Source of the DNA: an uncultured Alphaproteobacteria bacterium
Lineage (GTDB): Bacteria; Pseudomonadota; Alphaproteobacteria; RF32; CAG-239
DNA length: 64,000 bases
Assembly: GCA_944393175.1 (NCBI GenBank)
Contig: CALXZH010000012.1
Span: forward strand, 1 to 64,000
Reading direction: 5' to 3'
Part shown: in pieces, positions 1 to 64,000 of the stretch
Position numbering within the stretch: the stretch's first letter is position 1
Layout: the number at the start of each line of letters is the position of its first letter
The notes under the pieces: generated by a model
Database searches by the model: none
Told to the model about the DNA's origin: nothing
What the model saw: only the letters and a program-made list of their open reading frames with translations
Position numbers and translations under genes: made by a program

Positions 1-2
1 AT

Positions 3-143
3 GGACATCAATTTATCTGGATTACAGATGGTTTGGGTTGGCAATCAACTAAACGTCCTTTAAGAGATACTTTTGATAATACGGATTATATTATTAACCT
101 AGATATGATACAAAAAGGTGTTTTAGAAAGTTTACTTGAGTAA
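3..143 (+). CDS. C-terminal end of a type II restriction endonuclease, DpnII/MboI-like (partial)
   Basis: An open frame enters from the left edge and encodes 46 residues to a TAA stop. It begins GHQFIWITDGLGWQSTKRPL and ends with a hydrophobic NLDMIQKGVLESLLE tail. The ITDG-x-GW block followed by a (K/R)RPL segment and a YIINL/YVLNL-like segment is, from memory, typical of the C-terminus of DpnII/MboI-type restriction endonucleases. No upstream part is visible, so the catalytic PD-(D/E)xK core and any partner methyltransferase cannot be checked. It ends 18 bases before a bidirectional terminator shared with the convergent rplI operon. The family call is recognition by motif and is not certain. 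Confidence 0.6.
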   Translation, partial: GHQFIWITDGLGWQSTKRPLRDTFDNTDYIINLDMIQKGVLESLLE

Positions 144-160
144 ATGTGAGACAAACAAAA

Positions 161-191
161 AAACACCTCTGAAATTATCAGAGGTGTTTTT
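161..191. terminator. Bidirectional intrinsic terminator between restriction gene and rplI
   Basis: The stem AACACCTCTGA pairs with TCAGAGGTGTT around a short AT loop. It is preceded by an A-run and followed by a T-run, so it can end the plus-strand restriction gene and the minus-strand ribosomal operon. Confidence 0.85.
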
Positions 192-215
192 ATTGCAAAA
201 GTTTTTATAAAACTT

Positions 216-704
216 TTATTCTGCCGGAGAGTAAGCCTTAGCTTGCTTCTTAGCTTCATCTTCCGTTCTGGCAACGTTTACCAAAATGGTTTGTGAAACT
301 TCAGGGTGCAAGTTGAGTTTTACTTCGTAAACACCCAAGTCTTTGATGGCGTTTTCGAGGTATACACAACGGCGTTCTACGTCAAAACCAGCGGCTTTAA
401 TTGCAGCGGCAATGTCACGGATGGTGACAGAACCATACAATTGTCCGGTTTCAGCTGCTTGACGAATCAATACAGCGCTGTAACCTTTCAAAGCTTCAGC
501 TTTGGCAGTAGCAGCTTCCAACAATTTTTTGTTGTGTGCTTCTAACGCAGCTTTTTGTTTTTCAAAATAAGCAACGTTTGCTTCGGTTGCACGCAATGCT
601 TTGTTTTGCGGCAAAAGGTAGTTACGGGCATAACCGTTCTTTACGTTTACTTTGTCGCCCATTTTACCTAATTTATCGACATGTTCCAAAAGGATAATTT
701 CCAT
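216..704 (-). CDS. rplI: 50S ribosomal protein L9
   Basis: This 162-residue protein binds 23S rRNA and has a globular N-terminal domain, a long connecting helix and a C-terminal domain. The N-terminus MEIILLEHVDKLGKMGD and the following G-x-ARNYLLPQNKA stretch are the L9 signature. An in-frame ATG lies six bases upstream (710), but the GGAG Shine-Dalgarno sits one base from that codon and seven bases from the ATG at 704, so 704 is the better start and gives the normal L9 N-terminus. It is the last gene of the rpsF-rpsR-rplI operon, 15 bases after rpsR, and ends at the terminator at 161-191. Confidence 0.97.
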   Translation of the reverse strand: MEIILLEHVDKLGKMGDKVNVKNGYARNYLLPQNKALRATEANVAYFEKQKAALEAHNKKLLEAATAKAEALKGYSAVLIRQAAETGQLYGSVTIRDIAAAIKAAGFDVERRCVYLENAIKDLGVYEVKLNLHPEVSQTILVNVARTEDEAKKQAKAYSPAE

Positions 705-719
705 AGTCATTCTCCTTCA

Positions 720-947
720 CTATTGAGCAACAAACGGCAACAAGCCGATGTAACGTGCACGTTTGATTGCCTTAGCCAATTCTCTTTGCTTCTTTGCGGA
801 AACAGAAGTGATGCGGCTAGGAATAATTTTACCTTTTTCAGAGATGTATCTTGAAAGCAATTTTACATCTTTGTAGTCGATTTTGAGACCGTCTTCACCA
901 GAAAACGGGCAAGCTTTTTTTCTCTTAAAGAAAACTTGTTTAGCCAT
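720..947 (-). CDS. rpsR: 30S ribosomal protein S18
   Basis: This 75-residue protein has the S18 pattern: a basic N-terminus with the ACPF segment, then [22 protein letters not shown], shown here as DYKDVKLL and GKIIPSR, and a basic helix ending [10 protein letters not shown]18 forms a heterodimer with S6 on the platform of the small subunit. It lies 11 bases after rpsF and 15 bases before rplI in the same operon, with a good GGAG ribosome binding site. No anomalies were seen. Confidence 0.97.
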
Positions 948-958
948 TACGTTCTCTC

Positions 959-1294
959 CTATTCTTCAACTGAATCTTTGTCGCTGGAAGATGAAGAATT
1001 CTCGCTGAATTCATCAACTTTAACTGTCATGTAACGAATAATGTCTTCGTTGAAACGCATAATTCTTTCAAATTCTGCGATGGCTTTTGCCGGAGCGGCA
1101 ATGTTCATTACAACGTAGTGACCTTTGCGGTTTTTCTTAATGCGATAAGCGAGATTTTTTAAACCCCAGTTATCAACGCGAACAACCTCGCCGCCTTCTT
1201 TTTTGATTACGTTGCTCAAGTCAGAAACAATTGAGCTTACTTGAGAGGCACCGAGATCTTGACGTGCAATCAGCACGCTTTCATAATTTGCCAT
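959..1294 (-). CDS. rpsF: 30S ribosomal protein S6
   Basis: The 111-residue product starts [14 protein letters not shown] and contains [17 protein letters not shown], the conserved S6 core that contacts S18. The C-terminal tail is acidic and serine-rich, as is common in S6. It is the first gene of rpsF-rpsR-rplI and has an AAGGAG ribosome binding site. A GC-rich leader (1326-1378) and a promoter (1391-1418) precede it. S6:S18 is known to autoregulate through a leader RNA in many bacteria, so leader-mediated control is plausible here. Confidence 0.97.
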
Positions 1295-1325
1295 ATATAA
1301 AACTCCTTATGGATTCTCAACAAAT

Positions 1326-1378
1326 AGCCGACCTTATTGGCCGACCGGTTAATGTATAGCCGATATTCTTATACCGGC
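1326..1378 (-). promoter_or_regulatory. Structured GC-rich leader of rpsF, possible S6:S18 regulatory RNA
   Basis: In an AT-rich region, the rpsF leader holds two GC-rich helices on the minus strand. One pairs GCCGGTAT with ATATCGGC (1359-1378); the other pairs GGCC with GGTC around AATAA, flanked by CCGG and CGG triplets. The known S6:S18 leader motif presents CCG near a hairpin. The match is by placement and CCG content only; no covariance was tested. Confidence 0.4.
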
Positions 1379-1390
1379 AAGGACGCCCAA

Positions 1391-1418
1391 AATATACAAC
1401 AAAATCCATAAATTTCAA
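1391..1418 (-). promoter_or_regulatory. Sigma70-type promoter of rpsF operon
   Basis: On the minus strand TTGAAA (1413-1418) and TATATT (1391-1396) are separated by 16 bases. The start would fall just ahead of the structured leader. Confidence 0.65.
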
Positions 1419-1489
1419 GCATTATTTAAATATAAATTAATCTTTTTGGGCTAATAATTACTCAATTATCACTAAAAACCGGTTGTGAA

Positions 1490-1819
1490 ATGAAAAAATG
1501 TTATCTTGCCATATTCGGATTGCTCCTGCTCGGGGCTTGTATGAACCAAGTTGAAACAACTTCCATACAGCCGCAGCGGCGCTTTCGCTACGCTAATGAG
1601 GAAACAGAAATTAGTCTGTTGCAGCCCTTTACGCGTGTGATTGTCAGATGCTATTCCACTAAATATGAACCGGCTGAAACCTGCGCCCAATTCTTTGAAG
1701 AAAAAGGATATGTGCGTTTTCGCAATATTCCTTATAAAACCGCTAATTATGACTTTTTGAAAGCAAACGGGTATCCCACACGTCGTTGGCGTCCGGGCGA
1801 AATTACCCCGCGTTGGTAG
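1490..1819 (+). CDS. Small predicted lipoprotein, unknown function
   Basis: The 109-residue product starts with MKK and a short hydrophobic segment ending in the lipobox LLGAC, with the lipidated cysteine at residue 17, so it is probably an outer- or inner-membrane lipoprotein. The mature part has three more cysteines and an aromatic, basic C-terminus (YPTRRWRPGEITPRW). No family was recognised. The start has only a weak purine stretch upstream. It ends 12 bases before comM and may be co-transcribed with it. Confidence 0.7.
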   Translation: MKKCYLAIFGLLLLGACMNQVETTSIQPQRRFRYANEETEISLLQPFTRVIVRCYSTKYEPAETCAQFFEEKGYVRFRNIPYKTANYDFLKANGYPTRRWRPGEITPRW

Positions 1820-1831
1820 CAGGTTAAAACT

Positions 1832-3355
1832 ATGCTGGCTAGAGTTAACACAGTTGCTTTTAACGGATTGGAAGTTTTAGATGTTGATTTGCAGGTGCAA
1901 ATTTCTTCAGGTTTGCCCGCTTTTACAATCGTTGGTTTGCCGGATAAAGCCGTCGCCGAGAGCAAAGAAAGAGTGAGAGCCGCTCTGCAATCTTTGGGGC
2001 TTTCTTTACCGGCTAAAAGAATTACCATTAACTTGGCTCCTGCCGATATGCTTAAAGAAGGTTCTCATTTTGACTTGCCGGTGGCTTTAGGCCTGTTGGC
2101 GGGTATGGGTGTTGTGCCGCAAGAAGAACTTTCGGGCTATGTGGTTTTGGGAGAGCTCGGCTTAGATGGCTCAATCATTTCGGTCAACGGAGTGTTGCCG
2201 GTTGCTATTCATGCCAACTCTTTGGGAAAAGGAATTATTTGCCCTCAAGCCCAAGGCTCGGAAGCCGTTTGGTCGGGTATTAAAGATATTTTGGCAACCG
2301 ATAATCTCTTGAACCTTATCAATCATTTCAAAGGAAAAGGCACTATTCCTTTTCCGAAAATTGTGGAACAAAAGCCTGATTTCGGTACTTTGGATATGAG
2401 CGATGTTAAGGGGCAAGAAAATGCCAAAAGAGCCTTGGAAATTGCTGCGGCGGGCGGACATAATTTGTTGATGTCGGGACCTCCTGGTGCCGGAAAATCC
2501 ATGCTTGCGGCAAGGCTGCCTTCAATTTTGCCGCCTTTAACTCCGCAAGAGGCGCTTGAAACCAGTATGATTCACTCCATTGCCGGAGAGCTCAAAGACG
2601 GCAAACTTTGCTTTAATCGTCCGTATCGTGACCCGCATCATTCGGCGTCAACGCCGGCTTTGGTTGGCGGCGGACGCAAAGGAATCCCCGGAGAAATTTC
2701 TTTGGCGCATAACGGGGTTTTGTTTTTAGATGAGTTGCCGGAGTTTAACCGCTCTACATTAGAGGCATTGCGTCAACCTCTTGAAAACGGCTATGTGACA
2801 ATCTCACGCGTTAATGCGCATACGGTTTATCCGGCCAAATTTCAGCTGATTGCCGCCATGAATCCTTGTCGGTGCGGAAATTTCGGTAATCCGGAGCTGG
2901 AGTGTCCAAGAGCGCCCAAATGTGCCGAAGAATATTTGGCAAAATTATCGGGACCATTACTCGACCGTATTGATATTCATATTGATGTTCCGGCGGTTAG
3001 CCCATGGGAAATGGCCGATGTGAAAAAAGGCGAAACTTCTGCCGTTATCAGAGAAAGAGTTATTCAAGCCCGCGAAATTCAAAGGCAAAGATTTATTAAA
3101 CTTGATGAGCCGCAACTTACAACCAATTCTCAGCTCAGAGGGCAGCTTTTGGAAGATGTGACCAAGCTGGATCATGATGCCGAAGAACTGCTTATCTCTT
3201 TTGCAAACAAAAATCATCTCTCGGCGAGGGCTTATCATCGAACTTTGCGGTTAGCAAGAACGATTGCGGACTTGCAAAATAGTACAAACGTTCTTAAAAT
3301 GCATATTGCCGAAGCTCTGTCTTATCGAAGAAAACAATCGGCAAAAACACGTTAG
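1832..3355 (+). CDS. comM: ComM/YifB family Mg-chelatase-like AAA+ ATPase
   Basis: The 507-residue protein has the N-terminal ChlI-type domain (SGLPAFTIVGLPDKAVAESKERVR region), a Walker A at residues 216-223 (GPPGAGKS), the Walker B/DELPEF segment and the C-terminal Mg-chelatase helical domain (YHRTLRLARTIADL). Length and domain order match ComM. ComM-type helicases promote branch migration during integration of transformed DNA in competent bacteria; whether this organism is competent is unknown. It is followed directly by the large secreted protein at 3368, whose ribosome binding site overlaps the comM stop. Confidence 0.95.
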   Translation: MLARVNTVAFNGLEVLDVDLQVQISSGLPAFTIVGLPDKAVAESKERVRAALQSLGLSLPAKRITINLAPADMLKEGSHFDLPVALGLLAGMGVVPQEELSGYVVLGELGLDGSIISVNGVLPVAIHANSLGKGIICPQAQGSEAVWSGIKDILATDNLLNLINHFKGKGTIPFPKIVEQKPDFGTLDMSDVKGQENAKRALEIAAAGGHNLLMSGPPGAGKSMLAARLPSILPPLTPQEALETSMIHSIAGELKDGKLCFNRPYRDPHHSASTPALVGGGRKGIPGEISLAHNGVLFLDELPEFNRSTLEALRQPLENGYVTISRVNAHTVYPAKFQLIAAMNPCRCGNFGNPELECPRAPKCAEEYLAKLSGPLLDRIDIHIDVPAVSPWEMADVKKGETSAVIRERVIQAREIQRQRFIKLDEPQLTTNSQLRGQLLEDVTKLDHDAEELLISFANKNHLSARAYHRTLRLARTIADLQNSTNVLKMHIAEALSYRRKQSAKTR

Positions 3356-3367
3356 GAGCCATAATTG

Positions 3368-5995
3368 ATGAAAATTATAAAATCTGCGCTAGTGATAACT
3401 TTTATAACCTTGCTTGCAATGAGTGCCGGAAATCCGGCATATTCAAGCGATACCGGCGAAGTAAAAATAATCAGTCGGCAGATTGATAGAAACCTTGAAC
3501 GTGCTTATGGCGAGACAGAAGCCAGACGGGCAACTTTTAAAAATAATTTCAAACCCAATCCGAAAAAATCAAATCGTAAATTTTCAGGGCCGATATTTGG
3601 GGACAATGATTGCACCAGACGTACTTGCGGCGGGGCAATGTTTGGTCCGCAAACTTGTAAAAAAATCGAGCTCCCTTGTGAAGATTGCGGCGAAACGCCC
3701 AAACCGGTTAAGCCGCGCCCCAATATCAAAAATTATGTAACTTTGGAAGAAGATATTTTTGAAGCAATACATCATCGTTGCAGTGATTTTGCGCCGTTGC
3801 AACTGGAGTGGGTTGATTTTCGTATTAAAAAAGGTCGTGACGAAGGATATTCACGCAATTTGGGTAATTACAGATTTCGGATTTTTGGCTGCCGGCGCGA
3901 CCAAAAACATGCCATTTTAAATGAAGGGCGGATTATGCAAAAAGATATGCAATTTATCCGTATTTTTGAGGACAAAGTTAAAGACTGCTACAATATTGTG
4001 AAAATTCCGAACGATATTTGTTTGGATGGCGTGAATAAACCTTTGCCGGAATATATTTTAACCGCCGAAATTACTGACTATTTTATGAATTTGTGCGATG
4101 AATATGACTGGAACGACGCAAAGAAAGAAAATTTGCGTACCGGTTCGGCACAAATGACGGTGACCTGGCGTTTGCTGGATTTGAGCAAATCAAATGTGTT
4201 GTGGAAAGGAACTTCGGAGGGATATTCCGAAGTTAAAGACGGCGAATATAATGCCGAAATGATTTTGATTGAACGCGCATTTGCCGATGCCGTCGATAAT
4301 TTGCGTCAGTTGCCTGGGTTTGAAGCTCAGCTGGCTGTTCGCCAAAATCCGGCTGATTTGGCAGCACAAAAACAAGCCCTTATTGATATGGAACGCTTAA
4401 ACGATCCGATTAAATGTCAATATCAACCCGAATTGGCTAAGTTAGCGCAAAAGCCTGAGTTGTTGGCTTTGTGCCCGGCTGATAATCCTGATTGTGATGG
4501 TAGTTTGGAAGAGTTAACTTTGGCTGAAAAAACAACACCCGAACAGCAAACTTTAATTGTGGATGATGTTAAGGCTAAAGGTGTTGAAGAAAGCGGCAAT
4601 GCCGTTGATATGAGTGGTGTTTCGGCAGGTCAAAATACGTCGCTTTTGCAAATAAACGATGTTGAGGAAAGCGGCAATGCCGTTGATATGGGCAGCGGTT
4701 TAACAGATCGAGAGGCGGAAATAGCGGCTGCGGCGGCTCAAGCCAAAGAGAGAACAATTCAATATGATGTGGCTGAAACTTCTCAAGACTTCTGTCCTTT
4801 GGATGAAGATGGTAATCCGCAATGCGGCGAAGAAGTTGCCGTGGCTGAAGCTGTGGTTACACCTCCGACAGAAGGCGTGGAAGAATTTAATCAGGCTGAT
4901 ATGTTTGTGGAAGGTGAAGAACCTGAAAACGGCGTGTGGGTAGATGTTCCTTGTGATCAATTATCTCCTGATGATCCGAATTATTGCGAACCTTCCATGT
5001 TTGAATTCTTACATCAAAAAGATTTGAGTTGCGAACCGTCTATCTTTGATAAAATGTTCGGTACAACGCCGTCTTGCGCATTGGCTGCCGAACAAGTGAT
5101 TGAAGCTTCTGATTTTGTTGAAGAAGCCTGTGGTGCTGAAACTTGCGGAATCGTCTCTGAAGTTGAAGAAAGCTCAGGTTTTGTTGATATGAGCGGTGAA
5201 AGCACAACTGATGGCCAAGCTTGGACAACTCTGGAGGCAGCTCCCGAAGAAACTCAAGATATGTTGGAGAGAAATGAACTCTGCATTATTAATCACGGAC
5301 CTTATGATAAGCTTACACCTGAGAATATTTATAAAGTTCGTGCTTCTGTGGTTGGGGTTACCAATGCCAACGGAGTTAAAGGTGCAGGATTGCTTATTTC
5401 TGACCAATTTATCTTAACCTCGGCGGATTTGGTGGTTAAAGACAATAATCGCTACACCATTAAGACGATTAACGGCGTGGAGATGAGCGGTCGGGCAGTG
5501 CGTGCTAATATCAAAAAGAACACGGCTCTCATCTTGTTAGACGAGAAGACCAAGTTTACGCCTTTGTCTTTGAACTTGGAGTTGCCGGCAGTCGGTCAAG
5601 GCGGATTTATGGCTTTGGGCTTGTTTGATGACGAAGAAGGCGGTGAAGGCTATCTGGATAACAAAGGTAAAGTCAACGGCTATCGCTACTCCGATGAAAA
5701 AGGTGCGGAAGTGATTGTTGATACCTTTGTGCAACAAGTTACAATCGGTAGCGTGTTGATTGATAAGAACGGAACAATTGTCGGCCTGTCGCATATAAGC
5801 AAACAAGAAAATGATGATCCGGATTTGTTCTTGCCGATTAGTACGGCGATTAACTCGGTTGGTTTGGATATTTGCGGACAAATTGCAAAAGCTCCGAAAG
5901 TGCCGATGGCCGTGATTAAACCGGTATCAACCGCAATTGATAGTTTCACCGGTTCTAAAGAGCCAAAACCAATGGATGCTAAAGCTCGTAAGTAA
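3368..5995 (+). CDS. Large secreted protein with a degenerate trypsin-like domain
   Basis: The 875-residue protein has a signal peptide (MKIIKSALVITFITLLAMSA) and a Cys-rich stretch near residues 80-110. A region around 125-330 (LTAEITDY, MTVTWRLLD, NVLWKGTSEGYSE) resembles bacterial ABC-auxiliary/CsgG-like lipoprotein domains. A long acidic middle carries four copies of a VEE(S)xxxxVDM motif at about residues 406, 432, 504 and 599. Residues 650-838 fold-match HtrA/trypsin domains (GAGLLIS-x-FILTSADLV), but the expected His is Asp, the Asp position is Thr, and the GNSGG loop is replaced by VTIGSV. It therefore looks like an inactive protease. The ATG at 3368 is preferred over a TTG at 3365 because AGGAG lies nine bases upstream. 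Confidence 0.75.
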   Translation: MKIIKSALVITFITLLAMSAGNPAYSSDTGEVKIISRQIDRNLERAYGETEARRATFKNNFKPNPKKSNRKFSGPIFGDNDCTRRTCGGAMFGPQTCKKIELPCEDCGETPKPVKPRPNIKNYVTLEEDIFEAIHHRCSDFAPLQLEWVDFRIKKGRDEGYSRNLGNYRFRIFGCRRDQKHAILNEGRIMQKDMQFIRIFEDKVKDCYNIVKIPNDICLDGVNKPLPEYILTAEITDYFMNLCDEYDWNDAKKENLRTGSAQMTVTWRLLDLSKSNVLWKGTSEGYSEVKDGEYNAEMILIERAFADAVDNLRQLPGFEAQLAVRQNPADLAAQKQALIDMERLNDPIKCQYQPELAKLAQKPELLALCPADNPDCDGSLEELTLAEKTTPEQQTLIVDDVKAKGVEESGNAVDMSGVSAGQNTSLLQINDVEESGNAVDMGSGLTDREAEIAAAAAQAKERTIQYDVAETSQDFCPLDEDGNPQCGEEVAVAEAVVTPPTEGVEEFNQADMFVEGEEPENGVWVDVPCDQLSPDDPNYCEPSMFEFLHQKDLSCEPSIFDKMFGTTPSCALAAEQVIEASDFVEEACGAETCGIVSEVEESSGFVDMSGESTTDGQAWTTLEAAPEETQDMLERNELCIINHGPYDKLTPENIYKVRASVVGVTNANGVKGAGLLISDQFILTSADLVVKDNNRYTIKTINGVEMSGRAVRANIKKNTALILLDEKTKFTPLSLNLELPAVGQGGFMALGLFDDEEGGEGYLDNKGKVNGYRYSDEKGAEVIVDTFVQQVTIGSVLIDKNGTIVGLSHISKQENDDPDLFLPISTAINSVGLDICGQIAKAPKVPMAVIKPVSTAIDSFTGSKEPKPMDAKARK

Positions 5996-6000
5996 AATAA

Positions 6001-6030
6001 GTCCCCTGCAAAAAGCAGGGGCTTATTTTT
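6001..6030 (+). terminator. Intrinsic terminator
   Basis: CCCCTGC pairs with GCAGGGG around AAAAA and is followed by CTTATTTTT. It ends the comM / secreted protein unit. Confidence 0.85.
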
Positions 6031-6050
6031 AGGCTTAATCTAAAATAGAC

Positions 6051-6079
6051 TTGCAAAAGTGAAGAGTTTTACCTAAATA
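6051..6079 (+). promoter_or_regulatory. Promoter of hslVU, with possible heat-shock sigma features
   Basis: TTGCAA (6051-6056) and TAAATA (6074-6079) are 17 bases apart. Overlapping it, CTTGCAAAA and CCTAAATAT at a similar distance resemble an alphaproteobacterial RpoH promoter, which fits hslVU as heat-shock genes. Which sigma factor is used cannot be decided from the sequence. Confidence 0.5.
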
Positions 6080-6112
6080 TTATAAGAAATAAAAATATCA
6101 AAGGGAAAATAA

Positions 6113-6637
6113 ATGACCACAATATTATGCGTTCGTAGAGGCAACGAAGTTGTTATGGCCGGAGACGGGCAGGCAACTTTAGGTGAGGCCGTCGTTTTTA
6201 AGTCAAAATCGGTTAAAGTACGTCGTATCGGTAATGGCAATATCATTGCCGGATTTGCAGGTGCGGCCGCAGACGGAATAACTCTTATCGAACGATTGGA
6301 AGAAAAACTTGAAAAGCATGCCAATCAGCTCAAAAGAGCAGCCGTCGAGCTGGCTAAAGATTGGCGGATGGATAAATATTTGCGCCAGTTGCAGGCATAT
6401 ATGATTGTGGCGGATAAAGATGTTTCTTTGGTGATTTCGGGTACCGGTGAGGTGATGGAGCCCGATGACGGTATTATCGGTATCGGCAGCGGCGGAAATT
6501 ATGCCATGGCGGCAGCTAAGGCTTTGTATGATGTGGAAGGCTTGAGCCTTGAAGAAATTGCCCGCAAAGCCTTAAAAATTGCCGGTGATATTGATATTTA
6601 CACCAATCATAATGTTATTGTAGAAAAGGTAAACTAA
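6113..6637 (+). CDS. hslV: HslV peptidase subunit of the HslVU protease
   Basis: The 174-residue protein begins [20 protein letters not shown]; removal of Met exposes the catalytic Thr of this proteasome-type hydrolase. The [30 protein letters not shown]-like and C-terminal [10 protein letters not shown] segments are classic HslV. It forms dodecamers that degrade proteins unfolded by HslU in the cytoplasm. hslU starts one base after its stop. A promoter lies at 6051-6079. Length matches the family. Confidence 0.97.
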
Positions 6638-6638
6638 A

Positions 6639-7949
6639 ATGGCTGTATTTTCTCCGCGCGAGATTGTCTCGGAATTGGATCGTTTTATTGTCGGACAGAC
6701 CGAAGCTAAAAAAGCGGTGGCAATTGCTTTGCGCAACCGTTGGCGTCGTATGCAGTTGCCCGATAGGCTCAAAGAAGAAATCGTGCCGAAAAATATTTTA
6801 ATGGTCGGACCGACCGGTGTCGGTAAAACCGAAATTTCTCGCCGGTTGGCAAAACTGGCTAAGGCGCCTTTTATTAAGGTTGAGGCAACCAAATTTACCG
6901 AAATCGGCTATGTCGGAAGAGATGTGGAATCGATTATTCGCGATCTAGTGGAAAATGCCATTCACACCACAAAAGAAGAAATGCGCAAAAGTGTGGCCGC
7001 TAAGGCTGAAATTGCGGCTGAAGAACGCGTTTTGGAGGCTTTGGTCGGGGTTAATGCCGGGGATGATACAAAGCAAAAATTCCGCAAACTGTTGCGTGAA
7101 AATCAACTCAACGACAAAGAAATTGAAATCAGCGTGTTGGATAACGGCAGTACATCCATGCCGACGATTGATATTCCGGGAATGCCGGGCGCGCAAATGG
7201 GTATGATTAGTTTGAGCGATTTGCTCGGTAAGCCTTTTGGCGATAAATACAAGACCAAGAAAATGACGGTCGGTGATGCCTATAAGGTATTGATGGATGA
7301 GGAAAGCGACAAGCTCTTGGATAATGACGCCATTACGCGTGAGGCAATAAAAGCGGTTGAAAATGACGGTATTGTCTTTATTGATGAGATTGATAAAATT
7401 ACCGGAAAAGATGACCGCAGAGGGTCGGATATTTCGCGTGAGGGTGTACAAAGAGATTTATTGCCTTTGATAGAAGGAACAACCGTTGCCACCAAATACG
7501 GTATGGTAAAGACCGACCATATTTTGTTTATTTGCTCGGGAGCGTTTCATCTTTCAAAACCTGCGGATTTATTGCCGGAGCTGCAAGGTCGTTTGCCAAT
7601 CAGAGTTGAGTTGAAAGCCTTAAGCAGAGAAGATTTTGTAAAAATCTTAACCGAGCCGGAAGCAAACCTGATTGAGCAATATGAGGCTTTGCTCAAAACC
7701 GAGAATTTTGATTTGGAATTTACACCAGAAGCAATCGAAAAAATTGCCGATATGGCGGTGATTATCAATGAAAATGTTGAAAATATCGGTGCCAGACGGC
7801 TGCATACGGTTTTGGAGATTTTGTTGGAAGACATCAGCTTTAGTGCCTCGGACAGAAGTGGTGAAAAAGTTGTTATTACGCCGGAAATGGTGGAAGAAAA
7901 ACTCTCCAAATATACCCAAGCCGGAGATTTGTCGAAGTTTATTCTCTAA
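6639..7949 (+). CDS. hslU: HslU ATPase subunit of the HslVU protease
   Basis: The 436-residue AAA+ unfoldase has [17 protein letters not shown] at the N-terminus, Walker A GPTGVGKT at residues 57-64, an inserted I-domain, a Walker B FIDEIDKI, the arginine-finger region [14 protein letters not shown] and a C-terminal LSKFIL that docks into HslV. It unfolds substrates and feeds them to HslV. It lies one base after hslV and its stop directly abuts the hemW start, so the three genes are probably one transcript. Confidence 0.97.
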
Positions 7950-9074
7950 ATGGCGAGCAAATCTTTGGAAAAAGCACCAAGTCAGCAACCTGAAAAAATC
8001 GCAATTTATGTGCATTGGCCCTATTGTTTGAGCAAATGCCCTTATTGCGATTTTTTTAGTAAGGTGGATAAGCGCGTTAATCAAGATGAGATGATTGATG
8101 CATATCTTGATGATTTGCGCTTTTATCATAATTTGACGACAGATAAACAAGTCCAAAGTATCTTTTTTGGCGGTGGTACCCCCTCTTTGATAGCCCCACA
8201 AAATATTGAAAAGATAATTGACTGTGTGAGCGCGTTGTGGCGGTGCCAAGCTAAGGTTGAAATCTCGCTCGAGGCAAATCCCAATACCAACCATAAAAAC
8301 CTTTTTGCTGATTTGAAAAAAGCCGGCATAAATCGTTTGTCGCTCGGGGTGCAAGCCTTAAATGACCAAGATTTGAAGTTTTTGGGGCGGACTCACAATT
8401 TAGCTCAAGCCTTACAGGCAATTGAAGATGTGGTGAGCGTTTTTGATAATCATTCGGTTGATTTGATTTATGCCAGACCAAATCAAGAACTTGACCAATG
8501 GCAAAACGAGCTTGACCAAGTGACTGGTTTGGGGTTAAAACACATCTCTCTTTATCAGCTGACAATCGAGGAGGGAACGGTTTTTGCTCGCAAGGGAGTG
8601 AAACCTTTGGATGAAGAAAAAGCGGCTCAAATGTATGCCTTTACCCAACAGTTTTTGAGGGAAAAGGGCTATTTCCAATATGAGATTTCTAACTTTGCGA
8701 GAGAGGGGTATCAATCAATCCATAATTTGGCCTATTGGCGCGGTGAAGACTATGTGGGAATCGGCCCCTCTGCACACGGACGCTTGCATTTGGAAAATAA
8801 GATTTTGGCAACCACCTATCATTTGCAGCAAGAAGAATTAAGCCCAAGCGAACGTGCCGAAGAACTCATCATTATGGGGTTGAGAATTGTTGAGGGAATC
8901 GATAAAAAACGGTTTTATCGGCAATGTGGTTTGAAGTTTGATGACTTTGTTAATCAAAAGGCTCTAGGGGATTTGGCGGTGCAAGGCTATTTGCAAAATA
9001 ATGATTTGTGCGTGCGTGCCACAAAGAAGGGATTTTTGGTGTTGGACAAGCTCATTGAAGAGCTGTGTGCTTAG
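7950..9074 (+). CDS. hemW: HemW radical SAM heme chaperone
   Basis: The 374-residue protein has the radical SAM cluster motif CxxxCxxC (Cys26, Cys30, Cys33) followed by D-F, which is the HemW pattern; HemN has a fourth Cys here. The FFGGGTPSL segment binds SAM, and the C-terminal HemN_C region is present. HemW-type proteins bind heme and are thought to deliver it rather than act as coproporphyrinogen oxidase. The ATG follows the hslU stop with no gap. It converges with the DMT-type gene, overlapping by four bases. Confidence 0.93.
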   Translation: MASKSLEKAPSQQPEKIAIYVHWPYCLSKCPYCDFFSKVDKRVNQDEMIDAYLDDLRFYHNLTTDKQVQSIFFGGGTPSLIAPQNIEKIIDCVSALWRCQAKVEISLEANPNTNHKNLFADLKKAGINRLSLGVQALNDQDLKFLGRTHNLAQALQAIEDVVSVFDNHSVDLIYARPNQELDQWQNELDQVTGLGLKHISLYQLTIEEGTVFARKGVKPLDEEKAAQMYAFTQQFLREKGYFQYEISNFAREGYQSIHNLAYWRGEDYVGIGPSAHGRLHLENKILATTYHLQQEELSPSERAEELIIMGLRIVEGIDKKRFYRQCGLKFDDFVNQKALGDLAVQGYLQNNDLCVRATKKGFLVLDKLIEELCA

Positions 9075-9973
9075 TCAACCACGCCGTAATTGCCGTTTAC
9101 CAAAATCAGCAAAAGCACTAAAAAGAAAATCATGGAAAAGCCGGCACGAACCGAAATATTATCGGTGACTTTGTTGTATTTATTCATTAAAAAGACAAAT
9201 ATCGGCGAGGTCAGAAGTAAGGCAATGACATAACCGGGGTTGGGGGCAATGCGCAGTGCAAGTGTTTTGGAGGTGATAAGCGCCCAGCTAAAGCCGACAA
9301 TATAAAGCCCGACTTTGACAATTTTCCACTCAAAAACATTACGAAAAAAGCCAATGAATCCGGGCTTGACGGTTTTTATGTAAAAAAACGTGTTGTAAGT
9401 GCCGCTGACAAAAGTGGCAACTACCAAATAAAAAGCTACCCCTTGCCAAACATTTGAGCCGTGCATGGCAATCTCTTTGGTGATGATGCTCATGCCGGCA
9501 AAGGCAAATATGACCGGAAACATATAATAAATCAAAGACTTGGAAACAGGTGATTTGAGCATGCGCCAATAGCTGAAAGTAAAGCCGAACATTATCAAAA
9601 TAAGGGTAATAAAAACCGTTCCGTCCTTAAATAAATTCCAAAAAAGATGTGGGGTTAAAATCCACCAAAAAACCGTGGTGATGAAAGCCGATAACGCCAT
9701 GACGCGCGAGGTTGGGCCGGCACCGTATGCGGCGGAAGCAAAAAATAAGTGAGAATCATAAATACCTATGAGGATGCCTTGAGTAATCAGCAAAAAATAG
9801 TAGTAGGCATTGTCGGGAATAGGCAAAAAAAACAAAGCCGGAAAAAAGCATAAGGCAATGCCATAGCCCCGCCATATTCCTAACAGATAACCGTTAAACT
9901 TGTAGTGTTGGTTTACCAATGTATAGAGGGCGGTGAAAAAGCCGTAAATTAATCCGTTGATGACCCAAAGCAT
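9071..9973 (-). CDS. DMT/EamA-like ten-helix membrane protein
   Basis: The 300-residue product has about ten hydrophobic helices in two similar halves, the layout of the drug/metabolite transporter superfamily. A conserved-looking loop after helix 4 (YGAGPTSRVMALSAF) is matched by a second-half RIAPNPGYVIALLLTSP segment. The substrate is unknown. The ATG at 9973 is chosen because AAGGAG lies seven to eight bases upstream; the frame stays open further upstream but without a ribosome binding site or hydrophobic start. It is transcribed alone and convergent with hemW. Confidence 0.75.
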   Translation of the reverse strand: MLWVINGLIYGFFTALYTLVNQHYKFNGYLLGIWRGYGIALCFFPALFFLPIPDNAYYYFLLITQGILIGIYDSHLFFASAAYGAGPTSRVMALSAFITTVFWWILTPHLFWNLFKDGTVFITLILIMFGFTFSYWRMLKSPVSKSLIYYMFPVIFAFAGMSIITKEIAMHGSNVWQGVAFYLVVATFVSGTYNTFFYIKTVKPGFIGFFRNVFEWKIVKVGLYIVGFSWALITSKTLALRIAPNPGYVIALLLTSPIFVFLMNKYNKVTDNISVRAGFSMIFFLVLLLILVNGNYGVVD

Positions 9974-10049
9974 TGTTTTCTCCTTGACCTTAGTCCAAAA
10001 GATATAACAACTTTTTGATAAGATTAAAGAGAGGGAAAAGTAAAACTCC

Positions 10050-10077
10050 TTGCAAAATAAAATAGTTTGGGTAATAT
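10050..10077 (+). promoter_or_regulatory. Strong sigma70-type promoter for a leader or small RNA
   Basis: TTGCAA (10050-10055) and TAATAT (10072-10077) are 16 bases apart. No start codon with a ribosome binding site follows until 10279, so the first product is an untranslated RNA starting near 10085. Confidence 0.6.
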
Positions 10078-10084
10078 GTTTCTT

Positions 10085-10248
10085 GCAATCGGGAGACCGG
10101 TTGTGGTGTCTCAAAAACATCTCAAAGATAAAAATCCTCCATTTCGGAGGAGTGGTCGAAATAAGGCGTTTGCACGAATAAGACTGACTGTATCTTTGCA
10201 GTTTTTGAGCTCCTCCACCTTTTACCCAAAAGGTGGTTTTGCTTTTTT
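10085..10248 (+). ncRNA. Candidate structured small RNA or attenuator leader
   Basis: Between a good promoter and a strong intrinsic terminator lie about 164 bases without a gene. They contain a GAGAC/GTCTC hairpin (10092-10111), a TCCTCC/GGAGGA hairpin (10135-10151), and GAGCTCCTCC (10207-10216), which can pair either with GGAGGAG (10146-10152) or with the GAGGAGCT that forms the Shine-Dalgarno of the XRE gene at 10279. This permits alternative structures. No known RNA family (SRP, 6S, tmRNA, RNase P, tRNA) was recognised. Existence of the RNA is inference from the signals. Confidence 0.45.
10215..10248 (+). terminator. Intrinsic terminator upstream of an XRE gene
   Basis: CCACCTTTT pairs with AAAAGGTGG around ACCC, followed by TTTTGCTTTTTT. 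It lies 31 bases before the start codon of the XRE gene, so it is an sRNA terminator or an attenuator. Confidence 0.8.
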
Positions 10249-10278
10249 ATAAAAACATATAAAAGTGAGGAGCTAAAA

Positions 10279-10533
10279 ATGTTTGAAAAAATAGACGTGC
10301 AACTCAATGCCAAGGATTTGCACAATACCATCGGGCGGGTGCTGGGAAGTTTGTTCTTGATTATTCGTTCAAAGCGACAAATTAGTCCTGAACAAGTCTG
10401 TCATGAGACTAAAATCAACCTTAAAAGTTTAGAGAAAATCGAAAAAGGAAAATCAAGTCTTTATAACTTGGATATTGAAACTTTGATTGATTATTATAAC
10501 CTTGATGTCAGCCTAAATATTAAAGAAAAATAA
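10279..10533 (+). CDS. Small XRE-family helix-turn-helix protein
   Basis: The 84-residue protein consists of little more than one lambda-repressor-like domain: RSKRQISPEQVCHETKINL forms helices 2-3 and SLEKIEKGKSSLYNL the typical residue pattern after them. It probably binds DNA as a dimer; targets are unknown. GAGG AGCT five bases before the ATG is a strong ribosome binding site and is complementary to a segment of the upstream leader. A terminator in the leader suggests it is controlled by read-through. It ends 104 bases before a terminator-bearing repeat. Confidence 0.8.
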   Translation: MFEKIDVQLNAKDLHNTIGRVLGSLFLIIRSKRQISPEQVCHETKINLKSLEKIEKGKSSLYNLDIETLIDYYNLDVSLNIKEK

Positions 10534-10636
10534 TTTACCAATTTTATCCCGCAATGTCTTGTGGTGAGGATATTGGGGGAGGTTATGCGGGTAAAGAGAT
10601 GATAAAAACGTCAAAATAACCTCATGTAGGCTTTAC

Positions 10637-10680
10637 AGCATAATCAAAAACCGCTTGGTTCATCTCCGGGCGGTTTTTTA
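10637..10680. repeat. 44-bp terminator-bearing repeat, copy 1 (minus orientation)
   Basis: Read on the minus strand this segment matches 27410-27453 at 41 of 44 positions, including nine bases beyond the hairpin. The hairpin (AAAACCGC with GCGGTTTT) has T-runs on both sides, so it can end both the XRE gene and the PAP2 gene. The last three bases overlap the PAP2 stop codon. Confidence 0.85.
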
Positions 10681-11352
10681 GTGGCAATATTGCTCGGGAA
10701 AGAGTTTGAAATGCAACCACAAAATCAGAGAATAAGTAACCGTGGCTGAGAAAAAAACATCGGAGAAAAAGTGGTAGCCTTCGGCAATGCGTGAAATTCC
10801 GGTTAAGATACCCAACAGAATAACGCTTGATACGCCTAAACGCCGCCAGCGGTGCGGCAAGAGAAGAGCTAAAGACAAACTCCAGAAGACAACCGCCGTG
10901 TGTCCCGACATAAAGGAACAATCCAGTGAACATTGATTGCTGATGACAAGCGGTGAGGTGAAGATTTTATCGCCGCCGAATTCGGTGATTTGAAACGGGC
11001 GGGCTCGTCCCCAAAAACTTTTGAATATGCCGTTGACAATGATTATCGGCCCTAAGAGCATGGAACCGGTGGTAAACAACATAATTTTGGTGTTGATACC
11101 CAAAATTAATTTATGCCGGATTTTGCCGATTATCCATAAAATGCCGATGATGCCGGCTATCAAAATCAAAAATTCCGGCAAGCCGGTTCTTAATATCGGG
11201 AAAAAGCCCCAATCACTCAAAAAAAAGCGATTGTCGCGATAAAAATAAGAACTAACGCTCAAATCAAGATAAGGCGAAACGGCAACAACCAAAAACAAAG
11301 CGCAAATTATCCAAAAATTGAGCTTGGGGGGAATACAAATTTGTTTGTGCAT
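10678..11352 (-). CDS. PAP2-family membrane phosphatase
   Basis: The 224-residue protein has about six membrane helices and the three PAP2 motifs: KSFWGRARP (111-119), MSGH (148-151, catalytic His151) and SRIAEGYHFFSDV (187-199, with His194 and Asp198). Such enzymes dephosphorylate lipid substrates such as lipid A, undecaprenyl-PP or phosphatidate at the membrane surface. Its ATG overlaps the lptG stop as TGATG, so the two are translationally coupled, which suggests a lipid A or LPS role by inference. A TTG one codon upstream is less likely. Confidence 0.88.
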   Translation of the reverse strand: MHKQICIPPKLNFWIICALFLVVAVSPYLDLSVSSYFYRDNRFFLSDWGFFPILRTGLPEFLILIAGIIGILWIIGKIRHKLILGINTKIMLFTTGSMLLGPIIIVNGIFKSFWGRARPFQITEFGGDKIFTSPLVISNQCSLDCSFMSGHTAVVFWSLSLALLLPHRWRRLGVSSVILLGILTGISRIAEGYHFFSDVFFSATVTYSLILWLHFKLFPEQYCH

Positions 11353-12458
11353 CAACCGTCCTCTAAGTGTAAAAGTGCGGTTATGCTAATGAGCGCGGCA
11401 ATAATGGTCGGGGTGCAGACGGCCATAAACGGCGGAATGTAGCCATTGAGCCCAAAGGCATATATTACCTGAGATAAAAAGTAAACAATAAAGCCGGTTG
11501 AAACACCGCCTACAATCAAGTACATAACGCCGCCACGACGATTGTTAGGACGAAGCGCAAAAACTGCCGCAATCAATATCATAGCACAAAGCAAAAACGG
11601 TGAGGCTAAAAGCGATAAATAGTGCATGTAGTGCTTGAGCGCAGAGAAACCAGATTTTTCATAAAAATTAATGGTGGCGGGTAAATCCCAAAAAGAGATG
11701 GCTTCCGGTTTGATGAAATTCTCTTTAATGCGGTCAAGGGTTAAGGTGGTTTTGTATTTGGTGTTGGGTAACGAAACAACCGGTTTGCCGGCTTCATAGA
11801 CCTTAACATCCTTTAGCTCAAAGCCGTTCTTTTCATCCAACGTGGCGGCAAAAGCCTCAAGCCGTTTGAGAAGTTGCGAATCTCTGTCCATTTCCATAAT
11901 GCTGACTTCTCGCAACAAAAGGGTGTTTTTTTCTTGGTGCAGACTTTTAGCTTGAATGACTAAGACCGTATTTTTATCGGTGGCTTCGCGTGTCCATAAC
12001 CCTTTATCACTAAATAAAACCGCATTGGGATTACGCGTTTTGAAACGATAGTCCATTATCTCATAAATCTCATACATTTTTGAGGAGACGGGATTAACAA
12101 TCGTGATGTTGAGCACGCCGACAATAAAAGTAGTGATAAGTATCGGTGCCAAAAATCCCCAGATTGACACACCGGCCGCACGGATAATGACAAACTCGTT
12201 GCTCTTGCTTAAACGCCAAAAGGTTATCATGGCCGCAATCATCATCACAAAAGGAAAAACCATATCTATGGTTTGCGGCAATTTGGTTACCGCCATTTGT
12301 ATTATAAACAAAAAAGTGACATTTTCGCCCGAGGCGCGACGCAACATCTCTATCATTTCAAAGATAAAGACTACCCCTAAAACCATCAGCAATACACCGA
12401 TAAAATTTAGGATGATTTGCTTGCTTAAGTAACGGCCGAGAATTGAGTTTAAGTTCAT
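11352..12458 (-). CDS. lptG: LptG, LPS export ABC transporter permease
   Basis: The 368-residue YjgP/YjgQ-family protein has three N-terminal and three C-terminal membrane helices flanking a periplasmic beta-jellyroll. The FWDLPATINFYEKSGFSA segment and the FALRPNNRRGG loop favour LptG over LptF. LptF and LptG pull LPS from the inner membrane, driven by LptB. LptF normally sits next to lptG in this class but is absent here; instead a PAP2 phosphatase overlaps the end. A promoter lies at 12486-12514 and GGGAAC precedes the start. Confidence 0.88.
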   Translation of the reverse strand: MNLNSILGRYLSKQIILNFIGVLLMVLGVVFIFEMIEMLRRASGENVTFLFIIQMAVTKLPQTIDMVFPFVMMIAAMITFWRLSKSNEFVIIRAAGVSIWGFLAPILITTFIVGVLNITIVNPVSSKMYEIYEIMDYRFKTRNPNAVLFSDKGLWTREATDKNTVLVIQAKSLHQEKNTLLLREVSIMEMDRDSQLLKRLEAFAATLDEKNGFELKDVKVYEAGKPVVSLPNTKYKTTLTLDRIKENFIKPEAISFWDLPATINFYEKSGFSALKHYMHYLSLLASPFLLCAMILIAAVFALRPNNRRGGVMYLIVGGVSTGFIVYFLSQVIYAFGLNGYIPPFMAVCTPTIIAALISITALLHLEDG

Positions 12459-12485
12459 AATGTTCCCTTAGTTGATTTTTTTGCT

Positions 12486-12514
12486 AAGATAAAAGAATTT
12501 CCTTTATTTGACAA
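12486..12514 (-). promoter_or_regulatory. Promoter of lptG-PAP2
   Basis: Minus-strand TTGTCA (12509-12514) and TATCTT (12486-12491) are separated by 17 bases, 28 bases ahead of lptG. Confidence 0.6.
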
Positions 12515-12527
12515 GCATATTTATTCT

Positions 12528-13454
12528 TTAAGCGATGCAATCAAGAGAAAGGTATCTTTCTATCGAATCGGGCAAGATAACGACGATGTTTTTGCCTTTC
12601 ATCTCTTCTCGTTGGCCAAGTTGGATTGCTGCCGAAAGTGCCGCACCGGAGGAAATACCAACCGGCAGACCTTCTTCAAGAGCGACTTCTTTGCAGATGT
12701 CGATGGCGTTGGCAGAGGAAATGTCCATAACCTCGTTGACTAAGTTTTTATCATAAAATTTGGGAATAAATCCGGCACCGATGCCTAAAATTTGATGTGG
12801 ACCGGCTTTGCCTCCGTTTAAAACAGCACTCTCAAGCGGTTCAACCGCAACAACATATAAATCCGGATTGCATGTTTTGAGCGCTTGGGCAATGCCGGTT
12901 AGGGTGCCGGACGTGCCGACAGCGCATACCAAGCAATCAATATTGCCACCGGTGTCTTCCATTATTTCCATACTGGTGCCTAATTTGTGAGCTTCCGGAT
13001 TGGCCTCGTTTTCAAACTGGCGCAATAAAATGACGTTAGGGTTCTTTTGTGCCAAAATCTCAGCTTTGGCAATCGAGCCTTTCATGCCGTCTTCTGCAGG
13101 GGTTAAAATGACCTCGGCACCAAAGTGCTTCATCAAAATGATTCTTTCTTTTGACATGTTCTCCGGCATAATGATAACCAATTTATAGTCCTTTGCCGCG
13201 CAAAGTGCAGCTAAGGCAATGCCGGTGTTGCCCGAGGTGGCTTCAACAAATACGGTGTCGGGAGTAAGCCCTTTTTTTTCAGCTTGTTCCAACATCTTTA
13301 AGGCTACGCGGTCTTTGCTTGAAAATAAGGGATTATAAAACTCGCATTTGGCTAAAATGTTGGCTTTGACGTGATGTTTGTGGGCGAGTTTGTGTAGTCT
13401 TAAAAGCGGGGTGTGCCCAACCATTTCGGTTATGGAATTGTAGATTTTCTTCAT
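12528..13454 (-). CDS. cysK: Cysteine synthase (O-acetylserine sulfhydrylase)
   Basis: The 308-residue PLP enzyme makes L-cysteine from O-acetylserine and sulfide. The PLP lysine is Lys47 in NPLFSSKDR (the family consensus is NPxxSVKDR), the substrate loop TSGNTG lies at 73-78, the phosphate loop is GTSGTLTG, and DSIERYLS is the C-terminal signature. Slight deviations (S for V before KDR, GTSGT for GTGGT) leave a small possibility of a specialised paralogue such as CysM. The gene is monocistronic. Confidence 0.9.
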   Translation of the reverse strand: MKKIYNSITEMVGHTPLLRLHKLAHKHHVKANILAKCEFYNPLFSSKDRVALKMLEQAEKKGLTPDTVFVEATSGNTGIALAALCAAKDYKLVIIMPENMSKERIILMKHFGAEVILTPAEDGMKGSIAKAEILAQKNPNVILLRQFENEANPEAHKLGTSMEIMEDTGGNIDCLVCAVGTSGTLTGIAQALKTCNPDLYVVAVEPLESAVLNGGKAGPHQILGIGAGFIPKFYDKNLVNEVMDISSANAIDICKEVALEEGLPVGISSGAALSAAIQLGQREEMKGKNIVVILPDSIERYLSLDCIA

Positions 13455-13515
13455 TTTTGCCTCTGAGGTGTTTATAAAGCTGAATTTGTGCTTTAATATG
13501 TGTTTTGCTTTGGGT

Positions 13516-13524
13516 AGTATAGCA
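13516..13524 (-). promoter_or_regulatory. Extended -10 promoter candidate for cysK
   Basis: On the minus strand TGC immediately precedes TATACT, an extended -10 element, about 62 bases before the cysK start. There is no clear -35. Confidence 0.4.
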
Positions 13525-13552
13525 ATAACATTAAAAAATTAAAATTAAAAAA

Positions 13553-14131
13553 ATGAAAAATTTTAAAACATGGGCTTTTATAGGATTTCTGACAATCTTT
13601 CCGCTTGAGAACGTCCAAGCTATGAGTTTGGATGAGATTTATCGTGACGTGGTCAGAAGTGACAATCGCGGATATTTGCCCATGTTTGTGAAAAATCGTG
13701 AAGCTCCCGATTTTGTGGTCGATAAGGATTTTCTTAAAGATGTTCCTGAGCCTCAGGCAGAAGATAAATCTCCTATTAATCCTGATTTGGAAATCGTGAA
13801 GTTTGAAAATCAACGCAAAATTCATGAAGACCAAGTCAGAAAAAAATGGGAGGCTTGGAACAGAGTTATTCAGAATGTTAAGGCTGGAAAAGTTAGTGCT
13901 TCTGAATTGAGAGAATTAGAAGTAAAAGCCGGTGAAAATAATCCGCAAGCTGTGGAAATGTTGGCTTGGATTTATGCCAAAGGTGTTGGTGTAAAACCTG
14001 ATTTTATAAAGGCTTTTCGCTTGTATATGCAAGCTGAAAACCTAGGTGTGCCAAACGCAAAACTCAATGCCGCAAAAGTCTATAAAGTTATGCCAAGACA
14101 AATGCGGGAAAAATTGGTGGCTTATCAATAA
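13553..14131 (+). CDS. Exported Sel1-like repeat protein
   Basis: The 192-residue protein has a signal peptide ending near VQA (residue 23), a central helical charged region and one clear C-terminal Sel1-type repeat: NNPQAVEMLAWIYAKGVGVK followed by AFRLYMQAENLGVPNA. Sel1 repeats mediate protein-protein contacts in the periplasm or at the envelope. The start has no Shine-Dalgarno, only an A/T-rich run. It converges with the Nudix gene, overlapping by seven bases. The partner is unknown. Confidence 0.75.
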   Translation: MKNFKTWAFIGFLTIFPLENVQAMSLDEIYRDVVRSDNRGYLPMFVKNREAPDFVVDKDFLKDVPEPQAEDKSPINPDLEIVKFENQRKIHEDQVRKKWEAWNRVIQNVKAGKVSASELRELEVKAGENNPQAVEMLAWIYAKGVGVKPDFIKAFRLYMQAENLGVPNAKLNAAKVYKVMPRQMREKLVAYQ

Positions 14132-14625
14132 TCTTCTTTGCCAAATAAGGCTTGAACGGCTTGCCAATGGGCGTAGTTTATTTTGCGTGCGCCAGAAAAA
14201 ATGTCTTTGATGTTGACCCATACGGCAGTGCCGTTTTCAGGCGTGCGCCAAGGCTCCTTCGTGGTGTCAAATCCATAGGCGGAGGCATCATAGACAATAA
14301 AAGTTTGCTCATAAATGCAATATTCGCCAAAAGGACGAGCGTCATCGGCAAAATAGTTTATGGTTTGTGAAAAAGACTTTTGACCTTGCGAAAGCGCAAA
14401 TTCTATGCCGGTTTCTTCATAGAGCTTTCGGTACAGACAATCCCTGAAATCTTCTTTGCGCGAAATTGCTCCTCCCGGAAATTCCGGTGCTTTTACCTGT
14501 GGCGGGTAAGTTACCAAAACTTTGTTGTCTTTTATTAAAATGGCAAAATAACCTTTTTGATGTATGGGAATTACATCATCAGCATATTTTTCGCGACCAA
14601 AGCGGTCGTAAAATATCTCAGTCAT
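14125..14625 (-). CDS. Nudix hydrolase with a variant Nudix box
   Basis: The 166-residue protein contains a Nudix box, GGAISRKEDFRDCL then YRKLYEETGI, matching GX5EX7REUXEEXGU except that the Glu of RE is Lys. Nudix enzymes cleave nucleoside diphosphates linked to another group; the substrate here is unknown. The ATG at 14625 lies inside the end of gmk (eight-base overlap) with GGAAG upstream, so it is coupled to gmk. A longer reading frame upstream is discounted. Confidence 0.85.
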   Translation of the reverse strand: MTEIFYDRFGREKYADDVIPIHQKGYFAILIKDNKVLVTYPPQVKAPEFPGGAISRKEDFRDCLYRKLYEETGIEFALSQGQKSFSQTINYFADDARPFGEYCIYEQTFIVYDASAYGFDTTKEPWRTPENGTAVWVNIKDIFSGARKINYAHWQAVQALFGKEDY

Positions 14626-15280
14626 TTTGTGCTTCTTCCAATAGTTCGTCCACAAAGGCTTTGAGTCCGGTTTGGCGGACTCTCTTCATCCGTTCGCCAG
14701 AGATTATTCTTTGAATCTTTTTGATGGTGTCTTCTAAATTGACATTGACCAAAACATAGTCAAACTCATCCCAATGTTTGAGCTTTTCGGCCGTTAAATG
14801 CATGCGCTTTTCTATGGTTTCTTTGCTGTCGGTACCACGATTTTCAAGGCGAGAGCGCAGTTCTTTGACTGATGGCGGAAGAAGATAAATGGTGACAACA
14901 TCATCTTTGGCCTTGGCTTTCATTTGGCGTGCGCCGGCCCAGTCCATGTCAAAAAGAACATCTTCCCCGATGTTGATGAAACTATCAACCTCAGAGCGCA
15001 AGGTGCCGTAGCGTGAGCCATACTGCGAATCGACATATTCGTAAAAAGCGTCTTGTTTCAAATATTCATCATATTTGGCATCATCAATAAAATAGTAGTC
15101 TTTGCCGTCAACTTCACCGGCTCTGGGTTTGCGGGTGGTGACGGATACGGAAAATTTGATATTGGGGTCACAACGCAAAATCTCTTTAACAACTGCGCTT
15201 TTGCCCGTGCCCGACGGAGCCTCGATAATAAACATTGCACCGCGGCGAACTTTTTTCAGTCTGGTAATAATTTCATCCAT
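14618..15280 (-). CDS. gmk: Guanylate kinase
   Basis: The 220-residue enzyme phosphorylates GMP to GDP. The P-loop is EAPSGTGKSAVVKEIL, and the GMP-binding segment is VSVTTRKPRAGEVDGKDYYF. The start at 15280 is preferred over an ATG at 15292 because GGAG lies six bases upstream only of the former. The reading frame overlaps the downstream Nudix gene by eight bases. Length is slightly above the usual 205-215. Confidence 0.95.
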   Translation of the reverse strand: MDEIITRLKKVRRGAMFIIEAPSGTGKSAVVKEILRCDPNIKFSVSVTTRKPRAGEVDGKDYYFIDDAKYDEYLKQDAFYEYVDSQYGSRYGTLRSEVDSFINIGEDVLFDMDWAGARQMKAKAKDDVVTIYLLPPSVKELRSRLENRGTDSKETIEKRMHLTAEKLKHWDEFDYVLVNVNLEDTIKKIQRIISGERMKRVRQTGLKAFVDELLEEAQND

Positions 15281-15362
15281 AGCTTGCTCCATTTTACTGG
15301 TGATTTTTATTTTAATGCTTATACTATACCTTAAATTTTGAAAATGTCTTTAGGAAAAAACA

Positions 15363-16121
15363 ATGTTTACTTATAAAAATATTTTAATTACCGGTGCAAG
15401 TTCGGGAATCGGACAGGCTTTGGCTGAGTATTATGCTAAAAACGGGGCGGAAACACTTTTTATTTGCGGGCGAAATGAAGAACGCCTGAATAAAGTAAAA
15501 GAAACTTGTGAAAAATATGGCGCTAAAGTTTATGCGGAAGTTTTAAATGTTTGTGATAGAGAAGTTATGAAAAAATGGATAGAATCCGCTGTACAAACCG
15601 CGCCAATAGATTTGGTGATTGCCAATGCCGGAACAGGTAATGTCAATGAAACGGAAGATGCAATTTATAATACCTTTAATACTAATGTTTGGGGTGTGAT
15701 TAATACCGTGTTGCCGATGGTGGGGTTTTTTAGTAAAGATAAATCTTTGCCTAAGGGAATCGTGATTATCAGCTCTATTGCCGGCTACCATGGATTGCCG
15801 ACTTGTCCGGCTTATAGTGCAAGTAAGGCTTGTGTGAAAGCATGGGGCGAGGCAATGCGGCCGATTTTGGCAAAAGATAATATTCACCTTAGCGTGGTAT
15901 GTCCGGGGTTTGTACGCTCCAGAATTACCGACCAAAATACTTGCCCGATGCCGTTTTTTATGGAAGCTCCGAAAGCTGCGGCAATTATAGCAAAAGGTGT
16001 GGCCAAAAACAAGGGAATAATTGCTTTTCCTTGGGTGTTGCGTTTTGTAACTTGGCTGGTTTCTATTTTGCCAAACTGCGTGAGCGAGGGAATTTATCGT
16101 TTGCTTCCGCCAAAGGCTTAA
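15363..16121 (+). CDS. Short-chain dehydrogenase/reductase
   Basis: The 252-residue Rossmann protein has the cofactor motif TGASSGIG, the NAG motif (IANAGTG), the catalytic Ser in ISSIAG and YSASK with the catalytic Tyr and Lys. A hydrophobic C-terminal stretch (VTWLVSILPN) suggests membrane association, as in DltE-like or keto-sphinganine-type members. The substrate is unknown. AGGA precedes the start. Its last 59 bases overlap the convergent ampG gene. Confidence 0.88.
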   Translation: MFTYKNILITGASSGIGQALAEYYAKNGAETLFICGRNEERLNKVKETCEKYGAKVYAEVLNVCDREVMKKWIESAVQTAPIDLVIANAGTGNVNETEDAIYNTFNTNVWGVINTVLPMVGFFSKDKSLPKGIVIISSIAGYHGLPTCPAYSASKACVKAWGEAMRPILAKDNIHLSVVCPGFVRSRITDQNTCPMPFFMEAPKAAAIIAKGVAKNKGIIAFPWVLRFVTWLVSILPNCVSEGIYRLLPPKA

Positions 16122-17388
16122 GCGGTTTCTTTTGGCGCTCAACCCGCATCAAAATCCATAAGATAATCAGACCCGGTATCATCATTAAGGTGGTGATGAG
16201 GAAAAAAGTCGGCCAGCTGGTGGCTGCTTTCATATATCCGCTGCTGGCGGCAAAAACATCGCGCGCCAAACTCATAAGCGATGAGAGCAGAGCATATTGA
16301 GTGGCGGTGTAGGCAATGGAACAAAGTGAGGAAAGATAGGCAACCAATGCGGTGGAAGCCATGCCGCCGGCAATATTGTCAAAAGAGATGGTGAGCATGA
16401 GCATGGGAACACTATGCCCGATATAGGCTTGCAGAACATACATCAAATTGGTGATGCCTTGAAAAATACCGCAGACCATCAGGCCTTTGAGCATGTTCAT
16501 CCGGCTCATGACTATGCCGCCGGTGAGACCGCCGAAAATGGTTGCACCCATACCGAATATTTTAGAAACAAAGGCAATTTCTCCCTTGGAAAAGCCCATG
16601 TCGGCATAAAACGGAAAAGCCATCGGCCCCATATAGGAATCACTCATACGATAGAAAAAGATAAAGGCTAAAATTATTACCCAATCAGGCCTTTTGATAA
16701 AATCTAAAAACGGATTGTAAACCGCGCATTGCATAAAGTGCTTGAAATCAGAATAAGTTTGTTCTTGGTATTTTTGGGCTTTGGTCGGCTCATGAGATAA
16801 AAGAATCGTGGCAATCCCTATGAGCGTGCCAAAACACATCAGAAAATAAACTTCGTTCCAACTCATAAAAGAGGCCATCCAGATTGCACCGGCGCCAGAA
16901 ACAATCGTACCTGAGCGATAACCTATGATGAAAATCGCAACACCGGCACCTTGCTCTTTGATGTTAAAACTTTCAATACGATAGGCGTCTAAAACAATGT
17001 CTTGCGAGGCTGAGGCAATTACGACAATCACGCACAGAATAACCAAAGAGCGCAAACTTTCTTCAGGGTTGACGGTGGAGATAGCAGCTAAGCCTATTAA
17101 CAGCAAAAGTTGGAAAAACAGCGCCCAGCCGCGGCGGCGCCCCAAGCGCTCAAACAGCGGTAAGCTCAGGCGGTCAAGCAATGGCGCCCAGAGCCATTTG
17201 AAACTATAAGGGAGTTTTACCAAAGAAAATAAGCCAATCGCAATATAGGATATGCCGCAGTCTTTGAGCCATAAGTTGAGTGTGCTGAAGACCAAGAGTA
17301 AAGGAAAACCGCTCGAAAATCCTAAACCTATCATGGTGAGCATTTTCGGAGTTAAATATATTTTTAATGATTTTATGAATTTTAACAT
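16063..17388 (-). CDS. ampG: AmpG-family muropeptide permease
   Basis: The 441-residue MFS protein has about twelve membrane helices. The N-terminal GFSSGFPLLLV with a following SFKWLWAPLLDR segment is the AmpG signature. AmpG imports GlcNAc-anhydro-muropeptides for cell-wall recycling, which links functionally to the lytic transglycosylase MltA at 19095. AAGGAG precedes the ATG. The C-terminal ~20 codons overlap the convergent SDR gene. Confidence 0.9.
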   Translation of the reverse strand: MLKFIKSLKIYLTPKMLTMIGLGFSSGFPLLLVFSTLNLWLKDCGISYIAIGLFSLVKLPYSFKWLWAPLLDRLSLPLFERLGRRRGWALFFQLLLLIGLAAISTVNPEESLRSLVILCVIVVIASASQDIVLDAYRIESFNIKEQGAGVAIFIIGYRSGTIVSGAGAIWMASFMSWNEVYFLMCFGTLIGIATILLSHEPTKAQKYQEQTYSDFKHFMQCAVYNPFLDFIKRPDWVIILAFIFFYRMSDSYMGPMAFPFYADMGFSKGEIAFVSKIFGMGATIFGGLTGGIVMSRMNMLKGLMVCGIFQGITNLMYVLQAYIGHSVPMLMLTISFDNIAGGMASTALVAYLSSLCSIAYTATQYALLSSLMSLARDVFAASSGYMKAATSWPTFFLITTLMMIPGLIILWILMRVERQKKPLKPLAEANDKFPRSRSLAK

Positions 17389-17470
17389 TCAGTTCTCCTT
17401 GAAATTGTAATTTAGCCAATAGTAGTTAAATTTTATATAACATCCGTTATTTTGATTTATGGTTGTATGG

Positions 17471-17563
17471 TTTCTTTATGTGTTCTATTATAAGGTGTAC
17501 ATCTTGTTTATTTGTAATAAATAGTTATATTCTTATTGCATAATTTTTCTTTATGTTCTATTA
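17471..17563 (+). promoter_or_regulatory. XRE gene control region: promoter flanked by direct repeats
   Basis: TTTCTTTATG-TG-TTCTATTA (17471-17490) recurs as TTTCTTTATG-TTCTATTA (17546-17563), differing by one dinucleotide. Between them lies a promoter, TTGTTT (17514-17519) and TATATT (17536-17541), spacing 16. The repeats may be operators for the gene at 17611 or for the divergent ampG. Confidence 0.45.
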
Positions 17564-17587
17564 GTAGATAGCGTGTTGTTCATTACA

Positions 17588-17600
17588 CTTAATAGTTAAG
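17588..17600. promoter_or_regulatory. 13-bp perfect palindrome before the XRE gene
   Basis: CTTAA-TAG-TTAAG is a perfect inverted repeat ending at the ribosome binding site AAGAGG. It is a candidate autoregulatory operator. Confidence 0.4.
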
Positions 17601-17610
17601 AGGATGTATT

Positions 17611-18075
17611 ATGACTGGTTATGTTAACGGTTCTAAGCGTAAAGATACTAACTCTACACAGCCTAATCCGGTAGATGTTTATGTCGGTAGTAAACTAAAA
17701 CAGAGAAGAATGTTGATGGGGCTTTCTCAAAAGCAGATGGCTGCTGTTTTGGGTGTGACTTTTCAACAAGTACAAAAGTATGAAAATGGTGTAAATCGAA
17801 TTAGTGCTAGTCGTTTGTGGGATATAAGCAAAATTTTGAAAGCTCCGGTTGAGTTCTTTTTTGACGGAATGAACGAGGGTATCAGCAACCAAAGTCCGAT
17901 GATGTTGCGTAACGGAAATGTGCCTGAAACGGACAATAAAACGGATAATTTTGATGACCCTATGTTGAAGTCGGAAACTATAAAGTTGGTTAAGGCATTT
18001 ACTTCAATTGAAGATAAAAAACTTTCACATCAAATATTAGACTTGATGGTGGCTCTGTCGTCTTTTAATCATTAG
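17611..18075 (+). CDS. XRE-family transcriptional regulator
   Basis: The 154-residue protein has one helix-turn-helix domain at about residues 25-85 (LKQRRMLMGLSQKQMAAVLG, then FQQVQKYENGVNRISASRL), a very common pattern in alphaproteobacterial regulators of the PhrR/SinR type. The C-terminal half is unlike a ligand domain and may serve dimerisation. It has a good AAGAGG site, and repeats and a palindrome in its promoter suggest autoregulation. The stop overlaps the convergent Smr gene by four bases. Confidence 0.9.
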   Translation: MTGYVNGSKRKDTNSTQPNPVDVYVGSKLKQRRMLMGLSQKQMAAVLGVTFQQVQKYENGVNRISASRLWDISKILKAPVEFFFDGMNEGISNQSPMMLRNGNVPETDNKTDNFDDPMLKSETIKLVKAFTSIEDKKLSHQILDLMVALSSFNH

Positions 18076-18617
18076 CGATGGCGGCGCAACAGTATGTAAA
18101 AGGCTCCTGTTCCTCCCAGTTTAGCCGGAGGGTGGTTGTAGGCTAATATTAGGGGGCGAAGTTCATTTCCGTTTAGCCAGAGTGGAACATACTCTCTTAG
18201 TTTTCCTTTGGGGGTAAGAAAGTTGTCAGGATTATCCTCTCTGCTGAGGCCTTTGCCCGTGATGATTATTATGCATCTTTTTCCTGAAATATACGAACTT
18301 TGCACAAAGTTAAATACTGCATCTTTTGCATCTTCTTCATGATAGCCGTGAAGGTCAAGATTTCCTTCTATCGGAAATTCACAACGTTTGAATTTTTTGG
18401 CCGTGTTGGCATCAATGTTGTCGGTATTGCCCATAATTAGCGGGTGTAAGTCTTCGCCGCGATAGGCTTGAGCCAAATTTATGGTCTTTTTTATTTCGGG
18501 CAGTTTTATCGGAGCTACAGGAGGTTCTGCTTGCGGTTTAATTTTTTTTACGTCCTTTATTGCCTCAGCCCAAGCATCCTCATCTTCGGGTGTTTTATTC
18601 GGCTGCTGCTTGGACAT
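18072..18617 (-). CDS. Smr domain protein
   Basis: The 181-residue protein has a charged, proline-rich N-terminus and a C-terminal Smr domain (about residues 95-181) with LDLHGYHEEDA, IITGKG and the ending GGTGAFYILLRR. Smr domains are nucleases related to the MutS2 tail. The ATG at 18617 with GGAAA is favoured over a GTG at 18653. It overlaps the preceding membrane protein gene by 23 bases. The mltA-smr neighbourhood is common in alphaproteobacteria. Confidence 0.88.
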   Translation of the reverse strand: MSKQQPNKTPEDEDAWAEAIKDVKKIKPQAEPPVAPIKLPEIKKTINLAQAYRGEDLHPLIMGNTDNIDANTAKKFKRCEFPIEGNLDLHGYHEEDAKDAVFNFVQSSYISGKRCIIIITGKGLSREDNPDNFLTPKGKLREYVPLWLNGNELRPLILAYNHPPAKLGGTGAFYILLRRHR

Positions 18618-19098
18618 TTTCTGTTTCCGAAGTTTGAGGGGTGTCTTTTTCACTTACCATGTAGTCGGCAAAGTTTTTGACCACAAATTCTTTCCAGTCG
18701 CCTTCAGGTGAAACACAACCTTGTTTTTTGTTGGCGGCATTAACTAAGACTATTCCTCCGAAATTCCATAGTTTGATGCAATTGTCATAACTTTGCATAA
18801 AATATTCTTTGGTGCGCTCAATTAGGTAGCGGTCAACCCTCTTTTTGAAGTAGGTAATGTAAACCAAAATCATCGCAATGATAAAAGCTAAGCCAAAAAA
18901 GACACTCACGGTTAATATCAATATTAAGCCGATGACAACCGGTGTTAAAACCGGCAGAAGGTTTTCCCATACATCATATACGGGTGACCCCGGGCGATTG
19001 ATTCTTCCATAGTCCAGATAAAGCCGTAATTGGTTCTTTTCTATTGCGGTTTGTAAGGCTTTATAAATTAAATAATCAGCTTTGCTTGGTTTATTCAT
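18595..19098 (-). CDS. Two-helix membrane protein of unknown function
   Basis: The 167-residue product has a soluble N-terminus, two adjacent membrane helices (about residues 47-83) and a cytoplasmic tail ending in an acidic, Ala-rich segment. No family was recognised. Its start overlaps the mltA stop (ATGA) and its end overlaps the Smr start by 23 bases, so it is tightly coupled to both and may work with MltA or at the envelope. It is an unexpected insertion in the mltA-smr pair. Confidence 0.72.
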   Translation of the reverse strand: MNKPSKADYLIYKALQTAIEKNQLRLYLDYGRINRPGSPVYDVWENLLPVLTPVVIGLILILTVSVFFGLAFIIAMILVYITYFKKRVDRYLIERTKEYFMQSYDNCIKLWNFGGIVLVNAANKKQGCVSPEGDWKEFVVKNFADYMVSEKDTPQTSETENVQAAAE

Positions 19099-20312
19099 GG
19101 TTGGTTGGCCTTGTTTTGCGGAATGAGAATAAAATATCTGCCGGATGAATTCATTTTGCCGGCTTTATCTAAAACATCATCTTTGCCGGAGCCCCAGAAA
19201 TAGTCCCCGCGAATCGGTCCTTTGATTGCACTGCCAATGTCTTGAGCAACAACCAATTTTTCAATCTTTTCATGGTCGGGACCCGTGGTCTCAAGCCATA
19301 TTAGGGCTCCCAAGGGGATGTAGTTTTTATCAACAGCCAGGCTGCGTCCGGCGTGAAGTGGTACGCCTTGTGCTCCTATCGGGCCGTCGGCTTGAGAAAT
19401 GCGGTGGAAGATAAATCTTTTGTTTTCTCGCATCTCTTTTTGGGCTACTTGCGGATTGTTCTTTAACCATTTTTTGATGTTGCCCATTGAGGCTTCACCC
19501 GGTTTTATATAGCCTTTCTCCAGTAAAATACTGCCAATGCCTTTGAATGGATGCCCATTGTGGTCGGCATAGCTTACGCGGACTTGGCGTCCGTCCGGCA
19601 AAGTGGCAACAGCAGAGCCTTGAATTTGCATAATGTTAATATCAATATTGCTGTCACCCCACAAAATTACCGGTGCGGAAATTTTGTATTTTTCTATTTC
19701 TTCACGTGTATAATAAGGAATTAATTTTTGGTCTTTGATTCTTCCTACCAAGCGTTTGTTGGGAAGAGAGGAATCAAAGTCATGAGGATTAAATTCTATT
19801 AAATCCCGCGGCTTGCCATATATCGGATAGCGATAAAGCGTGGTTTGTATCGGCGAGGCATTGATGGTGGCTTCATAATAGGAGGTAAATTTTCCTTGGT
19901 CCGAATTGTCGGCTATTACTAAAAAAGGTAAAAAATTGCTTTCCAAATAATGTTTGAATTCAACGTCCGTCGAAATTCCTTGCGTAAGGAGTTTTTGGCA
20001 GGCCAATTGATATGCCGCAGTTGGTATCCTTAATTCTGAGTTGGACATATAGGTTGAGTTTTCTTGAAGAATTTTGGCGCAGCTGTATTTAAAACCACTC
20101 AACGCTTCTTCCAGATTATCGTTGTTCCAATTTGCTAAATCGCTAAAGGCATATGGGCGCAATCTGACTTTGGGACGCAAAGGCAGAGTTTCGGTTGTTT
20201 TTGTTGAGGTAATTTGCGGTAACTCTTCACTTTGAGGGGAAGATTTCTGCTCTTCTTTTCCGCAAGAGGTTATTAAAAGTAAGCAAGAAAATAAGTAAAT
20301 TATTTTTTTCAT
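19095..20312 (-). CDS. mltA: MltA-type lytic murein transglycosylase lipoprotein
   Basis: The 405-residue protein has a signal peptide with lipobox LITSC and the MltA core: FTSYYEATINAS, IQGSAVATLPDG-x-VRVSYADHNG, followed by a 3D domain with AVDKNYIPLGALIWLET and the catalytic Asp in VVAQDIGSAIKGPIRGDYFWG. It cleaves glycan strands to anhydro-muropeptides, the substrates of AmpG. The start at 20312 is chosen because it begins the signal peptide. It lies 11 bases after the Tim44-like gene. Confidence 0.93.
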   Translation of the reverse strand: MKKIIYLFSCLLLITSCGKEEQKSSPQSEELPQITSTKTTETLPLRPKVRLRPYAFSDLANWNNDNLEEALSGFKYSCAKILQENSTYMSNSELRIPTAAYQLACQKLLTQGISTDVEFKHYLESNFLPFLVIADNSDQGKFTSYYEATINASPIQTTLYRYPIYGKPRDLIEFNPHDFDSSLPNKRLVGRIKDQKLIPYYTREEIEKYKISAPVILWGDSNIDINIMQIQGSAVATLPDGRQVRVSYADHNGHPFKGIGSILLEKGYIKPGEASMGNIKKWLKNNPQVAQKEMRENKRFIFHRISQADGPIGAQGVPLHAGRSLAVDKNYIPLGALIWLETTGPDHEKIEKLVVAQDIGSAIKGPIRGDYFWGSGKDDVLDKAGKMNSSGRYFILIPQNKANQP

Positions 20313-20323
20313 GGCGCGGGGCT

Positions 20324-20983
20324 CTACTTTTTGGTCGAAACAAGAAGCCAATTCGGACTGGTGGATGTCAGACATCTTTCAAAAGTCCAGACATCGGTTA
20401 TGTTTTGGATGAAGTTTTCATCGCCTTCGATTACTTCGTCATCTTTGTTTTTTAAGATGTTGACTTGCTCGGAAACAAACTTAACCGTGATTTTGGCAAT
20501 GTCATCGGAAGAAATTTTGGCGGAAGTGATTTCGGCCTCGTCAAAACCGATTAAGTCGGTTTCAGAGGTGATGCCTTCGGCTTTGCGTTGGTTGATGATT
20601 TCTTGGAATTTTTTGTTGAGCTTTTTGCTGACCAAACTTTCAAGCGTTTCGGTATCGCCCTTGCTAAATGAGGTGACTATTATTTCAAAAGCTTTTTTGG
20701 CCGAATTAATAAAATGTTCTTTATTAAAATGGGGAATCTTGCTCAAAACTTTGTCAGTTTCACTTAATTCTTCCGTTTCTGGTGATTTTTCAGATGTGTT
20801 TTCAAGTGCTTGTTTTTGTTTCTCGGCTTCTTTGGCAATCATGTCAAAAATTTTGGCAACACTTTCTTCCGTGATTTTGTGTTGCGGAGAAGATATGTTT
20901 GGTCGTGTGCCTAAAAGACTTTTTAATTTTCCAAAAACTAAAACGACTACAATCAACAAAATGATTATATCTAGAGAACCCAT
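20324..20983 (-). CDS. Tim44-like domain membrane protein
   Basis: The 219-residue protein has one N-terminal membrane helix (SLDIIILLIVVVLVFGKL), a charged linker and a C-terminal Tim44-like domain (HFINSAKKAFEIIVTSFSKG to the end, with ITDVWTFERCL). This family is the alphaproteobacterial relative of mitochondrial Tim44 and the TimA lipoproteins and is usually encoded beside secB and mltA, as here. Its bacterial function is poorly defined; membrane protein handling is inferred. A strong promoter precedes it. Confidence 0.88.
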   Translation of the reverse strand: MGSLDIIILLIVVVLVFGKLKSLLGTRPNISSPQHKITEESVAKIFDMIAKEAEKQKQALENTSEKSPETEELSETDKVLSKIPHFNKEHFINSAKKAFEIIVTSFSKGDTETLESLVSKKLNKKFQEIINQRKAEGITSETDLIGFDEAEITSAKISSDDIAKITVKFVSEQVNILKNKDDEVIEGDENFIQNITDVWTFERCLTSTSPNWLLVSTKK

Positions 20984-21019
20984 TTTATTTCAGACCTTTC
21001 AATTTTAAATACTATTTTA

Positions 21020-21048
21020 TATATAGCTTTTTATCCTCTATTTATCAA
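21020..21048 (-). promoter_or_regulatory. Promoter of Tim44-mltA-smr operon
   Basis: Minus-strand TTGATA (21043-21048) and TATATA (21020-21025) are 17 bases apart, divergent from secB. Confidence 0.7.
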
Positions 21049-21058
21049 CCATAAATAT

Positions 21059-21087
21059 TTGACCTAAGAGTTTATTTGTTGTAGCTT
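21059..21087 (+). promoter_or_regulatory. Promoter of secB
   Basis: TTGACC (21059-21064) and TAGCTT (21082-21087) are 17 bases apart. The -35 is good and the -10 is weak. Confidence 0.45.
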
Positions 21088-21115
21088 ATTAAAAAATTTT
21101 TTGAAAGGAAGTTTT

Positions 21116-21577
21116 ATGAACGATAATCAACAAAATAATGCCGGCGAAAATGCCTCAAATCAGCCGACAATTATGATTCATACTCAGTATATTAAAGATT
21201 TATCTTTGGAAATTCCGCATGCTCCGGAAATTTTCAGAGGATTGAACGAAGCACCGGCTGTCAGCGTGCATGTTGATGTCGATGCGCAACATATGCATGA
21301 CAATTTTTATAATGTCAGCCTCAAGTTTAGAATGGACGGCGATGTTAAAGCGCAAAAATTGTTTATTCTGGAGTTGGAATATTCGGCAATTGTTTCTTTG
21401 CAAATTCCGCAAGAAAATTTGGAACCGGTCTTGTTGGTGGAAATTCCGAGACTGATTTTCCCGTTTGCCAGAAACGTTATTACCAACTGTTTGACCGAAG
21501 GCGGCCTGCCTCCGTTTATGCTTACTCCGATTGATTTTGCAACACTCTATAATCAAAGAAAGCAAAACAAACAGTAA
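21116..21577 (+). CDS. secB: SecB protein-export chaperone
   Basis: The 153-residue protein keeps preproteins unfolded and passes them to SecA. Signature parts are QYIKDLSLEIPHAPEIF, VHVDVDAQ, and the C-terminal LVEIPRLIFPFARNVI with FMLTPIDFATLYNQR. An Asn/Gln-rich N-terminal extension is present. The ATG at 21116 follows GGAAG at good spacing; a TTG at 21101 is in frame but lies upstream of that site. It diverges from the Tim44-like gene, a conserved alphaproteobacterial arrangement. Confidence 0.95.
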   Translation: MNDNQQNNAGENASNQPTIMIHTQYIKDLSLEIPHAPEIFRGLNEAPAVSVHVDVDAQHMHDNFYNVSLKFRMDGDVKAQKLFILELEYSAIVSLQIPQENLEPVLLVEIPRLIFPFARNVITNCLTEGGLPPFMLTPIDFATLYNQRKQNKQ

Positions 21578-21643
21578 AAAATGCTGGATTATTTAATTTT
21601 TGTATGTTATAGATGTTGACATAAATACAAATAATATTATTGG

Positions 21644-21669
21644 AGTGGGGCCGAAAGCCCCGCTTTTTT
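21644..21669 (+). terminator. Intrinsic terminator after secB
   Basis: TGGGGC and GCCCCG pair around CGAAA with AG/CT extending the stem, followed by six T. It lies 67 bases beyond secB and 31 bases before rimP. Confidence 0.8.
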
Positions 21670-21700
21670 ATTAGAATTTACAGAGTGGGAATTTGAAAGA

Positions 21701-22219
21701 ATGCAAAAAAAACACCCTTTGCAAGATATGTTGGAGCCAGCTATTTCCGAACTCGGATATGAAACGGTCAGAATTTTGACGATAGGTCAGGCGAATCCAA
21801 CTTTGCAGATTATGATTGATAAGCTCGACGGTTCGGATATCGTGGTTGATGATTGTGCGAAGGTCAGTCGTAAAATCTCGGAAATTTTAGATGCAAACGA
21901 CCCGATAAAAGATAAATATAATTTAGAGGTTAGCTCTCCGGGGTTGGACAGACCTTTAACAAAAGTTGAACATTTTAAGCGCTTTGTCGGATATGAGGCA
22001 AAAGTTGAAACAGATGTTGCCATTGACAACAGAAAACGGTTCAGAGGTGTGATTGAGAGTGTTGATGATGAAAACACCATCCATCTTAAAGCAGATGAGG
22101 TTGAATACAGCGTGCCTTTTGATGCTGTCAGCAAAGCCAAAATCGTTATGACCGACGAGTTGTTGCAAAAATATGTGGATGAACACCCCGAATGCGGTGA
22201 ACATTTGATTGAGGAATAA
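21701..22219 (+). CDS. rimP: Ribosome maturation factor RimP
   Basis: The 172-residue protein is needed for 30S assembly. The N-terminal domain carries LEVSSPGLDRPL, the RimP signature, preceded by DDCAKVSRKISEILD. The C-terminal SH3-like domain follows. It is the first gene of the rimP-nusA-ylxR-infB-rbfA cluster, 40 bases before nusA. Only a weak purine stretch (GAAAGA) precedes the ATG. Confidence 0.94.
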   Translation: MQKKHPLQDMLEPAISELGYETVRILTIGQANPTLQIMIDKLDGSDIVVDDCAKVSRKISEILDANDPIKDKYNLEVSSPGLDRPLTKVEHFKRFVGYEAKVETDVAIDNRKRFRGVIESVDDENTIHLKADEVEYSVPFDAVSKAKIVMTDELLQKYVDEHPECGEHLIEE

Positions 22220-22259
22220 TTTTTTTTAAGTTTTTAACTGCAAACTAAAGAGGATAAAA

Positions 22260-23789
22260 ATGCAAAATATTGAAAATATGCCAAGACCGGAAATTATTTT
22301 GGTGGCTGATACCGTTGCCCGCGAAAAAAACATTGATAAAGAAGATGTTTTTGGCGCTATGGAAATTGCCATTCAAAAGGCGGCTCGCTCCAAATATGGT
22401 TTTGAACACGATATAAGAGCTTCTATTGACAGAAAAACAGGTGCTATCACTTTGGCTCGCTATCGTGAAGTGGTGGACGAATTGCAACCGGCCGAAGGTG
22501 AAGATGATGATCTCCAAAATGCTACTAAAATTTTACTTGAAGATGCTAAAGTTTATAATCCTGACATTAAGGTCGGTGAGTTTTTAATTGATGAATTGCC
22601 TCCGATTGATTTTGGTCGTATTGCCGCACAAACCGCAAAACAGGTTATTATGCAAAAAGTGCGTGATGCCGAAAGAAATAAACAATTTGAAGAGTATAAA
22701 GAAAAAATCGGCACAATCGTTAACGGTACGGTTAAAAGAATCGAATTCGGAAATGTTATTTTGGATATTGGTAAGGCTGAAGCTATTTTGCGTCGTGATG
22801 AAATTATTCCTCGGGAAAAATTCAAAAACGGCGACAGAGTTCGTGCTTATGTATTAGATGTTCGTCGCGAAAACAAAGGTCCGCAAATCTTCTTGTCTCG
22901 TACCTGTCCTGAATTTATGGCAAAATTGTTTACGCAAGAAGTTCCCGAAATTTATGACGGCGTGGTTAAAATTATGGGCGTGGCTCGTGATCCGGGTTCA
23001 AAAGCCAAAATCGCCGTTAAAGCCGATGATATGACCATTGATGCCGTCGGTGCTTGCGTCGGTTTGCGTGGTATTCGCGTTCAAGCCGTCGTTACCGAAC
23101 TGCAGGGCGAAAAAATTGATATTGTTCCTTATTCTGAGGATAAGGCTCAATACATTGTTAGCGCTTTGGCTCCGGCTGAAGTTACAAAAGTGGTTTTGGA
23201 TGAAGAAAATAACCGCATTGAAGCCGTTGTTCCGCAAGACCAATTCTCTATTGCAATCGGCAGAAGAGGTCAAAATGTTAAATTAGCCTCTCAGTTGCTC
23301 GGATGTGATATTGATGTCTTGACCGAAGAACAAGAGCAAGAACGTCGCGCAAACGAAAATAAAGTTCGTTCTCAACGCTTTATGGAAGCTTTGGATGTTG
23401 ATGAAATGATTGCTCATTTGCTTATTGCCGAAGGTTTCTCTACCGTTGATGAAATTGCAATGGTGCCTTTGAATGAATTGGCTGAAATCGAAGGATTTGA
23501 TGAAGATGTTGCTTCGGAGCTGCAAGCTAGAGCTAAGGCTTATGTTGAAAAGAGAAATGAAGAATTTGCCAAGAAAAGCCAAACTTTGGGTATTGATGAA
23601 AAACTCAAAGCTATTGAGGGCTTAGATCAAGATATGATTTTGACACTGGCCGATAAAGGTGTTAAAACTATTGATGATTTGGCGGATTTGGCTGCTGATG
23701 AGTTGATGGAAATGCTCGGCGAAAACGTGCTTTCCGAAGTTGAAGCCAATAAAATTATTATGGCTGCTCGCGCTCACTGGTTTGAGTAG
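22260..23789 (+). CDS. nusA: Transcription termination/antitermination factor NusA
   Basis: The 509-residue protein has the N-terminal RNA polymerase domain (1-130), an S1 domain (about 150-214), two KH domains (about 220-350, with the IGRRGQNVKLAS loop) and two C-terminal acidic helix-hairpin-helix repeats (about 390-430 and 445-505). It controls pausing, termination and rRNA antitermination. AGAGGAT precedes the ATG. The two C-terminal repeats match proteobacterial NusA. A strong hairpin follows the gene at 23807-23840. Confidence 0.96.
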   Translation: MQNIENMPRPEIILVADTVAREKNIDKEDVFGAMEIAIQKAARSKYGFEHDIRASIDRKTGAITLARYREVVDELQPAEGEDDDLQNATKILLEDAKVYNPDIKVGEFLIDELPPIDFGRIAAQTAKQVIMQKVRDAERNKQFEEYKEKIGTIVNGTVKRIEFGNVILDIGKAEAILRRDEIIPREKFKNGDRVRAYVLDVRRENKGPQIFLSRTCPEFMAKLFTQEVPEIYDGVVKIMGVARDPGSKAKIAVKADDMTIDAVGACVGLRGIRVQAVVTELQGEKIDIVPYSEDKAQYIVSALAPAEVTKVVLDEENNRIEAVVPQDQFSIAIGRRGQNVKLASQLLGCDIDVLTEEQEQERRANENKVRSQRFMEALDVDEMIAHLLIAEGFSTVDEIAMVPLNELAEIEGFDEDVASELQARAKAYVEKRNEEFAKKSQTLGIDEKLKAIEGLDQDMILTLADKGVKTIDDLADLAADELMEMLGENVLSEVEANKIIMAARAHWFE

Positions 23790-23806
23790 CTGTTATAAAG
23801 GAAGTT

Positions 23807-23840
23807 GGAAAGGAAGTGATTTAAATGAAACTTCCTTTCC
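23807..23840 (+). promoter_or_regulatory. 11-bp perfect hairpin between nusA and ylxR
   Basis: GGAAAGGAAGT and ACTTCCTTTCC pair perfectly around a 12-base loop. No T-run follows, so it is more likely an RNA processing or stabilising element within the operon than a terminator. Confidence 0.5.
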
Positions 23841-23867
23841 GTCCTTGTTTTGGATATTTTGTGGTTG

Positions 23868-24446
23868 ATGACATATATGAAAGAAGATAAAACAAGAAAA
23901 GACATTGTGTCCGGTAATGTGATGAATGATAATGATTTACTTCGCTTTACCGTAACACCGGATAATGTGGTTATTCCCGATTTTAAGAAAAGACTGCCGG
24001 GGAAGGGAATCTATGTCGCTTGTTCTATGTCTTCGCTTAAAATTGCTATTGAGAAAAATTTATTTGCCAAAACGCTCAAAAAAAATGTAAAATTACCACC
24101 GGATTTGGCAGAAATGGTTGAAAATTTACTGCGCAAAAAAGGGTTGGAAGATATTTGTTTGGCAAAAAAAGCCGGCGATTTATTGACCGGTTTTGAAAAA
24201 GTGGCGGAAGCTCTGAAAAAGGGTAAAGTCGCTTTTTTGTTAGAAGCTAAAGATGCCGGTGAAGACGGTCATGAAAAATTGGTGTCTTGGGCTAAAAATT
24301 TGGAAGTTTTTATGTTGTATGGAGTTGAGGAGTTAGACAAGGCGTTAGACAGAGTAAATACGGTGCATGTGGCATTTTTAAAAAACGATATGGCTAAAAT
24401 GGTCTATAACGATTTGAAAAAACTTGATGAATTCTTAAACTCATAA
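23868..24446 (+). CDS. YlxR (DUF448) RNA-binding protein fused to an L7Ae-like domain
   Basis: The 192-residue product has an N-terminal YlxR domain (residues ~8-85: TRKDIVSG, LLRFTVTPD, LPGKGIYVACS, KNLFAKTLKKNVKLP) and a C-terminal L7Ae-like domain (LEDICLAKKAGDLLTGFEKV, KGKVAFLLEAKDAG). It sits between nusA and infB as usual and probably binds RNA. The Cys usual after TRK is Asp. The start is uncertain: 23868 and 23877 are both ATGs without a clear ribosome binding site. Confidence 0.88.
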   Translation: MTYMKEDKTRKDIVSGNVMNDNDLLRFTVTPDNVVIPDFKKRLPGKGIYVACSMSSLKIAIEKNLFAKTLKKNVKLPPDLAEMVENLLRKKGLEDICLAKKAGDLLTGFEKVAEALKKGKVAFLLEAKDAGEDGHEKLVSWAKNLEVFMLYGVEELDKALDRVNTVHVAFLKNDMAKMVYNDLKKLDEFLNS

Positions 24447-24473
24447 AATATAAGTTACGGAGATTGTGATATA

Positions 24474-26990
24474 ATGACAGAAGATAATGCAAAAAATAAA
24501 CTAACATTATCAGGAAAATCTACCCTTACATTGAAAAATTTGGGTGACAAAGCGCATAACCATGAAGGTAAAAAAGTAGTGCAGGTTGAAGTGCGTAAAA
24601 AACGGGTTATTACGCCTCAGACAACTGCTCAAACAGAAAATAGCGTTAAAATCGATGAAGCTACGGCTCAAAAATTGCGCTTGATTGCCGAGGCTAAAGA
24701 ACACGAAGCCAAACGCCGTCAGGAAGAGGAAGAAAAAGAAAAACAGCGCCAAATAGAACGCGAAGAAGCCGAAAAAGCTCGTCAGGCGCAAAAGGCCGAA
24801 GAAGAGGCTAAAAAAGAGGCTGAGGCTAAAGAAAAAGCCAAACAAGAGGCTCAAAAGAGTATTAAAAAAGAAGTAAAAGCTCCTACGCCGGCAGCTGTTG
24901 AACGTGAAGATAAGTCTGCTCGTCAAAAAGATAAAAAAAATAAAGATTATGACGATGATTATGATGATGATGACGATGAAGAAGTAAGTTCTAACCGAAA
25001 ATATCGTCGTTCTTCTGAACAAGAAAAAACACGTGAAGAAGTGTTTGAGCAAGAACGTAAAAAGGTTATGAAACGTAGCTTTGAGCCGCAACGCCGCAGC
25101 GGAAAAGTTAATTTGCATAATATTATGGGGGCAGATGACGACGACGATGATGATTATGGTTTCGGTGCACCGCGTCGTCGTTTTAAGAAAAAACAGCCCA
25201 AACCGGTGCAACCGGTACAGCCGCAAGAAAAAGTCGTTAAAGAAGTGGTTATTCCTGAAATTATTACCGTTCAGGAATTGGCAAATCGTATGGCGGAAAA
25301 AAGCGCCGATGTGATTAAAAAATTGATGTCTTTGGGGGTTATGGCAACCATTAACCAACCGATTGATGCCGATACGGCGCAGATTGTGGTTGAAGAATTG
25401 GGACATAAATTCAAACGTGTGGCCGACAGTGATGTTGAAGATGCCCTCAAAGGTCCGGAAGATACACCGGATCAGTTGTTGCCGAGAGCCCCAGTTGTGA
25501 CGGTTATGGGTCACGTTGACCATGGTAAAACCTCTTTGCTTGATGCTTTAAGAGAAACTAATGTGGCCGCTCGCGAGGCCGGCGGTATTACGCAACATAT
25601 CGGTGCTTATCAAATTGAAACACCAAAAGGCGATAAAATTACCTTTATTGATACGCCGGGACACGAGGCTTTCTCAGAAATGCGTGCCAGGGGTGCAAAG
25701 GTTACCGATATTGTGGTTTTGGTGGTGGCTGCCAATGATGGTATTATGCCGCAAACCATTGAGGCTATTCGCCATGCGCAAGCCGCGGAAGTGCCTATTG
25801 TTGTGGCTATTAACAAAATTGACTTGCCGGGGGCTGACCCGATGAAGGTTAAGACCGCTTTGTTGCAACACGGAATTGCCGTTGAAGAATTGGGCGGCGA
25901 TTGCTTGTGTGCCGAAGTTTCTGCCAAGAAGAGAATCAATATTGATAAATTGCTTGAGGCTATTTTGTTGCAAGCCGAAATTTTGGATTTGAAGGCTAAC
26001 CCGAACAGACCGGCCGTTGGTACGGTTATTGAGGCTAAAATGGAAAAAGGCCGCGGTTCGGTTGCCACAGTTTTGGTACAAAACGGAACACTTAAAGTCG
26101 GTGATATTTGCATTGCCGGTAAAGAGTGGGGTCACGTTCGCGCCATGTTTAATGAAATGGGGCAAAAAGTCCACGAAGCTGCTCCGGCTACTCCGGTTGA
26201 GGTTTTGGGTTTGCAAGGAACCCCTGCCGCAGGTGATGATTTTACCGTTGTGGCAGATGAAAACCAAGCCAGAGAAGTTACCAACTATCGTATTCGTAAA
26301 GAACGTGATGCGAAGTTGGTTAAGAGTGCTAAATCGGCAATGGAACAAATGCTGGATAAGATTAAATCCGGTGAGATGAAGCATTTGCCGGTTATTATCA
26401 AGGCCGATGTTCAGGGTTCGGTTGAGGCTATTGAAGGAACCTTGAATAAACTCTCTACCGATGAAGTCAGTGTTCAAATTTTGCACTCGGCGGTCGGTCC
26501 GATTTCAGAATCCGATGTGACCTTGGCCAAGGCTTCCAATGCATTTATTATCGGATTTAACGTTCGTGCTATTCCGCAGGCGCGTGATATGGCTCGCAGA
26601 GACGGAGTTGATATTCGTTATTACTCCATTATTTATGATGTGGCCGATGATGTTAAGAAAGGTTTGGAAGGTATGCTCTCTCCGGAATTGAAAGAAAAAA
26701 TTCTGGGCTATGCCGAAATCAGAAACGTCTTTAATATTACCGGTGTGGGTAAGGTTGCCGGTTGTATGGTTACCGAAGGTTTGGTTAAACGCGGTTCTAA
26801 GGTACGCTTGTTGCGTGATAACGTGGTTATTCATGACGGTAATTTGGGTCAACTCAAACGCTTTAAAGATGATGTGAAAGAAGTTAAAGAAGGCTATGAA
26901 TGCGGTATGAGTTTTGAAAACTATAACGATATTCAAGTCGGCGACTTTATTGAATGTTATGAAATTGAAGCGATTGCCGCTAAACTCTAA
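24474..26990 (+). CDS. infB: Translation initiation factor IF-2
   Basis: The 838-residue GTPase delivers initiator tRNA. It has an N-terminal IF2-associated segment, a long Lys/Glu/Ala coiled region (about 60-150) with a run of Asp and Tyr ([13 protein letters not shown]), an IF2_N domain, then the G domain with GHVDHGKT (about 346-353), DTPGHE and NKID, and the C-terminal domains. The promoterless junction with ylxR (28 bases) supports operon expression. The repetitive acidic tract is low complexity and may vary between strains. Confidence 0.97.
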
Positions 26991-27008
26991 TTGGTTGTGA
27001 GGTGTAAT

Positions 27009-27398
27009 ATGGCAATAAAAGAACAATCACAAAGGCAGCTACGCGTTGGGCAAGAGATTAAAAAAATCATTGCCGGTGAAATTCAACATGAAAATGTGAG
27101 AAATTTGGAAGGAATCGATACACTGGTTACTATTACCGATGTTCGAGTTTCTCCGGATTTGAAATATTGTAATGTTTATTTTATTACTTCTAACAATGAG
27201 TTAAATCAAGAAGTTATGGGTGGCTTGCAATTGGCCGGCGGACATTTTCGTAAGGTTATCGGTCAAAAGACGACTTTGCGTTATGTGCCCGAAATTAACT
27301 TTCGCTTAGATGATACTTTTGAAGCAGTTGATAAAATTGAAAAATTGCTGCATGACCCTAAGGTGCAAAGAGATTTGAAATCTAAGGATGAAGAATAA
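27009..27398 (+). CDS. rbfA: Ribosome-binding factor A
   Basis: The 129-residue KH-fold protein matures the 30S subunit. Signature parts are SQRQLRVGQEIKKIIAGEI, the DVRVSPDLKYCNVYF segment and the TTLRYVPEINFRLDD end. The start at 27009 has GAGGTG upstream; an earlier GTG in frame lies next to the infB stop and lacks such a site. It is the last gene of the rimP operon and is followed by the repeated terminator at 27410. Confidence 0.94.
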   Translation: MAIKEQSQRQLRVGQEIKKIIAGEIQHENVRNLEGIDTLVTITDVRVSPDLKYCNVYFITSNNELNQEVMGGLQLAGGHFRKVIGQKTTLRYVPEINFRLDDTFEAVDKIEKLLHDPKVQRDLKSKDEE

Positions 27399-27409
27399 AT
27401 TAAGCATTG

Positions 27410-27453
27410 TAAAAAACCGCTTGGAGATGAGCCAAGCGGTTTTTGATTATGCT
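27410..27453. repeat. 44-bp terminator-bearing repeat, copy 2
   Basis: This segment matches the minus strand of 10637-10680 at 41 of 44 positions. AAAAACCGCTTGG pairs with CCAAGCGGTTTTT around AGATGAG, giving a bidirectional terminator between rbfA and the convergent GATase gene. Identity extends beyond the hairpin into GATTATGCT. Confidence 0.85.
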
Positions 27454-27457
27454 AGAA

Positions 27458-28357
27458 TTAGCGGGAGAGAAGAGATTTTTTCTGAAGGCTTCTTTGCAGT
27501 TGATTTTGTTTGTATTGCATTGCTTTTTGGGCCAGCCAGTCATAAATTTTTTGCATCTGGGCATCCCCTTGTGCGGCAAAGTCTTCGGGATGCCACTGGA
27601 TACACAAAATGTTTTTTTCTTCATTGCCCCAAGCTTCCGGTGTGCCGTCAGCGGTGGAGGCGTAAATCTTTAAATCGGAAATCTTGTCGTTGGGCATCAT
27701 TGCTTCGCGGTGGCGCGAGTTGGTTTCGATATAGCCTGCGCCTAAAATGTTTGCCAATGGTGTGTCAGGATAAATAAAGACTTTGTGGGCTTGTAATGCT
27801 TTTGTTTCATGTTCCAGCGAAGTGTGAGTGGAGGTTTTGAGGTCATGGTACATTTTCATACCATGCATTCCACCCATCATCTGAGCGCCGGCACAGATGC
27901 CTAGAACGGGTATTCCCTTTTTTTCGGCTTCAATTATTGAAGAGATATAGGCATTGGCTCGGCTGTTGGTGGTGTGTTTAGTTTGTTGTGGGTCGGTATA
28001 AAATTCGTTAGGGGATTCAAAGGTGCCTCCCGGTAAAATCAGGCCGTCAATATCATCCATTTGTGCCAAATTTTCGTGATAGGTTAAAAACCTGAATTGT
28101 GCACCTGTTTGTGCGATTGCTTTGGCGTAAGGCATATCAATCGTATAAAAATCTTTTTTTTGGCTTAGGAGAAAACCAATAATCGGTTGCCCAGGTTTTG
28201 TTTGTTTTTTTGCTAATGAGCGGTAATCATCGGCGGATAGCCCAATAATCGGAGTTATGCCTTTAAGCGTTAATTCCGATATGGTGCGCATTTCTATCCC
28301 ATAAGCATTGTCGGCGGGCAAAAATTTTAAATTTATGTTTTTTTTCATTGTTTGCAT
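27458..28357 (-). CDS. Class I glutamine amidotransferase-like hydrolase (peptidase C26 / PuuD-like)
   Basis: The 299-residue protein has the GATase1 fold: LILPGGTFESP, nucleophile elbow GICAGAQ with the catalytic Cys, NSRHREA, and IQWHPED with the catalytic His and Glu. This fits gamma-glutamyl-GABA hydrolases (PuuD); the usual GICRG is GICAG. A role in polyamine or gamma-glutamyl breakdown is inferred. The start is uncertain (ATG at 28357 or 28348, neither with a clear ribosome binding site). It sits in opposite orientation between rbfA and truB, breaking a widely conserved operon. Confidence 0.85.
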   Translation of the reverse strand: MQTMKKNINLKFLPADNAYGIEMRTISELTLKGITPIIGLSADDYRSLAKKQTKPGQPIIGFLLSQKKDFYTIDMPYAKAIAQTGAQFRFLTYHENLAQMDDIDGLILPGGTFESPNEFYTDPQQTKHTTNSRANAYISSIIEAEKKGIPVLGICAGAQMMGGMHGMKMYHDLKTSTHTSLEHETKALQAHKVFIYPDTPLANILGAGYIETNSRHREAMMPNDKISDLKIYASTADGTPEAWGNEEKNILCIQWHPEDFAAQGDAQMQKIYDWLAQKAMQYKQNQLQRSLQKKSLLSR

Positions 28358-28488
28358 GGTGCTAAATAAAAACTTTTTTGAGGATAACAAGTGCTTAATT
28401 TGCGGTCAAGACGTTTGTTAAAAAATGTTGATTTTAGAGGAGGTTTGTGTATATTGGGCTTAATTTATTTATTATAAATTTTATAATT

Positions 28489-28857
28489 ATGAAACCAGAG
28501 ATTAAAAAAGATTATGAATTAAGAAAAGTCGGTAACAAAATTGTTTTGCTGCAGATGAAAGTTCCTGACTATGAGATGAAAACAATCCTCGTGGCTGATG
28601 AAATTTTGGACGTTAGCGATAATGTTTTTGCCTTGAAGTATAATGAAAAATTTTTCTGCTTGTGTCGGGAAGATAAAAAAGGCCATCTTTTGCATACGGT
28701 ATCTATTGTTGAGAAGTATGAAATTTGGGGCGCACAAATTGTCTATTCACAAAACGGAACGTGGCATTTGTGGCAAGAGAATTTTCAGATTAAAATTCTG
28801 GGGCGAACTCTTGATGTGGATAGTTTACGTTTTGTAAATAAAAGTGCTTCTTTTTGA
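28489..28857 (+). CDS. Orphan protein of unknown function
   Basis: The 122-residue product begins MKPEIKKDYELRKVGNKIVL and is rich in beta-prone segments (IVLLQMKVPDYEMKTILVAD, FALKYNEKFFCLCRED). No signal peptide, membrane helix or known motif was found. The ATG at 28489 has no Shine-Dalgarno; a GTG at 28447 with GGAGG directly upstream is an alternative giving 14 more, hydrophobic residues. Its stop codon lies in the loop of its own terminator. Confidence 0.6.
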   Translation: MKPEIKKDYELRKVGNKIVLLQMKVPDYEMKTILVADEILDVSDNVFALKYNEKFFCLCREDKKGHLLHTVSIVEKYEIWGAQIVYSQNGTWHLWQENFQIKILGRTLDVDSLRFVNKSASF

Positions 28858-28872
28858 AAGAAGCACTTTTTT
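28842..28872 (+). terminator. Terminator overlapping the end of the orphan gene
   Basis: AAGTGCTTCTTT pairs with AAAGAAGCACTT, followed by T residues. The TGA stop of the preceding gene falls in the loop, so coding and termination signals overlap. Confidence 0.85.
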
Positions 28873-28922
28873 GTTGCCAGCCGAAAACTTATCCTTTAAA
28901 CAATGATTGAGGATGATAGAGT

Positions 28923-29831
28923 ATGAAACATAAAAAAGGCGAAAATATAAACGGTTGGCTGATTGTTGATAAACCTCGAGATATTGGCTCAACTCAAGTG
29001 GTGAATTTGACAAGAAAGTGGCTTAATGCCAAAAAGAACGGGCATGCCGGCACGCTTGACCCCTTTGCTACCGGTGTATTGCCGATTGCTTTCGGTGAGG
29101 CGACAAAGCTTTTGCCTTATGTTACGGATGGCAAAAAAGAATATGAATTTATCATCCAATGGGGTAAGGCGACCAATACCGATGATTCTGAAGGGGAGAT
29201 TATCGGAGAATCGCAAAAAATTCCTACAAAAGAAGAAATTTTAAGCGTCTTGCCGCAATTTATCGGTAAAATAAAACAGGTGCCACCGGCCTATTCTGCC
29301 ATTAAAATCAACGGGGAACGAGCCTATAATTTAGCCAGAAAAGGTGAAGATGTTGCTATACCGGAGCGAGAAGTTGAAATTTATGCTTTGGAACTTTTAG
29401 AAGAATTAGAGAATCACCAAGCGCGTTTTCGTGTAGAATGCTCAAAAGGGACTTATGTGCGTACACTCGGACGTGATTTAGCTCAAAAATTAGGAACTCT
29501 CGGCTATTTGCAGGAGTTGAGACGTACAAAATGCGGAAATTTCGGGCTTGAGTCGAAAATTTTACTGGAAAATATAAAAAATTTGGTGCATAGTATCCCC
29601 CTAAAAGAATTTTTGCTTCCGTTAGAAACATCTCTGCGCGACATCGCGGTGATTGCTGTTTCGGAAGTTGATGCTAACAAGCTTAAACTCGGACAAGGTG
29701 TGTCGCCAAAGGCTTATCAAGTGCAAAACTTGATTGGGAAAGAAGCAGCAGCTTATTTTGAGGATAGTTTGATTGCAATTGTGCGAATCGAGGAAAAAAG
29801 AATTTCTCCGGTTCGAGTGTTTAATCTTTAA
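28923..29831 (+). CDS. truB: tRNA pseudouridine-55 synthase TruB
   Basis: The 302-residue enzyme makes pseudouridine 55 in the T-loop of tRNAs. NGWLIVDKP at the N-terminus, the catalytic Asp in [14 protein letters not shown], and the [15 protein letters not shown] and [13 protein letters not shown] segments are all present. TTGAGGAT precedes the ATG. It heads the truB-rpsO-pnp half of the translation cluster. No anomalies were seen. Confidence 0.96.
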
Positions 29832-29851
29832 TATGTATAAAGGATAAATTG

Positions 29852-30121
29852 ATGTCGATTACTAATGAAAAAAAACAAGAATTAATTAAAGAATTTGGTT
29901 TAACCCCAGGTGATACCGGTTCTCCGGAAGTTCAAATCGCTATTTGGACATACAGAATCAATGCTTTGATTGAGCACTTCAATACTCATCAAAAAGATTT
30001 ACACTCTCGCTTGGGCTTGATGAAGATGGTTAGCCGTCGTCGTCACTTGTTGGATCACCTGAAATCTAAGAGCGAAAGCAGATATCAGGATTTGATTAAA
30101 AGATTAGACCTCCGTAAGTAG
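29852..30121 (+). CDS. rpsO: 30S ribosomal protein S15
   Basis: The 89-residue protein has the S15 pattern: [39 protein letters not shown] and LLDHLK. It binds 16S rRNA and nucleates platform assembly. AAGGAT precedes the ATG at 29852; a TTG just before is discounted. It sits 20 bases after truB and upstream of pnp, the usual order. Confidence 0.97.
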
Positions 30122-30134
30122 GATTTTGTTGGAT

Positions 30135-30238
30135 GAGGCAATTAGAGAGTTTTTATCAGAGCTCAAAATTGTGTGCATTAATGTACAAGGCAATTTGTTT
30201 GAATGATAAAAATTGCTCTGTTTGCCTCGCCAAAATAA
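30135..30238 (+). promoter_or_regulatory. Long RNase III-type stem in the rpsO-pnp intergenic region
   Basis: GAGGCAA (30135-30141) pairs with TTGCCTC (30232-30238), AGAG with CTCT, and TTTTTATCA (30150-30158) with TGATAAAAA (30214-30222). The interior forms a further hairpin, TGTGC-ATTAAT-GTACA. The result is about 20 bp of stem with small internal loops. In E. coli the pnp leader forms a comparable stem cut by RNase III for PNPase autoregulation, so the same role is likely. Confidence 0.6.
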
Positions 30239-30310
30239 ATTCCGGCGTTTGGAGAAGTCAGCCTAATAAAGTAACCTTTGGGTTTGTTGTAGGTTGAGAA
30301 AAGTTTTTTG

Positions 30311-30342
30311 AATGCGGGGCAGTTTGTTCCGCATTCGTTTTA
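30311..30342 (+). terminator. Terminator or attenuator between rpsO and pnp
   Basis: GAATGCGG pairs with CCGCATTC around an 11-base loop, followed by GTTTTAAAT. It lies 86 bases before the pnp start. The rest of the 306-base gap holds the long stem at 30135 and a small AACC-TTTG-GGTT hairpin; no gene was seen. Confidence 0.6.
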
Positions 30343-30427
30343 AATCCTGCTCTCGGGTGGGTGGTCAGTTCGGGAAGGCTCGGATTGATTGATGTTTGTA
30401 AGAGAATATGAAAGAAAGGAAAGTTAT

Positions 30428-32548
30428 ATGATCAATTTTAATGTGGTTCGCAAAGAAATGGAATGGGGCGGACGCAAGTTGGTATTGGAAACGGGTAAGC
30501 TGGCTCGTCAGGCGCAAGGAGCTGTCGTTGTTACCTATGGTGAAACCGAAGTTATTGCAACTGTTTGCGCAGCTAAAGAGGTAAAGGCTGATCAGGATTT
30601 CTTTCCTTTGACAGTTAATTATCAAGAAAAATACTATGCAACCGGTAAAGTTCCCGGCGGTTTTATGAAACGTGAAGGCAAACCTAGCGAACGTGAAGTT
30701 TTGCTCTCTCGCTTGATTGATAGACCTATTCGTCCGCTGTTTCCGGATGCTTTCAAAAACGAAGTTCAAGTTATTTGTACCGTATTGTCTCATGACCAAG
30801 TAACCGATTCCGATATTCCGGCCATGATTGCCGCTTCGGCTGCTTTGAGTATTTCCGGTATTCCGTTCTTGGGGCCTATTGCTTCGGCTAAAATCGGTTA
30901 CAAAGACGGTCAATATATTTTGAACCCAACGATTGCTCAACTTAAAGAATCGGATTTGGAATTGGTTGTTGCCGGTACCAAAGAAGGTGTTTTGATGGTT
31001 GAATCCGAAGCTCAAGAATTGTCTGAAGAAACAATGCTTGGTGCCGTTATGTTTGGTTTTGAAAACTTCCAACCGGTTATTAATCTCATTGAAGAATTAA
31101 AAGCCGAAGCAGGAAAAGAACCTTGGGAAACTCCGGTATTTCCACCAGAATTTGATGAACTCTACAAAAAATTGGCTGATGGTTTTAGTGCTGATTTTGA
31201 AGAGGCATTTAGGGAAACCGATAAGTTAAAACGTGGCGAACTTATTGCTCAAGCTTCTGAAAAATTCAAGGCTACTTTGGATCCTGAAAACGAATTTGAA
31301 CAACGTTATGCTCAAGATGCTATTGAAAAATTGATGCACCACGTTATGAGAGAAAAAGTTTTGACAACCGGTCATCGTATTGATGGGCGTGATACCAAAA
31401 CCGTTCGCCCAATCCAATGCGAAGTTGATGTTTTGCCGATGGCTCACGGTTCTGCAATCTTTACACGCGGCGAGACTCAGGCTTTGGTGGTTACAACCTT
31501 GGGAACCGGTGAAGATGCTCAAGTCGTTGACGGCTTGATGGATGAGTATAAAGAAGACTTTATGCTTAACTACAACTTCCCGCCGTTCTCAGTTGGTGAA
31601 TGCGGTAGAATCGGTAGCCCGGGACGTCGCGAAATTGGTCATGGTAAATTGGCTTGGCGTGCAATTCATCCGATGTTGCCGAAAAATAAAGACAGCTTCC
31701 CTTATACCATTCGCGTGGTTTCTGAAATTATGGAATCTAACGGTTCTTCATCTATGGCGACCGTTTGCGGTTCTACCATGTCTTTGATGGCTGCCGGTGT
31801 GCCGATGACAAAACCTGTAGCCGGTATTGCTATGGGCTTGATTAAAGAAGATGATGGTCGTGTGGCTATTTTGACCGATATTTTAGGTGATGAAGACCAC
31901 TTGGGTGATATGGACTTTAAGGTTGCCGGTACAAAAGACGGTGTGACCGCTTTGCAAATGGATATTAAAATCACCTCCATTACCAAAGAAATTATGGAAA
32001 AAGCTTTGGCTCAAGCTCATGAAGGGCGTATCCATATCTTGGGCGAAATGGCTAAAGCTATTTCTGCTCCTCGTCCACATGTTTCTGACAAAGCACCGCG
32101 TATTATCGCCATTAAGATTCCGGTCGATAAAATCCGTGAAGTTATCGGTTCCGGTGGTAAGGTTATTCGTGAAATTACCGAAAAAACTAACTCTAAAATC
32201 GATATTTCCGATGATGGTGTTATTCGTATCGCTACTATGAAAAAAGAAGATGGTGATGCCGCTCTTGACTGGATTATGGGAATCGTTGCCGAACCTGAAG
32301 AAGGCAAAATCTATAAAGGTGTTATTACCAAGATTATGGATTTCGGTGCTTTCGTTCGTTTCCTTGGAACGACCGAAGGTTTGGTTCATATCTCTGAAGT
32401 CAAAAATGAGAGAATCGCCTCTGTTTCTGACTTCTATAAAGAGGGTGATACCATTTGGGTTAAATGCATCGGTCAAGATAATCGCGGTAAGATTAAACTC
32501 TCAGCTAAAAGAGTTAATCAAGAAACTGGTGAGGACTTGGAAAAATAA
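30428..32548 (+). CDS. pnp: Polyribonucleotide nucleotidyltransferase (PNPase)
   Basis: The 706-residue phosphorolytic exoribonuclease has two RNase PH domains ([17 protein letters not shown] in the first; [19 protein letters not shown] in the second), a KH domain ([15 protein letters not shown], about residues 560-620) and a C-terminal S1 domain ([19 protein letters not shown]). The ATG at 30428 follows AAAGGAAAG; an upstream ATG gives an atypical N-terminus. The leader structure suggests autoregulation. Confidence 0.97.
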
Positions 32549-32566
32549 TTTAGTCTTACTTTTAAC

Positions 32567-32598
32567 AAAAAGGGGTGGCTGGGCTACCCCTTTTTTGT
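32567..32598 (+). terminator. Intrinsic terminator after pnp
   Basis: AAAAAGGGGT pairs with ACCCCTTTTTT around a GC-containing loop. It ends the truB-rpsO-pnp unit. Confidence 0.85.
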
Positions 32599-32631
32599 TT
32601 GCTTGTGTTGCTTAGAGATAAATTTTTTTAT

Positions 32632-32664
32632 TTGACAACAAGACTGTTTTGTCTATAATGACAA
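32632..32664 (+). promoter_or_regulatory. Consensus promoter with a palindrome over the -10
   Basis: TTGACA (32632-32637) and TATAAT (32654-32659) are both perfect consensus, spacing 16. TTGTC and GACAA flank the -10 as a palindrome (32649-32664), a possible operator for a repressor. Confidence 0.8.
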
Positions 32665-32703
32665 AAAAATAAGTTATTTTAGAAATTATTAAAAAAATAA
32701 GAT

Positions 32704-33243
32704 ATGAAAGAAGTAATAATTTTGCTGTATGTCGTCTTATCGATTTGTTTGGTTAATTTTGCAAATCGATTATGGCTTGCGAAGGCTCTTCCCAGATTAC
32801 AAGACATTCAAGTTCAAATAGTTTTGCTTGTATTTTGGGCAATGTTCTCCGGTTTTAGAGCTAATCTTATGATTGGCTGGGTTTGTTTTGTTGCCGCCTT
32901 TGGTTACAAATTTTGGATTGATTTTCGTTTGTGGCACAGAGCTAAGACAGGTGCGATGTATCCTTGCTTGGTTGCTGAAACAAAGGAGAAATTAAAAGGC
33001 AAATTGATAACCACTTTAAGTGTTATTCCGGTGGAGATTGTTCAGACTTTGAATGATGAAAAACCGGAAGCAAATGAGACTTATTGGTGTCGGGTACTTA
33101 AAGCATCGCTTTGGTCGGCAAGGGTGGAAGTTGAACTCTTGGATAAAATGAACTGGGGTGAAAGTGTTCAATATTTTGCTTCCCATAAAGAAAAAAGCAA
33201 AAAATTTAATTTAGCAAATTTTATTAACCTTTTTAAAAAATAA
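32704..33243 (+). CDS. Membrane protein of unknown function
   Basis: The 179-residue product has two to three N-terminal hydrophobic segments (about residues 3-21, 37-52 and 56-70) and a soluble C-terminal half with LITTLSVIPVEIVQTLND and YWCRVLKASLWSARVEVELL. No family was recognised. It starts without a Shine-Dalgarno but is preceded by a consensus promoter, so it should be well transcribed. It is followed after four bases by another small membrane protein gene and probably forms a pair with it. Confidence 0.65.
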   Translation: MKEVIILLYVVLSICLVNFANRLWLAKALPRLQDIQVQIVLLVFWAMFSGFRANLMIGWVCFVAAFGYKFWIDFRLWHRAKTGAMYPCLVAETKEKLKGKLITTLSVIPVEIVQTLNDEKPEANETYWCRVLKASLWSARVEVELLDKMNWGESVQYFASHKEKSKKFNLANFINLFKK

Positions 33244-33247
33244 AAAT

Positions 33248-33547
33248 ATGCAAGACTTAATTATTTTGGTAGGAATGCTGGTGTTGTTGCTGGCATTGGT
33301 GTATTGGAAAAATGTTGCCAATACAAAACAAGAGAAAAAAGAGGCAAAGCTTCAGCCGATAGAGGTGGATGCAAAGTTGGAATATTTTTCTGATGGATGG
33401 AGAGCTACTTTTTTCAAAGATGGTGTTCTTTGCTACGGGGTATTTATTAACCTTAGCGAGGGACAGGGAAGAAAAGATGCTGTTTTGCCGGCAATTATTG
33501 AAAAAGAGCCAACGGCCGATAATGAGCTTTATTTGCTGAGAGCTTAA
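33248..33547 (+). CDS. Small single-helix membrane protein of unknown function
   Basis: The 99-residue product has one N-terminal membrane helix (LIILVGMLVLLLALVYW) followed by a charged linker and a short beta-rich domain (LEYFSDGWRATFFKDGVLCY). No family was recognised. It lies four bases after the preceding membrane gene, also without a Shine-Dalgarno, and the pair ends at the hairpin at 33559. It could be an accessory subunit of its neighbour, which is inference only. Confidence 0.6.
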   Translation: MQDLIILVGMLVLLLALVYWKNVANTKQEKKEAKLQPIEVDAKLEYFSDGWRATFFKDGVLCYGVFINLSEGQGRKDAVLPAIIEKEPTADNELYLLRA

Positions 33548-33558
33548 AAAACTTTAAC

Positions 33559-33590
33559 AAAGAGGAGATGTTTTCATCTCCTCTTTGGTT
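33559..33590 (+). terminator. Intrinsic terminator (poor T tail)
   Basis: AAAGAGGAGATG pairs perfectly with CATCTCCTCTTT around TTTT. The tail GGTTGTTT is weak. Confidence 0.65.
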
Positions 33591-33603
33591 GTTTAAAAAG
33601 CTC

Positions 33604-33632
33604 TTGAAATATTGAAAATAAAGGTGTAAAAG
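33604..33632 (+). promoter_or_regulatory. Promoter of rplY
   Basis: TTGAAA (33604-33609) and TAAAAG (33627-33632) are 17 bases apart. Transcription would start just before the leader hairpin. Confidence 0.55.
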
Positions 33633-33639
33633 AGTCCTA

Positions 33640-33681
33640 CTCGTCGGACACCCCTGGAGGTCCGCGAGAGTTTAATTTTTT
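33640..33681 (+). promoter_or_regulatory. GC-rich leader hairpin of rplY, attenuator-like
   Basis: CTCG-T-CGGAC pairs with GTCCGCGAG around about ten bases, followed closely by AGTTTAATTTTTTT. It is in the leader, 17 bases before the ribosome binding site. It may be a terminator used for autoregulation; L25 binds 5S rRNA, but similarity to the 5S site was not established. Confidence 0.45.
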
Positions 33682-33697
33682 TATAAGGAATATAAAG

Positions 33698-33988
33698 ATG
33701 GCAGATATTACTTTTGACGCTCAATTGCGTGAAAAAGCAGGTAAGGGGGCAGCTCGTGCATGTCGTCGTGAAGGTCGCGTTCCTGCGGTTATTTACGGTG
33801 GTAACAAAGAAGCCCTGTTGATTAGCTTGGATCCGGTTCAACTGGAAAAAGCTTTGGATATGGTCGGTTTCTATGATGCCGATATTGAAATCAATGTTGA
33901 TGGCAAAAAACACAAAGTCGTTTGCCAGGATGTTCAATTCCATCCGGTTAGCGATAAGCCGTTACACGTCGATTTTCTTAGAAAATAA
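33698..33988 (+). CDS. rplY: 50S ribosomal protein L25, short form
   Basis: The 96-residue protein has the 5S rRNA-binding L25 domain: KGAARACRREGRVPAVIYGG, and QDVQFHPVSDKPLHVDFLRK at the end. Alphaproteobacterial L25 proteins usually carry a second CTC-type domain of about 100 residues after VDFLR; this one stops there, like the E. coli protein. TAAGGAAT precedes the ATG. It has its own promoter, leader hairpin and terminator. Confidence 0.93.
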   Translation: MADITFDAQLREKAGKGAARACRREGRVPAVIYGGNKEALLISLDPVQLEKALDMVGFYDADIEINVDGKKHKVVCQDVQFHPVSDKPLHVDFLRK

Positions 33989-33995
33989 GATTGTA

Positions 33996-34030
33996 AAAGG
34001 CCTGTTATTGCAGGCCTTTATCAATTTTAT
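33996..34030 (+). terminator. Intrinsic terminator after rplY
   Basis: AAAGGCCTG pairs with CAGGCCTTT around TTATTG, followed by ATCAATTTTATT. Confidence 0.75.
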
Positions 34031-34110
34031 TGTTTTAAATCTGTATTCTTAGACTCTTTTTCCAGAACTTTAACGATTATGTTCTGTGAAAATGAAAGAA
34101 AAGGTCAAAG

Positions 34111-34698
34111 ATGTTTTTAATTGTTGGGTTGGGTAATCCCGGAGCAGAATATCAAAACACTCGTCATAATGTCGGGTTTATGGTGGCTGATGAAATTCAT
34201 GAAGAATATCATTTCGGGCCGTATAAGGCTAAGTTTGACGGGCTGATTAGTGAAGGTATGATTGAGGGGGAAAAGGTTTATTTGCTCAAACCACAGACTT
34301 ATATGAATCTATCCGGTAATTCGGTGGTGAAAGCTGCGCATTTCTATAAAATCTTGCCGCAGAACGTGATTGTTATCCATGATGATATGGATTTGAAAAT
34401 CAACCAAATTAAAGCCAAAATCGGCGGTGGTGCCGGAGGGCATAACGGGCTTAAGAGTATTGATGCGCAAATTAGCCCAAATTACAATCGTATTCGTTTA
34501 GGAATTGGGCATCCAGACAGCAGTTTGCCACACGAGGCGGTGGTTAATCATGTTTTGACCGGTTTTTCTAAAGCCGATAAGGCAATCCTTGATGAAAATA
34601 TCCGTTTGGTAACGGAAAATATCGGTGTCGTTTTGAAAGACGGAATCGCTGCCTTTTCAAATAAAATCGGAAATTTACTCAGAAATAACGCTAAATAG
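34111..34698 (+). CDS. pth: Peptidyl-tRNA hydrolase
   Basis: The 195-residue enzyme frees tRNA from prematurely released peptidyl-tRNA. The N-terminus FLIVGLGNPGAEYQNTRHNV holds the catalytic His of RHNVG. KPQTYMNLSG, HDDMDL and GGGAGGHNGLKSI complete the signature. rplY-pth-ychF is a common order; here a glycosyltransferase gene separates pth and ychF. The ribosome binding site is weak (AAAGG). Confidence 0.96.
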   Translation: MFLIVGLGNPGAEYQNTRHNVGFMVADEIHEEYHFGPYKAKFDGLISEGMIEGEKVYLLKPQTYMNLSGNSVVKAAHFYKILPQNVIVIHDDMDLKINQIKAKIGGGAGGHNGLKSIDAQISPNYNRIRLGIGHPDSSLPHEAVVNHVLTGFSKADKAILDENIRLVTENIGVVLKDGIAAFSNKIGNLLRNNAK

Positions 34699-34759
34699 TT
34701 GACTTTTGCTGGTTATGGTTTAGCTATATATTTATCATGTTAATTTCAGAGGGCTTACC

Positions 34760-35833
34760 ATGACCAATAACCCCTTAGTTTCCGTTATCGTTCCCGTTTA
34801 TAATGTTGAAAAATTTTTGCCGGATTGTTTGAAGTCGGTCATTGGGCAGACTTATGAAAATCTGGAAATTATTTGTGTGAACGACGGCTCACCGGATAAA
34901 TGCGGTGATATTTTGCAAAAATTTGCAAATAAAGATAAGAGAATCGTTATTCTTAATAAAGAAAACGGAGGTTTGTCTTCTGCAAGAAATGCCGGTATGA
35001 AAGTTGCCAAAGGGGATTTTGTGTTCTTTCTGGATTCAGATGATTGGATTGATAAAAAATGCATTGAAAGTTTGGTGACAACGCAATTGCGGACAAATGC
35101 AGATGTGGTTTGCGTGCATGATATTATTATTTATTATAGCCCAAAACATACCTTAAACGAAAGGATAATTTCCGGTCATACGGAAGGGGTTTTTCAGATT
35201 ACAAATGAGATATTAAATAAAATGTGGGTTGTTGCTTGGGGTAAACTTTTTAAAAGGCAACAAATTTTGGATTTAGATATTTCTTTCCCTGAAGGTTGTT
35301 TATATGAAGATGAGTATTTCCATTATGTTTTGTTGGCTAACTTGCGCAAGATTGCAGTGAGTGATGAGGGAAGCGTTTTTTATCGTCAACGAGAAAACTC
35401 TATCATGAGTCAGCAAAAACTTAGAAGCGGTAAAGATAATTTGCTGATTTTTCAAAAGATTTTTGAATATTATAAAGAAAAGGGTTTCTTAGGTCAGATT
35501 GATTTGCCGGTGCGGATTTTAAGCAGTGGTTTTGGGCAAAATGCTAATCCTAAACTCTATTATCAGCAGGTAAAAGATTTATTATGCCATTTGGGGGTGA
35601 CTAAAGAAATGGTCAGCCATCACGAATTAGTAGGTAAGTTATTGAATAGTGATGATTTTGCCGGATATTGCCGCTATGAGACTTATTATCATGTTAAGCA
35701 AGGGCTAAAAAAATGGCGTAAAAATATTATTCGATTTAAACTCGGAAAGAAAACGCATATTGCCTTGTTTGGTTTGACTCTGCTTCATTTAGCAAAAGGT
35801 GAAAAAACGGTTATCTTGGGCTGGAAGTTATAG
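34760..35833 (+). CDS. Family 2 glycosyltransferase
   Basis: The 357-residue protein has a GT-A domain: VSVIVPVYNVEKFLPDCLKS at the N-terminus, CVNDGSPDKC, GGLSSARNAG and the metal-binding LDSDD near residue 95. The C-terminal third is unlike known domains. It probably adds a sugar to a surface polysaccharide; donor and acceptor are unknown. AGAGGG precedes the ATG. It is inserted between pth and ychF and is not part of a larger polysaccharide cluster. Confidence 0.88.
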   Translation: MTNNPLVSVIVPVYNVEKFLPDCLKSVIGQTYENLEIICVNDGSPDKCGDILQKFANKDKRIVILNKENGGLSSARNAGMKVAKGDFVFFLDSDDWIDKKCIESLVTTQLRTNADVVCVHDIIIYYSPKHTLNERIISGHTEGVFQITNEILNKMWVVAWGKLFKRQQILDLDISFPEGCLYEDEYFHYVLLANLRKIAVSDEGSVFYRQRENSIMSQQKLRSGKDNLLIFQKIFEYYKEKGFLGQIDLPVRILSSGFGQNANPKLYYQQVKDLLCHLGVTKEMVSHHELVGKLLNSDDFAGYCRYETYYHVKQGLKKWRKNIIRFKLGKKTHIALFGLTLLHLAKGEKTVILGWKL

Positions 35834-35840
35834 AATTGGC

Positions 35841-35869
35841 TTGAAATATCGTCCTCTATCAGATATAAG
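35841..35869 (+). promoter_or_regulatory. Promoter of ychF, start inside a terminator arm
   Basis: TTGAAA (35841-35846) and TATAAG (35864-35869) are 17 bases apart. The expected start near 35875 lies inside the 5' arm of the hairpin at 35870. Confidence 0.65.
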
Positions 35870-35908
35870 ACTCCTTAAGTTTGAACTAAAAATTTAAGGA
35901 GTTTTTTG
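35870..35908 (+). terminator. Terminator whose 3' arm is the ychF ribosome binding site
   Basis: ACTCCTTAA (35870-35878) pairs with TTAAGGAGT (35894-35902), followed by TTTTTG. The AAGGAG of the 3' arm is also the Shine-Dalgarno of ychF, nine bases before its ATG. Confidence 0.75.
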
Positions 35909-35910
35909 TT

Positions 35911-37020
35911 ATGGGGTTTAATTGCGGGATTGTCGGCTTGCCTAATGTCGGTAAATCTACCTTGTTTAATGCTTTGACACAGACTATTGCTGCTCAGGCG
36001 GCTAATTTTCCTTTTTGTACGATTGAGCCAAATACCGGTCGTGTGGCTGTGCCTGATGCTCGTTTGGATAAATTGGCTGAAATCGTTAAACCCAGAATGG
36101 TTACCCCTACGCAATTGGAATTTGTGGATATTGCCGGTTTGGTTAAAGGGGCTTCCAAGGGTGAGGGTTTAGGCAATCAGTTCTTAGCTAATATTCGTGA
36201 AGTTGATGCAATCATCCATGTTTTGAGATGTTTTGAAAACGATAATATTACCCACGTTGAGGGGTCGGTTGACCCTATTCGCGATGCAGAAATCGTAGAA
36301 ACCGAGTTGATGATTGCTGATTTGGAATCTTTGGAAAAACGCTATGACCAAGTGCAGAAAAAAGCCAAAAGCGGTGAAAAAGAATCTGTTTTGAGAGAAT
36401 CGGTTATGCGTCCGGTGATTGAGGCTTTGAAAGCTGGAAAGCCAGCCAGAACAGCAGCTCCGGACCCGACCAATAAGGATGCTTGCAAAGAATATAAGAT
36501 GTTGCAGCTTTTAACGGCTAAGCCGGTGCTCTACGTGTGTAATGTGGATGAAGAATCGGCAGCAACAGGTAATAAGTTTTCCGATATGGTGATGACCAAG
36601 GCAGAGGCGGAAGGAACAACCGCAGTGATTATTTCGGCCGAAATAGAATCGGAAGTAGCTCAACTCGAATCCGAAGAAGAGAAAAAAGAATTTTTGCAAT
36701 CGCTTGGTTTGGAGGAAACCGGTTTGGCAAAGATTATTCGTGCCGGATATAAACTTTTGGGACTTGAAACCTATTTTACTGCCGGGCCGAAAGAAGTGCG
36801 TGCTTGGACATTTTTGAAAGGCTCTAAAGCTCCGGTTTGTGCCGGTATTATTCACTCGGATTTTGAGCGTGGCTTTATTCGTGCTGAGACAATCTCTTAT
36901 GAGGATTTTGTGAAATATGGCAGCGAACAAGCCTGCAAAGATGCCGGAAAAATGCGCTCCGAGGGCAAGGATTATGTCGTTAAAGACGGCGATATGATGA
37001 ATTTCTTGTTTAACGTTTAA
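35911..37020 (+). CDS. ychF: YchF/Obg-family ATPase
   Basis: The 369-residue protein has the G1 motif GLPNVGKST at the N-terminus, [20 protein letters not shown] (G3 region), and the NxxE motif (NVDE) that gives YchF preference for ATP over GTP. A coiled-coil insert and a C-terminal TGS domain ([17 protein letters not shown] onwards) follow. It binds ribosomes and affects stress responses. Its ribosome binding site is embedded in a terminator hairpin. Confidence 0.96.
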
Positions 37021-37049
37021 TTCGTAAAAAAACAATTTTAGACAAAAAG

Positions 37050-37078
37050 TTGACAGCGTCGGTATTTTGTGCTATATA
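37050..37078 (+). promoter_or_regulatory. Strong promoter of an orphan gene
   Basis: TTGACA (37050-37055) and TATATA (37073-37078) are 17 bases apart, 38 bases before the ATG at 37116. Confidence 0.75.
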
Positions 37079-37115
37079 CCGAACAGAAATTTTTTATTAT
37101 TTAAATTTTATAGAT

Positions 37116-37631
37116 ATGTGTAAACAGACTGAAGAATTGGTTGCAAACCAGTTCGAAAAATTAACGGGTGTGACAGGTAATAGTGCAGAAGTAATGAACT
37201 TAGAGGTTTATGCCCAAAAACGTGAATCTCTGAAGCAAATGCTGCGACAGGTGTTACCTGATTTGAGAATATCTACCAGTCTTGGTTTGGTAAAGGTTTC
37301 TGATTTTGCGGCTTATGTTGAGCGGCAGGAGGAAAAGAAAAATGCCTTTTTCAAGCAAGGCTTGGCAATTGTGCAGGAAGTAACCGGAAAAGAATACGGG
37401 TTGGATGATGACCTGTATTCGGAATTGAGACCCGATGAAGAAGTACATGGCACGAATGAGTACCTTTCGCAGGAGACAAAATATTTTCTGCATGCCAACA
37501 AAGTCTATCAGGCTTTGTCGTTGGGCTTGAAGGGCTCGAAGAGGGCTTATTATCCGCCGGTATCTTTGCTGGAAAAAGCAAAGAATATCCGTTGGATAAT
37601 CGATCTGTATTATCGTAGAGGTCGGTTCTAA
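37116..37631 (+). CDS. Orphan soluble protein of unknown function
   Basis: The 171-residue product is mostly helical and charged (MCKQTEELVANQFEKL, VYAQKRESLKQMLRQVL, FAAYVERQEEKKNAFF) and ends with a basic aromatic tail, IIDLYYRRGRF. No signal peptide or known domain was found. The frame is open upstream through the promoter, but the ATG at 37116 lies just after the predicted transcription start. There is no Shine-Dalgarno. A strong promoter and a strong terminator make it a complete single-gene unit. Confidence 0.65.
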   Translation: MCKQTEELVANQFEKLTGVTGNSAEVMNLEVYAQKRESLKQMLRQVLPDLRISTSLGLVKVSDFAAYVERQEEKKNAFFKQGLAIVQEVTGKEYGLDDDLYSELRPDEEVHGTNEYLSQETKYFLHANKVYQALSLGLKGSKRAYYPPVSLLEKAKNIRWIIDLYYRRGRF

Positions 37632-37649
37632 TCTAAACTTTAGGGAAAG

Positions 37650-37690
37650 AACGGAGTTTGTTTTGAGGACAAGCTCCGTTTTTTTGTTTT
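37650..37690 (+). terminator. Intrinsic terminator
   Basis: AACGGAGTTTGT pairs with ACAAGCTCCGTT (one G-U pair), followed by seven T. Confidence 0.88.
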
Positions 37691-37753
37691 TTGCTTGCGA
37701 GGGAAGCGCTTTTGCGCTACAACTCATAAAAACTTTTATGAGAGGATAAGATT

Positions 37754-38230
37754 ATGCGTTTGGCACTGTTTCAACCGGATATTCCGCAAAATACGGGGAC
37801 ACTCTTGCGCTTGGGCGCTTGTTTGGATGTGGAGCTCGATATTATTGAGCCTTGTGGTTATATTTTTTCAGAAAAAACGCTGAAACGTGCCGGTATGGAT
37901 TATTTGCATTTGGTGAAATTCAGACGCCATAAATCTTGGGAGCATTTTTTGCAATATCGTGCCGAACATCCGGATGAATATGGGCGAATCGTGCTTTTGA
38001 CCACGCATGCCACGGAACCATATTATAATTTCAAATTTCAACCCAATGACATTATTTTAATGGGGCGCGAATCGGCCGGCGTTCCCGAAGAAGTACACCA
38101 CATCGCAGATGCACGTCTTCTTATTCCGATGAACGAGAAAGCACGCTCGATTAACGTTGCCGTATCGGCAGTGATGGTGGTGGGGGAGTGTTTGCGCCAA
38201 ACGGGTGGATTTCCCTCTGTGGCAAAATAA
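37754..38230 (+). CDS. trmL: tRNA (cytidine/uridine-34 2'-O)-methyltransferase TrmL
   Basis: The 158-residue SPOUT methyltransferase modifies the wobble base of leucine tRNAs. LFQPDIPQNTGTLLRLGAC at the N-terminus, the LMGRESAGVP loop and IPMNEKARSINVAVSAVMV are the TrmL signature and form the knotted SAM site. AGAGGAT precedes the ATG. The last codons (GFPSVAK and stop) lie inside a 50-bp segment that is repeated 126 bases downstream, so the natural C-terminus may have been altered by an element insertion. Confidence 0.93.
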   Translation: MRLALFQPDIPQNTGTLLRLGACLDVELDIIEPCGYIFSEKTLKRAGMDYLHLVKFRRHKSWEHFLQYRAEHPDEYGRIVLLTTHATEPYYNFKFQPNDIILMGRESAGVPEEVHHIADARLLIPMNEKARSINVAVSAVMVVGECLRQTGGFPSVAK

Positions 38231-38256
38231 GGCAGATTTCGCGTGTCAAAGAAATA
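38207..38256 (+). repeat. Direct repeat flanking a palindromic element, copy 1 (trmL end)
   Basis: This 50-bp segment recurs at 38333-38382 with 45 of 50 positions identical, offset 126. It includes the last codons and stop of trmL. Confidence 0.9.
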
Positions 38257-38313
38257 CTCATGTACTAATCGGGTACACTCCGTTTTCTTTGCACTAAAAT
38301 CTTATTCTTTTGC
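38222..38313 (+). repeat. Imperfect palindromic element downstream of trmL
   Basis: The core reads CTCATGTAC, seven bases, then GTACACTCCG. Flanking it, CAAAGAAA pairs with TTTCTTTG, and GCAAAA with TTTTGC at the outer ends. The core matches one inside truA (44902-44931) to the pattern CTCAYGTAC-N6/7-GTACRCTSCG. No open reading frame of note is present. Confidence 0.7.
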
Positions 38314-38332
38314 GCACATATGAAAATCCGGC

Positions 38333-38382
38333 GGATTTCTCTCTGTGGCAAAATAAGGCAGATTTCATAGGTCAAAGAAATA
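38333..38382 (+). repeat. Direct repeat flanking a palindromic element, copy 2
   Basis: This is the downstream copy of the 50-bp repeat, 45/50 identical to 38207-38256. The 56 bases from here to thyA are AT-rich with no clear signal beyond a T-rich stretch. Confidence 0.9.
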
Positions 38383-38468
38383 ACCTTCTTATTGATTTCT
38401 CGACTTTTTTGTGTTAGGTAAAAGCAAAATTTGTTATTTTGTTTTTTATCATTTTAATCTCAATTTTT

Positions 38469-39254
38469 ATGAAGCAATATTTGGATTTGTTATCAGATAT
38501 CATGGAGCATGGTATTGATAAAATGGATCGTACGGGTGTTGGGACGCGAAGTGTTTTCGGAAGACAGTTGCGGTTTGATTTGACCAAAGGTTTTCCTTTG
38601 TTGACTACCAAAAAGCTCTATACCAGAGCAATTATTCACGAATTGTTATGGTTTCTCAAAGGAGATACAAATATCAAATATCTCCATGACAACAAGGTGA
38701 CAATTTGGGATGAGTGGGCGGACGAAAACGGTGATTTGGGGCCGGTGTATGGCGCACAATGGCGAAATTGGAACGGTGATGGAATCGACCAAATTGCAGA
38801 TTTGGTGAAAAGGCTTAAGACCAATCCCAATGACAGACGGATGATTGTTTCGGCTTGGAATCCTTCTCAATTGCCCGAGATGCATTTACCGCCTTGCCAT
38901 ATGATGTTTCAATGTTATGTGGCAGAGGGGAAATTGTCTTTGATGCTTTATCAAAGAAGTTGTGATTGTTTCTTGGGGGTGCCTTTTAATATCGCTTCGT
39001 ATGCCTTATTGACGATGATGTTGGCTCAGGTATGCGGTTTACAGGCTTATGAGTTCGTTCATACCTTTGGGGATACGCATATCTATTCTAATCACTTCAA
39101 TCAGGTCAAAGAGCAGCTTGCGCGTGAGCCAAGAGAGCTTCCGCAGATGAAGTTTAATCCAGATGTAAAAAATTTGGAGGATTTTAGGTATGAGGATTTT
39201 TGTTTGGAAAACTATAATCCTTGGCCCTCAATCAAAGCACCCGTTGCGGTGTGA
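38469..39254 (+). CDS. thyA: Thymidylate synthase
   Basis: The 261-residue enzyme makes dTMP from dUMP using methylene-tetrahydrofolate. It begins [12 protein letters not shown] as in E. coli ThyA. The catalytic Cys is Cys143 in PPCHMMFQ, and the [19 protein letters not shown] and GDTHIYSNH motifs are intact. The ATG at 38469 is chosen by homology; there is no Shine-Dalgarno. No dihydrofolate reductase gene follows, unlike many genomes. Confidence 0.96.
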
Positions 39255-39261
39255 ACTCTAA

Positions 39262-39309
39262 AAAACAGCCCTTTGCAAATGCAGAGCGGCTGTTTTATTT
39301 TTTTTTTTG
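39262..39309 (+). terminator. Intrinsic terminator after thyA
   Basis: AAAACAGCC pairs with GGCTGTTTT, with an inner TGCA/TGCA pair, followed by a run of about eleven T. Confidence 0.88.
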
Positions 39310-39331
39310 ACAAAAATTTTTATTTTTAGAC

Positions 39332-39360
39332 TAGATTTCGCTTTAAAAATGTGGTATAGT
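39332..39360 (+). promoter_or_regulatory. Extended -10 promoter of carD
   Basis: TGG immediately precedes TATAGT (39355-39360), an extended -10; TAGATT lies 17 bases upstream as a weak -35. Confidence 0.55.
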
Positions 39361-39374
39361 CCTGTTCGTAATTG

Positions 39375-39388
39375 GAACAATGTTGTTC
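39375..39388. promoter_or_regulatory. Palindrome in the carD leader
   Basis: GAACAA-TG-TTGTTC is a perfect inverted repeat about 15-28 bases after the -10. It may be an operator or a small RNA hairpin. Confidence 0.4.
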
Positions 39389-39426
39389 TCTTCCGTTAAT
39401 TTCAGATATTTTGATAGGACAGATAA

Positions 39427-39933
39427 ATGAATAAAAAAACTTCATCTGCTATTGCTTTTAACTCTGGTGATTTTGTTGTTTACCCGGCGCATGGGGTTGG
39501 TAAAGTATCCGATATTTCAAAACAAAAAATTGCCGGTTCAGAGCTGGAATTAATTGTGGTTAATTTTGCTAAAGATAAAATGACTTTGCGTATTCCGATG
39601 GCAAAAGTGGAATCAGTCGGATTACGTAAAATCTCTGAGGCTTCTACCATGAACGATGCTTTGAATGTCTTAAAAGGTAAGGCAAAAGTTAAGAAAGTGA
39701 TGTGGTCACGCAGAGCGCAGGAATATGAAAACAAAATTAATTCCGGTAATCCTGTTGCCGTTGCTGAAGTTGTACGTGATTTGTATCGTAGCGAAAATTT
39801 GGCGGAACAATCTTATAGCGAAAGACAAATTTATGAGCAAGCTTTGGATCGTTTGGCCAGTGAAGTTGCTGTTTGCGATAACACAAGTACTGAAGATGCC
39901 ACCAAAAAACTGCTTTCTATCTTAGCTAAATAA
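39427..39933 (+). CDS. carD: CarD/CdnL-family transcriptional regulator
   Basis: The 168-residue protein has an N-terminal RNA polymerase-interaction domain (FNSGDFVVYPAHGVGKVSDI, about 10-70) and a helical DNA-contacting C-terminal domain with WSRRAQEYENKINSG and VVRDLYRSE. CarD/CdnL proteins bind the beta subunit and stabilise open promoter complexes, particularly at rRNA promoters. It has its own promoter and terminator. It is typical of alphaproteobacteria. Confidence 0.94.
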   Translation: MNKKTSSAIAFNSGDFVVYPAHGVGKVSDISKQKIAGSELELIVVNFAKDKMTLRIPMAKVESVGLRKISEASTMNDALNVLKGKAKVKKVMWSRRAQEYENKINSGNPVAVAEVVRDLYRSENLAEQSYSERQIYEQALDRLASEVAVCDNTSTEDATKKLLSILAK

Positions 39934-39954
39934 TTTTTTGTGTGATTTGAGATA

Positions 39955-39987
39955 AAAGGTCGGGAAATAAACTCCCGACCTTTTTTT
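39955..39987 (+). terminator. Intrinsic terminator after carD
   Basis: AAAGGTCGGGA pairs with TCCCGACCTTT around AATAAAC, followed by T residues. The 157 bases from here to the next start codon are AT-rich with no clear signal. Confidence 0.9.
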
Positions 39988-40144
39988 GCGACTCCAAAAT
40001 AAAATGTTTTTGCTCTTTGCAAGTGTTTTTTTGCATCAAAAGATATGTGGGGATAATACTGTGAACAAGTGAAGACTCAAATTGCGAATCAAATAGGGAG
40101 AATTTATTAATAAATTATTAATTAATTAAACGGGAGTTCAGTCC

Positions 40145-40555
40145 ATGTTGAACGAAATTGAACCGGTGGTTTCTTCTGCTGAGGATATTGTTATCAGAGC
40201 TTGTCCGACTTTGGTGGAAGAAAATTTGAAGAAGCAAGAGTTTTTGTGGGGGTATTATTTTTGTATTGAAAATAATTCTTCACAAAGGGTGCAATTGTTG
40301 GGAAAAAACTGGAATATTACCGATGATAAAGGGAATCGTTTTTGTGATGATTCTATGGGCTTTAAAGGTGAAATTCCGATGCTGGAACCCGGTGAGTTTT
40401 TTGAGTTTACAAGTATGGCACCGTTGAGCTCCCCTAATGCCGTGTTTTACGGTAGTTGCAAAATTCAAAAAGAAGGGCAAAAGGAATCGCAAGATATTAA
40501 AATTCCAACCTTTATGATGTCGGTAACAGAGCAAGTTGTTAAAACATTAAATTAA
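40145..40555 (+). CDS. apaG: ApaG-domain protein
   Basis: The 136-residue protein has the fibronectin-like ApaG fold signature: YYFCIENNSSQRVQLLGKNW, ITDDKG, LEPGEFFEFTS and IPTFMMSV. ApaG is linked to Co2+ resistance and magnesium/cobalt handling in enterobacteria, but its biochemical role is unresolved. GGGAG lies eight bases before the ATG. It is separated from the convergent lipoprotein gene by a bidirectional terminator. Confidence 0.88.
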   Translation: MLNEIEPVVSSAEDIVIRACPTLVEENLKKQEFLWGYYFCIENNSSQRVQLLGKNWNITDDKGNRFCDDSMGFKGEIPMLEPGEFFEFTSMAPLSSPNAVFYGSCKIQKEGQKESQDIKIPTFMMSVTEQVVKTLN

Positions 40556-40588
40556 AAAAAAGCTCCGGAGTACTTCCGGAGCTTTTTT
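40553..40588. terminator. Bidirectional terminator between apaG and a lipoprotein gene
   Basis: AAAAGCTCCGGA pairs with TCCGGAGCTTTT around GTACT, with A-run and T-run on the two sides. Confidence 0.88.
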
Positions 40589-40589
40589 C

Positions 40590-41201
40590 TTAGTATTCTT
40601 GAATGTAATCGCTGTTTTCAATGTACATATTCAAATATTGATGAATGTTTTTCTCCATACGTACATTGAATTCTTCAAATAACTTTTTGACCATATTATT
40701 CCAGTATTTTTCTTTTTCGGAAATATCATAATCTGCCGGTATTTTAAGTTCTCTCCAGGCTTGTATCTCAGTTTCAGCATTAGAGAGTTTTTGCGGGTCA
40801 CTAATGCGAATCACAACATTTAAGTTGGCACGATAAATCATACGGTCACTTTCAAAAACTTTATCCGTGGTTTCCAACTCTTCAGTAACGCTTGCATCCT
40901 TTATGATAAATTGCGCTACCTTATCTGATGAAAAATCAACAGCTTCCAGGCGGTCATGTGCCCAGTTACGTGCCGTCTTTTCAATAGAAATCGGGAAGAG
41001 GTGTTCAACATTCGGACGACGAAATGTCGGTGTAAATTCCGATATAACTTCTACTTTGTTGACTTTGAGTTTAATTGGTGTTTGGTTTTCAAAGCGAATA
41101 TCACTATAGCGCTCCGGCTCTTCCGATGTGCCGAAAAGTGCACAGCCGGCGCTTAAACTAATGACTATCAGACTTAAGAATATTTTATGTAGAGTTTTCA
41201 T
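40590..41201 (-). CDS. Conserved alphaproteobacterial lipoprotein, unknown function
   Basis: The 203-residue product has a signal peptide with lipobox LSAGC. The mature part, with KVEVISEFTPTFRRPNVEH, LFPISIEKTARNWAHDRLEA and a YRANLNVVIRI strand, resembles a widespread alphaproteobacterial hypothetical lipoprotein family that I know only by pattern. It probably sits at the outer membrane facing the periplasm. It has its own promoter. Confidence 0.75.
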   Translation of the reverse strand: MKTLHKIFLSLIVISLSAGCALFGTSEEPERYSDIRFENQTPIKLKVNKVEVISEFTPTFRRPNVEHLFPISIEKTARNWAHDRLEAVDFSSDKVAQFIIKDASVTEELETTDKVFESDRMIYRANLNVVIRISDPQKLSNAETEIQAWRELKIPADYDISEKEKYWNNMVKKLFEEFNVRMEKNIHQYLNMYIENSDYIQEY

Positions 41202-41224
41202 TTCTATGACTTTCTATAGTTACT

Positions 41225-41253
41225 TTTATATCAATATACAAGTTGAAGTTTAA
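41225..41253 (-). promoter_or_regulatory. Promoter of the lipoprotein gene at 40590
   Basis: Minus-strand TTAAAC (41248-41253) and TATAAA (41225-41230) are 17 bases apart. Confidence 0.5.
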
Positions 41254-41261
41254 TATATGCT

Positions 41262-41290
41262 TAATAGAAAAGGCAGGCTAATGCCTGCCT
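41262..41290 (-). terminator. Intrinsic terminator after hslO
   Basis: On the minus strand AGGCAGGC pairs with GCCTGCCT around ATTA, followed by TTTCTATT. It lies 71 bases beyond hslO. Confidence 0.75.
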
Positions 41291-41360
41291 CGGAGAAAGA
41301 AAAATTTATCACTTCTTTTATTCTAGCTTATTTTTATGTATTTCACTAGTCTTTTTTTAT

Positions 41361-42284
41361 TTAATGCGAAATTAATTCGCCTTTATCAAAACTGTATACC
41401 GTGCCGCAGAAGTGACAGGTGGCCGTGATTTTATTGTTTTCACACATATCTTCAATATCCTTGGCATTCATGGCATGCAAGGTATTGAATAATTTTTCTC
41501 GACTGCAACGGCACCCGAAATGATATTCTTTGGTGTTGCTTAAATGCAGTTTGTTGGCATGGAAGAGGCGGTGCAATATCTCTTCATCAGATAAGTTATT
41601 GTCAAATACTTCCTCTGCTTTTAGGCTTTGCGCTAAAACTGTCGCTTCGTTCCAAGCTTCATCCAAGCTTTCGGTATCAGAAGAGATTTTTCCGCCGTTG
41701 TCAGGCAATTTTTGCAGTAAAATACCGGCAGCCTTCCATTCCTTGTCGTTTTCGGTAGGCGCATGCAAAAATAGTTGAAGATAGGTTTCAATTTGCTCAG
41801 ATTGTTTGAAGTAACGCAGAGCACATTCACTCAAGGTTTTGCCTTGCAGGTCAACAATCCCTTGATATAAGTTGGTTTTTGAGCCTTGGTCAACCGTAAA
41901 GGCTAAGTGCCCGCCGCCCATATAGTGCGGGGCTTCCAATAACTCGTTTTCGTCACTCTTTCTTAAAGAAAGTGCCTTGTTTAACATTGCTTGGTTGTAG
42001 TTTGCGCAAGCTCTGATGAGCCCTTGTGAAGATACATCAACAACAACCATGCTAATCGGACCATTGGTTTGAGTTTGCAGTGTGAACAAGCCATCATATT
42101 TTAAGGTGCTGGACAGCAATGCGCCTAAGGCTGTGCTTTCGGCTACAACGGCTGACACTTGCAGCGGGTATTGGTGTTTGGAAAGAATGGTGTTGACGAC
42201 TTCATCTAAACGAACAAGGCGTCCCATAAAAGAACCATTCTCAATATGAAAAGATGTGCACTTGTCAAAATTCTTGTTAACCAC
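41361..42284 (-). CDS. hslO: Hsp33 redox-regulated chaperone
   Basis: The 307-residue holdase is switched on by oxidation. The C-terminal zinc site is intact: GCRCS and CHFC provide the four Cys. The N-terminal domain carries VAESTALGALLSSTLKYDG and GPISMVVVDVSSQGLIRACA. The start is a GTG at 42284 with AAAGGA upstream. It diverges from recX across a short region with an inverted repeat. Confidence 0.94.
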   Translation of the reverse strand: MVNKNFDKCTSFHIENGSFMGRLVRLDEVVNTILSKHQYPLQVSAVVAESTALGALLSSTLKYDGLFTLQTQTNGPISMVVVDVSSQGLIRACANYNQAMLNKALSLRKSDENELLEAPHYMGGGHLAFTVDQGSKTNLYQGIVDLQGKTLSECALRYFKQSEQIETYLQLFLHAPTENDKEWKAAGILLQKLPDNGGKISSDTESLDEAWNEATVLAQSLKAEEVFDNNLSDEEILHRLFHANKLHLSNTKEYHFGCRCSREKLFNTLHAMNAKDIEDMCENNKITATCHFCGTVYSFDKGELISH

Positions 42285-42303
42285 AGATTTTTTCCTTTAT
42301 ATA

Positions 42304-42323
42304 CTAAGTTGAACTTAACTTAG
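42304..42323. promoter_or_regulatory. 20-bp inverted repeat between hslO and recX
   Basis: CTAAGTT and AACTTAG are perfect inverted arms with a six-base spacer, centred between the two divergent genes. It is a candidate operator. Confidence 0.45.
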
Positions 42324-42351
42324 ATGTAGTGTTTTTCAGAGGATTTTGCAA

Positions 42352-42900
42352 GTGGCCGAAGATGAGATAAAAAAAATAAAAGCCAGAACTCCTAAAAAAA
42401 TTACCAAACAGAGGTTAAAAAATATTGCCTTGTATTATTTGGAGAGATTTGAGTCTTCCGTGGATAATCTCAGGCAAGTTTTAATGCGGCGCGTTAATGA
42501 CTATGCTTATGCTAACCCCGATTTTGATAAGTCGGAAGCAATTGCTTGGATTGAAGAAATTTTGAGCGATTGTGAAAGATTTGGTTATATTTCCGACGCT
42601 CGCTTTGCCGAACTGAAAATTAAAGATTATTTGGCGGCCGGAAAGTCAGCCCGATATATTAAGTTGAAATTGTTGCAAAAGGGAATAGAGGAATCTTTAA
42701 TCGAAAATTTATTGCAAGAGCAAGAATATAATCCTGAAGAGTTGGCATGGAATCTGGCAAAAAAGAAAAAAATAGGCCCTTTTCGACAAAATGATGAAGA
42801 ACGACGCGAATATCGGCAAAAAGATTTGGCAACGCTTGTCAGAGCCGGTTTTGACTATGATGTTGCACAACGTGTTTTGGAAAAAGAATCGTTTGATTAA
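42352..42900 (+). CDS. recX: RecX regulatory protein
   Basis: The 182-residue helical protein has three-helix repeats: IALYYLERFESSVDNLRQVL, then FGYISDARFAELKIKDYLAAG and SARYIKLKLLQKGI, the RecX core. RecX inhibits RecA filament growth. The start is a GTG at 42352, nine bases after AGAGGA; a TTG at 42346 is too close to that site. recA is not adjacent here. Confidence 0.88.
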   Translation: MAEDEIKKIKARTPKKITKQRLKNIALYYLERFESSVDNLRQVLMRRVNDYAYANPDFDKSEAIAWIEEILSDCERFGYISDARFAELKIKDYLAAGKSARYIKLKLLQKGIEESLIENLLQEQEYNPEELAWNLAKKKKIGPFRQNDEERREYRQKDLATLVRAGFDYDVAQRVLEKESFD

Positions 42901-42909
42901 TTTTGATTG

Positions 42910-42938
42910 TTGACAAAATTTTTCCGAAAGCATAAACT
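42910..42938 (+). promoter_or_regulatory. Promoter of the unknown 426-residue protein gene
   Basis: TTGACA (42910-42915) and TAAACT (42933-42938) are 17 bases apart. Confidence 0.65.
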
Positions 42939-42963
42939 CTTATTTGTTTTTTAGGGGAGTTTT

Positions 42964-44244
42964 ATGCCGCAAGTTTTTATCCAAGATATTGCTAACAAAA
43001 TTAATAGTCGTTTTGGAACGCCAAGACGCCTTAATGCTTTGTTTTTAAGTCAGGTTATGGCTGACGGGGAAACAATGCGTAACTTGATTCATGGTTGTTC
43101 TGCGGCGGCCGATAATGTTATGAAGGCTTTGATTGCTTATTATGAAAATCATAATAGGCAAGAATTGATTGATAAAATGGATAAACTCTCTTGGGATTAT
43201 CCTTCTCTTTTATTTACAAAGCAAAGAAAGGAAGATTACGGCAGAGATACTTCTCAACCGACACAGCCGGAATTAGATGAAATGAGGCGTTTGGCCGAAT
43301 ATTCTACTTTTCAACCAGATAAGTTTTGGGCAGATGAAGCTCTTTACGAAAAAGCGGTTATTTTTGCAACTTATTATGGGGATTTCTTTTATTATAACAA
43401 AGAGGGACATTATATTGTTGATGAGGCAAAGCCGATTGTAATTTATGAAAATAAGCAGCCTTTTACTTTGTATGATAATACATATCGGGAAAGCCATTGG
43501 CTCGATTTATCTCGTTATGACGAGAAACATACAATTGAAATTAAAGATGAGTTTGCTGCTCCTTTTTTGAAACGAAAATATGTTGATGAGACCGTTATCG
43601 GAATTTTGCGGAAAACAGTTAATTTTGAAAAAATGGCAACTTATAATCGTCCGCATACCGGAGATGAGGCTTTAGATAAGGTTTGTGGGGAAATTTTTGA
43701 TGAAGAAAAACTCTCGGCTCCGAAATTTGTGAAAGCTATCACTCTTCTTAATCGACATTTATTGACGGCCTTAAAAGGTGAAGATAGTCTTTGGGACGGA
43801 GAATATGATGCGGCGGCAATGTTGATTGATAAAGCTCCGCAATATTTTGCTAAAATAGATTATCCGCAACAATTTGGCTTTTATAAAAGCGATGTCGGGC
43901 AAGAGTTATTGAAATTCTCGTTTATGACGACTTTTACCAATCAACCAAAGTTTGATGAAAAAGTGATGAATGATTATTTGTCACGGGTTAAAAATGCCGG
44001 ACATTGGATGGAGGGGCAACATTTGATTACTAAAATGATTATCTCTAATACCAATAATTTAGGGGGAATTAATCGAGGTTTGCTTGACCTTAATTTGATA
44101 CGTCCACGTCCGAAAGAGTTTTTTGGGATGAAATCTCCCAGATTTTTGCAAGCCATTAATGGATATTATGACCGAGATTTGGCGCGGATGAATTATATGC
44201 AGTTAGCGTTGTCGGTCAAGAGCAAAAGCGGTTTCGAAAAATAA
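42964..44244 (+). CDS. Protein of unknown function, 426 residues
   Basis: The product has no signal peptide or membrane helix. It is rich in aromatic and acidic residues, with segments such as SWDYPSLLFTKQRKEDYGRD and KFWADEALYEKAVIFATYYG and a C-terminal INRGLLDLNLIRPRPKEFFG. No motif or family was recognised. A near-consensus promoter and a good AGGGGAG ribosome binding site indicate real expression. Its stop directly abuts that of convergent truA. It is probably a cytoplasmic protein; an enzyme function cannot be argued. Confidence 0.72.
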   Translation: MPQVFIQDIANKINSRFGTPRRLNALFLSQVMADGETMRNLIHGCSAAADNVMKALIAYYENHNRQELIDKMDKLSWDYPSLLFTKQRKEDYGRDTSQPTQPELDEMRRLAEYSTFQPDKFWADEALYEKAVIFATYYGDFFYYNKEGHYIVDEAKPIVIYENKQPFTLYDNTYRESHWLDLSRYDEKHTIEIKDEFAAPFLKRKYVDETVIGILRKTVNFEKMATYNRPHTGDEALDKVCGEIFDEEKLSAPKFVKAITLLNRHLLTALKGEDSLWDGEYDAAAMLIDKAPQYFAKIDYPQQFGFYKSDVGQELLKFSFMTTFTNQPKFDEKVMNDYLSRVKNAGHWMEGQHLITKMIISNTNNLGGINRGLLDLNLIRPRPKEFFGMKSPRFLQAINGYYDRDLARMNYMQLALSVKSKSGFEK

Positions 44245-45195
44245 TTAATACATCACTTTAGTTAAATATAAACCGCAAGCTGGAGCGTTGACGCCGGCGG
44301 CAGAACGTTTTTTGGCTTCTAATATGCGTTTAATGTCCTCAGGTTCAAGGTGATCATCGCCAACCATTTTTAGGGTGCCGACCATATTGCGAACCTGATG
44401 ATGTAAAAACGAGCGAGCCTCGACAATAAAGTGAATTTCTTCTCCACAGACTTCAATATCTAATTTATCCAAAGTCTTTATCGGGGATTTGGCTTGACAA
44501 GCTGCAGCGCGAAAAGAGCTGAAGTCGTGATGTCCGATGAGGTATTTGGCGCCTTGGCGCATTTTTTCAACATCTAAGGGCACAGGAACCCACCATACAC
44601 GGTTTTTTTCTAAAATTGCCGGAGCACGGCGGTTGAGAATCCGATACAAATAGCCTCGCCCTTTGGCACTAAAACGCGCGTGAAAATCAAGCCCTACTTT
44701 TTCAACATTTTTGACGCTGACAGGGGCATCCATATCGCGTAGGCGTGCGTTCATGGCCTCGCGCAATTTCCAATCAACCAAGTCTTCTTTTAGGTCAAAA
44801 TGTGCGACCTGAGATGTGGCATGGACTCCTGCGTCAGTTCTTCCTGCCCCGAAAACAACGATTTTATTGGGCTTCTGGAGGCGTTCTCCGGTGCTCGCGT
44901 CCTCACGTACGTCATTGTACGCTGCGGGGCTGCGCTCCGTGGAAGCACCACCATAAGCCTCACTAAAATCGTTGTTGGCTAAATTTGAATTGGGCTTCTG
45001 GAGGCGTTCTCCGGTGCTCGCGTCCTCAAACTCTTCATCTTCTTCCTCTTCTGGGACTTCGTTGTTTATTGCTGTGTCCGGGGTAAAGCAGCTTAAGGCT
45101 CTTTGCAGGTAGTCCTGCACCGAAGGACCGTCGAGTTGTTCTTGCCAACCAAGGAGGTTCGTGCCGTCATATTCGATTGTGATTTTGTAGCGCAT
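44245..45195 (-). CDS. truA: tRNA pseudouridine(38-40) synthase TruA with an in-frame repeat insertion
   Basis: The 316-residue enzyme has the TruA N-terminus YKITIEYDGTNLLGWQEQ, the catalytic loop GAGRTDAGVHA with the catalytic Asp at residue 121 (Asp60 in E. coli), and the C-terminal SFLHHQVRNMVGTL. The extra ~60 residues, about 44-110, are an acidic stretch and two copies of EDASTGERLQKPN separated by an AYGGASTERSPAAYNDVR segment. They are encoded by a palindromic element with 39-bp direct repeats. The insertion directly precedes the catalytic loop yet keeps the frame. Whether the enzyme remains active is not known. Confidence 0.92.
   Translation of the reverse strand: MRYKITIEYDGTNLLGWQEQLDGPSVQDYLQRALSCFTPDTAINNEVPEEEEDEEFEDASTGERLQKPNSNLANNDFSEAYGGASTERSPAAYNDVREDASTGERLQKPNKIVVFGAGRTDAGVHATSQVAHFDLKEDLVDWKLREAMNARLRDMDAPVSVKNVEKVGLDFHARFSAKGRGYLYRILNRRAPAILEKNRVWWVPVPLDVEKMRQGAKYLIGHHDFSSFRAAACQAKSPIKTLDKLDIEVCGEEIHFIVEARSFLHHQVRNMVGTLKMVGDDHLEPEDIKRILEAKKRSAAGVNAPACGLYLTKVMY
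44867..44905 (+). repeat. 39-bp direct repeat in truA, copy A
   Basis: This is identical over 39 bases to 44990-45028, offset 123 (41 codons). It encodes EDASTGERLQKPN on the minus strand. Confidence 0.95.
44890..44950 (+). repeat. Palindromic element inside truA
   Basis: The outer arms are GGTGCT (44890-44895) and AGCACC (44945-44950), and the inner arms CGTAC and GTACG surround six bases. The core CTCACGTAC-N6-GTACGCTGCG matches the element downstream of trmL. It is read in frame by truA, reminiscent of Rickettsia palindromic elements. Confidence 0.75.
44990..45028 (+). repeat. 39-bp direct repeat in truA, copy B
   Basis: This is the second identical 39-bp copy, flanking the palindromic element. 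Confidence 0.95.
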
Positions 45196-45210
45196 TTGTT
45201 TTCCATATAA

Positions 45211-45239
45211 ATCAATAGGGGCTGTTTGCCCCTATTGAT
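45211..45239 (-). terminator. 12-bp perfect hairpin between an oxidoreductase gene and truA
   Basis: ATCAATAGGGGC pairs with GCCCCTATTGAT around five bases. On the minus strand it is followed only by TTTATAT, so termination would be weak; partial read-through into truA is possible. Confidence 0.6.
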
Positions 45240-45266
45240 AACTTAATTTTAGAGATTAATCAAGAT

Positions 45267-46286
45267 TTACTCAGCGGCGGCTAAGCTTAGATTGTTTTCT
45301 TTCTTCAAAAGGCCGAGTTTATCTTCAACTTCCCAGATTACTTTTAAGGCGTCTAAAGCTTTTTCACCGGTAATACGAGGAGTTGCTTCGCCTCTGATGC
45401 ATGCCCCAAAGTGGCTCAATTCTGCCGACAGAGGTTGATTGGTCGGAATGAAGAGTTGTTCAACACTGCCTTTTAAGCCATAGTGCATCCATTCCGGAAT
45501 TTCTTCTTGATTAACATAAGGCATACGTCCTTGAGTGTGAACATTGATGCTTTGGTTGATGAAGTCCATATCAATATAGTTGGTATCGGTGGTAACCGTG
45601 AGCGTACGAACACGTGCTTGTGTAATGCGGCTGGCGGTTAAGTTTGCCGTAACACCGTTTTCAAACTCAATCAAAGCGGTGATGTAGTTTTTGCCATCGG
45701 GTTGGTCAGCTGTTCTGACAGCTGAGGCTTGAACTTTGGCAACAGGAGATTGTACCAAAGATTGAACAACTTCAATATCGTGAATCATCAAGTCCATTGA
45801 AACATCAACGTCGGTAATACGGCCAGATGCGGCAGACATTCTTTGTGCCGTGATGGAGCGAATCCGTGAACTGTCAGATAAAATTTTGTGCATTTGTTCT
45901 ACCGCCGGATTGAATTGCTCAATGTGGCCAACCAAAAGGGTTACATTGTTTTTCTTGGCGGCATCAATCAAAATTTGGCATTCTTCTTCAGAGCAAGCCA
46001 ATGGTTTTTCAATTAAGCAGTGAATACCGTGGTTTAAGAAAAATTGTCCGACATTGCAGTGGGTAACAGATGTGGTTACAACGCTGACGGCATCAACGTT
46101 GGCGGCAACTTCTTCCATTGATGAAAAGGCTTTAATGCCAAATGTTTCTGCGGCTGCATTGGCAGCGTCTGAAAAAATATCATAAACGCCGACTAAGTCA
46201 AAACCAGGTAAACTCTTATAAGTTTTAAGGTGGTTTTTACCCATCATTCCGGCACCAATAACCGCAACTCTAATGTTCTTTGACAT
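45267..46286 (-). CDS. Gfo/Idh/MocA-family oxidoreductase
   Basis: The 339-residue protein has an N-terminal Rossmann motif VAVIGAGMMGKNH, the catalytic EKPLA, and MDLMIHDIE in the C-terminal domain. The last pattern occurs in UDP-N-acetylglucosamine 3-dehydrogenase (GnnA)-like members of the family, which prepare diamino sugars for lipid A, but no GnnB transaminase is nearby, so the substrate is open. GAGGAA precedes the ATG. It may be co-transcribed with truA through a weak terminator. Confidence 0.88.
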   Translation of the reverse strand: MSKNIRVAVIGAGMMGKNHLKTYKSLPGFDLVGVYDIFSDAANAAAETFGIKAFSSMEEVAANVDAVSVVTTSVTHCNVGQFFLNHGIHCLIEKPLACSEEECQILIDAAKKNNVTLLVGHIEQFNPAVEQMHKILSDSSRIRSITAQRMSAASGRITDVDVSMDLMIHDIEVVQSLVQSPVAKVQASAVRTADQPDGKNYITALIEFENGVTANLTASRITQARVRTLTVTTDTNYIDMDFINQSINVHTQGRMPYVNQEEIPEWMHYGLKGSVEQLFIPTNQPLSAELSHFGACIRGEATPRITGEKALDALKVIWEVEDKLGLLKKENNLSLAAAE

Positions 46287-46433
46287 GAATTTTTCCTCTA
46301 AAGTTAAGTTTATGCATAAATTATTTAGTTTACTAATAACAAAATTCTTGATAAAAATCTCTTAAAAAGATGTTACATTTTGTTACAACTTTGTTATGCG
46401 TTGGTTAAAACGACTGTTTGAAGGTTATTGACG

Positions 46434-48212
46434 ATGAAAATAGGTATATTAAACCTTGTGGGTGTAACCGTAGTTGCTTGTTTGTGTGCTTGTTCCTCCG
46501 CTCCGGATGCGGATACTTATAAACCCGTGATCGATAAAGCTGATTTATCTGTTAAACCTGAAAAACTTGCCGGCAAAATCGATGTCTATGATTCTATGGC
46601 CAGAAGTGTTAAGTATAATATTGACGCAACTTATCCGGCCTTGAAAGAAAAAGTATATTTTAAGTTAAATGAAAATCCGCGGCAAATCGTTAATAATATT
46701 CTTAAAATGAAAGAACCTTCGCAAAATCCCCTGTATGATTCTTTGCGGGCTTTGGATTTTTCAATCGCTTATGCTATGGCTAATTTAAGTGATAATGAAG
46801 AATTTATCAGCGAAAATTTGAAAGCTAAATCTGCTCAATCTTTGGCGTTGGCTGCCATTAAGGCTCATAAAGATGCTTTGTTTGCCTCTAAAAAAATTAA
46901 AGAAATTGACCGACAAATCAGAAGACTGCAAAGCGATATTAAAATTTTAAATGACAAACAAGACAGAATTGGCGTGTTAAACTCAGAAGATGAGGCTTAT
47001 AAAAAAGGTTTGGAAGTTATTGTTTTTAAACTTTCCGAAATTAGAAAAAACTTGGAAAATGATTTGGTTAATTATCGTCAATTGGTTAAAACCGATGATG
47101 CTAAAATTGATTTTGAAGGCAGAAATTTTTATGAGCTTGATAACTTGGATGCAAAATTAACCGTCGAAGATTTTAGAAAAACAGCCTTCAAGAATCGTAA
47201 AGAATTTGAAATTCAAAAAGAATTAACCAAAAAATATACCTATAATCAAATCAGTCAGATTTTACGCTCTGAATATCCTCAGGTGGAGCGTTTGGAAATT
47301 AATGGTTATGATGCCGAAAAGCCCGTCTATCTCAGAGAATTACAACAACGGGCTGAATTTCAGGCAAATTATTTGGTGGATAAAGTTTGGCAATATAAAA
47401 ATGCACCAAATGAAGATGCAAAAAAACAGCTAAGATTACAAGCTTTTGAGGAAATGGCAACGGCTGTTTTGACACAAAATGAAGTGGCTTATAATGTGGT
47501 GATGAGAGCGGATATTGATTATGAGGAAATGGTAAAACAAATTGACGGATTAAAGAAAAATATTGCTCAATCCGCCAAAAAAAGAAATTTGGACAGTACG
47601 CAAAAAATTGATTTGTTGGAACAAAAAATTATTTTGCTGAAAGAAGAACAACAAGCCAGCCAAATTTTGGCTGAAAAAGCCGTGGCAATTCGCGCCATGT
47701 ATTTTTATGCAGGATTTAACCCGTTTAGCGCTAAGCTTTATGAGGGTAAAATTAAAGATATAAGCTCAAATTTGAAAGTGGGCTTTAATAAAGATGCCGT
47801 GGAAATGCTTGCTCAAGCTCAAGCTCCGCAAACAGCCGTCTTAGTTGAAGATAATGATTGGGCAAAAAAGGAAAATTGGTTGGAAGAATTGTTGGAAAAT
47901 CCTAAACCAACAGAAAAGAAAACAATTGCACCCGTTCAACCAAAAGGAAATTTTGAGCCTTATAAAGGCGCTGAATTTGATAAGAGAACAATTATGCAGC
48001 TTGGGTCATACAGATATAAAGAAAATGCAGATTTAGATTGGAAAATGTTAAAAGAACTCTATCCCGATTTGAGAAAATATAATCCCGTAGTTGAAAGAGC
48101 AAATGTCGGCGGAAAACCAATGTATCGCTTGATTGTTCAACAAAAAAACGGCGGCTTGATGGAAATGTGCAACAAACTGCGTGCTGATAAAGTCGAATGT
48201 TTGCTGCGTTAA
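46434..48212 (+). CDS. Outer-membrane TolC-like lipoprotein with a C-terminal SPOR domain
   Basis: The 592-residue product has a signal peptide with lipobox LCAC. The mature part begins KIDVYDSMARSVKYNIDA, which resembles the start of TolC-type efflux proteins, followed by long coiled coils (KKIKEIDRQIRRLQSDIKIL and others). The C-terminal ~75 residues (TIMQLGSYRYKENADLDW to the end) form a SPOR-like peptidoglycan-binding domain. The TolC assignment is by pattern and is moderate. It is probably the first gene of a block with a pentapeptide-repeat protein and a VirD4-like ATPase. Confidence 0.7.
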   Translation: MKIGILNLVGVTVVACLCACSSAPDADTYKPVIDKADLSVKPEKLAGKIDVYDSMARSVKYNIDATYPALKEKVYFKLNENPRQIVNNILKMKEPSQNPLYDSLRALDFSIAYAMANLSDNEEFISENLKAKSAQSLALAAIKAHKDALFASKKIKEIDRQIRRLQSDIKILNDKQDRIGVLNSEDEAYKKGLEVIVFKLSEIRKNLENDLVNYRQLVKTDDAKIDFEGRNFYELDNLDAKLTVEDFRKTAFKNRKEFEIQKELTKKYTYNQISQILRSEYPQVERLEINGYDAEKPVYLRELQQRAEFQANYLVDKVWQYKNAPNEDAKKQLRLQAFEEMATAVLTQNEVAYNVVMRADIDYEEMVKQIDGLKKNIAQSAKKRNLDSTQKIDLLEQKIILLKEEQQASQILAEKAVAIRAMYFYAGFNPFSAKLYEGKIKDISSNLKVGFNKDAVEMLAQAQAPQTAVLVEDNDWAKKENWLEELLENPKPTEKKTIAPVQPKGNFEPYKGAEFDKRTIMQLGSYRYKENADLDWKMLKELYPDLRKYNPVVERANVGGKPMYRLIVQQKNGGLMEMCNKLRADKVECLLR

Positions 48213-48288
48213 TAAATTTATTGTAAATTTAAGGCGGATAAGTTAAAATGTTTTTTAGTTCGCTTTTGTAGTGCTTTGGATGAAATAA

Positions 48289-49512
48289 ATGGCAGAAGAT
48301 AAAAATCATTTTAATAAAATGTCGAACGGTGTTTTTGATGATAAAAAGCCTGAAGAAGCTCAAAAACATTCTTCCGGAATGTTGGGACATGGCCATGATA
48401 ACACATTTTCTTGGCACGCCGTGGCACAAAGCAATACGCAAGAGGCTCATGATTTGACCAACTTTATGTCAAACCGAATCGAGTTTGGCGGGCGTAATCT
48501 TGAAAATGGTAAATTTGCTCATGAAAATTTTGAAAATGCAAATTTTTCAGTTGCAAACCTTAAAGGGGTTGATTTTTCCGGTGCTAATCTGAAAGGTGTC
48601 GATTTTTCGGGCGCAGATTTAACAGATGCCGATTTATCGGGTGCGGATTTAACCGGCGCGATTTTATCTAATGCCGTATTGAAACATACCAATTTTACCG
48701 GCGCAATCTTAAACGGCGTTGTGTTGACCGATGCGGATTTGGATAATGCCATTTTGTTGGATATTAAAATCGATGAAATCGGTTTGGAAGATTTGCAGGA
48801 ATTGGTTGAATATTTGGCTAAGTATGCACCGCATAAATTAAATTTGGCCAAGATGAATTTGACCATGCTCAATTTGGCAAAAATTGATTTGAAAAATGTT
48901 AATTTACGCGGAGTTGATTTTACCGGTTGCGACTTTACCGGTGTTAATATCATGGAATTGGATTTGAGCGAGTGTATTATTACGCCGGCACAAATTGCAC
49001 AAGCTTTGGGCAGAGTTCCAAATGCCGAAGAATTGAAACGTTTGATGGCTCCAAAACCTAAAAATAAAGGAAAACAAAGAGAAGGATTTGATGTCTCCAG
49101 TTTCTTTCTGGATGACGGGCGTGAAGTCGGTGTTTGGGATACTTTGAAAAGTAAGGGAATTTCTACCGAAAAGTTAGTCGATATGGTTAAGGCCGGACAC
49201 AAGGTTTATAGGCGTATGGTTAAACGCCCGGACGGTAATAAAGAGGCTGAAAAGGTTAAAGCTGAAAAAGAAAATGAAGCACAGTCCTCTACTCAAGAGT
49301 TACAAAAAGTTATTGAAGAAAATAAACGGGCGTTGATTGAAAAACACAAACAAGAGGAATTAGAAGCCAGACGTTTGAAAAAGTTAGAGCTGGAAAAAGC
49401 CCTAAATAAAGAACAAGAAAATGTAATTGAACAACCTGAGAGCGAAAAACAAAATGTTAATCCGATAATTTCTGAAAGGATTAATGCTTTTCGTAATCGT
49501 TCAAGAGATTAG
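48289..49512 (+). CDS. Pentapeptide-repeat protein with a charged coiled-coil tail
   Basis: Of 407 residues, about 65-230 hold A(D/N)LxG pentapeptide repeats, seen as ANLKGVDFSGADLTDADLSG and NLRGVDFTGCDFTG with a break in the middle (EIGLEDLQELVEYLAKY). Such repeats form a right-handed beta helix. The C-terminal ~130 residues are Lys/Glu-rich coiled coil. No signal peptide is visible, so it is probably cytoplasmic. It lies 13 bases before the VirD4-like gene. Function is unknown. Confidence 0.8.
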   Translation: MAEDKNHFNKMSNGVFDDKKPEEAQKHSSGMLGHGHDNTFSWHAVAQSNTQEAHDLTNFMSNRIEFGGRNLENGKFAHENFENANFSVANLKGVDFSGANLKGVDFSGADLTDADLSGADLTGAILSNAVLKHTNFTGAILNGVVLTDADLDNAILLDIKIDEIGLEDLQELVEYLAKYAPHKLNLAKMNLTMLNLAKIDLKNVNLRGVDFTGCDFTGVNIMELDLSECIITPAQIAQALGRVPNAEELKRLMAPKPKNKGKQREGFDVSSFFLDDGREVGVWDTLKSKGISTEKLVDMVKAGHKVYRRMVKRPDGNKEAEKVKAEKENEAQSSTQELQKVIEENKRALIEKHKQEELEARRLKKLELEKALNKEQENVIEQPESEKQNVNPIISERINAFRNRSRD

Positions 49513-49525
49513 GGTTTAACGACTA

Positions 49526-51859
49526 ATGAAAGAAAAGCTCTATCTTGAACAAGAGTATAGTTGGAAAAAATCTTTTCTTTTAATGTTGCTGACGATTTTT
49601 TTGGCTTTGTTTTTTTTGTTCCTTTCGGGTGTTTTGTTTTTAAGTTTGGCTTTTTTGTTGGAGCAAGGTTTTTCTCTCAAATCTTTTGAAAAAATACAGA
49701 AATTTTGGCTTTCTTCCGAATATCCTTTTGATGTTTGGCGTGGATATAAAAAGTGGTGGGATAATTTTCAATTTTCATTTGTTTCCGTTATTCCTTTGTT
49801 TGGACCATTATCAGTAATTTTGGTGACTGTTTGGGCTTATTTGAAAACACCTAATTCCTTCCGTCTATGGTATCGGTTGAAACAACATTTTGCTAAGCCG
49901 CAAGATGTAGAAAAAATGGGAATCCTTGAGGGCAATTTCGGTGTCTTGGGAAAATATCATAATCAACTTATCAGACCTGAAAAACCAATGTCAGCCTTTG
50001 TGTGGGGCGGTGAAGGTTTAGGAAAAAGCAGTTGCGTGTCTTTGCCAACCGTGTTGGATTCAGATGAAGCTTGTTTGGCGGTGATGGATAGCAGCGGTGC
50101 TTTGGCAAAATATTCGAGTGGCTATCGCTCTAAGTTGGGTGAAGTGTTTTATTTTAATTGGGCGCTGACCGATGTGCCTGAAAAAGGGGAGTTTTGGCCA
50201 AGGTGGAATCCGGTGTCTTCTCAAGAATTGCCCGAACGAGGTGAAAATCGCGTCAAATATATTAAAATGCTTATTAAATGCTTGTTTCCCGAGGAAAAAA
50301 GAAATTATTGGGAAATAAGTTCGCAAACCGCAATGGAAGGGTTGCTTTTGTTTTTTGCCGCGAAAATTGAACAGGCAATGGCTAATGATTATTTTTTAAG
50401 TGAGTTGTTGGAAAAAGGAAAAATTGCTAAGCCGGATAGAGAACTCTTAGAAAGTTATTATTTATGTATGAAAACAGATTTGGCGGAAGATGCTTTGCAA
50501 AATTTGCGCAACGGGACTTTGAATTTGGATAATTATTTACCAATCGGCAGTTGGGAAAATGTGCCAGAACTTTGGAGAGGTAAGGAATTTTGTTTGCCGA
50601 TGTTTGCCGATTGTCTAATGTTACGCTATTTTTCCATTACGCAAGAAGATGAAGAAAAAGCTGCTGTCGGCGGATTTAAAATTATGTTGGGTGAATTTAT
50701 ACGCGAGGCTCGTTTGTTTGGGTATGATTCAAGAGCCATTCAAATTATGCAGCAACTCTATTATCTAACGCGCAGACAGAGGCGAATTATTTTTACAATG
50801 ATGCTTTCGCCTTTGATGGTGTTTCGTAAAAGTAATATCAGAAGCAGAACTTCTTTGAGTGATTTTACTTTGGCTCAAATGCGCGGTATTAAAAGTGATG
50901 ATGGGTGGCGTGTTACTACGGTTTACAGTGTGGCAGATGCCGTCAAATCTTCTTCGGTGATGAGCCGCTTTTTATTTGATATGTTAATTGCCTATCATCT
51001 TAATCACAAGAAAAATGACGGACCTTTCCCGATTAGTTTTGTTTTGGATGATTTTGAAAGATTACCTAAACTCTCAATGCTGACGAAAGGGTTGGTAAAG
51101 GCTAAAAGTGAAAATTTGTCTTTTATGATGTTGACCGATGGCTTGCATATGGTGGAAAAACGTTACGGTCTGGAAGAGTTAGAAGATATTATCAGTAATA
51201 GCGCAATTAAGTTGATGATGGCGGATAATGCCAAAAGAATGAGTGAACATTTTAATAAATTGGCTGTCTTTGGCACAAAGTCAGTGCAGATTCCGGCGGT
51301 GGATGCCGGGGCCTTTTCTTTGGTGAAAAAAGGATTGGCCGATGCTAATTATTATCATCGAATCGCGAATGATTTGATGCATCATCCGCGCTCGGTGAAA
51401 TTTGATAAAGAGCATTATTTGTTATTGGTGGAGGGTTTTTATCATTTGCCGGTAAATATTCGGGCGGCTAATTTTTTACGTGATAATAAATTAAAAAGCA
51501 GAGCCGCTTGCAGTGTCGGATATATTTTAGATGAAGATATTGTTGCTCATAGAAATTTGCAAGATGTTGATGTGCCGGAATTGGTTGATGTCGTCAGAAA
51601 AGGCGGCATTAATGTGGAAACAGAAGAAGATATAGATGCTTATTTGGAAGATAAGTATGATGAGGTGGCTGAAGTGTTGGATGCTGATTCGGATATTCAG
51701 TCCGTGTGGGCCGATGAGGTTTCTTCGCGTTGGAATTATACGCCAAACCCAAATCAAGAGGAAGAAAATTTGCGTCAGAAGAGCGACGATTGGTGGATGG
51801 ATGAAGATGCTTTTAAGCTTAAAGAACAACCTAATATGAACCCCTTTAAAAATAACTGA
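49526..51859 (+). CDS. VirD4/TraG-like coupling ATPase, orphan
   Basis: The 777-residue protein has two N-terminal membrane segments (about 15-47 and 82-105), Walker A GGEGLGKSS (161-169), a VMDSSGALAKYS segment equivalent to the VirD4 DPKGE region, and a Walker B FVLDDFERL (about 506-514). This is the layout of type IV secretion coupling proteins. The C-terminus is acidic. No other type IV secretion, relaxase or conjugation gene is present in the window, so the substrate and role are unknown. It may act with the SPOR lipoprotein and the pentapeptide protein upstream. Confidence 0.85.
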   Translation: MKEKLYLEQEYSWKKSFLLMLLTIFLALFFLFLSGVLFLSLAFLLEQGFSLKSFEKIQKFWLSSEYPFDVWRGYKKWWDNFQFSFVSVIPLFGPLSVILVTVWAYLKTPNSFRLWYRLKQHFAKPQDVEKMGILEGNFGVLGKYHNQLIRPEKPMSAFVWGGEGLGKSSCVSLPTVLDSDEACLAVMDSSGALAKYSSGYRSKLGEVFYFNWALTDVPEKGEFWPRWNPVSSQELPERGENRVKYIKMLIKCLFPEEKRNYWEISSQTAMEGLLLFFAAKIEQAMANDYFLSELLEKGKIAKPDRELLESYYLCMKTDLAEDALQNLRNGTLNLDNYLPIGSWENVPELWRGKEFCLPMFADCLMLRYFSITQEDEEKAAVGGFKIMLGEFIREARLFGYDSRAIQIMQQLYYLTRRQRRIIFTMMLSPLMVFRKSNIRSRTSLSDFTLAQMRGIKSDDGWRVTTVYSVADAVKSSSVMSRFLFDMLIAYHLNHKKNDGPFPISFVLDDFERLPKLSMLTKGLVKAKSENLSFMMLTDGLHMVEKRYGLEELEDIISNSAIKLMMADNAKRMSEHFNKLAVFGTKSVQIPAVDAGAFSLVKKGLADANYYHRIANDLMHHPRSVKFDKEHYLLLVEGFYHLPVNIRAANFLRDNKLKSRAACSVGYILDEDIVAHRNLQDVDVPELVDVVRKGGINVETEEDIDAYLEDKYDEVAEVLDADSDIQSVWADEVSSRWNYTPNPNQEEENLRQKSDDWWMDEDAFKLKEQPNMNPFKNN

Positions 51860-51886
51860 TTTTCGGCTGGAATTTGGCATAAATTC

Positions 51887-51895
51887 TGCTATTAT
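51887..51895 (+). promoter_or_regulatory. Extended -10 promoter candidate for rarA
   Basis: TGC precedes TATTAT (51890-51895), 29 bases before the rarA start. There is no clear -35. Confidence 0.4.
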
Positions 51896-51924
51896 AAGCA
51901 AAAATTCAAACGAATCGATGTGAG

Positions 51925-53244
51925 ATGGAAGAGACACTGTTTTCAAATAAGGTGAAAAGACCTTTGGCCGATAGGTTGCGCCCGCAAAGTCTGAAGGAAG
52001 TTGTGGGGCAAGACCATTTGGTCGGTGATGATGCACCTTTGGGACGTATGCTCAAAAGCGGTAAAATTACGTCGTTTATTTTATGGGGACCTCCGGGGTG
52101 CGGGAAAACGACTATTGCTCGTTTGATTGCCGAACATACCAATCTGTATTTTGAACAAATTTCGGCCGTGTTTTCGGGTGTGGCCGATTTGAAACGCGTG
52201 TTTCAGTATGCGCAAGAACGCCGTGCGAATCAGGGCCAAGGGACGCTCTTGTTTGTGGATGAAATTCATAGATTTAACAAGTCGCAACAAGATGGTTTTT
52301 TGCCCTATGTGGAAGACGGAACGGTTATTTTGGTGGGTGCAACGACCGAAAATCCGTCGTTTGAACTTAATGCCGCTTTGTTGTCGAGATGTCAGGTTTT
52401 TGTGCTGAACAGGCTTAGTGAAGATAATTTTGAGGAGTTGTTGCAACGAGCCGAACGCGAGGTCGGGCGCAAGTTGCCGGTAGATGAAGAAGCCAGACAG
52501 ATTATGAAGTCAACCGCCGATGGTGACGGACGCTATATTTTGAACTTGGCGGAAAGTGTTTGGGCATACGCCAAAGAGGGCGAAATTTTTGATAAAGATT
52601 CAATTTTGAAAGTTATTCGCTCGCGGGCTCCGATTTATGATAAGGGGCGCGACGGACATTATAATCTGATTTCGGCGGTGCATAAATCTTTGCGCGGCTC
52701 AGATGTGGATGCGGCTCTGTATTGGGCGGCGCGAATGCTGGAGGCCGGAGAAGACCCGAAATATTTGTTACGGCGTTTAACCCGTTTTGCGGTGGAAGAT
52801 GTGTCTTTGGCTGAACCAAATGCCGTAACCCAAGCGATTGCTTGTTGGGAAACCTATGAGCGTTTGGGCTCGCCGGAAGGTGATTTGGCAATTATGCAGT
52901 TGGTGGCTTATTTGGCTACGGCTCCAAAGTCGGTCGGGGTGTATAAGGCCATGCATAAGGCGCGTGAATTAGCCAGAAAAACCGGCTCTTTAATGCCTCC
53001 GAAAAACATCTTAAATGCACCGACAAAATTAATGAAGCAACTTGGTTACAATGAAGGATATGAATATGACCCTGATTGTGAAGACGGCTTTTCGGGGGCT
53101 AATTATTTTCCGGATGGTATGAGCCGGGTTAAACTCTATTTTCCGGTTGACAGAGGCTTTGAAAGAGAAATAAAAAAACGCGTGGACTATTTTGATAAGT
53201 TACGTATTGAAAAACAAGCACGCAAAAAACAACAAGGACAATAA
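51925..53244 (+). CDS. rarA: Replication-associated recombination protein A
   Basis: The 439-residue AAA+ ATPase has RPQSLKEVVGQDHLVG at the N-terminus, Walker A GPPGCGKTT, and Walker B FVDEIHRFNKSQQDGFLP, which is characteristic of RarA/MgsA/WRNIP1. It acts at stalled replication forks. The C-terminal oligomerisation region is present (DCEDGFSGANYFPDG). crcB starts two bases after its stop, so the two are co-transcribed. Confidence 0.95.
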   Translation: MEETLFSNKVKRPLADRLRPQSLKEVVGQDHLVGDDAPLGRMLKSGKITSFILWGPPGCGKTTIARLIAEHTNLYFEQISAVFSGVADLKRVFQYAQERRANQGQGTLLFVDEIHRFNKSQQDGFLPYVEDGTVILVGATTENPSFELNAALLSRCQVFVLNRLSEDNFEELLQRAEREVGRKLPVDEEARQIMKSTADGDGRYILNLAESVWAYAKEGEIFDKDSILKVIRSRAPIYDKGRDGHYNLISAVHKSLRGSDVDAALYWAARMLEAGEDPKYLLRRLTRFAVEDVSLAEPNAVTQAIACWETYERLGSPEGDLAIMQLVAYLATAPKSVGVYKAMHKARELARKTGSLMPPKNILNAPTKLMKQLGYNEGYEYDPDCEDGFSGANYFPDGMSRVKLYFPVDRGFEREIKKRVDYFDKLRIEKQARKKQQGQ

Positions 53245-53246
53245 AA

Positions 53247-53606
53247 ATGGTTATTTTAGGCGTATTTCTCGGTGGAGGAATCGGGTCTATTTTGAGATGG
53301 TTGGTTACTTCTAAAATTTCATCACATTGGGGCGTGATGCTGACAAATATTATCGGGGCGTTGTTGATTGGGATGGCGTCGGAATATTTTTTGAGCAAAA
53401 CGAATCTACGGCCGGAACTCAGGAGCTTTATTATTACCGGTTTTTTGGGCGGATTTACAACCTTTTCAACCTATATGTTGGATTTTAATAATTTGTTGAT
53501 GAGCCAAAAATGGTATGAGGCCGGTGCTTATTTGACGGGTTCAATCGTGATTGGGTTTGGCTTTTTGCTGGTTGGCGCTAAAATGATGCGGATGTTTATT
53601 GCTTGA
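53247..53606 (+). CDS. crcB: Fluoride channel/exporter CrcB (Fluc)
   Basis: The 119-residue protein has four membrane helices. The motif TNIIGALLIG holds the conserved Asn and GFLGGFTTFSTYM is the Fluc signature. It exports fluoride as a dimer. It lies two bases after rarA, a common alphaproteobacterial arrangement (rarA-crcB-rluC). No fluoride riboswitch was found; its upstream space is coding. The ribosome binding site is AAGGAC. Confidence 0.95.
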   Translation: MVILGVFLGGGIGSILRWLVTSKISSHWGVMLTNIIGALLIGMASEYFLSKTNLRPELRSFIITGFLGGFTTFSTYMLDFNNLLMSQKWYEAGAYLTGSIVIGFGFLLVGAKMMRMFIA

Positions 53607-53669
53607 TTTTTTTGCGCTTTTCTTTTATATGAAAAGTAATTTCATAATATTATTCTAAATTTATTGGGT

Positions 53670-54122
53670 ATGGAAAATGATGTTTTAAAAGAAAAAAAGT
53701 CTTCTTATTTTGTGAGCCCTATCGGTATGGGGCGAAAAGTTTTAACGGCTAATCTTGCTTTGCATAGCGGAAAATCTTTGGAAGTCAGAGTTTATGGGAA
53801 TTCTGATTTTGAAACAGGTGAAGATGTCGTCAGCTCTTTAAAAGATTTTGTTTTGGCATTGCTCAACGAATCGTCTGCTGATTTGCAGGAATTGGCACGC
53901 GTTTTGCGTGATGAGTATGGTATTGAGGCGGTGAAGATTAATAATTGCGGTTGCAGTTTTGAAATGAAAAGATTTTTGGAACCGCGGTACGTATTAGAAA
54001 GAGTAGAGCTTCCTGTGCTTGAGCCGGCTTGGATTGATGCAAAAAAACAGAAGAAAAATTATTTCGTTCCCAAAAAAATCGGAAAAGTACGGACAAAATG
54101 CAGCTATGGCCGTAGAAAGTAA
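53670..54122 (+). CDS. Orphan small basic protein, unknown function
   Basis: The 150-residue product has a mixed sequence with FVSPIGMGRKVLTANLALHS, an ADLQELARVLRDEYGI helix, NNCGCSFEMKRFL and a strongly basic C-terminus (KKQKKNYFVPKKIGKVRTK). No known domain was recognised; nucleic-acid binding is possible from charge alone. The ATG at 53670 is preferred over a TTG at 53664, but there is no clear Shine-Dalgarno. It is followed by a strong terminator. Confidence 0.6.
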   Translation: MENDVLKEKKSSYFVSPIGMGRKVLTANLALHSGKSLEVRVYGNSDFETGEDVVSSLKDFVLALLNESSADLQELARVLRDEYGIEAVKINNCGCSFEMKRFLEPRYVLERVELPVLEPAWIDAKKQKKNYFVPKKIGKVRTKCSYGRRK

Positions 54123-54134
54123 ATTTGGTTTGCA

Positions 54135-54173
54135 AAACCGCTCTGAATTTTTATTCGGGGCGGTTTGTGTTTT
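54135..54173 (+). terminator. Intrinsic terminator
   Basis: AAACCGCTCTGAAT pairs with ATTCGGGGCGGTTT (two G-U pairs) around TTTT, followed by GTGTTTT. Confidence 0.8.
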
Positions 54174-54231
54174 AAATTTGTAAATCTTTTAAGTTTATTT
54201 TACACTACCTACAAAGTTGAGAGGAAAAAAT

Positions 54232-55164
54232 ATGTCGGGTGTCGAAATTAAAAAAGTTAAGCAAGAAGATGACGGTATGCGTCTGAACAGATGGTTTTTG
54301 AAGTATTATCCGAATTTGACTTTGGGAAGATTACAAAAACTCTTGCGTACCAAGCAGATTAAAGTAGATGGTAAAAGAGCGGAAGCAAGTTTGAAATTGG
54401 TGGCCGGAAGTGAAGTGCGCGTGCCGCCGATGGATGACCAAAACGTGGTTGAAAATAAGGCGCAAATTACCAAAAGAGATGCCTCATATATTGCCTCTTT
54501 GGTGATTTATAAAGATGATAATATCATCGTGTTAAACAAACCATCGGGTTTGGCGGTGCAAGGGGGAACAAATACCGACAGGCATGTGGATGGAATGCTT
54601 GATGCCCTGTGTTTTGAAAAATCAGAAAAGCCAAAACTCGTGCATCGGATTGATAAAAATACAAGCGGCGTGTTGGTGTTGGCAAGGAATCGGACTTGGG
54701 CCGATAAATTAACCAAGGCTTTCAGAGAACATTTGTTGCCCAAAACATATTTGGCTTTGGTGTGCAATACACCTAAAAAAGAATCGGGCGAGATTAAGGC
54801 AAATTTGGAAAAAATCGGTGAAAAATGCGTGGTTACCGATGAGGGAAAACCGGCAATTACAAGTTTTAGAGTGTTAGATGAAGTGGGGAGCAAATTTGCT
54901 TTGGTGGAAACCATGCCTTTGACGGGGCGGACGCACCAAATCAGAGCTCATATGGAATATATCGGTTGTCCGATTGTCGGTGATGACAAATATTTCGGCG
55001 GAGAAAAACGTCAGAAATTTAAGGATATTCAGGATAAACTTTATCTCCATGCGTACAAAATTGATTTGTCGGCCTTATATAATAAGAAATTGGTGATTAA
55101 GGCAGCTTTGCCGACGCATTTCACTGAGGCTTTAAAAACTCTGGGTATTGAATTTAAGGGGTAA
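54232..55164 (+). CDS. rluC: RluC/RluD-family 23S rRNA pseudouridine synthase
   Basis: The 310-residue enzyme has an N-terminal S4 domain (MRLNRWFLKYYPNLTLGRLQ) and the catalytic domain with HRIDKNTSGVLVLA, containing the catalytic Asp near residue 138, and MPLTGRTHQIRAHM. LHAYKIDL supports the RluC/RluD clade. GAGAGGA precedes the ATG. The rarA-crcB-rluC order supports RluC, the enzyme for positions 955, 2504 and 2580 in E. coli. Confidence 0.9.
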   Translation: MSGVEIKKVKQEDDGMRLNRWFLKYYPNLTLGRLQKLLRTKQIKVDGKRAEASLKLVAGSEVRVPPMDDQNVVENKAQITKRDASYIASLVIYKDDNIIVLNKPSGLAVQGGTNTDRHVDGMLDALCFEKSEKPKLVHRIDKNTSGVLVLARNRTWADKLTKAFREHLLPKTYLALVCNTPKKESGEIKANLEKIGEKCVVTDEGKPAITSFRVLDEVGSKFALVETMPLTGRTHQIRAHMEYIGCPIVGDDKYFGGEKRQKFKDIQDKLYLHAYKIDLSALYNKKLVIKAALPTHFTEALKTLGIEFKG

Positions 55165-55168
55165 AAAA

Positions 55169-57340
55169 ATGAAAAAGTTTTTTAAAATCTTGAGCTTTTT
55201 ATTAATCGTTTTAATCCTTGGTATTCTGGGTGGAGGATATTATTTTCTCAAAACATTTGATTTGAACGAATATAAAAAATATGCCGAAGATTTAGCCTCA
55301 AAAGAGTTAGGACGAAAATTAACCATTAACGGTGAGGCCAGCCTTGGAATTTCTTTAATCCCGACCTTGGTGATTAATGATGTGGAGTTAGCGAACGCAC
55401 CTTGGGCGCAATATCCGCAAATGGTCAAAGTAAAACAGCTGAAACTGGAATTTGCTTTGCTGCCGTTGCTCCAAAAACAAGTGATTATCAATAATATTAC
55501 ACTGAGTGAGCCTGAAGTTTATTTGGAAGTGTCGGCTGAGGGAAAAGAAAACTGGGTGTTGGGCGCTGAAGAAAAAGCTGTCGCAAAGAGTTTGCCGGAA
55601 CCCCAACTTCCGCAAAATTCAGCCGAAGAGATTACGCTGCCGATTGGGGAAGTATCGCAAGATGTTGCAAAAGTTGAAAGCAGTCCGGCTAATGCTTTGA
55701 TTGCCGGTTTTGCCGCCAAAAATGTGACAATTCAAAATGCAATTTTGATGTTTGATGATTTGCAATCCGGCAGTCAGGTTAATGTCGGAATTAATACGTT
55801 TAATTTATCGATGGATAGCATGGATGCTCCGATTAGCCTTGATTTTGATGTGACATATGATCATCAACCCATTGTCGGGCAGGCTGTTTTGGGCTCGGTT
55901 AATGAATTTTTGAAGGCTGAAAATCCTTATGCGATAGATGTTAATGTGAAAGCCTATCAAGTACAGGCAAAGGCCAAAGGTGTGCTCAACAATATTTTGT
56001 CTGACATTAGTTATGACTTGGCGGTTAATGTTTATAACCCAGCGGGAAATTTTGAGGCTCCGGAGGCAACCTTAATTGCTGATTTGAGCGGAAATACCCA
56101 AAACATTAAAACGGATATTTCTTCTCTAACCGTGGCCGGAAATGTTATTGCCGGTACGGTTGAGGCTAATATCAGTGCTGCAAAACCATATATCAAAGCT
56201 AACTTGAATTCGGCACAAATCGATTTGCAATCTTTTAATCAAAGTCAGCCTATGGCTTTGAATTTACCTGATTTTAGCATTATCGGGACGGCGCAAGCCT
56301 CACAACTTGTTCCTGATGAGAAGGTGCCTTACGAGGTGTTAAATACGCTCAATGCCGATGTGGTGCTTAACGTTAAAAACTTGATTGTTAATGAGGTGGT
56401 ATCAGCCCAAAATGTGGCTCTGACTGCCAGTTTGAAAAATGGTGTGCTCAAGGTTAATCCTTTGGTGTTTGACTTTGGGCAAGGTGATATTGATGCGCAA
56501 CTGAATGTTGATTCAAAAACACAAAAAATTGTGTTGAAGCTCAACAGCAAAAATGTTTTGCTCCAAGATTTGCACAAAGAATTTGTGGTTGAAGGCCCTC
56601 AAGATTTCGGTATCAAATCAGGGGGAAAGACACAAGTTTTTGCCGATGTTACAACACAAGGTGCAACCTATCGCCAGTTGGTGCAAAATCTGAACGGTCA
56701 AGTTGTGACAATCGTCGGAGAATCGGTTGTTAATACCGGAAGTTTGCACTTTTTGACAGGAAATCTCTTGTCGCAGTTGTTAAATATCATTGATTTGAAG
56801 GTAAATAAAAATCCCGAAATTAATTTGCAATGTGCCGTGGTCAGAACCGATTTGAGTGCCGGAAAAGCTAAGTTTCCGCAAAGTATTGCCATCCAGTCCA
56901 AACAGCTGAATTTGGTGAGCGACGGTGTGATTAATATGGTTAATGATAAAATCAGCTTTACGGTTACGCCATCCTTTAGTCTGACGGATACAAATGTGGC
57001 GCAGGCTTTGTCGTCTTTTATTAAAATCGACGGGACACTCGATAATCCAAAAATTTCTTTAGATGAAAAACAAGCCCTGCAGACTTTGGTGGGTGTGGCT
57101 ACAACGGGGCCGGCCTTTATCGGTTCGCAAATGGTGCTCGATTCATCTTCAGGTCAATGTTGGACGGCTTTGAAAAATACGCCCTTTGCAAATCAATTTC
57201 CGGCACCAAGTAAAATTTCAACCATTAAAAATGATGCCGTAAAAGATTCAAAGGCGGCAGTCAAAGATGCCGGAAAACAAATTGAAAAAAGCGTGCGTGA
57301 TATTCGCGATAATTTGAAAACGTTATTAAAATCTTTTTAG
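55169..57340 (+). CDS. AsmA-family protein
   Basis: The 723-residue protein has one N-terminal membrane anchor (FFKILSFLLIVLILGILGGG) and a large periplasmic part. The segment GRKLTINGEASLGISLIPTL followed by NDVELANAPW is the AsmA N-terminal chorein-like signature, and the C-terminal AsmA_2 domain follows. AsmA-like proteins are thought to carry phospholipids between membranes. It lies five bases after rluC. The Lys-rich tail resembles a coiled extension. Confidence 0.9.
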   Translation: MKKFFKILSFLLIVLILGILGGGYYFLKTFDLNEYKKYAEDLASKELGRKLTINGEASLGISLIPTLVINDVELANAPWAQYPQMVKVKQLKLEFALLPLLQKQVIINNITLSEPEVYLEVSAEGKENWVLGAEEKAVAKSLPEPQLPQNSAEEITLPIGEVSQDVAKVESSPANALIAGFAAKNVTIQNAILMFDDLQSGSQVNVGINTFNLSMDSMDAPISLDFDVTYDHQPIVGQAVLGSVNEFLKAENPYAIDVNVKAYQVQAKAKGVLNNILSDISYDLAVNVYNPAGNFEAPEATLIADLSGNTQNIKTDISSLTVAGNVIAGTVEANISAAKPYIKANLNSAQIDLQSFNQSQPMALNLPDFSIIGTAQASQLVPDEKVPYEVLNTLNADVVLNVKNLIVNEVVSAQNVALTASLKNGVLKVNPLVFDFGQGDIDAQLNVDSKTQKIVLKLNSKNVLLQDLHKEFVVEGPQDFGIKSGGKTQVFADVTTQGATYRQLVQNLNGQVVTIVGESVVNTGSLHFLTGNLLSQLLNIIDLKVNKNPEINLQCAVVRTDLSAGKAKFPQSIAIQSKQLNLVSDGVINMVNDKISFTVTPSFSLTDTNVAQALSSFIKIDGTLDNPKISLDEKQALQTLVGVATTGPAFIGSQMVLDSSSGQCWTALKNTPFANQFPAPSKISTIKNDAVKDSKAAVKDAGKQIEKSVRDIRDNLKTLLKSF

Positions 57341-57352
57341 AGGACAAGAATA

Positions 57353-57853
57353 ATGACTACTGATTTTAAGGCTATGGTGAAAGATGTTTCGCAACATCGG
57401 AAAGAAATTATTGAACGGATGGTCAATTTTTCTTTGACCGATACATTGTTGTTTCGTAATCCCGATGCGGTAGATTTGATTGAAGAGGAACGCAAGGTCT
57501 GGGACCCGATTGTTGAATGGGCTAAAGATAAAATGAAAGTTGATTTTAAGACCTCGGAAAGTTTGGAAGTCCCGGTTGAAAATAATGCCTCTTTGCCTCG
57601 CTTGCAGGTCTTTTTGGAATCTTTGTCCGATAAAGAATTGGTTGTGTTTTATGAGGTTTCTAAAATTACAAAATCAGTTCTTTTGGCTGCGGCTTTTGTT
57701 AAAGGAAAAGTAAATGCCGAGGATACATTTAAGACAGCATTCTTAGAAGAAATTTGGCAGGCCGATAAGTGGGGACATGATGAACAAGCCGATAAACGCC
57801 GTGAAATTATTCAACAAGAACTCAAAGATGCGGAAAATTTTTTGAATAGCTAA
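57353..57853 (+). CDS. ATP12-like F1-ATPase assembly chaperone, short form
   Basis: The 166-residue protein matches the C-terminal domain of ATP12: SLTDTLLFRNPDAVDLIEEE, VWDPIVEWAKDKM, VSKITKSVLLAAAFVKGKVN and EEIWQADKWGHDEQADKR. ATP12 binds the alpha subunit during F1 assembly. Family members are usually about 240 residues with an N-terminal domain that is missing here. Its place downstream of rarA-crcB-rluC is typical of alphaproteobacteria. Its stop overlaps the acylphosphatase start (TAATG). Confidence 0.8.
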   Translation: MTTDFKAMVKDVSQHRKEIIERMVNFSLTDTLLFRNPDAVDLIEEERKVWDPIVEWAKDKMKVDFKTSESLEVPVENNASLPRLQVFLESLSDKELVVFYEVSKITKSVLLAAAFVKGKVNAEDTFKTAFLEEIWQADKWGHDEQADKRREIIQQELKDAENFLNS

Positions 57854-58143
57854 TGCAAAAAGAAGTCTTTATCAAAATTAAAGGTCGCGTTCAAGGAATC
57901 GGATTTCGTTGGTGGGCGGTGAAAACCGCTAATGAAATCGGAGGGTTGTCCGGTTGGGTGCATAATGAAACGGACGGTTCGGTTGAGATTATGATGCGCG
58001 GCGAAGAAGAAAAAATTGATGAAATGGTGTTGGCTTGCCATTCCGGTCCGCCTTTGGCAAGAGTTGATTCCGTCTCCTTTGTGGTGGGGAGATGGTCTTG
58101 CTTTTTGCCGCCGATTGAAGAGGGGGTTTTTAAGCGATTTTGA
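57853..58143 (+). CDS. acyP: Acylphosphatase
   Basis: The 96-residue enzyme hydrolyses carboxyl-phosphate bonds. GRVQGIGFRWW contains the phosphate-binding Arg, and GWVHNETDGSVEIMM contains the catalytic Asn. The last ~15 residues differ from the usual ending (IEEGVFKRF). It overlaps the ATP12-like gene by one base, so it is translationally coupled. Confidence 0.93.
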   Translation: MQKEVFIKIKGRVQGIGFRWWAVKTANEIGGLSGWVHNETDGSVEIMMRGEEEKIDEMVLACHSGPPLARVDSVSFVVGRWSCFLPPIEEGVFKRF

Positions 58144-58159
58144 TTTTGAGGAGGGAATA

Positions 58160-58441
58160 ATGCGCAAAATTGAAAAATCAAAAGAAAATGTGCAGAAATG
58201 TCTTTGTTTGCAATGTCCTTCCTATTCGCAAATTTGCCAAATTAAAAATACGGTCGGTACGTCTTATAAACTTATGACCGAAGTTGATAAGATTAAACAT
58301 TTGGAATTGATGTTTTGTGCTTTTGAAAAAAGCCGTTGTATCGTGGAAAGCAAAGGTTGCTTATGCAAGCAATGTGAAATTTACCAAAAATATCACTTAC
58401 AACATCAGGATTATTGTCTGAAAACCGGTGGGACGAATTAA
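58160..58441 (+). CDS. Cys-rich DUF2769-like protein
   Basis: The 93-residue protein contains CLCLQCPSYSQIC near the start, then FCAFEKSRC and CLCKQCEIYQKYH, giving about ten Cys that may bind metal. The first block fits DUF2769, a family known mainly from archaea and anaerobic bacteria. The start at 58160 follows GGAGGGAATA. It lies 16 bases after acyP and converges with trhP, four bases apart. Function is unknown. Confidence 0.7.
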   Translation: MRKIEKSKENVQKCLCLQCPSYSQICQIKNTVGTSYKLMTEVDKIKHLELMFCAFEKSRCIVESKGCLCKQCEIYQKYHLQHQDYCLKTGGTN

Positions 58442-58444
58442 ATC

Positions 58445-59878
58445 TTAATCCTTGCACAAAGTGTTAAATTCTGCTTTTTTGTGGCTTAACATTATCCCGC
58501 TTTCTCCTTCTAACGGTGCCGGTTTGCGGGCAATGCTGTATTGCGGTAAAAGCTCTTTTACTTTTGAGGCCGAAAGCTCTTGGTTGGGCTTGCCTTTGGT
58601 GATGAGCTCGGCTTTAACATTATTAAAGTCTATGAGGATTTTTTTGCCTTGGCCGGCAGAAACTTTTGTGCTCGTTTCATGGGTATCGGCATCTTCAAAC
58701 TCATTGAAAGTTACGCGGATGTTTTGCAGCCCGCCGGGGATGAGAAATTCAATATATTCTCCTTGGTTGATGTAATTGCGAATTTCAAAAACCGCCTTGT
58801 CATCAAGCCACTCAACAATGGAACCGGCAAACAGCCAATCGCCTAAGGTGCGGGTATATTCATAGTTTTGGCTGATGTTGGTTAATTTGCCGTCATGAAA
58901 ACCTAGGCAATAACCGCGGTTTTGCAGGGTGTAGAGCTCGTCCATATAGTTTTTATAGTCCCAAGTTTGCGGTGACTTATAATAGTCATCGATTGCTTGG
59001 CGGTAGGTGCGGGCAACAATGGCGGCGTAATATTCGGTTTTGTTGCGGCCTTCAACTTTGAGCGAATCCATACCTATGTTCAGCAAATCAGGCAAGCGTG
59101 GGAGTAAGCACATGTCTTTTGAGTTCAAAATATATCCGCCGTGCTCGTCTTCAACAACTTCGAAATATTCTCCGGGGCGGAATTCTTCTTCCAACAAAAA
59201 CTCAAAGGCATCTTTGTTTTGGTCGTTGATTTCGATTTCTTTGATTGAGCCGTCTTTGAGACGCAAGTGTAATTTATAATGCCAACGGCAACAGTGCGCA
59301 CATTTGCCTTGGTTGGCACTGCGGTCTGCCAAATAGTTGGAGATTAAACATCTGCCCGAATAAGACATGCACATTGCACCGTGCATAAAGCATTCCAGTA
59401 AAATGTCGGGGCATTGTTCGCGGATTTCCTTCATTTCGGCAAAGGTGACTTCGCGCCCTAAAACGCAGAGTTTGGCGCCTTGTTTTTGCCAAAACTTAAC
59501 GGCCAAAGAAGAACAAATGTTGGCCTGAGTGGATACAAAGAGGTTTAGTTCGGGCGCGTGGTCTTTGACATATTGAAAAACGCCGGGGTCGGCAATCAAA
59601 ACTCCGTCCGGACCAAGGTGACGCAAGGTTTCAACAAATTTCGGTAATTTGGCGGCGTCTGAATTATGCATAAACAGGTTTAAGGTCAGGTAGATTTTTT
59701 TGCCTCTTTGGTGCACAAATTTGATGCCTTCTTCCAAGTCTTCCAAAGTCATTTTGGATTGGGCGCGCAGGCACATATCCGGTGTGCCGGCATAGACGGC
59801 GTCGGCCCCGTAGAGTATTGCGGTTTTTAATTTGACCAGTGATCCGGCCGGTAGAAGCAACTCTGCTCTCTCTAACAT
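58445..59878 (-). CDS. trhP: Peptidase U32-family tRNA hydroxylation protein (TrhP/YegQ-like)
   Basis: The 477-residue protein has ELLLPAGSLVKLKTAILYGADAVYAG at the N-terminus, seen as ELLLPAGS and YGADAVYAG, and the U32 signature ECFMHGAMCMSYSGRC with the following NQGKCAHCCRW, which gives Fe-S-type Cys. YegQ/TrhP makes 5-hydroxyuridine at the tRNA wobble position using prephenate. The C-terminal beta domain matches the family. AGAGGAT precedes the ATG. Confidence 0.88.
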   Translation of the reverse strand: MLERAELLLPAGSLVKLKTAILYGADAVYAGTPDMCLRAQSKMTLEDLEEGIKFVHQRGKKIYLTLNLFMHNSDAAKLPKFVETLRHLGPDGVLIADPGVFQYVKDHAPELNLFVSTQANICSSLAVKFWQKQGAKLCVLGREVTFAEMKEIREQCPDILLECFMHGAMCMSYSGRCLISNYLADRSANQGKCAHCCRWHYKLHLRLKDGSIKEIEINDQNKDAFEFLLEEEFRPGEYFEVVEDEHGGYILNSKDMCLLPRLPDLLNIGMDSLKVEGRNKTEYYAAIVARTYRQAIDDYYKSPQTWDYKNYMDELYTLQNRGYCLGFHDGKLTNISQNYEYTRTLGDWLFAGSIVEWLDDKAVFEIRNYINQGEYIEFLIPGGLQNIRVTFNEFEDADTHETSTKVSAGQGKKILIDFNNVKAELITKGKPNQELSASKVKELLPQYSIARKPAPLEGESGIMLSHKKAEFNTLCKD

Positions 59879-59879
59879 T

Positions 59880-60668
59880 TTATCCTCTTTGTGAATTAAT
59901 GGTTATGTTTGATGTATAGACATCAAGTTTGCCCAAAGGTGTTTCATCAATATGGATTTGGGCGATGAAGGGAATATTAGTCTCTTTATCGGTTAAAATC
60001 CAGAAATAAATCGGGCGGTCTGAGGTGATTTGCCAGAGCAAGTCATCGCCCGAAGAATCTAACTTATCAATATACATGGAACATTTGCTGGCAGTGCCTT
60101 GGAAAGGCATATATTCGTTAGGGATGAGTTCTTCTTGTCCTTCATCCTTAAAAATGACGTCAAAACGTCTTTTGCCGTCAAAAACTTCCATGCGGGAATC
60201 GCAAAATTTTACTTTGTTGTATTGGCGCGCCAATTCGGCAAAAACAGTTTGCAAATCGGTGGTTTCATCATTTTTTGGTGAGGGGGTTATATCAACCTTT
60301 TTTTCTTTGCCGTTTTTGGAACTGATGCGGTAAATGGGTTGTCCGTCTTCGTTATAAATCAATTCTTTTTTGCGATTGGTAAAACGCGATTGAGATTGAT
60401 ATTTGTAGCTGGTAGTTTCGAGCTTGTCGGCTACAATTTTGCCGGTGGTGGCATAGTTGGCCTCAAAGGGATAAAGCGTGTCAAAAAATCCTGCCGTGCG
60501 TACTTTGGATGATACGGCGTAGTTCTCATCATCTAAAGCATAGTTGAAAGAGGTTTTGCTGGCGTTGAAAGGACCTAAAAAAACCGTAAAGTCATGCGTG
60601 GCGTTAAAGGCAAAGCAAGGCTTGCTCAAAAACGTCAGTAAAGCGGCAAAAAAAATAGTCTTTTTCAT
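59880..60668 (-). CDS. DUF3108 periplasmic protein
   Basis: The 262-residue protein has a signal peptide ending at CFA (residue ~20). The YAVSSKVRTAGFFDTLYPF segment with a later WQITSDRPIYFWILTD fits DUF3108, a family of periplasmic proteins in proteobacteria with unknown function. It lies one base before trhP and is probably co-transcribed with it. No lipobox was seen. Confidence 0.82.
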   Translation of the reverse strand: MKKTIFFAALLTFLSKPCFAFNATHDFTVFLGPFNASKTSFNYALDDENYAVSSKVRTAGFFDTLYPFEANYATTGKIVADKLETTSYKYQSQSRFTNRKKELIYNEDGQPIYRISSKNGKEKKVDITPSPKNDETTDLQTVFAELARQYNKVKFCDSRMEVFDGKRRFDVIFKDEGQEELIPNEYMPFQGTASKCSMYIDKLDSSGDDLLWQITSDRPIYFWILTDKETNIPFIAQIHIDETPLGKLDVYTSNITINSQRG

Positions 60669-60749
60669 CTGTAAAAAGTCTTTCTTAATAAAATATCAAA
60701 ACTTGGGCGATACAATAACACAAAATTTGTTTAAATAAAGGATTTTGTT

Positions 60750-61697
60750 TTGAATCACGATTTTATGAATAAGGTGATTGTGGTTGCCGGTCCGACCGCA
60801 TCGGGAAAATCTGCTTTGGCCATTGATTTGGCAGAGGCTTTTAACGGTGTGGTTATTAATGCGGATTCAATGCAAATTTATCAGGGTACTCCGATTATCT
60901 CGGCCGCGCCCAGCGAGGAAGATAAAAAACGGGTGCCGCACCGCTTATATGAAATTTTTTCGCCTGATGTGAACGGGTCGGTGGTGGATTGGCTCAATTT
61001 GGCCGTGGCAGAAATTAAAAACTGTTGGGCTGAGGGTAAAATGCCGATTGTGGTTGGCGGAACCGGACTTTATTTGGATAATTTAATTAACGGTACAACG
61101 CCTATTCCCGAAACTTCCGCTGAGGTGAGGCAAAAAGTGATGCAGAAACTGCACGAAATCGGCGTGAACAAACTCCATGAGGAACTGGCGCTTCATGACC
61201 CGATAACCGCAAACCGCCTCAGCCCAAATGATACCACACGCGTCAGACGCGCATATGAAGTATGGCAGGAAACGGGAATTGCCTTGAGCGAGTGGCACAA
61301 AAAGCCAATGATAAAAAAACTGCCTGAGGCAAAGTTTCTTGTCGTTAAAATTTTGCCATCAAGAGAAGAACTTGATGAGAGATGTTTTTTGCGCTGGGAT
61401 AAGATGATGAATGCAGGGGCTTTGAGAGAGGTGGAAAATTTGGCACGTCTTGATTTGGATAAAAATTTACCGGCGATGAAAGCACTCGGTGTGCCGGAAC
61501 TTTTGCAATTCGTAGAAGGAAAAATTACTCTTGATGAAGCTTGCAGTCTGGCAAAACTCCATACCCGACAATATGCAAAAAGGCAAATGACGTGGTTTCG
61601 ACATCAGCTAACGGCTGATATTGAGATTTGTTCTTGTTATCATGGGCAAAAAAGTGAAAAAGAAAATGTTATTTTAGGTGTTAAAAAACGATTATAA
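60750..61697 (+). CDS. miaA: tRNA dimethylallyltransferase MiaA
   Basis: The 315-residue enzyme transfers a dimethylallyl group to A37 of tRNAs reading codons that begin with U. The P-loop is GPTASGKS (about 14-21), and INADSMQIYQ, VGGTGLYLDNLI and HTRQYAKRQMTWFR complete the family signature. The TTG at 60750 is the probable start because AAAGGA lies seven bases upstream; an ATG five codons later has no site. Confidence 0.95.
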   Translation: MNHDFMNKVIVVAGPTASGKSALAIDLAEAFNGVVINADSMQIYQGTPIISAAPSEEDKKRVPHRLYEIFSPDVNGSVVDWLNLAVAEIKNCWAEGKMPIVVGGTGLYLDNLINGTTPIPETSAEVRQKVMQKLHEIGVNKLHEELALHDPITANRLSPNDTTRVRRAYEVWQETGIALSEWHKKPMIKKLPEAKFLVVKILPSREELDERCFLRWDKMMNAGALREVENLARLDLDKNLPAMKALGVPELLQFVEGKITLDEACSLAKLHTRQYAKRQMTWFRHQLTADIEICSCYHGQKSEKENVILGVKKRL

Positions 61698-61700
61698 GGG

Positions 61701-61727
61701 TTGCACAAATGCTTAAAGGGTTATAAA
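61701..61727 (+). promoter_or_regulatory. Promoter of mreBCD
   Basis: TTGCAC (61701-61706) and TATAAA (61722-61727) are 15 bases apart. Confidence 0.45.
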
Positions 61728-61746
61728 ACTCAATAATAATTAATAA

Positions 61747-62808
<1,062 letters not shown>

Positions 62809-62825
62809 TCTCATTAACTTTAATA

Positions 62826-62881
62826 AAGGGGGTCGGCTTTTGGTTATATTCTTTCCAGCTTGCCCCCTTAAAGTGTTTTTT
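62826..62881 (+). terminator. Weak terminator-like hairpin between mreB and mreC
   Basis: AAGGGGG pairs with CCCCCTT around a long loop. Six bases then separate it from a T-run, so termination is partial at best; it may lower mreC relative to mreB. Confidence 0.45.
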
Positions 62882-62906
62882 TAGTGTTGTTTCTACGGAT
62901 TGATTT

Positions 62907-63788
62907 ATGAAAAGACGGAAGGTTCTATTTATTCATTTAAGCAATATCAGACTACTGGTAAAGAAGTTTGCTATTGTTATACTTTTCCTTTCGGCTTTTG
63001 TGATGATGCTAATCAATAAAACTGATACAGTGATTATTGAAAAAACTTCTTCCGTGGCTACAGACGTTGTTAGCCCTTTAATTGATGTATTGGTTATTCC
63101 GGCAAGAATGTTGGCCGGTGTGTATGATTATTTTCATGAGTTGAAAACAATTCGTCAGGATAATGTTAAATTGCGCGACGAAAATAAACAACTTGTTATG
63201 ATGTCTAATAAAGCAAGAGCTTTGGAAATTGAAAACAGGTTGCTGGCAAACCTTTTGAACTATACACCCCCTCCGGAGGCAACTTATGTGACGGCTAGAG
63301 TTATTGCCGAGGAAGGAAACGCTTTCTCACATTCATTGATTGCATACACGGCCGGAAATCCCAATGTGAAAAAAGGTCAAGTGGTGTTAAGTGAAAACGG
63401 CGTTATCGGTCGTATTGAACAAGTCGGGCAAATGTATTCAAAAATTATTTTAATTACTGATATTAACTCTAAAATTCCGGTTGTGGTCGAAAGAACAAGA
63501 GTAAGGGGAATTTTGTCGGGTGATAATACCTCTATTCCAAAATTGGTGTTTGTGCCTTTGGATGCAAAAATTTTTATAGGTGACAGAGTTATTACCTCAG
63601 GCGTCGCAGGGGTATTTCCTCCGGGGCTTCCTATCGGAAAGGTTATTTCCGTTGATAAAAACGAAATCAAAGTCAAAACTTTGGGTGATTTAGACCGTAT
63701 AGAATTTGTCAGAATCGTTGACTACAACCTGGTTGATGAAAGTAATTCTCAAGATTTAAGTAATTCGGGAGAAAAGGTAAATGAGTGA
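62907..63788 (+). CDS. mreC: Rod-shape protein MreC
   Basis: The 293-residue protein has one membrane helix (about 18-38), a coiled coil (about 75-115) and the beta-barrel MreC domain with VSVDKNEIK-like ends and GILSGDNTS, GDRVITSGVAGVFPPGLPIG. It links MreB to the periplasmic wall machinery. It overlaps mreD by eight bases. Confidence 0.95.
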   Translation: MKRRKVLFIHLSNIRLLVKKFAIVILFLSAFVMMLINKTDTVIIEKTSSVATDVVSPLIDVLVIPARMLAGVYDYFHELKTIRQDNVKLRDENKQLVMMSNKARALEIENRLLANLLNYTPPPEATYVTARVIAEEGNAFSHSLIAYTAGNPNVKKGQVVLSENGVIGRIEQVGQMYSKIILITDINSKIPVVVERTRVRGILSGDNTSIPKLVFVPLDAKIFIGDRVITSGVAGVFPPGLPIGKVISVDKNEIKVKTLGDLDRIEFVRIVDYNLVDESNSQDLSNSGEKVNE

Positions 63789-64000
63789 TGAATTACGGGA
63801 AAACCTTGCGGCTTATTTTCAAAGGTTTTTGCCTTTTCTGACTTCCGTTGCTTGGATTTTGGTGTCTTATGTGCCGTTGGATTTTGCTTCGGCCAATAAT
63901 TTACGTCCGGATGTCGGATTGATGTGTGTGTTTTTTTGGACATTACACAGACCAGATATTTTTAATTTGTTTTCGGTATATTTTTTAGGACTCGTGGCGG
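63781..64000 (+). CDS. mreD: Rod-shape protein MreD, partial at right edge
   Basis: The 73 residues visible begin MSDELRENLAAYFQRFLPF, with two hydrophobic helices and NLRPDVGLMCVFFWTLHRPD, the MreD signature. It is an inner-membrane partner of MreC. The gene continues beyond the window. The ATG overlaps the end of mreC (ATGAGTGA). Confidence 0.92.
   Translation, partial: MSDELRENLAAYFQRFLPFLTSVAWILVSYVPLDFASANNLRPDVGLMCVFFWTLHRPDIFNLFSVYFLGLVA

Follow-up and report, generated by a model that had tools for sequence, protein, structure and literature searches.

The palindromes at the end of trmL and within truA are, with a probability of roughly three in four (0.77), copies of one dispersed, non-autonomous hairpin element of about 130 bp. 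Model comparison would place this element in one superfamily with RPE1 and ERIC, and the direct repeats beside it would have arisen after insertion, through tandem re-duplication of the hairpin unit, either whole or as the 5′ arm alone. Slippage or recombination between arms may then shrink the array again to a lone arm, and the element probably spread by means of a trans-acting enzyme working on the folded strand. ERIC, from gut bacteria, and RPE1, from Rickettsia, have a long history of study as distinct repeats.

In the window, that is, the whole stretch of 64,000 nucleotides that was analysed, the core CTCAYGTAC-N6/7-GTACRCTSCG occurs exactly twice, both times on the + strand, and it was not matched in 100 dinucleotide shuffles of the window. 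The original prediction of one palindromic core pattern at both loci is thus borne out, as are the 50-bp direct repeats at trmL with their period of 126 and the period of 123 at truA, where the two 40-bp repeats are identical (Table 1). The first repeat at trmL also supplies the end of the gene, as had been proposed. The palindrome described there is only the tip of the element. Base pairing extends about 60 nt outward on either side, so that both elements form imperfect hairpins of about 130 nt. Folded as single-stranded DNA, they are far more stable than shuffled sequences, with z-scores of −5.1 to −7.3 (element 1, −5.1 and −6.2).

Table 1. Features of the window related to the hairpin element (bit scores and E-values from covariance models R1 and R2 or from TIGRFAM models)
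Feature	Position	Strand	Evidence or remark
trmL	37754..38230	+	TIGR00185 match, under that model's cut-off; last codons and stop inside 5′ arm of element
Hairpin element 1, full length	38202..38337	+	R1 86.8 bits, E 1.5e-19; R2 45.9 bits
Direct repeat copy 1 (5′ arm of hairpin 1)	38207..38256	+	45/50 identity to copy 2, spacing 126
Conserved apical core, element 1	38257..38282	+	core pattern match
3′ arm of hairpin 1, imperfectly complementary to 5′ arm	38283..38331	+	
Direct repeat copy 2 (lone second 5′ arm)	38333..38382	+	read as truncated tandem unit
truA with in-frame insertion, 316 aa	44245..45195	-	
Hairpin element 2, orientation opposite to truA	44850..44983	+	R1 63.9 bits, E 1.1e-13; R2 31.3 bits
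Conserved apical core, element 2	44902..44926	+	core pattern match
truA element direct repeat copy 1 (arm)	44866..44905	+	40/40 identity to copy 2, spacing 123
truA element direct repeat copy 2	44989..45028	+	100% identical to copy 1
RPE1-like coding stretch TERSPAAYNDVREDASTGE within truA	44887..44943	-	TIGR01045 20.1 bits, E 4.5e-4, cut-off 30
Possible decayed third copy	30113..30247	-	R1 17.2 bits, E 0.1; between listed ORFs (>=100 aa)

Copies from related genomes likewise pair far beyond the core. In an alignment of 36 copies from relatives, which excluded the window copies and their trmL and truA orthologues, 37 of the 45 predicted pairs show two-sided changes and 94.4% of cells are paired. 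Covariation reaches 0.613, against 0.213 in shuffled alignments and 0.115–0.143 in slid versions, over which the structure has an advantage, being derived from the alignment on which it is scored. The stems vary freely while pairing and the bulges are fixed: along with the GTAC/GTAC tip, the internal loop below that tip (TCA/GSAG) and other bulges recur throughout. Terminal inverted repeats, as expected of a MITE, are present, the outermost helix being paired in 92% of cells. When the ends of 100 copies were compared for a MITE-type target-site duplication, enrichment of TA was not clear. The A-rich ends that copies in close relatives usually have are missing from both window copies, a point against the favoured reading.

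A covariance model built from this alignment (R1) recovers both window elements, although they were absent from it, and returns ten candidates at E<=1 and six at E<=0.001 in the 1.63-Mb genome, E-values for this and the second model below being rough owing to short calibration. Only the trmL and truA copies carry the exact core in that genome, and the exact core therefore undercounts the family. The core is not unique to these two loci, as 50 of 130 relatives have it and none has the reversed control pattern. R1 matches range from 1 to 83 per related genome, and one genome without an exact core has 52. The predicted mobile palindromic family is supported by these dispersed copies together with the differences between sister species described below, from which its mobility is inferred. 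Elsewhere in the window, a weak R1 match (30113–30247) resembles a copy, now decayed, of the kind found in a sister subtype.

That template switching at a quasi-palindrome made each palindrome on the spot, with no common element, is very improbable, since the loops and the tip are the same across unrelated loci and across unrelated genomes. What speaks for such an origin is that the outer stems at trmL and truA pair with apparently native codons of both genes. For a dispersed element, the same pairing hints, suggestively only, that arms could be rewritten to match their flank.

Several copies of the hairpin also occur in each of 16 genomes sampled from other groups, which span several phyla. 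A second model (R2), derived from 20 copies of gamma- and deltaproteobacteria and others, with ERIC left out, gives, for example, at least 150 matches in Chromobacterium, at least 150 in Scalindua, 96 in a Bacteroidales genome and 60 in Listeria. Scores of loci outside the clade are partly circular, because these loci were chosen by the exact core. Chance was considered as a source of exact-core loci across all bacteria and rejected, as most of them pair outside the core to an extent well beyond that of shuffled sequences.

One known repeat that appears to fall within the same superfamily is RPE1 (TIGR01045). Like the present element, it is a hairpin of similar length with the same internal loops, encoding an in-frame peptide with an AAY-DVREDAST core, and translation of the truA copy in frame gives an RPE1-like peptide, TERSPAAYNDVREDASTGE. 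RPE1-bearing loci of Rickettsiales are matched by R1 with E-values down to 1.9e-14, most of those passing the TIGR01045 cut-off scoring about 39–67 bits, and R2 matches RPE1 loci as well. The common hairpin is thus found at RPE1 loci. The two differ in that the present host is not a Rickettsia, the truA peptide scores below the curated cut-off of the RPE1 model, and the trmL copy sits at the end of its gene.

The second repeat is ERIC (also IRU or RU-1) of enterobacteria, an imperfect palindrome of 127 bp with a TCA/GAG loop. The published ERIC consensus also has the GCGTTG/AAGGC loop (PMC2759123) that is common to the gamma- and deltaproteobacterial and other copies. Its stem and tip sequences are different, and its termini, reported as 5′TA3′ (PMC2229807), are not seen in the window copies. 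By BLAST, the 127-bp ERIC consensus has no significant match in the window. In 50 kb of E. coli, R2 nevertheless finds exactly the two ERICs present, both confirmed by BLAST, at 21.3 and 20.0 bits, the next best match reaching 9.8. R1 also ranks these two first, but at near-background E-values of 0.28 and 0.45, so that the shared structure is detected by R2 and only marginally by R1. One hairpin superfamily thus appears to include both ERIC and RPE1 according to these models, the link to ERIC resting mainly on R2. Two reviews searched, from 2007 and 2024, treat ERIC and RPE as distinct elements (PMC2229807, PMC10969869). A search of the open-access literature for the core sequence returned no title on bacterial repeats among the matches listed.

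To our knowledge, the mechanism by which ERIC and RPE spread is unsettled. A wider and tentative proposal, less likely than not, is that ERIC, RPE1 and this family all derive from one bacteria-wide class of hairpins, which an enzyme would move after recognising the shape of the folded strand and not the sequence of the stems, with arm-to-arm copying keeping the stems paired. If the three do form one structural class, the bulges would tell which features a partner enzyme has to recognise, and copy number could be set, as a genomic trait, against the enzyme content of each genome.

The placement of the copies relative to genes is strongly biased. With genes taken as open frames of at least 90 codons rather than annotated genes, a same-strand stop codon lies within −15 to +30 of the 5′ end of the element in 50 of 74 independent loci, and 48 of these 74 have the same-strand arrangement only, against none with the opposite only. 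On one reading, the top strand presents early stop codons in the arm and the other strand an open frame, so that one orientation would be tolerated where a gene ends and the opposite one inside a gene, as in truA. The sense-strand bias at stop codons (48:0), together with the strong covariation, would also suit a control element of 3′ UTRs or a conserved structured RNA that stays with each gene and does not move. This alternative is unlikely in view of the many dispersed copies, the in-frame copy lying within truA in the opposite orientation and the arrays that vary among sister genomes. At E<=1, Rfam has no family that matches either window locus, and in well-paired columns G-U cells are not in excess of A-C cells (44 versus 83), the latter being concentrated in a few columns. 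Along nearest-neighbour edges, two-sided Watson-Crick changes outnumber one-sided changes in the wider set (346 versus 187), but not among the closest copies (60 versus 75). Neither the excess of A-C over G-U nor these edge counts points to selection on a sense transcript, and copying between arms is a possible source of the paired stems.

The flanking repeats had been taken as part of the architecture of the mobile element, and as a general mark of insertion this does not hold: only 43 of 147 copies are followed downstream by a repeat of their 5′ arm (score >=18), mostly at a period of about 119–131, which is the length of one unit. Full tandem units also occur; separately, one genome carries a tandem array of a divergent hairpin (L370 and L371, G000:C33:9764-9991) with GTGTACAT...CGTACATAAGCG cores. 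The 50-bp and 40-bp repeats could instead be target-site duplications from each insertion, a reading that gains from their position directly flanking the cores and from the gene end contained in the first trmL repeat. The scarcity and unit-length periods of the repeats, the existence of full tandem units and the element-type sequence of the lone arm in sister species all argue against it, and it is improbable. The most fitting reading of the repeats is that a 5′ arm was re-duplicated, given these periods, the 43 of 147 copies and the lone arms kept by the sisters.

Empty trmL and truA sites had been expected in relatives, and sister species without the full element do exist, but one arm remains at each site. 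Two of them (G003 and G004) keep one arm at both trmL and truA with the remainder absent, and in two others (G000 and G006) each of these sites holds the full form. Such sites look contracted rather than never occupied, judging from the residual arm; no never-occupied orthologous site was found among the sister sites examined, and a site search for one G006 locus gave matches in G006 only. Four sister genomes also differ, at two more loci, in the subtypes and unit numbers that follow one insertion point. Growth and contraction of a tandem array accounts for this better than a target duplication does. At one locus (c) in G003 and G000 (L342 and L343), a hairpin of another subtype is split by about 130–150 bp of unrelated-looking sequence, perhaps a nested insertion. 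At two loci of G006 (L165 and L350, in C88 and C28), the stretches upstream of the element copy are 98% identical within the one genome, and the repeats extend further out than elsewhere.
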